Source: Malachius bipustulatus (lineage: Eukaryota; Arthropoda; Insecta; Coleoptera; Melyridae). From it: DNA of 64,000 nucleotides. The position numbers and the translations under genes were made by a program. Location of the stretch: positions 8,866,001 through 8,930,000 of the forward strand of contig OU342631.1 in assembly GCA_910589415.1 (NCBI GenBank), written 5' to 3'. Of the stretch, positions 1 through 64,000 are shown piece after piece (the first letter of the stretch is position 1; every line of letters begins with the position of its first letter). The notes under the pieces are model-generated. The model saw only the letters and a program-made list of their open reading frames with translations. It was not told where the DNA came from and ran no database searches.

Positions 1-599
1 TGCATTCAAGCTGAGGGTGGACATTTCGAACAATTTTTATAGTCTTAAGTTTTGTGATTATCATTTAATTTAAATTTTTATTGTTGATTGTTAATAAAGG
101 TTAAATGCTTGTAACTTCTAAACAAAAACGAATCGGACCCATGTTTATTAAAAAAAATATGTTTAAAATCAAGCAACCTACCATCTGTCAAAGTTTGTCA
201 TAGAGCTTGTAGAACACCCTGTATAGGAAGAAAGCGTACCTTAAACCTATACGCATCGTTGCCAGAGGTGTTTTTCCGCTAAAATAAAAAACAATTTTTG
301 GTGAAAAGAAAATATTTTTTTTGCAACGATGTATCACAAGTTTTGCAAAAACATGATAACGTCATAGACCAAATTTTTTTTGTTGCAAATTTCATCAAAT
401 AATATTCGCAAGATATGAGTAATTAAATAAAATCTGGCAACGTGATAATTTTATTAATTCTATCAATCGTGTCAATTTAGTGAATTTAACTGGACAACTG
501 TCACTTTTGGTCAATATTATAATATTTTTGAACTCAATTTTCTTGATATTGTTGCAAGATAACAGCGGGAACGTATAAAATCTGTTCTTCTTTTTCATC
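1..599. other. AT-rich sequence, no gene seen
   Basis: Only short chance reading frames are present on both strands. There is no recognisable protein, RNA gene or terminal repeat. Confidence 0.5.
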
Positions 600-1090
600 T
601 AGATTCTGGCCTATCGGAATCTAGAATGCCGTATCAGTTGATCTCTCCGTTGTATTCCAGAAAAAACTCCAGAATGAACTCTAGAGTTTTCCTGGAATTC
701 AATGATCTAGCTAGAGTTTCTCGCGCGTCTACTGTAGGTACTGACTAGATCTAGAACATTCGGGAACGTTCGTCTCAACTCTAGAACGTCACTGTCGTCA
801 CCTGTTATAGGGATATGTAAATATGAGAGATGAATCGTCACAAAGAGAGTAGTTCGGCAGCTATTAGAGAAATATCAGTTGGAGAGTTAGAGACAGAAGT
901 GAATGTAATGTTGAATGTTGCAGGAAGTAAGATAGAAGGAAAGTAAAGAAGAAGAGTATAGGTAGTTTGGAATGTGTACTTATGTGAAGTGACAGTTCAG
1001 CTAAAGAAGTGACAAAAAGTGATGATAACCTCCAATTATTGTAATGTAAATGAATAATAAAGACTAAAAATTATTACAATAAACGATCAT
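600..1090 (+). promoter_or_regulatory. Cluster of heat-shock-element-like motifs, possibly part of a repeat
   Basis: Between about 620 and 790 there is a dense run of inverted GAA/TTC pentamers with 2-bp spacing. The best is 754-771, where GAA-CA-TTC-GG-GAA-CG-TTC forms four contiguous alternating units. Imperfect units (TCTAGAA, TTCCAGAA, CTCCAGAA, CTCTAGAA) surround it. A TATA-like stretch (TATAGGGATATGTAAATATG) follows near 806, then a purine-rich segment ending in AATAAAG near 1055. Promoter-like motifs followed by a polyadenylation-like signal would fit a retrotransposon LTR, but I could not define its ends. HSF binding is inferred from motif geometry only. Confidence 0.35.
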
Positions 1091-1668
1091 TAAGATCGTT
1101 CATAAATTAAAAACGTCCCATGCAAGAATATTCTCGAAATTCCCCGCTTAACCGTCAGTAAATTTTTCTTCACGTTTGACTCAGAATTTATATACCCATG
1201 CCGAACGTATTTCGCGTTAAATATTTAAATCGCATTATTATTCATTCCTAAGATTAATCCAAGGTGTTGAAAATACAACCGAAAATCTCTTAATCTCAAT
1301 ACCATTTTTCAATCCGGACGAAGGCCATTCTTATTCCGTATGAACGTGCGGATTTCTGACATCCGTCAAGTTGGGAGATGTTTTACTTAATTCCATATCG
1401 AATTTCATTAAATTAATTGCTTGTTATATTATAATGTTAATCTAATCTGCAGTTGCTGCTGAATTATTGATGTCTCAATTGGCGGCGATGTTCCGTCCTT
1501 CGTGCACGGTTGCTTAGTTTCGATTTATTTAATTGCATATTTTAATAGATGACGTCATAATCATGAGGACGAAAATATCATAATGTTCTTTTCAATGAAA
1601 AGGAGCCACCCCTTTTATAACCCCGCTTAGAGTCAGAATTGGAATATTCGTAAAAAAAATAATCAGAA
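1091..1668. other. No gene seen
   Basis: AT-rich sequence without a supported coding region or repeat boundary. Confidence 0.4.
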
Positions 1669-1845
1669 GTGGGATCATGGGACGCCTCGTTTGAATTACT
1701 TATGAGCAAAAATGTTTTAACAGATTTATTGATGCAGACATCAGACAAGCTGTTCGTCCAAGTTGGAGTACCTCAGGGCGCAACTTCGAGTCCGCTACCT
1801 TTCAACCTTTCAATGGATCACATAACGCCGCACAGGTTCTGGCTT
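1669..1845 (+). pseudogene. Decayed LINE reverse-transcriptase fragment
   Basis: The translation contains VGVPQGATSSPLPFNLSMD, which resembles the conserved reverse-transcriptase block GVPQG-x-x-SPLLFNL-x-MD of non-LTR retrotransposons. The frame then runs into unrelated sequence and ends after a C-run near 1938. The catalytic YADD block is absent. This is a short relic; its clade cannot be told. Confidence 0.35.
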
Positions 1846-1962
1846 ATTATGGTTATAGCCCATCTACGAATTAGCCGCTCTAAAGCAGAATTTCGGTTGG
1901 TGGTGACCGCGGTGACAGATGGAAAGTCATTTTTGCCCCCCCCCCCTTCCCTTGAAGTTTAA

Positions 1963-3827
1963 ATTTAAAGTTAGCGTGATTGTAACAAGCAGTAAGCAGT
2001 GGCGCCTTTTCGTTGGGACGCACTGTATGCTTTCGTCAGTTTTATGTTGAAGTAAGTACCTATACCTGAACTGAATGACTACGAGGAATAACGAACGAAA
2101 CAATTGATATATTAATCTTTCCTGTCTAATTAGAATTAGATAGACGTGCATTTAATTTACTGCCGTACATTACCTTCGCTAATAAAAGAGCTACTGCCTG
2201 TGCGTTTACGTCATCGAAATCCACAATAACAGTCAGTCAGTCAGTAGCTGTACGGTAGAAAAAAAATTGAATGCGTCCCAGAAATCTCCTTGTAACGTCT
2301 AATTAACATTATTTTCATTTGAGATAATCGTCGTTATTTTTTATTATTAACTACCTGCTATTGTTGCGAGCATTGTGCGCGTACTTACTTTTAATTAGTT
2401 CTTAATGTTAAACAGCGAGAAGGTAAAGAAACGTTTCAGTGACGATCAGGTGTTTTGTCGGCGCTGTGCCGCTTTAGTCACGATTATTGGTCACGGTGTC
2501 ACAGATGTAACTCCATGATAATCGTGTCTCATCGTTACGGTTGCCATTATGCGGGATAATCGATTATTTTAACCAAGATGAGGGTGGGTGATCTTGATAA
2601 AAGAAGATGTAGCCAAAAGCCAAAAGTCTCGACTTTGATCACCCGTCATGGTTCTGCAAGCAATTAATTTTTGTTAAATTTGGTGCGTAGATGTGCCTGA
2701 AGAGGTGTGGGCTAGGCTGCAGTTGGTGTTAACGGTGCCACTTTCTATGGTCACTTGCCAAAAGGTATCTTTTCATGTAGAAAATTTATCTAGAACTCCA
2801 AAATGGTGAGTTTTTTGTATTTGAAAGCTCTTGTGATACTTTTTCCTCGAACCACAGTTCTTGACTTCTTGTTAAGTCGCGTGCATGGAGTCTTGGCCCT
2901 TTGAACAAGAGAATCCGTGTATGCATGGCAATCGGGGCAACAGAAGATCTAACCGGCGTTCCTTCTATAGAGCAACCATCCTTGTGGCCCATCCTTGTTT
3001 CTCTGATCTTGGAACGTTGTTTGTCAGTGGGTACCATGACCAGGGGGGGGGGGACTTTGGGAGGGACCAGACTTTGAAGAGTGCGAAAGTCTTACACACC
3101 CTTGTAATAAAGCGAAACAATAAACTCCGGAACTTGGAAAGTCTCGTCAGAAATTGTTGTGGTAGACACTAGACGGGCTTGGCGGGTTTGGGCCACTTCG
3201 GGAAACGAGTTCCACATTTTACTGACAATCTGTTTTCCTTTATTTGGGAAAGTGATCATCTGATCCTGTGAATGCATGGACTCCTCTCAAATGCAACAGC
3301 AGCTTTATTTCACCCATATCTCTTCGCAGTACCAAAGAGAATTCATGTCTCATGAAATCCAGAAGTTTCAAGTTTGTGGAAGAAAGAGGTTGTCAAAACG
3401 GTTACAGCTATCTTCCCTCATGTGCTGCACTGTCTTTAGCGTGAAGGAAAATCCTCTGCTTCTTCCTGTTTTGCATTGTACTCTATCAACTGAAGTCTCA
3501 TCCGGCTTAGATAAAATGCCCAATATTTTTTTTAAGTTCTCCAAGTAACTTGAAGAGTTGCCTTAGTCTAATCGTATAACAGAGGAGAAATGTGTATTGT
3601 TTTTTGCATAGAACTTCTCAGCAGAACCAGACAACTATCAACCTATTGTTTTGCTTTCTCAGGTTTCCACGGTGACGGAGAGAGTCATAAATTTAGAAAT
3701 CAGTTTTCATTTGGAACACCTTCAGACTCTCGAGTGACCACCAGGGCGGTTTTCGGCATAAACCTCGACTTGAAGACTTATCTGACTCACCTCGACCTCA
3801 GGCTCCATAGAGTTCATCCGTAAAGTT
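1963..3827. other. Intergenic sequence, no supported gene
   Basis: Contains a short CAGT repeat near 2230-2246 and a weak inverted pair (TTGGGACGCA near 2014, TGCGTCCCAG near 2272) that could mark a small element. Frames around 2785-3830 are longer and more GC-rich than their surroundings, but I recognise no protein in them. They may be old transposon sequence. Confidence 0.4.
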
Positions 3828-4805
3828 TGTAACGGGTATTTTAATTTGAATAATTCGTGAGTGGATCAGCCCCCAAGTAACCCGTTACTAAGATATTTAA
3901 AAATAATTTTTATTTACAAATTAACTAAATATATACAATAAACCAATTAATATTATCAAGGGCGATGGCGGTTTTAGGTATCTGGCTCCTCTCACTGGAC
4001 GGACAGGCCGCAGTAATCCGAGGTCCCCGTTGGTTTCCGGAACTGATTGACTGCAGCGCTTGGTGATAAGGAGCGGGTCGCCACCAGTCGCCGCTGTACC
4101 TTCAGTAACCCTCGACGCCTCGCTGGTACGCGTCACCCGTTTTACTATACCAGAGCACGCGATTGATTCTTGCGGGCCTCGAATCTCGTCCGCCTGAAGA
4201 ACGGGTGGTAGCAGGCCCCGTGGGTTCTCAGTACAAGCCGCACAGACGAGACCTGCTAGTTAATCCAGGTCTCAATAAGACGTGAGCCTGACAAACTGAA
4301 AATAAAGGAAAATTAATTACTGGTTCTCCGCTCAGAGCTCATTACAACCTGGGCGAGAGTTATGGGACTAGGATAGGCCGACTCAATGCATCGGAATTTC
4401 CCCCTCGGTGCTCTCAGTACACGCACGTCGGTGGCCCGGTCCTGTCCTGTCTCTGGGGGCTCACTACACCCACCAGAGAAATGAAACGCGCGTTGGTCAA
4501 TACCCAGCTCGCGTCTCGTTGCCTGTTTACCCGGTAGGTGGACTCAGTACATCCACCGCGGGGTACTGGCTCCTGCAGGCTCAGTACACCTGGCAGGAGT
4601 TGAATGCTTGATGGTCAATGCCCAAACAAGCACTGTTCGTTCTTCGGATGTCCTCTGCTTTTATAGCTGGCGGTGGAGTGATAAGGCCGCTATCGCCGCC
4701 GCAAAAACTCTGTTTTCCCGCTTTGAACTGATTAAATGTAATAAACTGTCTCTAATAAGTAACTAATTAGAATAATTGTAAACGAAAGCCTCGCATTTTG
4801 TTACA
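3828..4805 (-). mobile_element. Solo LTR of a Gypsy-like retrotransposon (copy 1)
   Basis: Read on the minus strand, the element starts TGTAACAAAATGCGAGGC and ends AAAATACCCGTTACA. It has terminal TGTAAC/GTTACA inverted repeats and is flanked by the 4-bp direct repeat AGTT (3824-3827 and 4806-4809). In its own orientation it carries a TATA box (TATAAAAGCAGAG, near 4665-4653), a GC-rich leader with six hairpins, and an AATAAAA signal near the 3' end. It is homologous at both ends and in the middle to the LTR at 62095-62953. No primer-binding site, gag or pol flanks it, so it is a solo LTR. A 4-bp duplication and TG...CA ends fit the Gypsy superfamily. It lies directly against a LINE relic. Confidence 0.75.
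4208..4599 (-). other. Array of six hairpins with a conserved 9-nt loop (LTR copy 1)
   Basis: On the plus strand the loops lie at 4227-4235, 4338-4346, 4413-4421, 4460-4468, 4543-4551 and 4580-4588. They read CTCAGTACA, CTCATTACA, CTCAGTACA, CTCACTACA, CTCAGTACA and CTCAGTACA. Each is flanked by complementary arms of unrelated sequence, for example CTCTGGGGG/CCCACCAGAG, GGTGGA/TCCACC and CTCCTGCAGG/CCTGGCAGGAG. An outer TAGCAGG/CCTGCTA stem closes the first. On the transcribed strand the loop reads TGTACTGAG. Stems vary while pairing is kept, which suggests selection on structure. Confidence 0.7.
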
Positions 4806-5250
4806 AGTTTGAAGAAGCGCTGGCTGCAAGTAGTTTTAAACATCTCGAAGGCGTTTGACTGAACTTGGCATGGGGTCTGCTAAGTGAACTTTTTTATGGC
4901 CCTACTCCTCAGCTCTGTAAGTGGATCTCCAATTCCCTTTCCTCAATACGTTTCAGATCACCATCTATTCGCACCAACTCGTCAGGAGTGCCACAGGACT
5001 CGGTGTTATCACCCACTTTTTTCCTTCTGTTATACAAACGACCTGCTCAGCTAAATATCAAACCAGATTCATAGCTTCGCCTAAGATCGCTTATGAAATT
5101 ATGTCGTTCACAAGTTTTATCCATCCTTGGACTGATGACTGCTTGTCTTCAGGAACTCGTTATTACTGGTGTAGCCAAGGCAGTTGCTGAAAAGCTGGGA
5201 TTTCTTAACATATCAAAGAATCTGTTGGTGAAATCAAAATAAGGTGCACG
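4806..5250 (+). pseudogene. Decayed Jockey-like LINE reverse transcriptase
   Basis: Three broken frames together resemble Jockey-clade reverse transcriptase. VLNISKAFD near 4833-4859 corresponds to the LDISKAFDxVWH block, and stretches reading WHG and then QLCKWISNSLSS follow. SGVPQDSVLSPTFFLLL near 4981-5031 corresponds to SGVPQGSVLSPTLFLL. Several frameshifts and stops separate the blocks and the YADD motif is not recognisable. The solo LTR at 3828-4805 abuts its left edge and may have inserted into it. Confidence 0.55.
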
Positions 5251-6121
5251 ATGGGTTCTTTCAATACATACTGGTAGTGTTTAATTTGATGATTGTTCTT
5301 AGCAATCAAAACCATGCAGACTTATACCTAAGAGTTAACACCGTTACTCTGAATAGGCAAAAAAAATTGATGAATTTACTGTATGTGTGTAGGTATATCC
5401 TCCTGTAATTTATTATGCTGCCTGCCGTAAGAGATTTGATCGTGACCGTCAAGGAGATAATTACATAACTTGTATAATATGTTGAATGGATGTATTTTTT
5501 TAAGGAAATCACCGTTACTTAATAGCTAGATATCGTATAAAACGGCCACAAAAAATATAAATCCTATTGAGGAAGATTATCGACCTTTGGGTGCTAATTG
5601 TAAAAATGTGCTACTTATTCCAGTCAAGGTCGCCCCGCATGTGGCATGTAAAATGTAAATTGCCCATACCTTTATCCGTCAAAAATTTCAGCGATTTTTT
5701 TTCAGATAAGTAACTGTTAGCTATAATAATTTATGTTTATGTTTCTGCAATGCAAGTTTTATATACCTACCTACCTATAATAGGTATAGGTATTTCATTA
5801 TAGCTGCTCCGGGAATCCTGTTGTAGCTGTCATATTATTATAAACTAAATCGCTAGCGCGTGCGTCATCAGACTGGACTGGTGGACTTTTTATTAATAAT
5901 TATTTTATCAGTTTACGCGTTTGCATAAAAATTACGAGCTTTCAAACTACTCGTACAAGGCAACCTATTCTCGTTCGGACAAAGAGATCTACAAGTTAAC
6001 AACAACATTACAAACGACACACTTCTTTGTACCTAGTGGGTTGCACAATTTTTTTTTAACTCGATACTGGTGGTGTAACGCATTTACAACGTTACAGTTT
6101 ATTTACGCATACTTAACACCA
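5251..6121. other. No gene seen
   Basis: AT-rich sequence with short ACCTACCTA-type runs near 5765-5790. No supported coding region. Confidence 0.4.
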
Positions 6122-7197
6122 ATAATTGAGGAGCGTAGTTCCAAAACTCGTCTTCTCCAAAAATTCAAAAATGGCGCCAAACGGGGGAAATAATGTAACA
6201 TTATCCACATTATCATTTGTCATTGAGAGTTTGTAACAAAACTCGCCTATTCAAGCTTATTTTTTTGATTTTAGATAGCATGTTGTTCCAAAACTTGTCT
6301 TATCCATCAGAGCTGTAGTTCCAAACCCCGTCAACTACATCACAATCTGACAGAAGCAATGTCAGCCTTATCCGCTGAAGCACGTGTGCAATTCAATGAA
6401 TATGTTTTCAAAATGCGTCTTATCCTTATGGGAAATAATAACTACTGATTTAACTATTTTGGATAATATTTTTGTTATTGTTAGTGTTGAAAGCTTTCTT
6501 GGAGAAACCAAGCAGTGGTTTATTTGATTAGTTTATGTGCATTGTAGGTAGTTAAAAGTGCAATGAAAACTAAATTTCAATATAGATCACTGTGTTAATC
6601 CAAAGAAACTGCGGGACTGTGACAATTCTTCTAAAAAACATTTTGGAGAGGATTGGCGTCAAATTCCAGATCTTTAATTTTACTTAAATGCCATAGACAC
6701 TCTGATTAACAACGAGGCCATAATAGAAGAAGAAACACAACAGAATGAAGATGTTTATGAAGATGATGATATTGATAAAAGGATACAGCGATAACAGTAT
6801 ACCTACCAAAAAATAGCAATTGATATAAGTTTAAAAAATTAAAAGAATACTGTTTTCGGTTTTTTTTTTTTGTTCAAATCGAGCTTCAAAAAATATAAAT
6901 ATTATTATTCAATAAAAACTTGAGCTTAACTAGGCATTTATTTATTTCCAAATCCAGTCTTATCCAAATTTATTTTCCAAAACTAGCCTAATCCAACAAT
7001 TTTTATTTATTTTTTCAGAAATTAAAAAATAAAAACATTTTTCCTTACACATAGCAGATTCTACTTAAAAATAAACGTAATCTATGGTATTCTTATCTTT
7101 CTGGAATCTTTGCAGTACTGTCCAACAGTTTTTTAGAAATTCTGACTTTTCACTTATTGTGGACAAGACGAGTTTTGGAACTACGCTCCTCAATTAT
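6122..7197. mobile_element. Non-autonomous DNA transposon with ~33-bp terminal inverted repeats
   Basis: The ends are perfect inverted repeats, starting ATAATTGAGGAGCGTAGTTC at 6122 and ending with the complement at 7197; they match for about 33 bp. A motif like TTCCAAAACTNGTCTTATCC occurs at both ends and recurs inside (about 6289, 6316, 6408, 6947, 6972). This gives subterminal repeats typical of transposase-binding sites. No transposase frame is visible in the 1.08 kb. I could not identify an unambiguous target-site duplication, so the superfamily is unknown. Confidence 0.65.
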
Positions 7198-8840
7198 AGA
7201 ATATTGTTCTCTTGAGCTAAAATTATTAGCGACCTTTTTCTTAAAAGTATCGCGTTTAAATTCACGGACCCTTTGCCCGTGTCAGAAAGCATCACCTGAA
7301 AGGTGCGTCGCACGTACGAAAAGCGGCGTTTACGTGGAAGTCGATGAAGACGGACCTACGACGCGTACCTGGAAGAGATAAGCGTCGGGAGATCATAATC
7401 ATAGCAGGCTCGGGCGTGAAGGTGGACGGACGCGTGGAGCTACAATGCGAAAAGCTCACCTGTTGAATCTACCTTACCTAAGTTGCATTATTACATTTGA
7501 GTACAATAATTATAAATTATCGGTGTTTTTAATGAGCAAAGTTATGATAGAATTGATAAAATGAATAGTGGAGATTGGTTCCTTGGGTTTTGGTGGTGAT
7601 TCTTGAGTGTTACTTGTCTTGGGTTCTGGAGTTACATAAAAAACAGGTGGTTGTCTTCGCAGGGATGGATCACTTCCATTTTATTGTTCATCTAAGATAT
7701 TGTTTCATGAAATCGGAGTTGCGTGATACAAAAACGTCCAAAAACAATCCCAAGGTAGAGGTGGGAAAATCCCAAGGGAGGGGCTATAAAAAATCAGTTT
7801 GTCACTGTAAGCTTGGCGATTTTCAACAGTAGATCGATCTCTCAAATTAACTTACCGACTGAATTAGGTACAAAGATATTGTTACGGATCTCACACTTAT
7901 AAAATCACTACTAAAGTCTGCAAGTGTCTTTATTCTCCAACACAAATACAACTTATAAACTTCTAAGTAACCTCTAAATCTAAATAGTCAGCGGTGCTCC
8001 TGTCTCCACTCACAGATATTACAGCACTTAATGCATAAAAGAGTGAAATGCAGCAATGCAGGTCAATAAGTATAAAGCACATAAAGTGCAATTACTAGCC
8101 TGTTGGTGGGGTCGGAGAATTCCTCCATCGCCCTAACAGTTGTCATGATGGCAGTGCCCGAAACTCCAACTAGAGACTAGAAAGTTTGCTTCCGCATCCA
8201 ACAGCAGAGCCTTCCAGAGTACCAGAACAAGCACAAACACGTGTTTCGTTCTACTGGAACTCATCAGTGTGCTGCATCTGGAGTATCCGGAGGATGCTGT
8301 CGGATGAATGGAAGTTGGCCCCTCTTAAGCCAAGAATTAACACGGATCTCCGTGTGTTGTAAATAGAGCGACATCTAGCGGTCAGTCTAAAGAACTAGCC
8401 GTGAGTTCACTCTAAGTTAATTGCAGTTCCAGACACCACCAGTTACCAACACCAGTTGCAGTTACAACACACTATTTTGGTATTTAGTAGAACTGATCAG
8501 TGATCACACTGTCCGTCAATGTGTCATTCCTGGGACGTGACTGGAACTGTCGCGAAAGTGTCATTTCCTTGAATGGGACTAAGTCATTATAAAAAAATTT
8601 AAACAAACAAGAGATATGAAACTAGAATAATTCTAGTTCGAGAGTGGTCTCGTTATATTATGAAGAGATTTGCCATTATTATGGAAACGCAGGTTAATGT
8701 CCACTCGATGACATCGGAAAAGGAAACGGACCCCAAAGCTATCGTAAAAATTATTAATCGATCATTAAATCGAAGCTCGAATGACGGTCTTCGAACTATC
8801 GATCGTCGTCGATATTAAGGAAGTTGAATAAACAGTGATT
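7198..8840. other. Intergenic, with a GC-richer patch and a probable repeat
   Basis: A GC-richer stretch at about 7260-7460 is open in one frame but resembles nothing I know. From about 7880 (TGTTACGGATCTCACAC) to about 8470 the minus strand has a promoter-to-polyA look, ending with AATAAAGACACTTGC near 7935. This could be another LTR-type repeat, but I cannot show matching ends or a duplication. A 52-codon frame at 8660-8818 has no recognisable homology. Confidence 0.3.
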
Positions 8841-8914
8841 GGCGTGGCCTAGTGGTTAACACCGCTAACCCACGGAGCCATAGATCGCGGGTTCGAAACT
8901 CAGCTCGGCCCGCA
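8841..8914 (+). repeat. tRNA-like sequence, probably a SINE head or tRNA relic
   Basis: Contains a box-A-like TGGCCTAGTGG (8845-8855) and, 35-40 bp later, a box-B-like GGTTCGAAACT, the spacing expected of a tRNA-derived Pol III promoter. The acceptor and T stems do not pair properly, so this is not a functional tRNA. It is most simply a tRNA-derived SINE fragment. Confidence 0.4.
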
Positions 8915-10939
8915 TTACTTTTCAGATTCAGAATATCTATGGAAAGTAAAACAAGTGATCGAAGATCTTACAGGCTATATTTAAAAATTGTGTTTGGCAA
9001 ATGCCTATAACGACCACCATTTTCCTGAAAAATATATTCGACACTACCACCGGAAATATTTGAAGGTAAATAAAATTACACGTTTGGAAAAGTCCTGAAA
9101 CAGGTCAGCGCTTGGATACCCCACGGGAGGAATGCGGTATTGAAAAATGGGTCTTGGTGCCCAATTTATAATAAAATTAGGAAATGCGGATATTAAAAAA
9201 AAAGTGATGCGTGCACTTACGTTTATCAATGATTATTTCTTGAATAGTTCAAGTGTGATGAGGAGTTATGCGTGAATTAATTATTTGCGAGTTGCGGATG
9301 ATTAAAAATGCTAATGTGAAATGGGGAAGAGCGACGCCGGAAGCCGCGTCTAGACACTCTCGTTGCGGGACGTCTCGATTCCGAATTCTCTAAAATTGCG
9401 GTACTGCTAGGCTAGTGATAGGCCCTACTCTTTGTTTGGATTACGTGATCCTGTGTTGTAGGTAGATTACCCCTACGCACAGAGATGGACTCGGAATAAG
9501 GACAAAATTGAAAGGAGAGTAAAAAATCAAAAGTTGGACGCAACAGTGTCAATTTTATTTTGAATCGGGACCAAAGTTATCGTGTTATCGACCTTTCGCT
9601 CGTCATCAAACAATTTTTTTACGAGCCTCTTTTTTTTAATTAGGCAAAGACGTTATTAAAGTCGAACTTGCGATTTTTTTCCTAATTTATGCTGATTTGT
9701 TTTTTATTGGTAGCTATTTTAGTTACTCAAATTAGTATTACGTCTCTAGGTAATATTTTCGTTGATTTATTTTTAGTTTTAAGTTGAATGGATGGATGGC
9801 TTCTTCGCAGAAGTTTGAGCAAATAAAATTGAAATTTGCATAAGCTTTGCGTCAACACTTTTTCCGCATAATTATTAATGGTACCAAAGAACGATATGGT
9901 AAACCCAATCTAAAAATAATACTTCAGATAAATATTGATTAATTATTAGTAGTGTAATTTTTTGAATAAATTTTGAAAGATTGCATGAATATTTCGGCAT
10001 TAGTGTTGTAGTGTTGATTTATAATTCTCTTCCTGCTCTTAGGTAGGTATATTATAAAGGTAAGGTAGGTAGGTACTGACATTGATTGTTTAAGTGATTT
10101 TTCAGCTCGCGCAAACCTCGCAATTTCGGAATTAAGTAAGCTTTTATAAAATTATTGTCAGTTTTATGATCGCCGCTAATGTTTGTCATTTGATTTGTAA
10201 AAATAGAGCCTTGGAAAGTCAGTGGTGTTGGTGTTGGTGTATTAACTTTTTTGGTTGCCGGTAATCATCGTAATGTCCACCTTATCGAAATATGCAAATT
10301 CGGCGGCTTTTTTATTATTTCCTGCATTGCATTTAAAAAAAAAGTCTCCGATATATTGCTATTGAAACGTTTTATTAACGTGCCCGTTGATTATTGAATG
10401 TCATTGATCAGATGGGTTATGTGGTGCAATGTCAACGACTTCTTTAACATGCTCTCATAAAAATATGCTAATCTCTCTAACAGAACATATTTTTTCACTT
10501 GGCATCAACCGTCATCGCTCCGAACCATTGATCACTCGCCGTTCGTGAATATAATTATCCTTGTCTCGTAATCTATGCAAAAAAAAATCAATATCCGATA
10601 TCGATTCCTTATTCATTTTTCTTCTTTATTATTGTAAGAAGCAGTCAGTAGGTATGAGACATAGAAAAGTTTTTAATTTAGTTTTAGGTGGAAATTTTAA
10701 GTGTTGGGTGCAGTATCGCGGTATCTTTCAATGATTGCATACATTGACATTGACATTAATTTTAGGCTACCTACTCGTATCTTAATAATAATTATTATTG
10801 TTAAACTTGAGGTCTTAATTGATTGGGAAGAATTGAACGAAATTATGTCTGAAAAAAGGGTTGGACTGGTACAGATGGCCCAAAGTGGCAAATATGTATG
10901 GCAAATACGGGAGCTGGTATGGGTCATCCTTTTATAAAA
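8915..10939. other. No gene seen
   Basis: AT-rich sequence with scattered short frames. Because NudC lacks its N-terminal exons here, this stretch may be NudC intron or upstream sequence, but I could not find those exons in it. Confidence 0.35.
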
Positions 10940-11905
10940 AAAATTACAAATTTTCACGACCTCTGAGACCCTAGAGCCACCGGCAGGTCAAGATCTTCGT
11001 AAGAAAATCTTTCTACTTACGAAAATTCAATTTTTATGGAATAAAATTTTATTTGAGTAAATTCTCATATTGATAAGGCCTTCAGGGGCGATTTATTAAA
11101 ATATTACAAGCAAAGATGACAGATTCTCAAGACCTCTGAGGCCGAATTCCCTTAGAGCCACCGGCAGGCAAAATTTTCGTAAGAAAACTTTTCTACTTGC
11201 GAAAATTCAATTTTTATGGGATAAAATTTTATTTCCCCAAGTTCTTATATTTTTTGGGCCTTCAGGGGTGATTTATAAAAATATTACAGAAAATAGTGAC
11301 AGATTTTCAAGACCTCCAAAAGGGCAAAAGCCCCTAGAATCACCGAAGGGCAAAGATCTTCGTAATGAAACCTTTCTACTTACGAAAATTCAATTTTTAT
11401 CAAATAAAATTTCATTTCCGCAATTTCTCATATTGATTGGGCCTAAGGGGCGATTTTAAAAATATTATAAAAAAAAGGTGACAGATTCTCAAGACCTCTG
11501 AGGCCGAAAGCCCCTAGAGCCATCGGCAGGCCAAAATTTTCGCAAGAAAACCTTTCTATTTACGAAAATTCAATTTTTATGGAATAGAATTTTAATTACC
11601 TACACAAGTTCTCATATTGCTTGGGCCTTAAGGAGGGATTTATATTGCAAAAAGGTGACAGATTTTCAACACCTCCAAAGGGCAAAAACCCCCAAAGTCG
11701 CCGGCAGGCCAAGATCTTCATAAGAAAATCTTTCTACTTACGAAAATTCAATTTTTATGGAATAAAATTTTATTTCCGCAAGCTTTCATGTTGATTGGGC
11801 CTCCAGGAGCAATTTATTGAAATATTACAAAAAAACATGATAGATCTTCAGAACCTCTGAGGGCCAAAAGTCCCTAGAGCCGCCTTTGGGATTTCTTATA
11901 AAAAT
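10940..11905 (+). repeat. Tandem array of ~178-bp units
   Basis: Six anchors of the type GACCTCTGAGGCC lie near 10958, 11131, 11311, 11492, 11671 and 11851, giving periods of 173-181 bp and roughly five units. Each unit includes a CCGGCAGG block, a TTCGTAAGAAAA...CTTACGAAAATTC inverted motif, ATTCAATTTTTATGGAATAAAATTTTATTTC, and ends ATATTACAAAAA. Units are diverged by point changes. The array lies just upstream of the visible NudC exons, possibly in its intron. Confidence 0.85.
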
Positions 11906-12197
11906 ATTATCCAAGAAAGGATTGGTTTTATTGTCTGCAATTTAGTGATTATTGTGTATTGTTGGTTGCAGGGCTAGCAGGCTTGTTAATTTTATATCTT
12001 ATCTTATTCCATGGTAATGGGAATAACTGAAATTTTGGATTACTTCACAGACTATCAGATTACTTCAAACTAAAGATTTCGCGTTTCAAACGTTTTTTAT
12101 TTAGATAAACGTTATTTAGATAAAACTTAATTAATAATTGGAGTAAATGTAAAATCTCTCCCCCTTCGCGTTATTAATAAACCCGTTCTTTTTCCAG

Positions 12198-12796
12198 GTA
12201 CGTGTCCCTCTGAAAGTGTCCTTCAAGGCAAAGCAGAAAAATCTAGTGGTTAACCTGACTAAGAAACGCTTGACCCTCGGCGTGAAAGGCCAGCCGCCCA
12301 TAATAGACGACGAATTCCCTCACGAAATCAAACTGGAAGAATCGACGTGGGTCATCGAAGACGGTAAATCGGTCCTTCTAAACCTCGAAAAGGTAACAAC
12401 CGTGTCACTTGTAGTAAAACTTTTCTTATAGTATTTAATTTTTCAGGTCAATAAGATGAATTGGTGGGCTAAACTTGTAAATTCGGACCCGGAGATCAGC
12501 ACGAGGAAAATTAATCCGGAACCGTCCAAGCTCAGCGATTTGGACGGAGAAACTCGGGGGCTCGTAGAGAAAATGATGTATGATCAACGACAGAAGGAGA
12601 TGGGTCTGCCTACTAGTGATCAACAGAAACAGCAGGACGTTCTCAAAAAGTGGGTGATTTTTTTTTTAAGATTAATATGATTAGGAAATGGGTTTTAGGA
12701 CTTAAAAGTGCAATAATGGTAATTAATTATTATTGGGTTTTCAGGTTTATGGAATCACACCCCGAGATGGATTTCTCCAAATGTAAATTTAATTGA
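12198..12796 (+). CDS. nudC: NudC nuclear distribution protein, 3' part (last three exons)
   Basis: NudC is a dynein/LIS1-pathway protein and HSP90-associated chaperone needed for nuclear migration and cell division. The visible exons are 12198-12392, 12447-12649 and 12745-12796, joined through introns of 54 and 95 bp with GT-AG ends, and give 149 residues plus stop. The translation covers the second half of the CS (p23-like) domain, including [11 protein letters not shown] and [18 protein letters not shown]. It continues into the diagnostic NudC C-terminus [33 protein letters not shown] and [12 protein letters not shown]. The start codon and N-terminal half are missing. Phase at 12198 is 0 and AG precedes it, so at least one exon lies upstream, beyond the 178-bp array and perhaps outside the window. 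An AATAAAAG signal follows near 12860. Confidence 0.93.
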
Positions 12797-12936
12797 ATTG
12801 TTTTAGGCACTGATTACTTTTCCCTTTTTAATGTATCACTACTATTTTCATTTATAAGTATAATAAAAGATTTTCTATGCATTTCTTTCTTTCTTCCTGT
12901 CTCCTATTGTTAACATATTACTATTAATTTTCCAGG

Positions 12937-14764
12937 TAGTCCAGTACAGCCACGTTTTGGCTAGAAATTCTATAGAACACTTCCTAAAATTATAAAAATT
13001 TAAATTTAGGTAGTCCATATCTTCTACTTCAAAGTCTCCTCAATACCGTTGGTTGTTACCGAGGGCGTGAAAACCACCCATTCTTGTGGGTGAAAAATTG
13101 GTTGTTAAAAATTACTGTAGAAATCAATATATCCACTAATTGTAAGTCATTTTTCTTCTATAAACTTTTTTCCTACAGCCAATACTTTTTGAATAATTGG
13201 CGATTGAAATTTCGATTTTTTTACCATGTTTTTGAACGGTTTTTCACGAATATCTCGAAAAGTTTGAGCTTTACTGCTAAGACCTTAATAAATAAAGTTG
13301 TAGCTAATTTTTTTTGTTTATGGTTGCTCCAAACCTATTATTAACTGAGTAATGGCTTATTAAAAGTCAACTTTTGCTTTTGGAGTAAAAATCGAAACTT
13401 TCAATCACAAATTATAAAAAAATGATGGATTTTTCGATAGAAACTGATAGGAAGTTTTTGATAGTGCTAGTGCTTAAAAAGACCTTCATTTTTGTTTTTT
13501 TATGAAAGGTCCTAGCATAAAAACTGACCGAGCTATGACGAAAATAAGATAGACGAGTTTTTTCGTAGAAAAATGGTCAAAACAACCCCTTCAAAACCAC
13601 CCCAATTGATAATATTTGTTAGTCCTTCTACAATTCACTTCCTTAATATACCATTAGTAAATTCTGTGAGTTTGAACGATGAACAAGCCTTAATTTTGAA
13701 AAGATAACAATTTAAAATCAGATAAAAATTTTGAAAATTCTATAAAAAAGTTTGTTTTTTCAATATAAGCCAAAAAATAAGGCAGATAATATGTAAAAAT
13801 TACAAGATACCAAAAAGTTTGTCTTTTTCACTTAAAATTGTCATTTCAGATTTTTTTTCGTAAGTGTAAAATTGAGGGAATTGTGGGAGTAACTCTCAAA
13901 AGTTGTGGCTGGTGGTTGACTAGTACCATTTTCGAATCCTTCAACCCTTGCCACTTTCCAGAATAAGGGTGGAAAAAATATCGATCCTACATGAGTTTGA
14001 AGGTATAATGCTTTTTGGAAAATTTTTCTAGCATCAAGATTGAGGAAGTTATAGCCAAAAAACCATTGAACTGTTTTTTGCAGTTTTAGAAAACTTCTTA
14101 TTGGTTGAATTATATTATTATAATAAAGCTGACTTATAGTTCTAAAATTTAAATGCTTATTTTAACATTTATACCTAATAGGGTTGGTGGTGGTGGAGGT
14201 TCTAGCTCACGAAAAATATTAAATAACATCAAGTTATCTTCACTGAAATTAATACAACAAAAATTGAAGCAATTAAAAGTTTGAATCTTGCTTATAATAT
14301 TTTTATCGTAGCAGGGGGTAGTTTTTGCCCCTGAAAATAATCAACAATAAACGAAATTAAATAACATAACGTAATCTTTACTTAACCTATTTAAACAAAT
14401 CCAAACAACATTTTAATGCTTCAACGTAATTTTTTATTATTTTTCTCTCTATCGGGGGTGGTTTTTACCCCTAAAAATACATAGTTACTGGCGTTTTTAC
14501 ACTTAATTACATCGAGTGACCTTTACTAAACATGTTCATATCTAATTTTAATGAATTATATGGTTTAATCTGGTGTATTATATTTTTTCGTTAATAGGGG
14601 TAATTTCACCCTTAAAAATAATGAGCAACCAACGGCGTTGGGGGGAGACTTTTACTTTTAAGTTTAGGTTGAGGAGCACAACCTAAATCCAAATTTTCAT
14701 GCAAATCGGAGGTGTTCTGATGTTTTTCCAGGTTTTACCGTTTTTAACCGCTGTGTACTGGACT
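12937..14764. mobile_element. Candidate transposon with GTCCAGTACA ends
   Basis: GTCCAGTACAGCC follows a TA at about 12937, and GCTGTGTACTGGAC precedes a TA at about 14762, giving short inverted ends with a TA duplication. The interior is AT-rich. Three related blocks of the type GGGGGTNGTTTTTNCCCCT followed by AAAAAT lie near 14315, 14454 and 14597. Similar blocks occur in abundant insect repeats, from memory. There is no coding region. The inverted repeats are short, so the boundaries are tentative. Confidence 0.4.
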
Positions 14765-14853
14765 AATAAGGGTGATTTTAACAAAATTAACGATACAAAA
14801 AATAGCTTTATTGATAAAAACATATGAAACTTTAATAACGGTTTATTATTGCA

Positions 14854-17800
14854 TTAAATTTGAATATTATTGTACAAAAAAAATGAAACAATTAAAGCAA
14901 AGATGGCTACCACAGTTCCCACAATGTAGATAGTTCTATTCCCGACATCTGTCAAGTTTTGCATTGTCACTTCACTCTCATTTTGACCAACTTCGGAGTT
15001 GTAAAACTCTGTTAAATCTGTAACAGTGAAAAAGAAAATGTATACATTGTAAAATGTAAGAATCTATTATACAAATAATTTTATTACTATTTTTTAATTT
15101 ATTTATTTTCAATTTACTATTAATTGAAATACAATTATTCATTTATACAAAATGATTTATTAATAAAAAAAAATTATTTATGTTGTACTAATTAACAAGT
15201 TGACTGCCGCGGCGGTCGTATACGCCCGTTACTTTGTCAATGTTTGCTGTGCCCAGTGGTCGTGAATTGGATCAGTTTAACCAAATACAACAGATACGTG
15301 CAGCTTTCCGCTATTTACATGTAATAAAAAGTGGGTCAAAAAAGTAGAGTCATCTGTTGCCTCGATGGTTAACTACACAAAACATGAAATTAATTTTAAA
15401 AATCACAGATGTAAATAATATAATGCAACAAATGTCACAGACATAATAATATTATCTAGAGTTCTAGGTTTGGGGTAATAATAATTATGCATATTAAATT
15501 GTGATCTATTTTGTAGGTGACAAGCCAACGACAGATTGACAATTGACGTTTCGTTCACTTGAATTGACATTTTAAATCAATGCTAGTTTACAGTTCCAGC
15601 CACTTGGGTGATAGTAACTCCTGGTGCCAATTTTCAATGGAAGCTGTAAGTATTATTATCCAGTGTATTTGGTTTAACCACATCTGGCACAAATACCCGG
15701 TAGTACTAGTACACTACCAGTTTCAGGATATTTCCTAAATTATAAAAGTAACTGATAACAAGGGACAGCGGTCGTGTACGACCTTCGTGGCACAGATGTT
15801 TAGCACGTATCTGTATTGGATTTTTAGGTCTTCAGCAAAGCAATAATGCAGCAATGGTAGTTGGTAGTAATGCAGTTTATTTTAGAAAAAGAAATATAAC
15901 TAAAAAACAATTCTTAACACATGAAACCTAACCTAATATATGAAAATACAGTAGACATAAATAATAAATGAAAATAATAATAATTCATAATACAAAATGC
16001 GGTTGACCTTTGATCCGACTGGTCTATTATGCCGGAGTAAGACCGCTGGCGTACGCCCGCTAGGCAAGGGAGAGGCCTTATGATGCCGCCCGTGCCACAG
16101 CAGGCGAATATGACCGCCGGATTAATTAGGCAAAATTTTTGCTAATAATGTTAATTTTATGTTAAGCAAACTATGATGCTTTTTTGTGGAAAGATTTCAA
16201 GTATCTAATTCGCAACTTGGTATCAGAAACATTTTCAATGATTTTCAGATGGCAGTCAATCTGTTAAACTACCAGAGCAGCCAAAGTTAACAAAGGAATG
16301 CAATAAAAACAGCCAACAATAATTGTAAAAATTAGGGATGCAACGAATATTCGGCAACTATTCGGCGAGCGTAATATTCGGCCATTTTGCCGAATATTCT
16401 ATTCGGCCGAATATTTTTATTTGTCGCCGAATATGTCTCAGTTTTTATGAATGGAAGTACCTACATATTTTTCAAGATATTTTAGGAAACTCGTAAATAA
16501 TAATGGCTTGGATCTATTGTTATTGATCATAGTTAATCCCTTAACAATAGACTACCTATCTACCTGAATATTTTTATAGCTGAATAGGACTCTTTTTCAA
16601 GCATTGACGGAATTTACACTTTAATTACAGCATCTCCTACCTATAATTTAGCGGGTTTCCTATATTGAAAAATACTAATTTATACCTACACAATAATATT
16701 CCTGTATTATCATCAATTGGGTATTAATTTTAGGGACTCTTCAGAGAAATTATGAAATAAAAATCAGAGATAACACAGAAGGCAGACTTCATGATTGTAT
16801 AAAAATATAAAAGAATTCCTGTTTTCAAGTGGGTCCTTTCAATTTGTAAACAAACCACTTACTCAATGGTTAGGGGAAAGGCTAGTATATCGTAAAAGAA
16901 AAGGACAAAGTTCATATCTACCCATTTCACCAAAAGAGAATGTTTTGAATTTTAGACATTTCTTATTCATTCTTGAAATCTAACAAATTTAATAACGTTG
17001 CTCCTCTTGTGTTTTATTATACCGGGGAAATTAATGAAATTATAGAAATTGCTTACACTTTACCTACTTGCTTGAAACTTCAATGACAGGAACAGTAACA
17101 AAAAAATAAAGTACCCAGGTACCTACTTCTAGGAATAATTTGATTATTTACTGAAAACTGATTGAATATTCCTCTGATACCCTGTTATTGTTTTGCCTAA
17201 ACTCGAGCTTCAATATGAAAATGAAACAGTCAATAAAATCAATAAAAATCACCCAACAATAGCACTGAAACGTCCACCTAATTCGGCCGGCCGAATACTA
17301 ATGTATGAATATTCGTATTCGGTATTCGGCAAAAATCGGTATTCGTTGCATCCCTAGTAAAAATGCTGCCACGCTGGCACCACCATAATTTACCTGCTTG
17401 TCCTTCGATGTCTTGAATATCTTCCTTGTTGCTGATTTTAATATCCAGCATTTCTTGCAACGATAACTGGGCATCCTGAGGTCCTTCACCAGGAAACAGG
17501 TAATCGGATAACGTAATTTTGCTGTTTGGTAACGCAACCAGCACCCTTCTCGGTGGTTCATGAATACTATTCATATCTAAAAATATCTTTTAAAACCCTT
17601 CAATTACCTGATAAAAGAATAATAACCTTCAGAAGAGCTCTCTTCTTCAGTGAGAGAATCCCAGTGCATTTCCAGTCTTGTTGCCAGACTTCTCATTATG
17701 TCCTGGGTGAGCGCTTCGGACGCCATTTTAATCGTGACTTTGGGATGCAGCCAAAGCTTACATGCAACTTTCCCCAATATTCTGATCTGTCCGTCTGAAT

Positions 17801-18832
17801 CTGTTACTTCAAACCTGTTGATTTTTTCTGGTGATTCCTAATGAAAAGTAAAACAAATTTAATATGGAAAAATTATTTTTTAGTAATTTATTACCTTATC
17901 CAGGGAAAATGGCTGTAATATTGACACTTGGAACGGTTTCTCGATGTTATCCTGATGACCTGATTTACCTGAGCGGGGAACTTTCTTCTTTTTCGTTATA
18001 TTTTCCAGGTTTTCGTCCATGTCTTTAATTTCACCGTCGTAAAGGAACAAAGCGTTTTGTAAATTCTCATTTACATTATCCAAAATCATCTGGAAAAAAT
18101 ATTTATTTATTCTGGTTTTTACATAAATGCAACTCACGTAGAGGAGTAAAAAAAAAACAACTCACGCTCATATGTTTCTTCAACGACCATTCCTGATCAC
18201 TAGCAGAGTTCACGTGGTATACCTGATCCATCTCGTATTTACATTCCAGCTGGTTCCACCTGGTCGCTTTCGGCATAAATTTAAATTCAACAGGAGCAAC
18301 GCTCTTCGAATTGACATCGAAGCTCTTGGCCGAGTATTCCTTCGTGTTCGTGGAATAATACAGCATCAGCTTCTCGGAGCCTGCCGGGTTTCCGTACAAG
18401 TATTTACTGCTAGCAAACTGGGAATGTATCTGAGATAAAATCGACTTGATTTTCGGCAGGAATGCGTCGAAGGTGTCTTCCTGGGCGGTTACGAAAACGC
18501 CTAGAACGTGCATGCCTCCGGGCAGCATTCTGGTGGCGTGACGAGCGTGATCCGCCACCCAAATTTCGTTTACATCGTTCATGTTTTTTATTACCTTTGT
18601 CCGGCTGTTGCTCTTTGAACCGTCCGCTTGGCACGGGGGCGTTCTGGCGAAATGTATCACGTAGTCTTTCCCGAAACTTGTCTATGAAGAGAAACATATT
18701 ATTTCAAGAAGAAATTGATAGAATTGAACGTTTTACCTGTCCCAAAATTAAACCCACTGTACAGGCATTTTGTTTTGCAGTACTGGTTAAGTAGTTTAAT
18801 AAAAAATCGTCAGCCAAAGCGGTTCGCACCAT
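14854..18832 (-). CDS. odr4: ODR4 homologue, GPCR-trafficking membrane protein (six exons)
   Basis: ODR4-family proteins are tail-anchored ER proteins; in C. elegans ODR-4 helps deliver chemoreceptor GPCRs to cilia. Exons in transcript order are 18737-18832, 18166-18681, 17895-18089, 17627-17837, 17394-17576 and 14854-15017. All have GT-AG boundaries and compatible phases, and together give 454 aa, about the length of the human protein. Family signatures are the start MVRTALADDFLLNYLT, the block VIHFARTPPC, and HATRMLPGGMHVLGVF. PPRRVLVALPNSKITLSDYLFPGE and a C-terminal hydrophobic helix (IYIVGTVVAIFALIVSFFLY) complete the pattern. The ATG at 18832 is chosen because MVRTALAD matches the family N-terminus. 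The last intron (15018-17393) is far larger than the others because it holds two transposons. Confidence 0.93.
15192..16125. mobile_element. Candidate piggyBac-like non-autonomous element in the ODR4 last intron
   Basis: A TTAA at 15192 is followed by CAAGTTGACTGCCGCGGCGG and then TCGTATACGCC. A TTAA at 16122 is preceded by the inverted counterpart (GGCGAATATGACCGCCGG). The shared core CGGCGGTC-TAT-CGCC and TTAA duplications fit the piggyBac superfamily. Further GC-rich copies of the same motif lie at about 15768-15795 and 16041-16065 as subterminal repeats. There is no transposase frame. End repeats are imperfect, so assignment is moderate. Confidence 0.5.
16333..17356. mobile_element. hAT-like non-autonomous transposon in the ODR4 last intron
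   Basis: The terminal inverted repeats TAGGGATGCAACGAATA and TATTCGTTGCATCCCTA are perfect. They are flanked by an exact 8-bp duplication GTAAAAAT (16325-16332 and 17357-17364), as expected of hAT superfamily insertions. Subterminal TATTCGGC/GCCGAATA motifs are repeated at both ends. The 1024-bp body has no transposase. The right end lies only 37 bp from the 5' splice donor of ODR4 exon 5. Confidence 0.85.
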
Positions 18833-20570
18833 TTTATAACGAATTTAGTTTTTTATATACGAAATGTCTTTCTTCAGTTTAATGTTTAGTCGGTCGGCAA
18901 AACTTTTCTTGTTCGGTTTTGTTTTACTTTTTTGTATGTTGGAATGTTGGATTTTTGATTAGAATTTTAGAATTAGGTGGTAAATGGTAAAAATAAAGTC
19001 ACTAACATATGTCCGGTGACGTCTATCTACAGTTAGTGACAGTCTAATTGACATGACAGTATTGGCACTCCATAAAGGTGATCACCGTTCTGATACAACA
19101 GAATCAGAACTTATAGAAGGCGACGCGCGCATCTAGAATAGTTATATCAAATTCGATAGGATTCGCGCATGTCGTCACATTCGAGGGAGTCCATTCTGAC
19201 ACTTTACTCGATAATTCTTTATTTACAGCATCTTTCATATTGTAATAATTATAGAACACATTTTTCATAAAACTAATTTTCTCTTACAATCAGTTTCAAT
19301 AAAAAATCGGGTCTTATAATTTTAAATTTCATAAAACTTGCATCCGGTAAATGAACAGCCGCCTCGAGTGTGACGTCATACATGCGCAATAGCATACCAG
19401 GTCAGTGTGTATCATGGTCGTGGATAAATTGAAAATAAATTTAAATTTTTATTGACACGAAAAGAAATACTGAAATAAATACAATTTTTAAATAAAACTC
19501 GATTCTTATAAGCAATTTAAAGCTTTTAACTGACTCATGACTTAATCTTAAAATTATTATTATTTTTTATTATTAATTAAAAATTAAAGGAATTTTGACA
19601 GAAGGAAGTCTACAAATCGGTAATATAATGCAATAAATTGGTTGCGTTCAAAGCTGAAAAGCTCTGTCAGCTGCTGCCAAATTAAAGTCATCCAGCTAAT
19701 GAATTTTACGTCTGCAAGCAAGTTGCTGTTGTTTTATACTTTCGGTAACGAAGGCTTCTCTTCTTCCTTTCTTATACTCTAAGTAGATCCGATTCATATG
19801 TCATCCATCATATCCAAAAATATTATTTTTCTTGTACTATTTAATGGCCTTCACACATTTGTACATTTAGTCAGCTGTATTTTTTTCGTTTTGACCGACC
19901 ATGAAACCAAAATAAAGGTATAAATTTTCTTGCCAATGTTTGATTTTCTTTACAAACATTCCAAAAAATCACTTTGTTGCAGCCCATCATGCAACAGGCA
20001 CCAAAGTAGCATGTTTAGTGTCAGCTATAAAAATAATTATTTTCTCCCACCAATCTTTCATTATAATATAAGTAGGCTACCGCAATGAAAAACACAGTTC
20101 AGAAATTTTATTTTATTTTTTCTCGTACATCACATTTCACATTTAAAATTAATGCTAATTGTTTTACAATATGTACATAAAAAAATAAATCTACGCTATG
20201 TTATGTTACTGAAAACACACTAGAAGAAGTAACAAACTCGACGATTTAGAAACATCTGAATGTTAGAAAAGTAAACATCGTAGCAAGCTGCTTGCTACAA
20301 TAATTGAACAAAAAAAAAACCATAGCAACACTTTCCCAGCAACAATTATTAAACCTCTCTGTGTAAATAAATCTTTTGTAAATATTATAACATGGGGTAC
20401 CTCCTACCATCTGTTACATACCACCTCTTCTCAAGATTAGCATGAGGAGGAGATATGTAAAGAAGTCTCAATTGTAAATGAAAACTAATTTAATTATAAA
20501 GACGAATCCCTACTAGAATGATATAAAGAAAATTATCTGAAAATATTATTATACTCATACGCTTGCTTCA
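18833..20570. other. Intergenic region between ODR4 and DCAF1
   Basis: AT-rich and without supported genes. It contains the ODR4 promoter side near 18833 and the DCAF1 3'-UTR side toward 20570. Short GC-richer islands near 19000-19160 and 19370-19420 (with GTGACGTCA and ATGCGCAAT) resemble fragments of dispersed repeats; no terminal repeats were found. Confidence 0.4.
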
Positions 20571-23500
20571 TCAATATTCGAATAGAAGATCTAAAGGTAC
20601 ATCGTAAGAAGAACCCGAACCGTCCGACATGGTCGACCAATCAGAATCGCCATCGCTACTGTTATCATCGTCGTCGTCATCATCTTCGTCTTCCTGATTA
20701 TCGTCGTCCTGGATATCTTGGTCGTTATTGCCGTTATCGTCGTTGTTCTCATTGTCGCCCCTCAGCAGAATAACGTCGTCGTTGTCGGAGGGATCATCGT
20801 CACTGCCGCCCATATCTTCTTCGTCGTCCTCTTCGTCCTGTTCGTCCTCATCGTCTCGCTTCCTGCCGACGTCATACAGCTTGACGTACGACTCCTGACC
20901 CGACTGGTAGACCCCCTGATTCTCCACGATCGCGATCTGAGTATCGTAACTGTTCACGGCCAAATCGTAAATGTTCCTCTTCACGTCGATCGTCGCTATG
21001 CTGGAGTAATCGATCGCGTCCACGGTCTTAAAGCTGGAATCGTACGTGGAATCTCCGTCGTCCATCTCTTGCTCCATGACGTTCGCGTAGATCGTGTTGG
21101 TCCACTTCGAGAACACCACATTGCACTGATTCAGGACCGGCACCGTTTTCAACAGCCTGAAGGTTCTGATGTCCCAGACTTCCGTATTGGAGACAATCTC
21201 CAAGCCGTTTGGATGGAAGACACCGCTCTGAGTTTGGTTCAATTTGTCCAATTTATGGATCTGTTTTCCTGACGCTACATCGAAAAGAACCCCATCGGAG
21301 AGCACTAGATCGTCGTAAATGCTAAAAGTAGCTTTATTTTTGGTGTACTGGTTACTGACCGTGGGTACCAAGCTCATCACCGACGTTCCCGTGCTTACAT
21401 CGTATATAGTGGCGCATTCATTTCTCGTCCCGATTATACGGCTCTGCGAAGCTTTACCGTATTCAATATATTCGTCAGTGAAGGAAGTTTCGATTTGGTA
21501 AGTTTTAGTACTGATCATGGCAGAGAGCGGGGTACCCCACGTAGCACTCGCCAGGACAAACTCCCCCGTTCTATTCGGCTCGATGGATACGATGTAATTA
21601 TCCAAGCCATGGAAACTACACTCCTCGCTACCGCTGGGAAGATTGAACAGGATGAGGTTTCCGTCGCTGATCCCGGCTATGATTTGCTGGTCGCCGGGCA
21701 TGAACTTCGCGCACGTTATAAAAACGTCCTGGTCGTTGTTCGTTCTGATCGTCTGCACCGGAAACACCCTCGAATGAATGAATCTCCGATCCATGTTCCG
21801 GCTCTGGTAGCCCATCGCCCGTCTCGACATCCTGATTCCGCAGTTATAAGCGGCGGTGATTCTCGGCTTCGGATCGGGACATTTATGCGGGACAAACAAA
21901 TTGAACTGGGGACAAGTGGCCATCGGATTTTTGCACAACGCGTGCTGATTTGCCAGATACTCCGTGATGATGGAATCTAGACTGACTCTCGGTTGCTCCG
22001 ACGAGGTAGACGGATCTTCCGGTACTATACTTTGAGGGGTCGCCCGTAAATGAAAATCGCTGGTGATCTGTTTCTGGAGACGGGAGTTCTGAACGGGAGT
22101 CGATGGTTGACTTTGATTCTTTTTGATTAACTTAATCGTCGAAGTCGACTGAGTCGGGGTCGATAAACCGTTGAGAATGGTTTGCGAAGCGTCCGGATTG
22201 TCCGTCGGTGAGGGTAAAGAACGAGGCGTTACCGAGGAAAACGAGAGCCGGGTTCTCGAATTGTTCAAGGTCGACGAGTATCTGAACTTCAACGGGTGCT
22301 GCTGACCGACCGAAGTGATGGCGTGACTCAGGTTGGCCTCGGAGAGCAGCCTAGCCGCAGTATCAACGTAACCTTTCGAAACCAAATGCTGATGGATCAG
22401 TTGGAGGAGTTGCCTGTCGTTGAATTGGATCTTGGTTTGGGCGACGATGTTCGCCCGATGGATATTGGCGAGGGAAACTTCCAGATCGTTGCCGGTCTTG
22501 ACTCGACCGGACAGCCGGGCGAGGAGCTCGAGGGCGTACTTTTGAAAGGTGACGTGCTCTTGACGTTTCTCCTGCAGGATCGGATCCCGCATCAGGTTCT
22601 GCAGCTGTCCCGTCGTGAATAGGGGCAATTTCGAGACAATCTGTCTGACTGTCTCGGATCTGGCCAGCCCGGCCAGGGCTTTACAGGCCAATGTTCTTAT
22701 GCAGTCAGCATCCGTTATCGGCGTTTTGATGTTCATCAACTGCAAGAGGACCATTATCCCGCTGTTGGCCCGCACGCAATCCCAGACCTTCTGTATCAAC
22801 TCTTCGGAGGTTTTATACTTCAATTTCTTGTTGGGTGAATTGGTGTAAGTGCTTAACTTGTTGGGAGTGTTACTACCACCGACCTATAAGAGAAAATAAA
22901 TAAATAAATAAGTAAATAAATATTAAAACGAACAGACGTACCCGATTTACAGGAGCGCAAACACAATTTACGAGTACTCTAAGAGCAGCTTTTTGAACAT
23001 CGGCGTCAGCGACTATTTCACCTTCTGCGGCTCCCAGAATTATATTCATACCTAAAACACGACAAAGTAAATTAAAACCACACACGACACGACCATAAAA
23101 AAAGAACTCCCACATACCGACAGTGACACTTTCTTCCGGTAAATCGACCCGTTCGCAGAACAAAAGCTGCACCTTCGGCATGACACAAGCGATCGCCAGG
23201 ACGTCGAGGGCTGACCTGACGGTTTCCGCGCGGCCGCTGTAATTCCACTCGTAGGCGAAAGCGATTATTTTCAGCAGCAGCGTCACGCAACCGAGCTTCA
23301 GCAGGTGATCGACGGGGGCCCAGTGTCCCTTGAAGGGCATGCTCTGCAGGAGAGTCTCGATCTGTTGCTGGATCTCTTCCGAAGACGATTTGCACGCCTT
23401 GTAGCTGGGCTGGACGGGCGTCAGGGCCAGGAGTTTGTCGCTCGATTTCATGTGCGATTGCCTCATCATTTCCACCTTGTGGTAGAGATGCGCTTCCAGG

Positions 23501-26500
23501 TAACGTCTGTAAGCGACGCAGACGTGTCTGACTATTTGCCTCGCCGCCGACTCTTGGTCCTCGTGCAGAGGTTGGTGGTCCGAGTCCGGTAGCAATATGG
23601 GTAAAGTTGATATCTGCAAAACCGGTTCGTTGCTAGTTTGTTGAGATAATTATAAAATAAAACAAACGTACCACATTGTGGAGCTTTCGTAAACCGTCCT
23701 GGGCATCGAATTCCTCTAAAATGATTTTAAATTGGAACGTCAAACCGAAAAACATTATAGCGTGACATCGACCGGAATCATGGGAACATTCCAGAAGCCA
23801 TAAAGCGTATCTGAAATTCAAAGAAACGTACAATTATTTAAAGACATCTGGTACCCTCAATCTCACATATTGTATGGGAATATCATTCTACAAGTCATCC
23901 ATCACACTATAAATATAAGAGCATCAGTCCTATGCATAACAGTCGGTATAGTTTGGGATGTTACAGAAAGAAGATCAGTACTATCAGAAAGTAAGTCAAG
24001 TTTGGGATGCAATCAGAGTCAGTCTAGTTCTAATTCTAATAATTAGTGAAGTGACCAGAGACAGACAGAAGGCTAAAAGCGAGAAGGATACAATTATTGT
24101 GCATTGGATTAGAGAAGAGTTGTGCTTAGTGCTGTAGAAGAGACAGAAGACAGGAAGTGAGAAAAAAGAAGAAAGGTAGCTTTATGTAAAACTATGTTAT
24201 AAAAATAGAGTTTTTTGTACATTAATGATTTCTGGTTAAAAATCAACAAGTCATTTTTTTACACCCCATTATAGACTTATAGACTCATTCGATACAGCTG
24301 ATAGAAGCAACCACTTTCCTTGAATCCAGTTTTTTTATTCAGACTTGGTTTGTGTAAAATTTAATCAAACAGGACAACCGTGATATAACTGGAGCTTTGT
24401 GGAATACTTCACCCGAACAAGTGAGGTAGGTCCTGCTGTATCTTCTGCTACTCTCTCCAGGTATCAGGTGAAAAGGTTATAAAAAAATATGAATGTATTA
24501 ATTTTTTTGCTTCTTACCTTACTAAGCTTTGAACTAAAGCTTTCGGAAGGAGGCAAACCCTTTCCATAGCTTCTTCCGAATATGCAAGATAGTAGAGACA
24601 CATGGATACGCCAGTAGCAGCAATGGAAGGTCTGGGAACTTCCAATAAAGCCTGCAAGAAGGAAACAATTGTTTATTTATATTGTTAGAACTTGGGCCTT
24701 TTAACAAACACTTGTTAATAAAATAAAAAGATTGCACAAAATAAATTGATTATAATTATTATAACTATAGCTGCCATTGCTCGTGCTTGCATGAAACAAA
24801 GTACAAAGTCATTCTAGATTATTCTAGAACACATTATAATGTACCCACATAATGTAACATCCAAGAATATTCTGTACATTCCATTATATTGGAACAATCT
24901 AAAACATTTTCAGAATTTACTAACATTTTCTAACATTCTAAAACATTCCTAAACATTTTAAAACATTCCAGAGAACATCAAGAATGTTCTAAAACAATCC
25001 AGAACAGTCTAGAATATGCTATACTATGCTAGAACGTGAATTTTTTTTGAAAATTCTGCGCATTCTAGAACATTCTACAATATTTTGGAACAATATAAAA
25101 CATTCTTTCAGAATCTTGAAACATTTTATATAATTCTCAAACATTTTAAAACACTCTAAAACATTCCAAAACATATACTGCAACATATTCTAATTAAAAA
25201 TTGTAGAAAATTCTGGTAATTTTATTTTGGAACAATCTAAAATATTTTTCAAAATTTCAAAACATTTCATAAAATTCTAAAACATTCAAAAACATTCTAG
25301 AAAACATCTGGAACATTCTAAAACATTTTAGAAGATTCTGCACATTCTAGATCAGTCTACAATATTTTGGGATAATATAAAACATTTTCAAGAGCTTTAT
25401 AATACTTTATAACATTCTGAAACATTTTGACATATTCTAGAGAACATCAAGAACATTGCAAAACAATCCAGAATAATCTAGAATATGCTAGAACATTCTT
25501 GAATTAAAAATTCTAGAAAATTCTGCCCATATTAAAACATTCTACAATTTTGGAACAATTTAAAACATTTTTCATAACTAATTTTTTTTGTATAACATTC
25601 TAAAACATTCTCAAACATTTTAAAATATTCTAGAAAACAACCAAAACATTTAAGAAAATTCTGTGCATTCTAGTGTCGTGAGTAAAGCTGCCTATAGTAA
25701 ATGGTGTGACATGACAGTTGTATTCACCCATAGAGGGGTACCCGCAATTGTATTGAGGATAGGCAGGGTGAGCATGATGGCGGCTAGAGATGTGTCGGTC
25801 CGGGTCCAGGCCGGAACGGGAACGATATGATTCATTCCACGCTTGGACCCGTTCCATCGGACCCGTTCCATCGGACCCGTTCCACGGATCCGTTCTGCCT
25901 CACCTAATCAGACATCGGCAATCGGTATTCGGTACTCCCGGTCCGGTTCTCGGTCCAATCCAGTCAGTCATAAGTTAAGTTCATCATTATGGAATGGAAC
26001 GAATTTCTCTCTCCAATTCGAGGCACACCAATTAATTTTATTTTTAATTTAATTTAACTAAGTTTACTTCCTAAAATCCCAAAATATACCTACGCCATTT
26101 TCTGCGCCTATAACGGTCTAACAAGTTTTGAATTTTTCGCTATTCTTTCAGAGCAATTAGGAATTTTTTAATTGTCTGCCTTACCTACCTACCCCATTAA
26201 GTAAAAGTTCCAAGTATCAAAATGCATTTGAAGGTATAAAATAAACATAAAAAATATTAAATAAAAAAAATAATTAAACACCTGATTTTCCCTTTCATCC
26301 TATATAGGTACGCGCGCATAGGTAGGTATTAGGTACATGCAGATCTCATTATACCTATGTTCGAGTACCTATAGGGTTGATAAATTATATTTTAATAATT
26401 ATATAATTTTTTATAAATTTTGTTTTTTGTAATTTCAAGTCCTACTCAATAACATAGAGAAAGATATGTTGTCTCTGCTCAATAATCAAGTAGTTCTTAC

Positions 26501-29381
26501 ACCATATTTTTAATTAAAATCTAGATTACAATAAGTATAAACTTGCTATAAATAATTGTTTTCAATTTTTATCTGGTCGAAAAAAAACTTTATCCGGTCG
26601 AATCCCAATCAAGAAGGTACTTAGTTTAATAAGAAAATTATTTGGTAGGTATACGTTAGCAGGCGTTAAGTAGAATAAAAAATGTAGCATACAATAGCAA
26701 TAATAGCCTCATCTCATCCACCCCAACCCCTAGTCGTACCAGTCTACCAGTCACCCTCACAGTCGTTCCGTTCCGTTCTCCGTTCATCCGTACACCGGTC
26801 CAGGCCAGCAGGTACGAGCACAGCCGGAGCCGGAGCCGGAGTCGAGTTGTTTCCTTTCATTCATTCACGGAACCGGACCGAGTGGAACGACGGACCCGTT
26901 CTGTTTCATGTCTCGGACCCGGTCCGAATCGTTCCACTATCGGACCCGTTCCGTTGGAACGGGTCCGACCGGACTGACACATCTCTAATGGCGGCATTCT
27001 CTCTTGTGTTCTTGTATGGCAGAGTCATTAATAAATAATGTACTAAGTAATATGTATGTCTTTATATAAAATAAAACATATAATATGGCGCAGTCAGTAG
27101 GATATAAAACATATAATATCTAGAACATTCTATAATACATATGTTGGAAAAAACTAAAACATTTTTTAGAATCTCAAAATATTTCAAAACATTCTTAAAC
27201 ATTTTAAAACATTTCAGAGACCATCAAGAGCATTCTAAAACATTTCAAAACAGTCTAGGATATACCAGACTATACTACAACATTCTCGAATTAAAAATTC
27301 TAGAAAATTCCGCATATTCTAGAACATCCTACAATATTTTGGAACAATTTATTTCAGAATTTTGAAATATTTTGTAACATTCTATAACATTCTATAACAT
27401 TCTGTAAAATATTCGAAGCATTCTAAAACGTTTTAGAAGATTTAGATTTCCTTTTCAGCATTTAAAATATGCTATAATATTTTGGAACAACCTAAAACAT
27501 TTTACAGAATCTCAAAATATTTTAACGCATTCTCAAATATTCTTAAACATTTTAAAACATTCATGTCATTCTAAAACAGTCTATAATGTGATAGAACATT
27601 CTCAAATTAAAATTTTTAGAAATTTCTGCGCTTTCTAGAACAATCTAAAATATTTTGGAACAATCTAAAACATTGTTCAAACATTTTCACATTATTGGAA
27701 ACGCTGGAATAGGATGGAAAAAAAACCTTCTAGAATATAAAAGAAAATTCCGGCACCGGATCCCAATTCCCAAACTAACCCTCTCTTGACACCTTCATCT
27801 CAGAGTCTAGCCCCTGCAATATCTCATCCTTGGACCTTCTTGATCTATGACGCATGAAGGACTACGATAGCAGAAAAATTTAAATTACTTACTTCAAGGC
27901 CGTTGCAATTAATAAATTCAATGGAAAACTTCTTGTGGCACAGCAGGGACGACAGATATTTGAACGCCTCGAAGGCCAATCGGGCTTCCTTGGTCTCCCT
28001 CACATTGGCGTACGTCAATATCAGATCGAGGGCGTTGTTCTCGAACACGTGGCTCAGGAACTCCTGGTACTCGCCCACCGGCGTCAAGTAGCGCAAAATC
28101 AAAATTTGACGGGTCGCGATCGTCGGCGGGAAAATCTGAACGGTTCCGATCATGAAGCTCTCAAGTTCGGCCCAGGATGAGTTGCTCGTCTCCACAAACA
28201 CGCTCGTTTTGTTATTACTTTCGACCGTTTCACTGCTGGTTTTCAATTTCTTGCATTTTGGACCCTCTGATTCGTTCCCCTAAAAGGATTTAACATTAGT
28301 TTTATGGATTATTCAAATTAATAATAAATAATCGTGTACCTCAGTTGTCGACACAAAGGGAGCCTCTCTTCCCACACCAGGGGAACAATTCGGACTGATG
28401 CCGTTGTCTCTGGCTGTGGTAAAATATTTTAAATTAAAAAAAAGTGAACAATTTTTCATAAAAACTTACCTCTCTTACAACTAACCGGCGGAGGTGACTT
28501 AATACCTTGCTCGGGTGATTTCATGAAAGATTTCGATGAGGAAAAATGCGCAAACGGCCTGCTTGATAGCGTTCTGTTCATGAATTCGGACGAGGACTGT
28601 AAACGTTTCAGTCTCTGAAGCAGTAGAGGTACCAGGCGCCCATTTTGTTCTCTTTTATTAACAAAAAAATTATATAATAGAAATAAAATGCAATAATTAG
28701 GTTTATTTATACACCTACCTAAACCTCGTAGCAATGTCCGGGATTTCCATTGCGGCTGCTAAAAGTCCAGTAGCATAGCTCTGCAAGGGCTCTATGGAAT
28801 TCGTAGTCCATTTAATTAAACGATGTATTAAGGTGTCCATGTCGGGCTGGAATACCACGGAAGTCTCTAGCCCTGGCATGACGTCCAACATGAGTCTACA
28901 GGCAGCTATGTTCAACTGGTCTATATCTCGACCGGTGATCCCCAATCTACTGTAGAATGTGTCTCGTAAATAGTCACTGACAAGCTGAAAGGAACAATCG
29001 TGGCGTAAATATTCCGGCACATTCCGGCAAACACCAACTCACCTTATTCATAAAGTGGTCTTTTCGGAACAGTGCCTTCAAAATTTGACCGAACTTGCAC
29101 TCCGGGTCGGCCCTGGATGGATGTCTCTCGTCGAAGGGATCCGGGTCCATTTTCAAATAGTTCTCAGTCTCCACTTCGATAATTTCCGCTAACCTGAAAT
29201 CGTCAATCGGGTTTAGAGCTTGATTAGGGATGAAATTTAAATCTTCCTACCTAGTCAACGTCGGGACAGGATCGTAAGTATGATGTTGGGTATGTTCATC
29301 TTCCCATGACTTTATGAGGGTAGTAACCTCGGTCATTACGTTGGTGGTGGTGTTGGTGTTATTGGGTCCGTTATCACTCAT
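20571..29381 (-). CDS. mahj: DCAF1 (Mahjong), CUL4-DDB1 ubiquitin-ligase substrate receptor (eleven exons)
   Basis: DCAF1 is a substrate receptor for CRL4 ubiquitin ligase; in Drosophila the orthologue is Mahjong. Exons in order are 29251-29381, 29043-29193, 28719-28984, 28470-28651, 28340-28413, 27893-28279, 24518-24651, 23672-23810, 23118-23613, 22942-23051 and 20571-22883. All phases close and give 1460 aa, close to the ~1500 aa of the family. Signatures are [20 protein letters not shown] near the N-terminus, and [20 protein letters not shown] with [15 protein letters not shown] in the armadillo-like region. A LisH motif ([19 protein letters not shown]) lies around residue 850, followed by a WD40 propeller with the DDB1-binding WDIR box. 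The last ~95 residues are an Asp/Glu tail ending LDLLFEY. Most introns are 50-330 bp; intron 6 is 3.2 kb and repeat-filled. Confidence 0.95.
25674..27119 (+). mobile_element. LTR-retrotransposon remnant (LTR plus primer-binding site) interrupting the intronic repeat
   Basis: CTAG flanks both sides (25670-25673 and 27120-27123) as a possible 4-bp duplication. The sequence starts TGTCGTGAGTAAAGC and runs to ATAAAACATATAATAT (27071-27086). Then comes GGCGCAGTCAGTAGGAT and a second copy of the same LTR tail ending at 27119. The middle segment resembles a TGGCGCAGTCGGTAGG-type tRNA-Ser primer-binding site, known from memory in some insect Gypsy elements. Together this suggests an element whose interior was deleted. 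It contains a nested hAT-like insertion (25785-26987). Confidence 0.5.
25785..26987. mobile_element. hAT-like non-autonomous transposon nested in the LTR remnant
   Basis: The ends TAGAGATGTGTCGGTCCGG and CCGGACTGACACATCTCTA are inverted repeats with one mismatch in 19. They are flanked by an exact 8-bp duplication ATGGCGGC (25777-25784 and 26988-26995). Subterminal regions on both sides contain many GGACCCGTTCC copies (25850-25890 and 26880-26970). No transposase is visible. The TAGRGATG start resembles that of the hAT-like element in ODR4, suggesting related but distinct families. Confidence 0.85.
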
Positions 29382-29836
29382 GTTTGGCTCAACTTGGAAC
29401 GGTTCGGATGAAATAATTTTCAATGAATTATACGCATGAGGCTATGGAAGCAACATAACCTGTAAGATATTTCAAACACGGTTCGAGGTGGCTGATGCAA
29501 TTTGTTCTTTATTGCGACCATAAAGTTAACAACAAACAGTTTTATTTCTTTATTTTTTTCAATATATGACGAATCTATAATTAACAGAACATTTTTTCAG
29601 ATATTAAAATATAACGCTAGTTAACTTAACAACAATAATCACAGTGAAAAACGGTAAGTCGTTGAACATTTTTTTTTCAATTTTTTTATACATAAAAACT
29701 AACAACGTACGTACCTGACAATGACATGTGACATGTAGTACGTATTTGCTAAAGCGCCGACAACCAGCAACAATCGCGTGCGCATTACAGTCATTACACA
29801 TTTTCATGAACAATCATCTTCGAATCTTTTGATTGA

Positions 29837-29867
<31 letters not shown>

Positions 29868-30335
29868 TGATCTTGATATTCATTAAAAATAAAAGTGACA
29901 AACAGTTGATTATAGCGCGATGGATAGGTCATTTGTTCATTGTTAGGTTTTCCCTGAAATTTCAATAAAATAACCCGCTTGTAGATTTAATGTGAGAGTT
30001 AATTTAACACCGCTGTTCTCGGCACTATAGCGTAGCTCACTGTTACCCTAAATCGACTTTCTTGACGTTGACTTTTATGTAGCCGTCCACAGATCTAAAA
30101 ACGATGTACATCTCTTGGCTGCGTTCAGATTTGGATAATTTTCTATACGCACGCGTGAAAAATTCGAGTAAATAATTAAATATTAATTTAATGCTCAATA
30201 TTTTTTATATCCTAAGCAGTAATTTAAAATATACTAGTTATTTAGAAAATTAATTCAAAAACGTGAAACACATTTACATGATCGGCAGTTATTTAATGAT
30301 TTTTATTAATTTTTTAATTGAAAACAAAATCAATT
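29382..30335. other. Intergenic region; GAT microsatellite
   Basis: Lies between the DCAF1 start and the 3' end of the regucalcin-like gene. A (GAT)n microsatellite occupies about 29836-29866. No coding region is supported. Confidence 0.6.
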
Positions 30336-31599
30336 TCATTTGGATATTTCATAATTTGGTGCTGGTATTCCTCTGGCTTCCAAATTTTCTACCATACAAG
30401 TACAACCAGCTGGATGATCTGGGACCTCTCCATGTACTTTCAGCCTTGAAGTAGTTACATATAGAACATTCAGTAAACTATGGCCAAATACCACTGAACT
30501 TAACTGAAACATTATCTGCCTATATTTTATATTATTATGTTATAGTATTGGTAAAAATTACTTGAGAGGTGGGCATTTTAATGAGCTGAATAATTGTGTT
30601 AGACGTCGGATCGAATTGTATAACTTCCGATCCTTGCATGAAAGTGATCCACAAATGACCGTTGTCATCAATCGTGAGTCCATAAGGAGTGCCTTCTAGA
30701 TCAAATTGAGACGTTTCAAAGATGGTCGTCTTATCACCTGAAACGAAAAACTTATGAGATTTTTAATTTGAATGAAAATGGGGCAGAAAGTCTCACTAAT
30801 TGTAACAGTGTTAGAAACATCATAAGCAAAGATAACACTTTGAAATGCATCGGATAAGTACAATTTTTTAAGATTTGAATCCCAAGCAATTCCTTTTATG
30901 GCACCAAATCCAGTATCCTTTTCTTCTAAAGTAAAATTACTGGTTAACAGAAAAATGGCACCTTGTCCATCTTCTACATGCTCATGATGACCACGGTTAT
31001 CACTAGCCGTTATGCTCGCTGAAAAGTCAATGAAATAGTAGTCCCTTTTCTTCGAATGAACGGTTGTTTATGACAACTGTTTCTTACCTATCCAAATATT
31101 TGCATGTGGATCGATGCCAGCCGCAGAAATGAAAACCCTGTGATTATTCTCCGATCTTTCCACTGTAGCGAGAGTTTTAATGCTGCTTACTTTTTTCCCA
31201 GACCAAGAAAATGTCATGATATCTTTCCCGAGACCTGCAATAAACGTGTTTTTCTTGTTTTCTACTGGAAACACAAACGCTAAATCACGGGTACCTGAAA
31301 AAGTTTAAATGACTGAGAAACATTTCTTTCAATTGCGGTTAAATGTAACATTTTAATCCAAGGGACCGCGAGAGCGGGGGAATCCCTGAAATCTCATATC
31401 TTACCGTGAGAGTGAGAAGTAAGGCAAATTACTTACCCACTTTGCATTTCATGGTTTTATTGCTCTTTGGAATGTACTTGTAAAAAAATGAGCTGTGCGA
31501 GTCAATAAAATACAATGATTCTGTTTTATTGTGCCAATAAATTCCAAAACCATGGTCGAGAGCTTCAGATATCAATTTTATGTTAAAATTTTCTGCCAT
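30336..31599 (-). CDS. Regucalcin / SMP-30-like protein (five exons), probably non-catalytic
   Basis: SMP-30 family proteins are six-bladed propeller gluconolactonases or calcium-binding regucalcins. Exons in order are 31437-31599, 31088-31294, 30797-31018, 30562-30737 and 30336-30503; phases close to give 311 aa, the usual length. Family features are YFID early, GIDPHANIWIG, KGIAWDSNLKKLYLSD, GLTIDDNGHLWITF and the ending LYVTTSRLKV...DHPAGC. Judged by my alignment, the metal-ligand positions corresponding to human Glu18, Asn103, Asn154 and Asp204 are Phe, a small residue, Lys and Tyr. It therefore probably cannot bind the catalytic metal. It has no signal peptide and is likely cytosolic. 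It starts 930 bp from, and divergently to, TRAP-alpha. The start ATG at 31599 is the only one that keeps blade 1. Confidence 0.88.
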
Positions 31600-32528
31600 T
31601 TTATTGACAAGAATTTTATCGATTAAACTAATAATGACAAACCGTCATTTCTTAAAATTGGCTTCTCTCGGTTTTATATCCATTTTTTGATATTTTCGAG
31701 CTCAGTTTATAAATAATTTTCACCCATAAAAACTTCATAAAAATATTTGATTTTATAATAATTTCTGTGAATAATTTACCTTTCAAATATAAAAATTCCT
31801 TTTAAAATGTCAATTTGACAATGTTAATTTTTATCATAATAGAATATAAAGCTGGCTTTTAATACCGCGTGTTCCGTAAACTTGGTAGAGGCTCTGTCAA
31901 GTTTCGTAGCGCACCATGGGGTTTTTTACTCAACAGTCGTCATTATTTTTTTATGTTGATTTTTTCTAGATGACTACATAACGAACTTCCTGCTCTACCT
32001 GCATTCTCATAGCAAAACGGAAGCCTGTGTCTCTATTATAGAAGATGCCATTTTTTTAAAGGGCTAATTCCTTTGCAACAACAATGACATTGTCAGCGGT
32101 TTGCTTAGAACCAAGACGTCACAATCCATTATGGTCCTTCCGGAGGTTCTTTTATCTAAGAGGAAGCCAAAGTAAAGGAGTGAAGAAGAAGAGAGTTGCA
32201 CTAGCGTCATGTCAAGTGTCAAACTTTTTCCTTGTGACAGGTTCCACGTAACAGGCGATTTTTGCATTGTTGGAAGTTGGAGAACTGGAAAAGTAGTGAC
32301 GTGACGAGAGTTGTATCTGGGATCTTGGCAGATTGCATGACTCTAATGAAACCATTATAGAAAGTGGAACCGGTGCGAGAAAGCGGAGTGCCACCGCAGC
32401 GTGTTGTAAATTTATATTAATTACTAAGTTCGTGTGTACGTAAATGTAACTTTATTACCGCGTGTGTGTAATTTTTGATACGAAACTTTTTAAAGTTCCT
32501 TTTAATTTCGTTCAAATACCGAAATAAA
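31600..32528. promoter_or_regulatory. Shared upstream region of divergent regucalcin-like and TRAP-alpha genes
   Basis: A 929-bp space separates the two start codons. I see no coding region and no clear TATA box at either end. It must contain both promoters if neither gene has a distant non-coding exon; this is inferred from gene arrangement only. Confidence 0.45.
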
Positions 32529-33731
32529 ATGAAACTCATTTTGATGCTACTCCTGGTTTTACCAGCAGTTCTATTTACTTTGGATAATGGTAAGTTCAAT
32601 TTTCGATTGTTTTTCCATAAAAGTTCTGATAGTGAAAGGCGTCTTACGTAATTATTGGACTAGATCTTCTCCATAATTTTTAAAGAAACCGAATTACTCG
32701 AAAATCCAAACATATGTTCTACATTTCTGCTCATATTCTACACTCTACAGGCAAACGATTGATGTCATACGCCGAGGACCCCATAGAAGATGAAATCGAT
32801 GTGGAAGGTGAAGCCGATATTGAAGAAGTGAGCACCACCGAGGATGAAGACGAAGACGAAAAAACGACCGCTTCTCCCGACGCTGACACTTACCTATTGT
32901 TCATCAAACCGATACAAAGCGGATCCTCCCAGCTAGGTTCGTTCCCTACCAACCCATCACTTTTCAGGCTAATACCTTCTATTCTTCGCAGAACTACCAG
33001 CTGGGATCCCCGTGGAATTCCTGGTCGGTTTCCGTAACAAAGGCAACCAGGATTTCGTTTTGGAAACTCTGGAGGCCTCCTTCCGTTACCCCATGGACTT
33101 CAACTTCTACATCCAGAACTTCTCGGCCATCCCTTACAGTAGAATGGTCCAACCGAACCAGGAAGCGACCCTCGCCTACAGCTTCATTCCGGCCGAGGCT
33201 TACGCCGGCAGACCGTTCGGACTCAACATCAATCTCGCCTACAGAGACACGGCCGGAAATTCGTTCCAGGAAGCCGTTTTCAATGAAACCGTTCAGATTG
33301 TAGAATTGGAAGAAGGTATTTTTTTAAATTACAACAATATGATTTTTGTAACTTGTTTATTATTAAATTACAGGACTGGACGGTGAGACTTTCTTTTTAT
33401 ACGTATTCCTAGCAGCCGGCATTGTTCTTCTGTTAGTCGTCGGACAGCAAACTCTTATCACGGTCAGTAAAAAGCACGTGACCAGAAAACCGGCTCCCGT
33501 CGAGACCGGTACTAGCAACCCTAACAACGTAGACTTTGATTGGCTTCCAAAACAGACACTCGCTTCTCTCAGTAAGTGTGATTTTTTTTACGTTTTTTTT
33601 TCTTATAGGGAGATTTTCATTGGTTTTTGTCCAACATTTCAGATAAGGAAAAGCAGAAGTCTCCGAAAACGTTGAGGAACCAGCAGAGTCCACGATCACG
33701 TAAAGTGAAACGTACAACAGGGTCTGAATAG
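32529..33731 (+). CDS. SSR1: Translocon-associated protein subunit alpha (TRAP-alpha, SSR1)
   Basis: TRAP-alpha is a single-pass ER membrane subunit of the TRAP complex next to the Sec61 translocon, aiding secretory-protein translocation. Exons are 32529-32589, 32751-32936, 32992-33315, 33374-33571 and 33643-33731, giving 285 aa, the standard family length. An N-terminal signal peptide (MKLILMLLLVLPAVLFTLDN) is followed by a Glu/Asp-rich lumenal stretch. The conserved core includes GIPVEFLVGFRNKG and ASFRYPMDFNFYIQNFSA. A membrane helix (FFLYVFLAAGIVLLLVVG) and a Lys/Arg-rich cytosolic tail complete it. NFS and NET are possible N-glycosylation sites. The region matches the whole family with no breaks. 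AATAAA lies at 34139-34144. Confidence 0.95.
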
Positions 33732-34276
33732 TGTCTGACTGATCTCATTTGGAACAAATCATAATAATTGTCATTCATCTAATGGTATAATAATTCGACT
33801 ACTACAACAGCTCTTTGATACATTTTTTGTAACAGTGTTAGTGTTAGAAAGTAAGGAAAGGAATGAGTTTATTTATTTTGTAAACTGTTTTGTAATAATT
33901 GTTATTCTTAACGGTGAGATATTTGGAACGCAGCCAATAATAGGGAGCTTTCAATGCAATAAAACTGAGGGTACAGTTATTATTGATCATTTAAAATTGG
34001 TTGTTTCCTTTCCAGTATCTCCCTGTTCTGTTATTCAACCAAGTAATATTATTTGTTATTCCTTATTAAAATAAATTAGCTATAAAGGATGTCTTTAACT
34101 GTACATAAAATTTGAGAGTTGTGTGATACTGTAAAGACAAATAAAGGGGACTTTTCTAAATGGATTTCTTTTTAACTTCATAAATTTTCTATAATTCATA
34201 ATTATTACTGTTGGTCAAAAAAATGCTTTGAAGATGGAACAAGCCCTTACAGACATATCGACATCAGTCTGGTTTA
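33732..34276. other. TRAP-alpha 3'UTR and downstream sequence
   Basis: Runs from the TRAP-alpha stop through AATAAA at 34139 to the next transposon. No separate gene is supported; a 79-codon frame at 33835 is likely chance in the UTR. Confidence 0.6.
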
Positions 34277-34278
34277 TA

Positions 34279-34829
34279 CAGGTTGATCAGTAACTCGCGC
34301 ACTCAGAGCATGCTGCGGTAAACTTCACTTTTTAAGAGTGGTAAATTTTCTTAATGCAGTGTTGTAAGTTCTTGTCTTCCAAAAATATGACAATTGTTGT
34401 AAAAAAAAAAAGTTGGCAACATGTGAATAAGTTCGGGTTAGATGGTATTGTTATTATTTTTATTTCCATAGCAACGAAGGCATTTGAATATTTGATATTT
34501 TAAGTTGAGTTTAGGCGGTAGCCAAATTTCAAATTTCGTTCAGATGTAGGTATGGTATCAATTTCCAACATTCTCAATTCCTCTGTAAGGTTTTGTGAAA
34601 AAAAAAAATTGATGAATTATATGGTATTCGTTCCAGACATTACAGTAACCTGAATTTTTTATTAATTTTTATTACAGTTATTGAAAAAATTACCTTTAAA
34701 TTCGGATGAGGGAAACTCTGTAACTTGAAAACCAACCGTTGGATTCAATTTTTTTTTGCAGAATATTCTGAATTTTAATGGGCTCTATATCGCCCTGTAT
34801 TCGGAGTGCGCGAGTTACTGATCACCCTG
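34279..34829. mobile_element. Mariner-type MITE (TA duplication)
   Basis: The ends CAGGTTGATCAGTAACTCGC and its near-perfect inverted counterpart (GAGTGCGCGAGTTACTGATC, then ACCCTG) match in 25 of 26 positions. They lie between TA dinucleotides at 34277-34278 and 34830-34831. The 551-bp interior is AT-rich without coding capacity. The TA duplication fits the Tc1/mariner superfamily. Confidence 0.75.
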
Positions 34830-34831
34830 TA

Positions 34832-35571
34832 TATTTTATTTTTCATATATGCCTACCAGATTTCAATTTTCGTAATGTGAGATGTTGGAACTCTTCACTT
34901 CACAAACTAAATTATATGAACTCAAAAAGTGTCTCGCAGCAGCTCCTTTTAAAGCTAAAAAAATCTTCAGCGAATTTTGTAATGTTTGTTTTTCAAAGGA
35001 AGACTAGTCAGATCATTGCCAAGATATACTTGTCGATTTTTAGCTTTAAATAATTATAATAATAATTTAGTGTTGCTATAGTAGGATTAACTTTAAAAAG
35101 TCAGATGTGACGTCACACTAACCGTTCGAATTAATATTTTTAATTCCACCAGAAAATGTCAAACAGTTAAATGTCAAGTTGTAAAGGAGCGTAAATTATT
35201 GAAAAAATCATTCAAACAATGAATTGAATCGCTTACGTCAGTTTGAGAGCCACTGACAACTACATAAAATTTATTCACGTAATGACATTCTATCCTCCGT
35301 GTTGTGCATTTAATTCTCATTCAAAACCGATGTTGACGTATACTTATTTATGCGGGATGGAGTGTTTAGACAATCTGGACGGTTACTATAAAAACCAGTA
35401 TATGAAACAAAATAAATCGAACTATCAAAAGGATGTGTATTCTTAATCGATACGTATGACTTTTTAGACTTTATTGGACTATAGACGATTGTCAACTAAC
35501 AGGAACCCAACCATTTTTATATTTCAAAGGAGGGAACATCCGTCTTAATAATTATATGTAGATAAGACATA
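34832..35571. other. No gene seen
   Basis: AT-rich spacer between two mariner-like elements; only short chance frames. Confidence 0.45.
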
Positions 35572-37071
35572 TACACCGTTCACTTATTATAAAAGAATTG
35601 GGTTATGGTGTAGGGTGATAGAAATCACTGGGTATAACCGCTGTCAATCATTGGCTGGAGTTTGGTTATGTCTCTTTTTTATGAGGTTGAAGTTTTATGG
35701 CAAGGAACAGGACATAGTTGCCAGATGGATTTTTGATATTTTTGGTATTCTTCTTATTATATTTATATTTACATCTTTGCGGGCTTTTTATTTTGAATCA
35801 TTTAGTCACATATTGCAATCTTTATACTAGAACGCAATGTCGCTGGATCTAAGATCTTAATTAAGTCTTAAGCTTTTCATAAGAGTTTGAGAAAAAGGTT
35901 ATCATGTAATTTTGCCAAACTAGGAAAATACACAAATGTACTTTTTGAATATAAAATAAAAAACTTGAATCAATTATATTAATTTACTTTTAATAAATAC
36001 ATAGCAGGTAATTAAAATATATCGGTACGTTTATTAAAATATTAAAATATAGGTACGTAAATGAGAAAAATATTTTTCGTCAATTCGTCGGTTATTCGGT
36101 ATCGTAGTAGTGTGTCGGAAACCACCCAAAGATGCTGGACTTCTGGCTTCTGGCCCAAAATTATCCCCCATTATCAATAACCGCTACTGCATCCTGCTTA
36201 GAATCAGAATCATCTTCAGCGCTCTGATTTTAATAAGATTTTCACCATGTCCATTTGTTTCGTCCAGTCCTCCGAAATAAGTTTTTCACAATGATTATAT
36301 TAATTTTTCACATGTCAGGTGTACTTACATTTTGAAAGCTCTTCAAGACATACATTCTTTATACTTTATCCTTAGAAGCTGCTAATTTACGTGCTTGTAT
36401 AGTAAAGTTTACAATACCCCCATGTCATTTCGATTGGGTTGTATTGGAAATAGATTATTGCAAATCTTCCGGAAACACAAAAATTTCATAATCAGTGCAT
36501 GTTTTATGTGGGCTGCCCAAGGGTGTAATATCAAATTTGTCTTGTCTAATAATACTTGCTAATGCCACGGTCTGACTACTATAATAAGAGACAGTAATTA
36601 CCAGCAATTTAGCAGATACAGATACACATACTCAATACTTACATTCCAAATATATTTCACCTTCTGAATGACTTAAATGTTTGCTCAAGTTTGGACTTTC
36701 TGGATCTTAATCATTGAAATTCTTTCTTAATGCGGATTTATTCATCTTAAAGAGATATTATTTTCGTCATTTTGCTCTTTTGAAATTTAAAATGTCAAAA
36801 ATTTAATAATTTTATTCGTCAGTTTGAGAAAAATTGATCAGAGTAAAAAACATCCTAGATAGATATCCTACTACTAAAACTTCAATTTGACAACATGGCT
36901 GTTAATCAGCTGAGACACTTTGAGTGATTTGACAAATGTCAGTCTATACTTAACCTTTAATATCTCGATCAGCTGATATTGTCAATCGAGATCTAGGGAG
37001 TTTTCATTTTTGCAAACCTAAAAACAAAAGTTCATGGCCACCTAGTTCTTTTTTAATATGTGAACGGTGTA
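35572..37071 (-). mobile_element. Decayed Tc1/mariner-like transposon with transposase relic
   Basis: Inverted ends TACACCGTTCACTTATTATA and (reverse strand of the right end) TACACCGTTCACATATTAAA are flanked by TA at 35570-35571 and 37072-37073. On the minus strand near 36420-36455 one frame reads FQYNPIEMTWG, matching the NPIE-x-x-W block around the last catalytic acidic residue of Tc1/mariner-type transposases. Downstream, near 36185-36285, frames read SEDWTKQMDMVKILLKS and EDDSDSKQDAVAVIDNGG, like the acidic C-terminus of such proteins. Stops and frameshifts break the frame, and the N-terminal half is not recognisable. Confidence 0.65.
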
Positions 37072-37073
37072 TA

Positions 37074-38898
37074 GTCACTCCACTCCAGTAATTTTGGGCT
37101 TCGAGAAGTAGCTCACTCTACCAGCCGCAGCAGCTTAGTGGCGTGGACACAAAAGCAACCACCGCCCTTTCCAGGAACACAACCTATCCTCAATTTGAAT
37201 TTCAGATTTTTATCTGCACTGCTATTAAATAAACTGGTCTTCTCTCTCACTCTACCAATGTATGTAATTCATTAACTCTCCACAATGATGTCACGGACCA
37301 AGGTCTCATAATTCCAGACTGGGATGCCTTCATATATAGAATTGCACTTTTGTGTGTGTAACAACAAATACTCTTTGTAACAAAACAACCAAAACCAGAG
37401 CGATTTTATCTAATCTTCGCACAGAGCATTTATTTTACAGAGTGAAATTTGTGGGCGCTGCTGTTGTATCATACTTTGATTATAAAATATCAGGAAGGAC
37501 TATAATACCAGTGGATTTTAGTCTATTTTTTTTTGTTCTCACTTTACTTTCACTCCAAATTATTTACATGCAAATAAATTATTATCAACACACTTTTATT
37601 AGTTTAGGTTTATTTTCCTTAAAATCTTTGGCATTGTTATTGTAATCCTTATAATTATTTTTACGTACAAGGTACAATTACAAGTTTATAATAAAGCCCT
37701 TGTATAATACTGACTGCTGATATAAGCATTATTGTTGGCATTGGCTTTGGCGTATCGGAACTATATTAAAAAATTTCTAGATTTCAGTAGATTTTGTTCC
37801 ATAGGTATAAAATGATCCGGACAAACCGGGGGGGGGGGTCTGGAATCGCCCCCAGCAACAAGGGGGGTCCGGGGGAAATTTTTTGAATTATTTGCCAAAA
37901 AAGTGATGAAAAGGTCACAAAAATGTCAATATTTTTATTCTGTAAATAAGTGATGGCTGTAGCCTAATTTGCCTGTGGGTGAATCAGGCCATGTATTATT
38001 GTGGGCTTCAAAAAGAATATGAACTCAAAGGCGAAGCGAGGTTTCGACAGGGTTCGGAACGGTTTTCCCCTCCCCGATAAAGCGCCGCAGGCAAATTTTT
38101 TTCAAAAAAATTTCAAAAAATTCAATTACAAAAAAAAATCAATATCAATAAATATTATTTTGGTATTCCTTTATTAGCTTATGGCAAAAGAGAGACAATT
38201 TTGTTTCTAGATTATCGAAATTATGTAATCTTAATTACCATTGGTTCGATTTTTATAATTCCTCTTTCAGTTGTATGAAAGCTAAGTCTAAATAATTAGT
38301 CCTTGAATATGCATAGTCCTTAAGGATGATTATACCATGAACTTCGATGCTTTTCTTTGATATAAGTTTTTTCTTTTCTCTTTTTTTTTCAATTGATTTT
38401 GTTTTGTTCATGATGCTAATGATTCACTTTTATAGTTCTTTGTTTATATACCTGCTCGGTGTACATTTGTTTTTTGTAACATATATGCTTTATTTTGTAT
38501 GGGGCTCACCCCGTTGATATAAGAATAAATAAATATCCAAAGTCACACAATTTCCTAGCACTTGATAATATTTTTCGTCTTTGGAAATTTGCCGCCGTAG
38601 GCTATAGCCTACCTTGCCTAATCGGAAATCCGCCACTGGGCTTGGAGTTTTACCGTAGCCAAAGAAATGACACGCTACACCTTTTGCGAAGTGCGATAAA
38701 ATGCCCAGCAGCACCCTGCCTGAGCAGTTATAGGCCTTGAAAAAAGGATTTCAAATTTCTAAAAAAATCAATATCTCGGTTATGCTTGAGCCTGGAAAAC
38801 CCACATTTGGTACACATTGTGAGTGTACCAAGAGCATTCATTGACAGTAAGTAGAGTTAAATTTTCTCTATCAATTCATTTTAAATGGTCGATATGGG
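37074..38898. other. Repeat-like intergenic sequence, no gene
   Basis: Includes a G-run near 37829-37839 and a GC-rich patch to 37880. A GTAGCCTAATTTGCCTGTGGG-like stretch is seen near 37960, and 38580-38740 contains AGGCTATAGCCTACCTTGCC and CCGCCACTGGGC. These look like old repeat sequence; no terminal repeats or domains were identified. Confidence 0.4.
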
Positions 38899-38908
38899 AT
38901 TATTCACC

Positions 38909-40897
38909 TTTTTTTTTTTTTTTTTTTTGAAAAAGGAGGGTAAATCCATTATGGATACCCATGCATTGGGTTATGTGGGAGTCCCACCCACTAAAACCCC
39001 CTCCTTTCGAGGGCCGTCTGATTTTTGGTCACCGGAAGCACCTCAGCCTCATGGGCTTATTGTGCACCCCCTTTTGCTTCATGACACCCATTCCATCAGT
39101 CTGGTTCCCTGAACTAACTTGTGCAGCCCCGTTACTGAATGAGTTTCATATTCTTCCGGACGCATTTTTTGTTGTCCGTATATCTCCTGTCTTCTGCGGT
39201 CCAGAGCCTCGCATTCACACAGTACATGTTTTGCTGTCTCCTGGGCCCTATTGCATTCTCGGCAACTTAGGTCTCCATTGAACAGTCCTATTTTATTTAA
39301 GTGTTCTTTTAGGGCAATATGTCCCGTTAGTAATCCCACTGTAATGCGTAACTGATTCCTGCTAAGTAATAGTAGTTCTTCAGTTGTCTTTTTTATGGGT
39401 CCTTTGATAAAGGCTTTCCCATGTTGGTGTTTGGTCCTTTTGTCCCAATATATTTTGTGTTTTTCTTTGACCCATATATTAACCTGACCCCGTGCTGTAC
39501 TTTTTGGTACTCCCAGGGCAGGTTCTGGGCCAATGTATTTAGCCGAGGATCCTCTTCTTGCTAGCTCGTCGGCTTTTTCATTGCCTGTGATTCCTCTATG
39601 TCCTGGTACCCACATCAAGGTTACCTTGTTGCGTTCTGCCAGGGTTTCGAGATTCTCACTGCATTCCCACAGTAGTCTGGACGTTATCTTGGGGCTTTCT
39701 ATAGCCCTCAGAACCGCCTGACTATCTGTTAATATATTGATCCGTCTATTTTTGTAGGCCCTCTTATTGTTTATGCTCGCGCAGTGTAACATAGCGTATA
39801 TTTCCGATTGAAATACAGTTGCCCACTGCCCGAGAGATATGGTGTGTTGAGTATTGTCCAACTCATTGTATATGCCAGTTCCAGTTCCTTGGTCGGTCTT
39901 TGACCCGTCAATGTACCAGGTTGTTCCGACCAGCCTGTTGCTGTCTGTGGGCTCATTCCATTCCTCTCGATCTTTGATGCTCACCTCAAAGCTCTTGTGG
40001 AATTTGAATTTTGGAGCCATGTGGTCTGTGTTTGCATCTAGCAGGTCCACTTCCACATAGTTTTTGATTCTATTGTGTCCAAGTTCCGCATATTTGCCCC
40101 TTGGTTCTTCTTGCAGCCTTAGTCGTGCCAGTCTTGCCTCTCCCATTATCATTAGATGAAGTGGTGGGAGGTCTAGGAGGACTTCCATTGCTGCAGTTGA
40201 AGTAGTTTTCATTGCCCCCGTTATTCCAAGGCATGCGAGTCTTTGCACCTTGCTGAGCTTGTTTATCGCGGTATTTTGTTGCATCTTTGTCCACCATACC
40301 AGAGATGCATACAACAACATTGGTCTAATCACTCTGGTGTACGCCCAGTATACCATATGTGGTTTTAATCCCCATGTTTTCCCATAAGTTCGTCTGACCA
40401 TCATGAATGTGGTCTCCGCTCTTCTTTTAATCCTGTCTATCTGTTGGTTCCAGGTGAGTTTTGAGTCTAAGATTACTCCAAGATATTTCACCTCTCCCGA
40501 TATTTGTACGTTCCTGCCTCGAAGTTTTAGTGGTCCTAGGCCCACCAGTTTCCTTCGATTAGTAAACGCTATGATGGTTGATTTGGAGGGACTTATGTTC
40601 AGTCCCTCTTCGTTTGTCCATTTGGTTACAACATTTAAGGCCCTTTGCATGCAGGGCCTTATTGTGTCGTTAAATTTACCTTGAATTAGTATGACAAGGT
40701 CATCAGCATATCCTATGCTCTTGATTCCCTCTTGGTCCAGACGTTTGATTAGCTCGTCCATAACAAGGTTCCATATCAATGGAGACAGTACGCCTCCTTG
40801 TGGACACCCCCTTGCTACCTGAGCCACCACAGTCTCCCCAAATAGGGATGTGCATACCAATCTGCTTTTCAACATGAAGTCTATCCACCTGTTGATT
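38909..40897 (-). mobile_element. 5'-truncated LINE (RNase H-bearing, I/R1-like) with target-site duplication
   Basis: The minus-strand frame ending at 39079 is open back to the 5' break at 40897 (WIDFMLKSR at its start) and gives about 605 residues. It holds the reverse-transcriptase blocks RGCPQGGVLSPLIWNLVMD and IGYADDLVIL. A full RNase H domain follows, with Asp in WYIDGSK, Glu in QSEIYAML, Asp in ILTDSQAV and the GHRGITGNEKADELA block. A C-terminal Cys-rich SCREC...HVLCEC motif ends the protein. A ~150-bp 3'UTR and an A-tail (38909-38929 as T on the plus strand) follow. ATTATTCACC flanks both sides (38899-38908 and 40898-40907). The endonuclease and upstream ORF are absent, as in incomplete target-primed reverse transcription. 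No stop or frameshift was seen, so the insertion is recent. Confidence 0.92.
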
Positions 40898-40907
40898 ATT
40901 ATTCACC

Positions 40908-41796
40908 CTTAAAATGCTACATAATTTTTCAACTCATTGGCCGATTAAAGAAATTGTCATTTCAAGGGAATTTTAATGATTCTAAAACTTTTATTTCCCT
41001 TATAGCGTACGGTAGCCCTAGCTATCTATCTCTTGAAAAAAAATTACCAAACATCAAACATAGCTCTACAGATGACCTTCCATTGCGTCATGTTGATTCC
41101 ACAAAACTATCATTGAAAGCTTTTGTAAACGACGCGCATTGTGTCGTTCTCTTCTTCTTCCTTCGATCTATTTTTCTGTTATAACTTCAACTTTAAAAAC
41201 AACTCACTTCAGTATTCAAGTTACACTTTATACGACTCCCCGTCCTGTCACGGTCGTCAATTCGTCAAAATGTTAAATTACCATCAGGAACGGATAAACA
41301 AGAATAGTAATTAGTCAAAAATAGTTAAGAGAAAATAAATGTTTATTTACTTTAATCAAGTTAACACATTTTAATTCTTTATGTATGTACCTAAGCTCCA
41401 GGTTTGATCTCCCTGCGTTCCCTCGACACGTCCTCTCTCTACAATACCTACAAGTGCACTGTTTATTCTTACTACTCCCTGTATTAAATCCATATTCCTA
41501 AAATTTAAAAACAATTACTAGCAAGGCCACCACGACCGGTTCCTTCCCTTCGTCCTTGCTCCTTAAATAATCCAAGGCGGATCAAACCTGGGATTATTAC
41601 TATCACTAAAAATAACATACTTTCAATTCAACATAATATACATTACATAAAATTGTAAAAAAATTAAATACAAAGACAATAATGGACACCCTTTTTTATT
41701 TTTGATCTAATTTTTGAAAAAAAAAACACGACACCAGATATTAAAATAAATTTTAATAATTTTTTTAAATATACAACTTACAATAATCAATAAAGT
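40908..41796. other. Intergenic region between the LINE and TFIIE-alpha
   Basis: AT-rich; holds the TFIIE-alpha 3'UTR at its right edge. No supported coding region. Confidence 0.5.
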
Positions 41797-43335
41797 CTAA
41801 TAATTCATATGAGAGTAATAGTCCTGGAACACTTGCACGTATATCTCCTTTTCAGCTTGCGTCATTTCCGCAATGATCGCATCATTAACTTCGGTGATAA
41901 CGAACGTCTTATTACCGACGGACACGGTCGGCACACTTCCGTCGTCTTCATCGTCACTTTCCATAACGTCCACTTCACCAGTCTCCTCTTTCACTTCACT
42001 CATCTCGTCGGAACTGCTGTCGGAATCGTTGTTCGTCAGTCCCTTAACGGCGCTGGCCGTGTGACTCGAAGCCTTCTTCTCGTGGGCCAGCAGTACGCTC
42101 ATGATATCGTCCGTCTTTGAACTGTTTCCGACAGTTTCAGCGGGCGTGTCCAGCATGGAATCGCTGTTCTTATCGTCTAAAGAGTTATCGTTGGCGATCA
42201 CGGTGGACTCGACCATCCATATCGGGGCTTCTTTACGGGCCACGCTGGAAAGCGCGTTCGTTTCGTCCGAGATCATGATGTCGACGCGGGTTTCTTCCGC
42301 CGCGAATCCGGCATTTCTTGTCGCCTCGCCCGACCAGACCTCCGTTGACGGTTTCTTGTCCAGGCCTCGTAAAGCGCTTATGTCAACCGGTTCCGGTTCC
42401 AGGACTTCGGGGGCTAATTTTATGCCTTCCACTTCTCTCAGGAGAATGTACAGAGGATCCATTTGCTCGTTGAATTTTGCTAAAAGGAGCCTGAAATTAA
42501 ATTTGATTAAATGGATTACTCAATGTTCGCTCCAAGTCTAAAGATTTCTATAATGAAAGGTGAGAAAATGTAATAATTATTCATATTTTTACAGCTTCTG
42601 AAGCAACTGAAACCGCTTCCTTCAAAGAAAAAATTATAAGATTTATGTACAAATAATCACATAAACGGGTAATGAAAAGTTATTTATACAGGTTCTTCAA
42701 GTTTCTTTGACCCCTCCACTGGTACACTGTACATGAGACCACTCTTCTTATCAGCAGGTAACAGCTCGTCCTAATCAAAATACAAACTCAAGCGGTGCAA
42801 AGTAGCATACTGACCTGGAGTCTTTTTTAGGTAAAGCCGACAAGTCTTCCTCGACGTCCTCCCTGCAGTAAGTGCATCTGAACTCGCCGGTGGCGAAGTC
42901 GAACAGTTGATCCGCTTCCAGGTCCGTGAAAGTCTTGAAACAGCCGGGGCACTTGAAACTCGCCCGGCTGGTGGCGTCTCGTTCTTCCGTCTCGAGCCTT
43001 TTCCTCATCAAGTCCAGTTTGTATTTGACCACGTTGACGAAGCTCTTGTAATTTATGAAGTAATAATTGACTTTTTGAGCCTTACCGTCCGCGCCCGTCT
43101 CCATCCGCAATCGGACCTGGATGAATTTGTCGTTTTTCAAGGTGGCTATGCGAGCCCTCAGCATCTTTCTCTCGAACTTGAGCAGCTCGCAGATGTCGTC
43201 TTCTTTCATGCAGGGGTTCCGAACTAGCATGTCTATAATTAGGGCGTCTTCTATCGTATAGAAACCGCGGACCACCAGTCTGGCTAGTTGTTTCAAACTA
43301 CTAGGCACTTCAGTCACTAACTTTTCTTCACTCAT
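41797..43335 (-). CDS. TfIIEalpha: Transcription initiation factor IIE subunit alpha (two exons)
   Basis: TFIIE-alpha recruits and stimulates TFIIH during RNA polymerase II initiation in the nucleus. Exons are 42815-43335 and 41797-42490, joined in phase 2 with GT-AG ends, giving 404 aa. Residues ~12-105 form the extended winged helix ([20 protein letters not shown]). A zinc ribbon has Cys129 and Cys132 (CPGC) and Cys154 and Cys157 (CTYC). Exon 2 carries [19 protein letters not shown], then [10 protein letters not shown]. An acidic region ([13 protein letters not shown]) precedes the helical tail, matching the family's TFIIH-binding part. The start at 43335 is supported by [21 protein letters not shown], typical of the family. 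The 324-bp intron contains an odd open stretch, described as a finding. Confidence 0.94.
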
Positions 43336-45738
43336 TTTTCAGTTATTAATGTCTACAGTTCAACTAGAGGTGCTTGTTTTTGTTTTAAAGTCTTCCCTCA
43401 TACACTTTTAACTTTCTCAAATTTATGATGGGAGATACTTATTAAAATGCAAAAATGTACGTCTTGGACTTGGTATTTCTTCTTTTCATTGTATTTTATA
43501 AATATACGACTAGAATTTTATTAATGAAATAAAAATACTCACTAGAAACACATGAAACCTTTACAAAATAATAATTATTCTCTCCTGGTACTTCTTTTCT
43601 TACTGAATTGGCACTGTTTATTAGTTTAAATAGTTTATTTATTTTGCAAAATTGCAGTTTAAAAAATTAATAAAATATTAAATTATAACCTACAAATAAT
43701 CTCGACAGTGTCAGTTTGACTTTGGCACATGATATTTAATTTGACAGTTGACACTTGGAAAGTTGTTCTACATATTTATAGTTCAAGTAGAGGTGGCAGT
43801 GGTTCTACTCATAGAGAAAGATAATATAATAGAGTGTTCGATTACACGTTAGACTCTAGGTAACCTGCGACGGTGGCGACTACCTGGGCTACCGGAGATA
43901 TTATTGGTAAACGCGGGACATTCAAATTTAAATTTATACCTAATTATTATTTGAAACATTGTTTTTACGGTTGAAATGTCGCCACTTCAACAAATAAACT
44001 TTGAGGCATCAATATAAAACTTCTTTATTCTTAATCACAATATATACGAGTATACTTAATAATTGTAACAAATGCTTCCCACAAAATTTTCTTCACATAA
44101 ATACAGGTCCAATTTTTACAGAAGATGCTTCTATTTAACCAGTTTTCTCAACGTGAAAAGACTTTTCCAGGAAAATAAAATTATAATAATAATATTGTTG
44201 TTAATAATTTTAACATAAAAGGCATTGCAGCCATCATCTGCTGGATCGTGCACCGCAGACGCCGTCGCTTGGTTAAGATGTGTATACCTATTGCTACGAT
44301 CCACCGAAGTGCGTAGGTCACGTAACTGAGTTCTCTTCAAAAGGGAAGCCGAAAAAGGATCTATCTGAAAAAAATTACAAAAAACTAAATTTTTTTGATT
44401 ATTAATTAGTTTCCAGTGAAGCAGCAGACGTTTTAAAGAAAAACTTCAAGAGTCAGAAGGCGATTCATCCTTCTACAGAGGATTAGCCCTCTTATTCTCA
44501 AAAATTACGAAAAAATTTACGCATATTCTTTAGACAAAAATAAGCAAAATTTTTCTTCATACTCCTCCCTTCTTTTGTAAAAAATACCAAGACAAATAAT
44601 GCATAGACCTTCATTTGATGATTTTACTGAGAAGGAAGATTTTTAGCAGAGAAACTCCAAGAAACAAAAAATAAGCGGCCCATTATTTGAGGTTTCCAGC
44701 TCCTAAGAGGGCCACGTGAACTTCTTTACTTAATAAAATGCCCAATAGTAATGTAGCAAACTAAATAAGTATAAACAGAGAAGATAAAACACACCGCAGC
44801 ATCACCTCAGAATCTCAGCATCTCAAAAGATTTGTATTCGTTCATCTACTTCATCTACCTTCTAATAGTGTTTTAATGCAGTTTTTCTTGGGTGTTGTAT
44901 TCATCATGACTTTGATAAAATGATAAATCCATCGTTGTGATTAGAACTGCTTTTAAACCAAGACGCAGACAGAATGTGGTTCCTAAAACAATTATTTCGC
45001 ATTCAGGAAGAGTTTTTTCGATTTATTTAAAATAATTTTTATTGCCTACAAGAGCATGAAACAGCATTGCTTGCACTTACCTTTCAAAAGTCAACAAATA
45101 TGCGAAAGTTTTACGTTATACTGTTATTAATTGGGTAAATTATTATAAATTATATTTCTAAATAGTTTCAAGGTAAAGTTCATCTTAAATTTATTATTAG
45201 TTTGATAAAATACTCAAATTAAATAAATCAAATTTTACACAATTAATTGCAAAACTAAACGTCAGATTATGTCAAAATGAGAATTTTTATCTAAAGGCAG
45301 CTTCATTTTAGTTTAGAAATCGTCCGCAATGCGCGATGCGCTACCGGAATGCGCGTGAACAGTGTACCCATTTTCGTCCGTCGATCTGACGGTCTCTTTA
45401 TAGTATGTTGTCTCTGGTTCTACTCATACGACTCGAGCATATTTTCCTATGCACCACCAGAGAGCAAGTGTAACTCGAACACAATTACGATATGCACCGC
45501 TAGAGTTCACTTTAACTCGAATAAGATTACGAAAAGCACTGGAACAGAGTCCTAACAAATCGAACACGAAATTCCGTCTCAGTGCGCACCAGGAGCAGAA
45601 AAGTGCAGTAACTCGAATTCGCTATTAGCAAATCATGACATATCTGACGTTTTTGAAGTTGAATTTACTTGCTGATGTCTGTGAATTAAAAATTCCGAAC
45701 TTTTTGTGAGAATGAAAATGTCAACCCTAATATTCCTC
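43336..45738. other. Intergenic region without a supported gene
   Basis: AT-rich. A 69-codon minus frame at 44131-44340 has no recognisable similarity. A short minisatellite lies at about 45450-45630 (separate entry). Confidence 0.45.
45450..45630 (+). repeat. Short degenerate tandem repeat (~45-50 bp units)
   Basis: About four diverged units share GCACCNCNAGAG ... AACTCGAA ... ATTACGA. Unit starts lie near 45452, 45494, 45535 and 45584. Copies are well diverged. Confidence 0.4.
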
Positions 45739-48700
45739 CCCAGCAAACATTCTGTGACATGTTACATGTTGTGCATATCGCCTCTGAGTGCGAAAAGGAT
45801 GTCTCTTGTCTACGTGCATCTGATGTGTCTGACACATCCTCTTGAGACATATTTGGCGTTGTAACAGTAGCACCAGTACAACACATCTCGGCGATGTCTC
45901 CCGCACACTATAACGAGGCATACCTTTGTCCTTTGTGTTTTATGTGTTAACTGGCGTCAGACCACTCACAACTCACAGCCAGTGTATGTCGTTTATGTCT
46001 CTGTGTCAGTGTTCCAAGTTTGAGAGTTCCTGTATTCTAATCAGCTAAATTTTATCCAAGTTTCACCGATCAAATATCAGAATAACACCATCTAAAAGTA
46101 CTAATTTGTGTATTAATTCGCGCATGTTTTCACTAAGTGACTGTTAGCAGTGTTAGCTGTGTTATTATTTTTTTCTTCAATAGCAAGTAAAGACAGAAGA
46201 TATCTTAATTTTCCTCTTCCCGTCTGTTAAGGTAAGTTGTTATATCTGTAATTTTATTGAGGGACTTTTACTTAAGACAATTTATTTACAGGGTAAATAT
46301 ACATGGCCAACTAACCGCCCCAAATACTACCTACCTCTGTGTAGGTACCTACGATTTGGTTTTATTGAATTTTTGAAGATGATTTGCACTGTGCAGTGTT
46401 CTTGGCTGATACAAAGAAATAACACTAACTGTGTAATAGTACCACATTGATTGGCACAGATATAAAAGGTATGTGAACAATCTATCCTTTTTTGAGTTTT
46501 CAAAATTTGCATTTTCAAAGAAATTACATATTTGCAAATGATTTTTTGAAATAGTTAAGTTCTAGAGATAAAATTTAAAAATTTTGTGTGATTTAATTCC
46601 AGGTTGAAAAACTGTTTTTTTTTTTTTTATTCACGTTTCCTACATTAAACAAGTTGGTTTGAGTAAGAATAGAATTATCAAAAACAAATATAGGGCGTTC
46701 TTAAGTGAAAACTTCAGCTTTGATAGAAAATTTTTAATTGTGTAGTAAATCCAAAATGGTTTTAAATTGTTTTATGAAAATTCACTGGGTGCAGGTTGCC
46801 TAATATCAAACATGAAGAAATTATTCTTTACTTATTATAATTATTAATAATTGTCTGTACTCTCGTTTTTTTTTTTCGTAGAATATTTGTTTCATTCAGT
46901 GTTTTTGTATTTTGGGTGCTTGTATTCTTTAAGTTGATTTTTTTTTCTTCTAAATTTATCTGGGGTTAGGTTCTTCGATAAAAATATATTATTTTTCCAA
47001 AAGATTTTTATAAAAAATTGAGACGTTTCGGGGCCGATTATTGGTCCCTTGTTCACTCATAAAATGTATAAAAATGTAAAAAACTTAAAAATAATACTTT
47101 AAAAAAGTATAATCAATACAATAAAATTGATCGTAAAATACCTTTTATAATTATTTTAATTTTAATATATTTTTTTTTTTTATTATTTTTTTCAATAAAA
47201 ATTATCAAATGTTTTCTTCAAGTTGATCCCAACTTTGTACAGAAAAGTACCTTACTTAATGTAATTTTTTTAATGCCAAGTAAAGGTTCATGCATTTGTT
47301 GAACCATATCTTTCAGTTCTGTACCAAGTTGCAACCAATAATGTCTATTCAATCTAAAAAAAATGTTGATTGTCCTGAATTAGTAACCTTTTGTTTCAGA
47401 TGTAATCAGTGTCCCTATGAAGTTGCGTATTGTGGTGAATGACTGCATCACTCAAAGCAAGCTCATTCAAGCAAGAAGAATATGAACTAAATATAGTAAT
47501 TATTTTTGTGCTACTTTTCTACATTTTGAGTTTTTTTATACCTCCTATTGTAAGTCTTAATTATGTTTTTATACCTGCTATTTTTAGTTTGAATTCTCTG
47601 AAGTTCGAATTTTTAAAATTATTTTATAAGCTTTTATTTTTTATTTTTGTTTATACATACTTATATTTAAATTTTTCAATATTTTTGTAATATTTAAGTG
47701 CATGCTTTCTTATGCGCTTTTAAGTTTCAATTTTTTCCGGTTGTTTTTTTTTTTAATATGTGATAAATTAGTACTTAATTTTTTTTACTTTAGATAGTTT
47801 TTTTTTTTTTTTGTAATACCAGTATATTTCTTATGCTCTTTTAATTTTGAATTCATACGAATTGGAGTTTTCTAAAATATTTAGTAGATTCTTATAATTT
47901 TTGTAAATGTTTTTATGTTTAATAATTCATATTATTGTTAGAAGTGTTTTACATTTTTCAATAAATTATATTATTTTTATTATGTTTTGTGTGAATTAAT
48001 CATTTATTATACAGTGTGTTCCCGGATAGGTGAAAAGAGTCTTATAAAAGATAAAAAGTTCTCGATTTGAATTTTAATTTTTTGGCGTTCAGCTCTGCTT
48101 GGTCAAAGACTTTTTTTTATTATCTTTTTTATTTTTTTTTATTTTTTAATTATTGTCTTAGATTAGATTTTTTATTATTGTATGTTAGACTAACTATTTT
48201 CATTGTGAAAAAACAAGTAAGTATGTCTTGGAAATTTTGAAAAACTTTTCTAGTTTTCTGTGAATTAAAAAAGTGTCATTTATTGGCAAATACGACAAAA
48301 AGTTATTATAAACAAGTTGTTTAGAATCAATTTAAGGTCTTTATACCAAAATTTAAGGCTAAATATGATTTTTCATTTATTTTATGTTTATTTTACAAAT
48401 AGGTAGGTACTTATATAAATTTAATTTTTTTAACAAAAAATATGAAATTTGGTATAAAGACCTAAATGTTGATTCTTAACAACTTTTTTAAATACTTAAC
48501 TTTTTATTGCATTTACATGAAAGAGACAGTTTACTCCACTGAAAAATAGATGTTTTTTTTTTATTTACAATCCATGATTATTTTTCAAAGCAAAAATAAT
48601 AATGTTAGAAATAAGTCTTTAATCAAGCAAAAAATTAAAATTCAAAATGGAAATTATTTATCTGTTATAAGAGTCGTTTCATTTATCTGCGGGGACAAAC

Positions 48701-49082
48701 TCTATTACCTACCTAGGATATATCCCGGAAAAACCCTGAAGAATAAGTATGTCTATGTGAGGTGTGTACATTTCGTGCTAGACATATGTATCAGTAATGT
48801 GCTCAACATATTTCATCTGTGCTGTGTCAGACATGTGTCTATAGTGTGTGCTTGTTGCTGACATTAATGTGTCTAGGAGACATGTTTGACATGTGTATCA
48901 GTAATGTGCTCAAGAAGTTTATGGGTGGAGTGTCAGACATGTGTCGCTAATGCTAGCAGGTTGCTGACATTACTCGTACTTGAGCACCTACCATGGACAT
49001 CGTGAGCACTTTAATGGGGATGTAACATGCTACCACTGCTATGTGTATGCTACGTGCTTAGCATGTCCTGGTGTTTGCTGGG
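45739..49082. mobile_element. Candidate large element with CCCAGCAAACA ends
   Basis: CCCAGCAAACA at 45739 and its complement TGTTTGCTGGG ending at 49082 face each other. Both subterminal regions are rich in GACATGT/ACATGTC motifs. On the right side two copies of a block (GTATCAGTAATGTGCTCAA ... GTGTCAGACATGTGTC) lie near 48790-48845 and 48895-48950. The 3.3-kb interior is very AT-rich with poly-T runs and no transposase frame. I see no clear target-site duplication, so the pairing of these ends is tentative. Confidence 0.35.
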
Positions 49083-49214
49083 TCAGTGTCGGTAATACAG
49101 GTGCCCTACACAGTTCATCGTCTCTTTGGCCCTCAGAGTGACCAGACGCTTGTCGTGGATGTCAGAACTGTCACAGGAGCAGACACGGACTTTCTGACAA
49201 AAAAAGCGGCATAC

Positions 49215-49516
49215 CAATTGAAGGGTCCAATGCAATAACCAGTCAAGTCCATTTTTAAGGCCAAAATTAGTTAGCAGTCGATTCTGACATAGTATAAAAT
49301 TCTCTTTCGTCCTGTGTAATAACCAGCTCTTGATCATAGAAAATAATAAGAATAGCAATATCATCAACTTTAATTTTAATTTCCTTATTTTCTATGATCA
49401 AGAGCTGGTTATTACACAGGACGAAAGAGAATTTTATACTATGTCAGAATCGACTGCTAACTAATTTTGGCCTTAAAAATCGACTTGACTGGTTATTGCA
49501 TTGGACCCTTCAATTG
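49215..49516. repeat. Near-perfect 132-bp-arm palindrome (hairpin)
   Basis: Arms 49215-49346 and 49385-49516 are inverted copies differing at a single position, separated by a 38-bp loop. AAGCGGCATACCAA occurs just outside on both sides (from about 49204 and 49519) as a direct repeat, suggesting insertion of the hairpin with duplication of its target. A transcript through it would fold into a very stable long hairpin. Confidence 0.9.
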
Positions 49517-49529
49517 CTAAGCGGCATAC

Positions 49530-50085
49530 CAAATTTTATATTATTTTAAGCAAAGGGGGATATTCTGACTTCTGAGAATTCTGAGATGATCAGGATCTTT
49601 TCATTAGTTATTTTGCTTCTGATCTTCCCATGTACGTTAACTTGTCAATGAAACTTTATATTGCGCAACTGCAGGCCCGTTATTATTGCCAAGCAGTCCG
49701 TGTAGCGAGGGTCATGTACTCATGTCATGTGCTTAAAAAAACCGGTAGCGGTAGCTTCGCGTTGTAGTTTTTTAGCCTACTTTTGTTGTCAAAATTGTCA
49801 TTTTCTTGTTCGCACCGCCACATGCCAAAATTGTCACTTCTTGTCAAATGATTATTGATTAAACCGCCATGGGGGGGGGGGGGGACACGCCGCCGCCGCC
49901 ATTGTCGGATTGCCGCCAAGCCAATCCTTACTTTTTGTTTATGTTTATATGCTATCTCTTATGTTTAATAATTAGGTCGGTAAGTCTTAATTCGCGATCT
50001 CGAGTAACCAATACATCGCAAGTGTTTTGATATTCATCGATTTATAGTTTTGATTATTATAATTTGGCGATACATTAATAACAAC
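49530..50085 (+). promoter_or_regulatory. Upstream region of zinc-finger gene 1
   Basis: Contains a G-run at about 49871-49884 followed by CCGCCGCCGCC, and AT-rich sequence up to the start codon. No TATA box is clear. It is treated as upstream region from position only. Confidence 0.4.
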
Positions 50086-52239
50086 ATGAGTGCAGAAGAA
50101 GTAAACTGGTGCCCTCCGCGACAAGACAAATATTACGGAACTGAAACAGGAGCAGGTGGTAATAAATGTGATTTTCTCCTACCATCAGACATAAAATGTG
50201 AAAATGAACAAACGGATCTGACCTGCCACAAGTTGCTTCACTTTGACTATTGTTATGAAGAAACTTCCTCGCCTGTCCTCATTAAAAACGAACCAGAAGA
50301 CGAAGACTCCAAACAGGACCTTCAGCTTCAAGCGGAAAATGTTTTTCTGAAAGAAGAAATCGTCATCGAAGAGCACAAGCCTGTATGGGAGCGAATCAGG
50401 GGGACAAGTGGGGATGGACTGTTTGCTGATGGAATTGGGCGACAAAATCAAAATGACTCTGTCGAAGAAGGTAACAGTAACTCTTCCAGAAGTAAAAGTG
50501 AAGAACAAGTCGTGAAGTATAATTGTGCGCATTGTCCGTATAAGACAAACAACAGACATTATTTCACCGCACATTATAATCGTGTACACAAACAATGTAC
50601 GGAAGTGTATCGATGTGATGAATCTTCTTATACAACCAGATTTAAAAGTCATTTTACCAAACGTCATAAAATCAAACATTCAAAAGAAGGTGAAGTGTAT
50701 AAATGTGATCAATGTTCATTTGGAACAAAAAGGAAAGGTGATTTGAATCAACATTACAAAATAAAACACTCTCAAGATGCAGAAGTGCATAAATGTGATC
50801 AATGTTCATATGGAACAAAATATAAACATCATTTGACTCGGCATTATAAATGTAAACATTTGAAAGAAGCAGAAGTGTATAAATGTGATCAATGTTCATT
50901 TGGAACAAAAAGGAAAGGTGATTTGAATCAACATTACAAAATAAAACACTCTCAAGATGCAGAAGTGCATAAATGTGATCAATGTTCATATGGAACAAAA
51001 TATAAACATCATTTGACTCGGCATTATAAATGTAAACATTTGAAAGAAGCAGAAGTGTATAAATGTGATCAATGTTCATATGGAACAAAATATAAACATC
51101 TTTTGACTCAACATTTTAACTATAAACATTCCAAAGGTGCTATAGTGCATAAATGTGATCAATGTTCATATGAAACAAAAAGGAAAGGTGGTTTGAATCA
51201 ACATTACAAAATAAAACACTCTAAAGTTGCAGAATTGTATAAATGTGATCAATGTTCATATGGAACAAATAATAAACATCTTTTGACTCAACATTTTAAC
51301 TATAAACATTCCAAAGATGCTACAGTGCATAAATGTGATCAATGTTCATATGAAACAAAAAGGAAAGGTGATTTGAATCAACATTACAAAATAAAACACT
51401 CTCAAGATGCAGAAGTGCATAAATGTGATCAATGTTCATATGGAACAAAATATAAACATCATTTGACTCGGCATTATAAATGTAAACATTTGAAAGAAGC
51501 AGAAGTGTATAAATGTGATCAATGTTCATATGGAACAAAATATAAACATCTTTTGACTCAACATTTTAACTATAAACATTCCAAAGGTGCTATAGTGCAT
51601 AAATGTGATCAATGTTCATATGGAACAAAATATAAACATCTTTTGAATCAACATTACAAAATAAAACACTCTAAAGATGCAGAAGTGTATAAATGTGATC
51701 AATGTTCATATGGAACAAAATATAAACATTATTTGACTAAACATTATAAATTGCAACACTCTAAAGATGCAGAAGTGTATAAATGTGATCAATGTTCATA
51801 TGGAACAAATAATAAACGTCTTTTGATTCAACATTTTAACTATAAACATTCCAAAGATGCTACAGTGCGTAAATGTGATCAATGTTCATATGCAACAAAA
51901 AGGAAAGGTAATTTGAATCAACATTACAAAATAAAACACTCTAAAGATGCAGAAGTGCATAAATGTGATCAATGTTCATATGGAACAAAATATAAACATC
52001 ATTTGACTCGGCATTATAAACGTAAACATTTGAAAGAAGCAGAAGTGTATAAATGTGATCAATGTTCATATGAAACAAAAGATAGGGGCCATTTTAGCCG
52101 CCATAGTAGGACAATTAAGCATTCAAAAGTAGTTCGAATGTATAAATGTTACAAGTGTTCCTTTGTAGTAAACACTAGAAGTGATTTCGTCAGACATTAT
52201 AAACGTAAACACGAAAAACAACCTGAAATGGCAATGTGA
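50086..52239 (+). CDS. C2H2 zinc-finger protein with 19-finger tandem array (zinc-finger gene 1)
   Basis: Probable nuclear DNA-binding protein of 717 aa, single exon. The N-terminal ~140 residues are acidic and carry LIKNEPEDE (a SUMOylation-type motif) and KEEIVIEEHKP, shared with the paralogues at 55932 and 59682. About 19 C2H2 units follow, mostly C-x2-C-x12-H-x4-H of the form YKCDQCSYGTKYKHHLTRHYKCKH. Unit length is exactly 30 residues with HSKDAEV-type linkers rather than TGEKP. Finger 2 lacks its second Cys (YRCDESSYTT). The start at 50086 (MSAEEVNWC) is chosen over an upstream in-frame ATG at 50050 because the paralogues begin MSSEEVN/MSSGEVN. AATAAA lies near 52267. Target unknown. 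Confidence 0.88.
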   Translation: MSAEEVNWCPPRQDKYYGTETGAGGNKCDFLLPSDIKCENEQTDLTCHKLLHFDYCYEETSSPVLIKNEPEDEDSKQDLQLQAENVFLKEEIVIEEHKPVWERIRGTSGDGLFADGIGRQNQNDSVEEGNSNSSRSKSEEQVVKYNCAHCPYKTNNRHYFTAHYNRVHKQCTEVYRCDESSYTTRFKSHFTKRHKIKHSKEGEVYKCDQCSFGTKRKGDLNQHYKIKHSQDAEVHKCDQCSYGTKYKHHLTRHYKCKHLKEAEVYKCDQCSFGTKRKGDLNQHYKIKHSQDAEVHKCDQCSYGTKYKHHLTRHYKCKHLKEAEVYKCDQCSYGTKYKHLLTQHFNYKHSKGAIVHKCDQCSYETKRKGGLNQHYKIKHSKVAELYKCDQCSYGTNNKHLLTQHFNYKHSKDATVHKCDQCSYETKRKGDLNQHYKIKHSQDAEVHKCDQCSYGTKYKHHLTRHYKCKHLKEAEVYKCDQCSYGTKYKHLLTQHFNYKHSKGAIVHKCDQCSYGTKYKHLLNQHYKIKHSKDAEVYKCDQCSYGTKYKHYLTKHYKLQHSKDAEVYKCDQCSYGTNNKRLLIQHFNYKHSKDATVRKCDQCSYATKRKGNLNQHYKIKHSKDAEVHKCDQCSYGTKYKHHLTRHYKRKHLKEAEVYKCDQCSYETKDRGHFSRHSRTIKHSKVVRMYKCYKCSFVVNTRSDFVRHYKRKHEKQPEMAM

Positions 52240-52992
52240 AAATGTCCGTATGAAAATATTGATTTAAATAAATCGGACTTTTTAAATGGACTGAGACATA
52301 GAGGGTTCACCCGGTTTAAATCAAGTGATTTTCAAATACTAATCAATGATTAATTGTTCACGAAAATCACCAAAATATTATAATAAGAGAAGGGTGCTAT
52401 CATAAACCGCAGACAATAATTGCTTTCTTTTGAAACTTGGAACCTTCTAACTGCCATTGATCATAATTTATATATTCTTGCTTTAAGTTTGAATAGATGC
52501 AGTCGATAATAATTAGGGAACCAACAAAATTATTGTATTATTGTATTTCATCTCGTGCATCTCACTTGGCTGGATCATGGACTTGGAAATAAACAATAAA
52601 TGTAAAAGAATTTATGTTTGTCCTCTTTTATTGTTATTTATTGTATTCTTGAATAGCGAAAGTGGTTTCACTTTCCTATCACTTTTTGTGATAGTTCAGC
52701 CCCCTGAAGAACTCTCTATAAGTAAGGTTTATTGCATAAAAAATGTTTGTAACTTTCTGATTTTTAACTGATCCTCGCTGGTCAATAAAACATGAAAAAA
52801 ACATTCCTTTATACTATGTAGTAATTAGTAATATCAATCTTTTCTAATAAAATTACATTACATGGTCAAGTAAATTTGTTTCAATTCATTATTTCAATTT
52901 TAGCACTTTTAAGAAACCTATTTGTACTTTATTTATGTCTTCAAGACCAAGAAAAACAAATTAACTTTGTTATTTCATTTTAATATCACAAG
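52240..52992. other. Convergent 3' region between zinc-finger gene 1 and PUS3
   Basis: AT-rich, no supported gene. Likely holds the 3'UTRs of both genes; an AATAAA for the minus strand lies near 52927. Confidence 0.5.
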
Positions 52993-54246
52993 TTAAATTT
53001 TTCTTCGTTTAGAAAAATAATTCATTTTGTCTTCTAAACTCATACACTTCTGACGCTTCATCAAGGGGACGTAATTTTTCGCTTTAACTCCTTGGATTAA
53101 AAACTCAGACAGACATTTTTCTTTTGAAGAGTCCAGTGGGGCTGGTTCGTGTTTATCAGCACCACGTGAATCATTTTTCAGCCCGTCCAACATCGATTTC
53201 ATCATGGCAGTCTTTATGGCGCTAACGGAGCACATTTCCTTCAGCTTGTTTGCGACTAAAACCAGCGACTCGGAGTCGTAAGACCAAGCTACGTTCTCAT
53301 AATCGCACGAATGTAAAATTAACGGGATTTCACTAGCCATGTAATAGCCGGGTTTCCTATCGTTTTTTTCAACGTCCAATAACTCAACTATCACTTCTGC
53401 TTCTTCTTTTCCTTGCCCGATTAAGAAGAGAACCCCCATTATGCATCTGATCTGATGCCATAAGAACGCATTTCCTGTTATCGTTATAGCGTACATGGCA
53501 AATTCTTCAAGATCGTCTTCTTCATTATTAAAAACCGGCTGGATCTCGATGTCGTAAATATTCCTAACGAACTCTGTCACGTTATTACCGACATCCATTT
53601 TGCACAGATTCCTGAAATCGTGAGTTCCCATCAGATACTTGGAGGCTTCGTTCATGCGATTTATGGATAAATTTCCCTTTGGGAAAAAGTACTTGTAGGT
53701 TCGTCGCTTGCAGTCGAATCTCGCACTGAAATTTTCCCCCACAGGACACCAAGCGAGACATCGAATGTTATCGGGAAGGATGCGATTTAGGACTTTACAG
53801 TACTGAATTTCATCTTGCAAGTTATCCTGACACTCTTTGCCGAATCTACTTCTAACGGTGATCGATATTACTTGACCGAAAGCGCTGACTCCCTTATCAG
53901 TTCGGCCACAACGGTGGTAATTCGAGGAGGTACGATCTTTGATGAGACAAGTTTTAGTGAGAGCTTTGAATAAATGATGTTCAATTGTGTTTGGGGAATC
54001 TTCCTGGCACGCAAAACCTTGGTAGTCCCAGCCCAAGTAATAAAACTTGAGTAGGATGTGACGATAGTTGCACTTCATAAAATCAAAGGGTTTCTTTGTG
54101 GCTGGAGATTTCTTCCTTTTCGAGGACTTGGATAAAATGTTTTTCAGCTGAACATTGTGAGCTTCCAGGGCTTTGATTTTTACAATTAACTCTTCTTTCG
54201 ACAAGCTATCTAAATTGTCGCATGAGCTTTTAATGTTTACGTCCAT
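52993..54246 (-). CDS. PUS3: tRNA pseudouridine(38/39) synthase, PUS3 / Deg1 type
   Basis: TruA-family enzyme that isomerises uridine 38/39 in the tRNA anticodon loop. The single-exon frame gives 417 aa. A coiled-coil-like N-terminus (SLSKEELIVKIKALEAHNVQLKN) precedes KFYYLGWDYQGFACQED. The catalytic block is CGRTDKGVSAFGQ with Asp117, and FLWHQIRCIMG lies near residue 270, both characteristic of TruA enzymes. The block YYMASEIPLILHSCDY follows as in PUS3. ATG 54246 is used; the frame extends 18 codons upstream but without another ATG. The gene is convergent with zinc-finger gene 1 and is an island of single-copy sequence within the zinc-finger cluster. Confidence 0.92.
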   Translation of the reverse strand: MDVNIKSSCDNLDSLSKEELIVKIKALEAHNVQLKNILSKSSKRKKSPATKKPFDFMKCNYRHILLKFYYLGWDYQGFACQEDSPNTIEHHLFKALTKTCLIKDRTSSNYHRCGRTDKGVSAFGQVISITVRSRFGKECQDNLQDEIQYCKVLNRILPDNIRCLAWCPVGENFSARFDCKRRTYKYFFPKGNLSINRMNEASKYLMGTHDFRNLCKMDVGNNVTEFVRNIYDIEIQPVFNNEEDDLEEFAMYAITITGNAFLWHQIRCIMGVLFLIGQGKEEAEVIVELLDVEKNDRKPGYYMASEIPLILHSCDYENVAWSYDSESLVLVANKLKEMCSVSAIKTAMMKSMLDGLKNDSRGADKHEPAPLDSSKEKCLSEFLIQGVKAKNYVPLMKRQKCMSLEDKMNYFSKRRKI

Positions 54247-55858
54247 GCTTAGTACTGGACTGGCACTGGCCTGGCCTGCAAAGCAATAGATTTTTGGCAA
54301 AGCAAAAGTTCAAAAGTGTTTAGAGATAGATTAGAAAAAATTTAAATTTTATTTTTCGTCAATATCGGATTTTAGGTTAATCCGGTTGCGTTGAACTGTT
54401 GACAGTTATAGTTGACTAATGATTTTTGAGTAGTTAAAATTTATTCACTGTTTATTCATTGATTGCTACCATAAGTCCGCATGCGCAATATACATTTTTG
54501 TGACCGGTAAATTTCGCTGTATTTTCGTTGTATGGTGGTGATCATTTTATTTTAAAAGTTTAATGCATGTCAATTTTTTCACATGCAGATGACCAGAAAT
54601 TACTATAACGGAATTAATTAATTTTATTTTTTCAAGAAAATAATAGCTGTGTATGTGATGTAGCAAAACTGAGACTGCGCAGCCTGCGTTCTTAGGCTTG
54701 TCGGTCTTCTGACGTCACGAGGCTGGTAGACAACACATGGGATTGTTTATTTTTCTCATATCTTTTTTATTACCAGAAATATCAGATAAAAAAAATTTGT
54801 AGGCTTTCATAAGCATTCAACAGCTATCCATCTGACGTTTTAAAAAATTTCTCTACCAACTAAGGCCTAGAGTTTCAATCAACTTTTGTTTTTCTTATTT
54901 TGAAAATCTCGATTTTCTATTTAGAAAATCTCGTTTTTATATTTTTTCGGGATATTTCGGCAGCGTCTGAAGTTTCCATAAATTTTGTTTCTGATTCTTA
55001 GCCCTTTATATGCGGTTGACTCATCCAAGCTGCTGCTGTGTGCTGCAAAAAATTGTCGCTTGCGAGTATGTTCGCTTCTAGCATTGTGAGTCTGTTGGTA
55101 GTGCTCGTCCACAGACTATCATATGCTCGTCTAGAGCAGTGAATGTCACTATGAACAAGAAGGTCCTCAAGATCACGTGTCGTCAACGCCTTTCGTGACA
55201 TTTTAATTTACTAGTTGCATTCACAGACTATCATACGACACTGTGAATCACTGCATCAGTGTGCTGTATTGGATGGCTGTTTATTCTTGTTATGACTGTT
55301 TCAGTGTAATTTTTTATCATAGAGGCATGAAGGTCACACTCGAGGTCACACTTGATCGGCGCGAGTTGTTTTATCGTGTTTCAAGCCCAGAAAACCAATT
55401 AAATTTCACAATGCGAGTTAACTGGTCTGTAGCGCTTGACCCTTGTGCGAGTACCTACAATTGTATATTCGCTTTGAGCATCGAAAGAGTTAATAAGCAT
55501 GAAATTGTGCAACTTTTCTCTAATTTTCTGATCCTGTATCTCTTATCAATTCCGAGATACCCATTACCTAGTTCTTTTTAAATGGGACACTCATGTAATA
55601 ACACTTTAAACGCAATAATAAAACGGTAATATTTATAAGAATCTACCACATAACATCATAATATAGATCTAGCGCAAAGAAAAACACAAGCAAAGGAAGC
55701 AATAAACTTTATAAAAGATTCATAAATTATACAGAAAGTGATAATTTGACGGTTACTTTCATTAGAATAAATTCGACTACATAGTTCAGTCCTACCACCT
55801 CAAATCAGATCATTAGACGCTCAGAGGTGCATGTATTACATTTAGCATCTTTTGAATG
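54247..55858. repeat. Intergenic, with segments repeated at the window's right end
   Basis: The segment ~54690-54900 (GCGCAGCCTGCGTTC ... CTGACGTCACG ... TTGTAGGCTTTCATAAG ... CAACAGCTATCCAT) matches ~63505-63720 in the same order. A second block ~55665-55705 (TAGCGCAAAGAAAAACACAA) matches ~63850-63890. These paired blocks flank the 3' side of zinc-finger gene 2. Frames at 54921-55201 and 55243-55581 are not recognisable proteins. Confidence 0.65.
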
Positions 55859-55931
55859 CTAATTTTTATAATGTCTATTCAAAGCAGTTTTCCATCCAGT
55901 TTCAAAAGAACACTCCTCGCATCTGTATGCT
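55859..55931 (-). pseudogene. Out-of-frame relic of a thirteenth zinc finger
   Basis: Directly after the stop of zinc-finger gene 2, the next frame reads DTEAYRCEECSFETGWKTAL and then NRHYKN before its own stop. It is a zinc-finger unit displaced by a frameshift. The same arrangement is present after zinc-finger gene 3. Confidence 0.75.
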
Positions 55932-57416
55932 TCAGTGTCTTGAATATTTATGTTTCTGCAAATCACCTTTGTATCTTGTTTCATATGAACATTCATCACA
56001 CTTGTACACTGTAGCATCTTTCGAGTGTTTATGTTTATAATGTTTTGTGTAATTAGTTTTAACTCTGGTTTCATATGCACATTCCTCACACTTATACACT
56101 GCTCCTTGTTTGGAATGTATAATTCTACGATGTGTGGTCCAGACACTTTTATATATTGTTTTAAAAGAACACTTCTCACATTTATACACTTCTGCTTCTT
56201 TGAAATGTTTATGTTTAAAATGTTGGTTTAAAGCACTTTTATGTCTTGTTTCATATGAACATTCATCACATTTGTACACTACCGCATCTTTTGAATGTTT
56301 CATTCTATAATGTTGGGTTAAATTACTTTTAACTCTGGTTTCATAAGAACACTTAACACATTTATTCACTGTTCCTTCTTTGGAATGTACAATTCTATGA
56401 TGTGTAGTCAAGACACCTTTATATCTTGTTTTAAAAGAACACTCCTCACATTTATACACGTCTGCTTCTTTCAAATGTTTATTTCTATGATGTTTGGTCA
56501 AAGCTCTTTTATATTTGGTATCAAAAGAACACTCCTCACATTTATACACTTGCGGATCTTTTGAATGTTTAATTCTATGATGACTGATTAAATGATGTTT
56601 ATATCTTGTTTCATACGAACACGTTTCACATCTGTATAACGCTTTAGTGTCTTTTAAACGTTTATGTCTCTTCAAATCACCTTTATACCTTGTTTCATAT
56701 GAACATTCATCACATTTATACACTTCTGCTTCTTTGAAATGTTTATGTTTAAAATGTTGGATCAAAGCACTTTTATATCTTGTTTCATATGAACATTCAT
56801 CACATTTGTACACTACCACATCTTTTGAATGTTTTGTGCTATAATGTTGGGTTAAATTACATTTAACTCTGGTTTCATAAGAACACTCAAAACATCTGTA
56901 CCGTGCTACTTCTTTGGAATGTATATGCCTATAATGTTTGATGAAATAAGTCCTCGTGTTTGTCTTATAAGGACAATGCGCACAGTTATACTTTACGTCT
57001 TGTTCTTCACTTTTACTCCCAGAAGAGCAATTAACTTTATCTTCCGACACAACAAAGTTACCTTCAACTAGTTTGATAGCACTATTTCTTCCCCCCAACA
57101 ACTCCCATCGGGGCTTGTGCTCTTCAATGTCGACTTCTTCTTTTAAAGCGACATTTTCTGCTCGCATTTCAAAGTCATACTGGGAGTCTTCCGGTTCTTT
57201 TTTTATGGGATAAGAAGACAAAACTTCACCTTGATAACTGCTGAGGCTGGGAAACTTGTGACAAGATGGATCTATTTGTTCATCATTGTCTTCACACTTC
57301 AACTTTGATAGTGGGAAGGAATCAAAGTTATTATCATCTTGTGTCCCAGCTTGTTTCATTTCTTCTTGTCTATGATCTTGATGCCCAACACAAGAATTTA
57401 CTTCTTCTGAACTCAT
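55932..57416 (-). CDS. C2H2 zinc-finger protein with 12 fingers (zinc-finger gene 2)
   Basis: Probable nuclear DNA-binding protein of 494 aa, single exon. The N-terminal ~145 residues include IDPSCHKFPSLSSY, PIKKEPEDSQYDFEMRAENV and VDIEEHKPRW, almost the same as in zinc-finger gene 3. Twelve units begin with YNCAHCPYKTNTRTYFIKHY and continue as YKCDECSYETRYKSALIQHF. Unit 4 is degenerate (ends HKRLKD, lacking the last His). The final unit ends KHKYSRH and then a stop, which a frameshift appears to have created. A P-element-like insertion lies about 320 bp upstream. The start at 57416 is conserved with the paralogues. Confidence 0.88.
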   Translation of the reverse strand: MSSEEVNSCVGHQDHRQEEMKQAGTQDDNNFDSFPLSKLKCEDNDEQIDPSCHKFPSLSSYQGEVLSSYPIKKEPEDSQYDFEMRAENVALKEEVDIEEHKPRWELLGGRNSAIKLVEGNFVVSEDKVNCSSGSKSEEQDVKYNCAHCPYKTNTRTYFIKHYRHIHSKEVARYRCFECSYETRVKCNLTQHYSTKHSKDVVVYKCDECSYETRYKSALIQHFKHKHFKEAEVYKCDECSYETRYKGDLKRHKRLKDTKALYRCETCSYETRYKHHLISHHRIKHSKDPQVYKCEECSFDTKYKRALTKHHRNKHLKEADVYKCEECSFKTRYKGVLTTHHRIVHSKEGTVNKCVKCSYETRVKSNLTQHYRMKHSKDAVVYKCDECSYETRHKSALNQHFKHKHFKEAEVYKCEKCSFKTIYKSVWTTHRRIIHSKQGAVYKCEECAYETRVKTNYTKHYKHKHSKDATVYKCDECSYETRYKGDLQKHKYSRH

Positions 57417-57734
57417 GTTTGTTACTTGTTTGTACTAAAAAGTACTAAATTTTTGTTTTGTTAATTTAGTTAGAGTAATTTGCTTAATATTGCTTTTCCA
57501 AGTATTAAGTCGAGTCGTTATATACTATGAAACATTATTTTTTGTAAAATAAAATTTTATTACAATGAATAAAATTAAAAATTGGCCACCCCATGAACAA
57601 TGAACATGAAATTATTATGCATTCAAGTCAGCTACAGTTGACACTTGACAGTTGAGGGTTGAGGGCTTGACTGGACATTACGACTTATGACGTTCAAGTA
57701 ACGTAATTAGCCACTTGAGGCTGTCTGTAAAACC

Positions 57735-58319
57735 CATAGAGATAGAATAGAGAGGAGACGACATGACGTGACACAAATGGGATCAGGTCCGCCATATTGA
57801 TACCACTTTTATGTCAAACTTATGTTATGACATAAGTGAACGCTTTATATTGAATTTCATTTGATTTAAGGACTGTCTTTAAGATCTTTGGTGTTAAATT
57901 GAAAAGCCAAAGATGGTTTCTTGTGCAGTTCGTACCTGCTGTAGTAGAGACTGCACTGATAAAAAAAAAACGTCCGGAATAACATTCCATAGGTAAGTAT
58001 CAACAATATACAGGACCGTACCTACTTGCATAGTACACTAAAAATCTAAAATTGAAAATGACCATGATTATTTGCCGGATATTTTATATTCTTTTATTGA
58101 CTTGAAAAACACAAAAGGTCTGCAATATCCATCTGAAGACGTGTTAAAAATATGTATGAAATGTGAGAAACATTTTTATTTATGAAAATTTTGCAAATAA
58201 AAATTAAGTCTGACCCTGTCGAGTCGCCATATTGTTACTCCTATAAGCTCCACCCACTGATGCCGTTTTTTAATGTACTATAGGTGATCATAGCGGCTCC
58301 TCTCTATTCTATCTCTATG
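57735..58319 (+). mobile_element. Internally deleted P-element-like transposon with THAP relic
   Basis: Perfect 23-bp inverted ends start CATAGAGATAGAATAGAG, and an exact 8-bp duplication GTAAAACC (57727-57734 and 58320-58327) surrounds the 585-bp copy. P elements make 8-bp duplications and start with CAT. The interior opens at 57913 with MVSCAVRTCCSRDCTDKKKT and SGITFHR, the start of a THAP zinc domain (C-x4-C, then FHR). It is cut at a splice-donor-like GGTAAGT at 57991. A second piece near 58046-58185 reads NTKGLQYPSEDVLKICMKCE, like the C-terminal end of P/THAP9 transposases. The central catalytic region is missing, so this copy cannot encode transposase. Confidence 0.8.
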
Positions 58320-58402
58320 GTAAAACCAAATCCCAAATCTAGTCCACCTGACTTCTGATCTGAGCCTGACCTTTTTACCTACTTCTGTGATGACTGATGA
58401 TG

Positions 58403-58460
58403 AGTCTAGTAGAAAAAAAAGGTAATGTAACAGGAACGGTAACGGATAACGTACAAACTA
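58403..58460. repeat. Segment duplicated upstream of zinc-finger genes 2 and 3
   Basis: GTCTAGTAGA, an A-run, TAATGTAAC-GGAACGG-AACGGATAACG here matches 61407-61468. The two copies lie ~0.99 kb and ~0.50 kb upstream of genes 2 and 3. This supports a tandem segmental duplication that included 5' flanks. Confidence 0.7.
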
Positions 58461-59611
58461 TAGGCACCAGACCAGATACCAAATACTCTTGACCTTGATT
58501 TAAATAGTAAGGTGTCATAGGGTACCTGTATTACCGATACTGACGCCTACTAGGGTAGCGTATAGTACCTAGATATTGACAGATTTTTATTGTATAAGAG
58601 TACAGAAGGTGAGTATCATTTTCGCCGGTCGTCTCTTTTTACGTTGTAGTTATTTTCACGCGTCAAAGTTGAATCACCTGATTCTGTTCGCTTTCAATCA
58701 AGATTCACAACTTTGTCATTGACGCGTTTATTTATATCCCAACTAGGTTTTGCCAAGCCACATCTCCTTGCTCTCCTATTGGCTGTTTACAAATTTTATA
58801 ATCGCGCGCGTATTTTTGAACTGTACTTTTGTATTAACTGTAAACTATTTTTGATACTTGTAGGTATCGACCATCGAGTTTAGTTTATATTTCCACAGCT
58901 TTCAACCTTGTATTGTGTGAGGACACCAGATTGTGAGAAAGGTACCTAAATCTAAATCAATACAATGAGTGTTTCAAAACTAAGGAGTAACGACTGATTA
59001 AATCTTGATTTAGTGGCGCAAAGCTCAATAAATTATCGTGCAGGTCACATTTTACCCATTCAGAATTTGTGCTAATTAATTATCGACTTCATTTTCAGGT
59101 CAGGTAATGGTAGTACACACTCAAAAAAAATTTCTCTGATACCTAATGCATTACAATTAATTGAACCCAGTGAAAAAATTATTGTCGTCGAACCTTTATT
59201 TAGCACATTGTCCAAATGTAAGGGAAGGGAGGGTCTTTACTTAGGTAAATAGTTCACAAAATTTGTTAAGTTTAAATCTATGAAACACTGATTTGCCTTT
59301 GTTAGATAATGGCCCACTAAGGGAAAGATAAGAGGTTTCAATTTATTGCGATGGAATCTTCATGACATATTCTATTTGATTTATTTCTTGTACTATTATA
59401 CTACCTATTATCAGTGTTACTGTTTGACAAATAAATTGAATCAATAAATAATGAAGACAAATGGTAAATATTTAGCAAGTCGAACATAAGCCGAGCATTC
59501 CTTATTGCATGATTAGATTACAATTATATTGATGAAATTACATTTAAAGTTTGTTTCATAGGAATATCTGCTACACTTATACAATACACTTTTAGCATCG
59601 TTTGAATGTTC
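58461..59611. other. Intergenic region between zinc-finger genes 2 and 3
   Basis: No supported gene. A GC-richer patch at about 58620-58810 contains an inverted pair (ACGCGTCAAAGTTGAATC near 58658 and GATTCACAACTTTGTCATTGACGCGT near 58701) that could form a ~20-bp stem. Confidence 0.45.
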
Positions 59612-59681
59612 TTATTTATAATGTTTGTTCAAAGTAGTTTTGCATCTGGTTTCAAAACACCACTCCTTGCATCTGTATGCT
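59612..59681 (-). pseudogene. Out-of-frame relic of a terminal zinc finger (gene 3)
   Basis: After the stop of zinc-finger gene 3 another frame reads GTEAYRCKEWCFETRCKTTL and then NKHYK. The Cys pair spacing has already drifted (CKEWC), consistent with loss of constraint. Confidence 0.7.
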
Positions 59682-60911
59682 TCAGTGCCTTGAATATTTA
59701 TGTTTCGGCAAATCAGCTTTATATTTTGTTTCAAATGTACATTCATCACATTTGTACACTGTAGCGTCTTTCGAGTGTTTATGTTTATAATGTTTTGTGT
59801 AATTAGTTTTAACTCTGGTTTCATATGCACATTCCTCACACTTATACACTGTTCCTTGTTTGGAATGTATAATTCTACGATGTGTGGTCCAGACACTTTT
59901 ATATATTGTTTTAAAAGAACACTTCTCACATTTATACACGTCTGCTTCTTTCGTATGTTTATGTTTAAAATGTTGGGTCAAAGCACTTTTATGTCTTGTT
60001 TCATATGAACATTGATCACATTTGTAAACTACCACATCTTCTGAATGTTTAGTTCTGTAATGTTTGGTTAAATTACTTTTAACTCTGGTTTCATAAGAAC
60101 ACGAACACTCGATACATCTGTAAATAGCTCCTTCTTTGGAATGTATAATTCTGTGATGTGTGGTCAAGACAGGTTTATATCTTGTTGTAAAAGAACACTC
60201 CTCACATTTATACATTTGAGCATCTTTTGAATGTTTACGTCTGTAATGTTTAATAAAATCTTGCCTATATTTTGATTCATACGAACAACCCTGGCATTTG
60301 TACTTGCCTCCATCATTTGCATGTTTACATTTAAAATGTTCGGTAAAGTAACGTCTAATTTCAGTTTGATACGGGCATTCGTTACATCGATACACTTTTG
60401 TATGTTGTTTGTGTATATGCCTATAATGTTTGATGAAATAAGTCCTCGTGTTTGTCTTATAAGGACAATGCGCACAGTTATACTTTACGTCTTGTTTTTC
60501 ACTTTTACTCCCAGAAGAGCAATTGAAGTTATCTTCCGAGACAACAAAATCACCTTCAACTAGTTTGATAGCACTGCTTCTTCCCTCCAACAACTGCCAA
60601 CGGGGCTTGTGCTCTTCAATGTCGACTTCTTCTTTTAAAGCGACATTTTCTGCTCGCATTTCAAAGTCATACTGGGAGTCTTCCGGTTCTTTTTTTACGG
60701 GAAAAAAAGACATAACTTCACCTTTATAACTGCTGAGGTCCGGAAACTTGTGAGAAGATGGATCTATTTGTTCATCTTTTTCTTCACATTTCAACTTTGA
60801 TAGTGGGAAGGAATCAATAAATTTATTATCATCTGCTGTCCAAGTTTGTACCATTTGTTCTTTTTTATGATCTTGATGCCCAACACAACAATTTACTTCT
60901 CCTGAACTCAT
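59682..60911 (-). CDS. C2H2 zinc-finger protein with 9 fingers (zinc-finger gene 3)
   Basis: Probable nuclear DNA-binding protein of 409 aa, single exon, closest paralogue of zinc-finger gene 2. The N-terminus (MSSGEVNCCVGHQDH, PVKKEPEDSQYDFEMRAENV, VDIEEHKPRW) is nearly the same as gene 2. Nine units follow. Unit 5 has two extra residues between the Cys pair and the finger core (YRCIECSCSYETR). Unit 2 (YRCNECPYQTEIRRYFTEHF) and unit 3 (YKCQGCSYESKYRQDF) have no direct counterpart in gene 2, so finger content has turned over. It ends KHKYSRH-stop as gene 2 does, with an out-of-frame finger beyond. A long-inverted-repeat MITE sits about 200 bp upstream. Confidence 0.88.
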   Translation of the reverse strand: MSSGEVNCCVGHQDHKKEQMVQTWTADDNKFIDSFPLSKLKCEEKDEQIDPSSHKFPDLSSYKGEVMSFFPVKKEPEDSQYDFEMRAENVALKEEVDIEEHKPRWQLLEGRSSAIKLVEGDFVVSEDNFNCSSGSKSEKQDVKYNCAHCPYKTNTRTYFIKHYRHIHKQHTKVYRCNECPYQTEIRRYFTEHFKCKHANDGGKYKCQGCSYESKYRQDFIKHYRRKHSKDAQMYKCEECSFTTRYKPVLTTHHRIIHSKEGAIYRCIECSCSYETRVKSNLTKHYRTKHSEDVVVYKCDQCSYETRHKSALTQHFKHKHTKEADVYKCEKCSFKTIYKSVWTTHRRIIHSKQGTVYKCEECAYETRVKTNYTKHYKHKHSKDATVYKCDECTFETKYKADLPKHKYSRH

Positions 60912-61106
60912 GTTTGTTGATTGTTTATTATTTAATTTAAAAAATCACGTTTAATACTAAATGTTATCGTTATCAAACCACAGAAGATCAATAATTATTG
61001 TTATTGTACCGGGCTACCGGGGTTCTACTGCTTCTGCGCTCAGCTGTGGCGTGCTGTGACCTGACTGACCTGTCTACTGTCTGTGACCAACCAACGGCCA
61101 ACTTTC

Positions 61107-61362
61107 AATAGACGCCGTCAGTGTGACGTCACACTGACTGGGGCTAAGCGGTTCTGGTTCCATACAAACAAACCCTTCACGTGGTCATTGTTGTCAGTTC
61201 TCGTGTTTTTTCTTGAAGTTTCTTGAAGTCTCATTAAGAGCTTTGATGTTTGACGAGACAACTTCCATCAGAGCTGGCAAACCTGTAAACGTCAAACGTT
61301 TGTTTGTATGGAACCCTGGCCGTTGGCCCCGCCCACTGACGTCATCACTGTCGGCGTCTATT
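61107..61362. mobile_element. Long-inverted-repeat MITE upstream of zinc-finger gene 3
   Basis: The arm starting AATAGACGCCGTCAGTGTGA at 61107 is inverted at the right end (GGCGTCTATT ending 61362). Similarity extends ~75 bp inward and includes GTTCCATACAAACAAAC on both arms. No coding capacity. A target duplication is not obvious. Confidence 0.65.
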
Positions 61363-61468
61363 TACCAAAGACAACCAAAAACCGATCTAGTGGAGAGGGA
61401 GAGAGTGTCTAGTAGACAAAAAAAAAGATAATGTAACGGGAACGGCGAACGGATAACGGACAAAATCT

Positions 61469-61676
61469 CGTGACAGTCGTGAGTTCGTGACTAACAGCTC
61501 CCGGTTATTATTATTTACACAATTTACCCGTACTTGTATTTTGTAAAATGAAAAGTGATCCAGAACAGGAGCGCCATCTGTTGCCTTGAGCTGTAAACTA
61601 CCTAAAACCGGATAAAAAATACCTGTTTAGTGGGATTTTCCGGACAAAAAATTCAAAAAAAGCCCCATCAGCAGAT

Positions 61677-61717
<41 letters not shown>

Positions 61718-62090
61718 TATAAAATGGAATACAAACGGGACAAACCCAAAATAGTATTCACTATTGCTAATTGATGTGAAATTACTTTCATAAACATAAC
61801 AAAATTAATCAATTATTTAATAACTAATATAAACATAATTATAACAAATTAAACTGACATACAATAACAAGTACCGTTAATGTGCTACCCAAAAAAACCC
61901 ATTTAAACGAAACAAATTGACACAATAATAAATTATTACATCAATTATACCTATTCAAACATTTTTTATGTAGTGCTTCAATGCACGATCGAGTTGAGAA
62001 GGTGAGAGGGAGAGGGCGAAAACATCCGCCCCAGAGAGACCACATAATGTATTGCAAGTTCTCAGGCAGAGATTTAGAGGAGAGTTCTGA
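61469..62090. other. Intergenic; ATTT microsatellite
   Basis: A clean (ATTT)n tract occupies about 61681-61718. The remainder is AT-rich without supported genes. Confidence 0.6.
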
Positions 62091-62094
62091 TAAT

Positions 62095-62953
62095 TGTAAC
62101 GAATTCCAAGGCATTCGCAGTTAATTATTATTTATTTTAATTAATCGAGGGGTTTATCAGAAAGATACAGTTTTTACAGCAATGATTAGCGGGTTATCTC
62201 GCCGGCACCGGCTATATAAGCAGACCCAGAAGACAAGCAAGGCAGAAGACTCCGAGGAACTGACTCGAGAGTCTCTCTCCCTTCTAGTGTACTGAGCTAG
62301 AAGGCCCCGACCCCATACGACAGGAGGCATGTATTGAGTGCACTCCGTCGCGTCCATTCAGCTGGTGATGGTAGGTCAATGCATTGAGTTGAACCTTACT
62401 GTAACACGGCAACGGTAAGTTGATGAGAGTGAATTGAGCTCCCGTCGACAGCCAATCACAGCAGGGCAACAACCGGGACTGTAGTAAGGTCCCGGGCGGA
62501 CCCTTTCAGACGGCGCCAGGCCTGTATTGAGGGCCAGGCGTCATAAACGTCGGATCGCTATGTAAGGAGTTGTCGGTCCGACAGTCTCGTCACGATGCGT
62601 GTTCCGGCGGCAGCAGCGGCAGTAGATCCGACACACGATGTGCGGTGGTTGGAGAGCTACTGAAGCAGCAGGCAGCAGGCAGCAGGACCAGAGGTGGATC
62701 GACCGTGTAATCGACCAATTGACAGAGGTGCGTGCACCGAGGCGATATCTTTCGCCAATCGGAGGGGCTGCCGTAACGAGAGCCGGCCCACCCCGTCAGG
62801 ATTCGACAGTATTAATTTAACAGGGATCAAGATATGTAAATATAGTTATTGTAAATAAAGATTTTTATTATTATAATTGACTTGTCACGGGTAAAAGGGG
62901 GCAATTATCCATCCCTGGGGAATCAGCTCTACCCAACCGAAAATCCCGTTACA
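62095..62953 (+). mobile_element. Solo LTR of the same Gypsy-like family (copy 2)
   Basis: Starts TGTAACGAATTCCAAGGCAT and ends CCGAAAATCCCGTTACA, with 7-bp TGTAACG/CGTTACA inverted ends. TAAT flanks both sides (62091-62094 and 62954-62957). TATATAAG lies at 62213, the hairpin leader at 62280-62542, AATAAAG near 62859 and the conserved GTCACGGGTAAAAGGGGGC near 62885. Start, TATA context (GCTATATAAGCAGA), spacing to the first hairpin (~67 bp) and 3' end are homologous to the LTR at 3828-4805. The GC-rich stretch 62560-62810, open for 60 codons, is part of the LTR and not a supported gene. Confidence 0.8.
62280..62542 (+). other. Array of six hairpins with a conserved 9-nt loop (LTR copy 2)
   Basis: Loops lie at 62288-62296 TGTACTGAG, 62330-62338 TGTATTGAG, 62380-62388 TGCATTGAG and 62430-62438 TGAATTGAG. 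The last two are 62480-62488 TGTAGTAAG and 62523-62531 TGTATTGAG. Their stems are CCTTCTAG/CTAGAAGG, GGAGGCA/TGCACTCC, AGGTCAA/TTGAACCT, GATGAGAG/CTCCCGTC, CCGGGAC/GTCCCGG and GGCGCCAGGCC/GGCCAGGCGTC. All pair, some with one bulge or G-T pair. Stem sequences differ from each other and from copy 1. Confidence 0.75.
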
Positions 62954-62957
62954 TAAT

Positions 62958-64000
62958 AATTTGTGGCAGATGCATTCAAATAAAACACGTTCTTAATTCT
63001 AGTGTTATGCATGGGTACTGTATAGTGCAGAAATGCAGTAATGTCAGGAGAATCAACCAAATTATTAATAATTTTTGAAACAAACTTGGCTTCCGAAAGC
63101 TTCCGGCGATCTTCAAGTGAATTCAAGTGAATTCAAGTGATTGCAGAAAATATACGGAGCTCAGAATTTACGTATACCTGGAAGTTTGTCAGGTAGGTTT
63201 TATTATACATCTTGATGAATCTTATTTTTAATGATCAGTATGGGTACTAAGATCACACTACCATCTTTGTGTCTACCAAGACGCATTTTCTCAGTTACTA
63301 TACCTACGTTAGATATCGAGTTGATCCAATACTGAATAAGTCTACAGCTTCGTAGATCCTATAAACCGTAATATGTTTTTAATACCCACTGAAAGAAGAT
63401 TCCTCGATTTATATTCGTGTTATTATTTTGTTTCATTCTTAAAACTTCGCTTTTTTCCACTTGATATCTACGCCCACGATACACATATACACGGTATGCC
63501 GATAGACGATGACGCGCAGGCTGCGTTCCGGTCTTGTGACGTCACGTGGATCAAATATTACACATGAGATTGCTCATATCTTTTTTATTGTCAAGAGTAA
63601 ATAAATAATTCTTTGTAGGCTTCCATAAGTCGGCAACAGCTATCCATTTAACGTTTTAAAAATTTTCCAGGACAACTTAATCTTAGAGTTTTCATAGTCA
63701 ACTGTTGTTTTTCTTATAGACGCCATATTGTTTTTTATGTCGTTTGATACAAAAAAAATCATGAAAATCAAAAATCAATAACATTTGAAAAAATTGTAAA
63801 AATTTTATTTTACTTTTTTGGAAAAAAAATTAAAGATTTTTCTATAATAAATCTAGCACAAAGAAAAACACAAGCAAAAAGGACGGAAGCAATATAATTT
63901 GACATTTATTTTATAAGCAATCTGGCCGCGATTAATACCAAATACGCAATATTTTAAGGTATTTGTTAAAACTTTAAGTCAAAATAAAACCACATGACGT
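62958..64000 (+). repeat. Right edge: duplicated flank of a zinc-finger gene
   Basis: From ~63505 the sequence repeats blocks found at ~54690-54900 and ~55665-55705 in the same order and spacing style (GCGCAGGCTGCGTTC, GTGACGTCACG, CAACAGCTATCCAT, then CTAGCACAAAGAAAAACACAA at ~63851). At the earlier site these precede the 3' end of zinc-finger gene 2. A triplicated GAATTCAAGT lies near 63110-63140. No coding region is supported here. Confidence 0.6.

Follow-up and report, generated by a model that had tools for sequence, protein, structure and literature searches.

To our knowledge, little is known of packaging signals and leader signals in animal Ty3/gypsy elements. Drosophila gypsy carries a Su(Hw) insulator array in its 5' UTR, domesticated Ty3/gypsy relatives such as Arc form capsids, and the packaging hairpin of MS2 has a bulge. 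MS2, STNV and HBV are described with multiple dispersed packaging signals that combine a loop motif with variable stems (PMC3662417, PMC4836477, PMC8677749), and the RNA of the LTR retrotransposon Ty1 with a structured 5' leader (PMC5454406).

We report here hairpin arrays in LTRs of Ty3/gypsy-like retrotransposons of the beetle Malachius bipustulatus. Two of them lie in the window, by which we mean the whole 64,000-nucleotide stretch analysed (C2:8866001-8930000 of the 544-Mb genome). Like retroviral psi, such an array places hairpins in a retroelement 5' leader, between promoter and gag; unlike psi, which has a few differing hairpins, it has about 6-10 copies of one heptaloop and lies inside the LTR, so that it is presumably present at the 3' end too, and Gag binding is a proposal here. 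With MS2 and STNV it has in common several hairpins that present one loop motif on varying stems, whereas the signals of MS2, STNV and HBV bind coat or core protein along the viral genome and ours are arrayed compactly in an LTR retrotransposon and have a candidate reader. By analogy, the array may work as repeated packaging signals do in small RNA viruses, or as psi does. It is known in kind, as an RNA element of an LTR-retrotransposon leader; what is new is the loop, G-N-A-N-U-G-A, in arrayed form. Rfam 15 gave no match at the gathering score in the window and none up to an E value of 1 in either LTR, and we found no description of such an array in the accessible text of the open-access PMC literature (including PMC8121366). 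The original prediction that no LTR element with such an array has been described is uncontradicted by these sources, within the text accessible.

The window contains two solo LTRs, LTR1 and LTR2 (Table 1), both with the TG...CA ends and 4-bp target duplications of Ty3/gypsy-type LTRs. They had been taken for one LTR family, which we could not uphold, since they aligned only in pieces of 11-57 bp; judged by sequence, LTR2 is a separate family, older than LTR1. With 40 of 1241 candidates scored, LTR1 had at least 43 genomic matches, many of them paired; for LTR2 the number was at least 48 (40 of 306 candidates scored), mostly at 85-91% identity. Eleven pairs of LTRs taken for both ends of one element were 99.3-100% identical (two pairs compared over just a part of the LTR), indicating young copies. 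The array sits between the TATA box and AATAAA and would presumably fall in R, hence at both ends of the RNA, with the transcription start placed from the TATA box and the borders of R from these signals. Besides the splice-site-like sequences listed in Table 1, copy L036 has a pyrimidine tract followed by CAG, resembling a 3' splice site, within its LTR (minus strand, past LTR position 481); this copy matches LTR1 at 95% until position 481 and has other sequence beyond.

Table 1. Positions of the LTRs, hairpins and other features (window coordinates unless a contig is given)
Feature	Position	Strand	Remarks
LTR1, solo LTR	62095-62953	+	ends TGTAAC...GTTACA; TSD TAAT at 62091-62094 and 62954-62957
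LTR1 TATA box	62213-62219	+	by sequence reading
LTR1 hairpin 1	62280-62304	+	loop 9-mer from 62288; in global fold
LTR1 hairpin 2	62319-62349	+	9-mer from 62330; bulged A 3 bp below closing U.G; in global fold
LTR1 hairpin 3	62373-62396	+	9-mer from 62380; bulged A; in global fold
LTR1 splice-donor-like hexamer GTAAGT	62415-62420	+	between hairpins 3 and 4; altered in a subfamily of about 92% identity
LTR1 hairpin 4	62419-62449	+	9-mer from 62430; A-C mismatch; in global fold
LTR1 hairpin 5	62473-62495	+	9-mer from 62480; loop GTAGTAA; in global fold
LTR1 hairpin 6	62512-62542	+	9-mer from 62523; A-A mismatch; in global fold
LTR1 hairpin 7, degenerate	62547-62584	+	loop degraded, near 62561
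LTR1 AATAAA	62854-62859	+	
LTR2, solo LTR	3828-4805	-	ends TGTAAC...GTTACA; TSD AACT
LTR2 TATA box	4659-4665	-	
LTR2 hairpin 0	4603-4634	-	9-mer from 4622; loop GCATTGA, G-C closure; in global fold; missed in the original prediction
LTR2 hairpin 1	4570-4599	-	9-mer from 4588; in global fold
LTR2 hairpin 2	4537-4557	-	9-mer from 4551; in global fold
LTR2 hairpin 3	4485-4515	-	9-mer from 4504; loop GTATTGA, G-C closure; in global fold
LTR2 hairpin 4	4450-4479	-	9-mer from 4468; in global fold
LTR2 hairpin 5	4408-4426	-	9-mer from 4421; outside global fold of window copy
LTR2 hairpin 6	4376-4396	-	9-mer from 4390; outside global fold of window copy
LTR2 hairpin 7	4326-4359	-	9-mer from 4346; decayed; outside global fold of window copy
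LTR2 3' splice site-like tract	4285-4320	-	pyrimidine tract and CAG, within the LTR
LTR2 hairpin 8	4266-4284	-	9-mer from 4279; loop TTATTGA, C-G closure; outside global fold of window copy
LTR2 hairpin 9	4220-4243	-	9-mer from 4235; outside global fold of window copy
LTR2 AATAAA	3909-3914	-	
Open frame, 607 aa	39079-40902	-	RVT_1 and RNase_H; looks like a non-LTR retrotransposon fragment
Open frame, 743 aa	50008-52239	+	C2H2-like zinc-finger repeats, by reading
Open frame, 500 aa	55932-57434	-	C2H2-like zinc-finger repeats, by reading
Open frame, 420 aa	59682-60944	-	C2H2-like zinc-finger repeats, by reading
Long-frame (1407-1410 aa) Gag copies	C3:53060373, C4:51855350, C1:83309753		

All six hairpins predicted on the transcribed strand of LTR1 were found, and the global fold of the leader (z -3.78 against shuffles) formed each of them. 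The degenerate hairpin 7 has the loop GTATTGA in copy L036 and GTATCGA in copy L069, and most other aligned rows of the family have GTATTGA or GTAGTGA in hairpin 5. In LTR2, where six hairpins had also been predicted, we found ten candidates. The global fold of its window copy had a z of -3.15 and formed just the first five of the ten; hairpins 5 to 9 have cleaner stems in several sister copies than in the decayed window copy. Hairpins in the transcribed leader, as in psi, are thus formed in the fold at six of six positions in LTR1 and five of ten in the window copy of LTR2, taking the start from the TATA box. The distance from TATA box to array, predicted to be the same in both LTRs, is equal (about 60 nt, to hairpin 1 of each) only when LTR2 hairpin 0 (4634-4603) is disregarded, which begins 25 nt past the LTR2 TATA box.

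We read five arrays (LTR1, LTR2, L069, L070 and L071), which fall into three groups that could not be aligned with one another at an E value of 1e-3: LTR1 with L069 (70% identity over 209 bp), LTR2 with L071, and L070. The unit common to them was the heptaloop G-N-A-N-U-G-A on a base-paired closing position, which among the 28 exact sites of the five arrays was U.G in 20, C-G in 4, U-A in 2 and G-C in 2. What had been described as an invariant 9-nt loop is therefore constant as this heptaloop and not as a 9-mer; its outer T and G form the closing pair, for which C-G, G-C and U-A occur as well. Two hairpins of the window deviate by one letter in the loop (62480, 4279), and a bulge or mismatch interrupts several of the stems 3-5 bp below the loop. 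Counting both strands, the window has 17 exact TGNANTGAG sites, of which 12 lie within the two arrays.

The loop could also be read as codons, NUG-NAN-UGA being a minimal upstream ORF that would make each hairpin a start-stop translation element. This wording occurs at 22 of the 28 exact sites, with AUG at 9 of those, and AUG-NAN-UGA stands in two LTR1 hairpins (62329, 62379). We nevertheless consider such an element very unlikely, because the closing position is C or G at 6 of the 28 sites, where NUG is lost and the pair is kept; moreover, stops occur among the middle codons, whose fixed A this reading leaves unexplained. Loop-loop kissing that dimerises two genomic RNAs is slightly better placed, and still improbable. 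Short self-complementary stretches (GUAC, UGCA, AAUU) are present in some loops, and a kissing-loop model of Ty1 RNA dimerisation has been published (PMC5454406), the structured 5' leader being a feature that Ty1 and our elements share. Unlike in the Ty1 model, the composition of the loops argues against kissing here: both free positions inside the loop vary, and the fixed G, A, U, G and A are not complementary to one another, which is the opposite of what kissing requires.

The pairing of the flanks was restricted to the sense strand. At least three of the four inner pairs formed at 27 of the 28 sense GNANTGA sites of the five arrays, compared to none of three antisense sites; in the background, 54 of 305 sites did so. 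The background came from 160 kb, that is, from twenty 10-kb stretches (nine placed at round positions and eleven close to known copies) less the four that hold arrays; these four had clustered hits, all of the LTR1 family. As the five arrays were picked for holding the motif, its density in them is not independent evidence, whereas the pairing is. Within the window, sites with at most one mismatch had at least seven enclosing pairs in 14 of 14 cases in the arrays and in 36 of 140 elsewhere, with a mean dG of -13.7 and -1.9 kcal/mol, respectively.

We compared the arms among 15 hairpins, six from LTR1 and nine from LTR2 (hairpin 0 was left out), which were selected by loop and position, the pairing of most having been seen already in the original prediction. 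Arms were 28-29% identical between hairpins and loops 81%. The dG summed over own arms was -169.9 kcal/mol; with permuted arms it averaged -69.3 (sd 12.1), and none of 100,000 permutations was as low. At the inner 4 bp, 91.7% of cells were paired, and 55.4% after shuffling; covariation was 0.900 against 0.181 (sd 0.059), and double-change cells numbered 21 against 5.2. In three hairpins (62380, 4346, 4279), 4 of the 14 foreign arms paired as well as the own arm or better.

Searches of the whole genome pointed the same way. Two TGTAYTGAG loops 25-55 nt apart matched 343 times and the reversed pattern once; a looser three-loop pattern matched 2767 times and its reversed control not at all. By our count, the three-loop matches listed, which cover C1 up to 18.6 Mb, form 33 arrays; scaled by length, this would give roughly 1000 arrays genome-wide. 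Chance, or the decay of a tandem repeat, is hardly credible as the origin of the arrays in view of these reversed-pattern controls and of the permutation test, even though 54 of 305 background sites reach three inner pairs. We rejected the tandem repeat as a candidate since the arms are so little alike between hairpins and TRF found no repeat over either array, its sole row lying outside, at 62665-62686.

An array of sites acting in the DNA, as an insulator or for a transcription factor, is a further reading that we hold to be very improbable. Its attraction is that a short motif is repeated right after the LTR promoter, much as the Su(Hw) sites of gypsy form a row past the promoter. Such sites need no pairing flanks, and the Su(Hw) array consists of DNA sites without conserved hairpins, whereas here unrelated flanks pair at three or more of four positions at nearly all sense sites. 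An insulator motif would be independent of flank pairing; the sense flanks of our motif pair, with covarying bases, which speaks for a role as RNA. Selection on an RNA structure, as originally predicted, is well supported at the level of sequence by the arm-pairing tests, the restriction to the sense strand and the conservation of stems and of five loop positions.

Within families, the picture was more conserved. The stems had been described as unrelated both within and between copies; this is true when one hairpin is compared with another, or LTR1 with LTR2, but among copies of one family most stems are conserved. We aligned 24 rows from 38 LTR1-like stretches (those omitted being mostly mates or near-duplicates of rows kept), counting columns with at least 20 letters. 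In six hairpins of these rows, the G, the first A and the last A of the loop varied in none, the U in one and the second G in two, whereas the two N positions varied in five and three of the six. Variable columns made up 21 of 114 in stems and 45 of 105 in spacers. Compensatory change across copies gave a mixed result, being clear between hairpins, slight in the LTR1 family and no greater than in shuffles in the LTR2 family. In the 24 LTR1-family rows, 96.3% of cells were paired against 95.6% shuffled, covariation was 0.048 against 0.043, and double changes occurred at two pairs. In nine rows of the LTR2 family, neither pairing nor covariation differed from shuffles, as expected if solo LTRs decay once inserted. 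Double changes, e.g. GCG/CGC to GCA/TGC, can result when paired CpGs decay on each arm, which mimics compensation. Between LTR1 and its relative L069, by eye, the homologous hairpins 4 and 7 still pair with altered stems, and two other homologous hairpins of L069 are weak.

Arrays lie beside elements that encode Gag. In the LTR1-family copy at C6:5541848-5545808, a single 675-aa frame holds Gag (PF03732, 2.3e-11) and a retropepsin (PF13975, 8.3e-9), and no pol was seen in its internal part or in the other LTR1-family copies read. Copy L040 of the same family has, by reading, a gag frame of 474 aa that lacks the protease stretch. In the derivatives L040, L038, L039 and L002/L003, gag or gag-pr is open, with a long Gag tail rich in Q, K, R, T and E. 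Directly after the LTR of L003 stands TGGCGCCCAACGT, a candidate primer binding site that may match tRNA-Lys. No tRNA was found by scans of the window and of the 10-kb stretches. Protein searches with an LTR1-family Gag gave no match. The Gag of this family resembles the insect Arc capsids dArc1 and dArc2, significantly for dArc2 alone (6taq, E 6.7e-5, against 0.086 for dArc1). Unlike these elements, Arc-like capsids have no hairpin array of the G-N-A-N-U-G-A kind that we found described, and loop reading is a proposal.

At least 149 places in the genome matched the Gag core, with 147 of 1407 candidates scored. Among the matches listed, a family of 63 copies at 61-63% identity to the Gag core had nearly equal scores; its frames are of 364 aa in 59 copies, 309 aa in one and 1407-1410 aa in three (Table 1). 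From these frame lengths, a stop seems to separate gag in this family from a putative pol that continues in its frame, an arrangement like that of readthrough-type retroviruses; the family was absent among the 150 integrase places scored, out of 4297 candidates. Five other Gag relatives (53-57% identity, known from Gag and integrase matches alone) have an Integrase_H2C2 match 2.2-2.8 kb downstream. On the listed part of C1, each of the six Gag matches had an array match no more than 1.2 kb away on its own strand, and the two that belong to the 63-copy family have an array to either side, at spacings of 5855 and 5871 bp. We had entertained the idea that a zinc knuckle is lacking throughout the clade, the hairpins being a forced substitute; this was dropped because a CCHC knuckle lies at C17:853653-853700, in the 364-aa Gag frame of one member of the 63-copy family. 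The search for CCHC scored 150 of 2940 candidates, so that absence elsewhere says little. A regular-expression scan gave no CCHC knuckle in the LTR1-family internal parts examined, and these elements keep the array.

In our proposal, the array serves as a cis-acting RNA element and is part of the leader that one clade of Ty3/gypsy-like LTR retrotransposons transcribes. Some 6-10 short hairpins would each show the heptaloop on an arbitrary stem, often bulged or mismatched 3-5 bp below the loop. As long as pairing holds, the sequence of a stem would be free, which would let arrays drift beyond alignment with the readable surface persisting. A fixed loop on a free stem, in several copies and on the sense strand only, fits the needs of a protein-binding platform, and the array is most likely, on this sequence pattern, a multivalent RNA platform of that kind, one protein probably docking on the loops of the whole array. 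Of the functions originally suggested, protein binding fits best and a packaging signal is a possibility; kissing dimerisation and translational start-stop fit poorly.

As reader of the loops, the element's own Gag is our leading guess, which we give an even chance of being right. Gag may gather and package its own RNA through the array, much as capsid proteins use packaging-signal hairpins that occur repeatedly. Since the array lies within the LTR and is inherited with the element, its association with Gag can be explained without Gag as the reader, and in the 63-copy family the CCHC knuckle found in one Gag means that packaging there could proceed without hairpins. The loops may instead be read by a host RNA-binding protein acting in nuclear export, stability, localisation or translation across the long leader, an alternative that we regard as possible and on the whole unlikely. 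The structural evidence (pairing, loop rule and conservation) is the same for a host protein as for Gag. Between its presumed start and the ATG of gag, the leader is estimated at about 0.9 kb, and with eight AUGs between that start and the end of LTR1, plain scanning to gag looks hard. Arrays adjoin gag-pr, gag-only and longer-frame elements, as would be expected of a reader that the element does not encode. Against a host protein, there is no match in Rfam, and no named host protein is tied to the loop.

Returning to Gag as the reader, a more specific version, which we advance tentatively and consider rather doubtful, is that the heptaloop code is a multivalent packaging address for an Arc-like capsid, knuckle-less derivatives keeping the array with the loop carrying the specificity. 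If this were true, gag-only and gag-pr derivatives without a zinc knuckle would retain the array because the loop, and not an NC domain, gives specificity. The defined loop in the compact array of young copies offers an immediate bait for its reader protein. A signal of this kind can persist in LTRs whose DNA has diverged past alignment, and ordinary repeat annotation would miss such signals.
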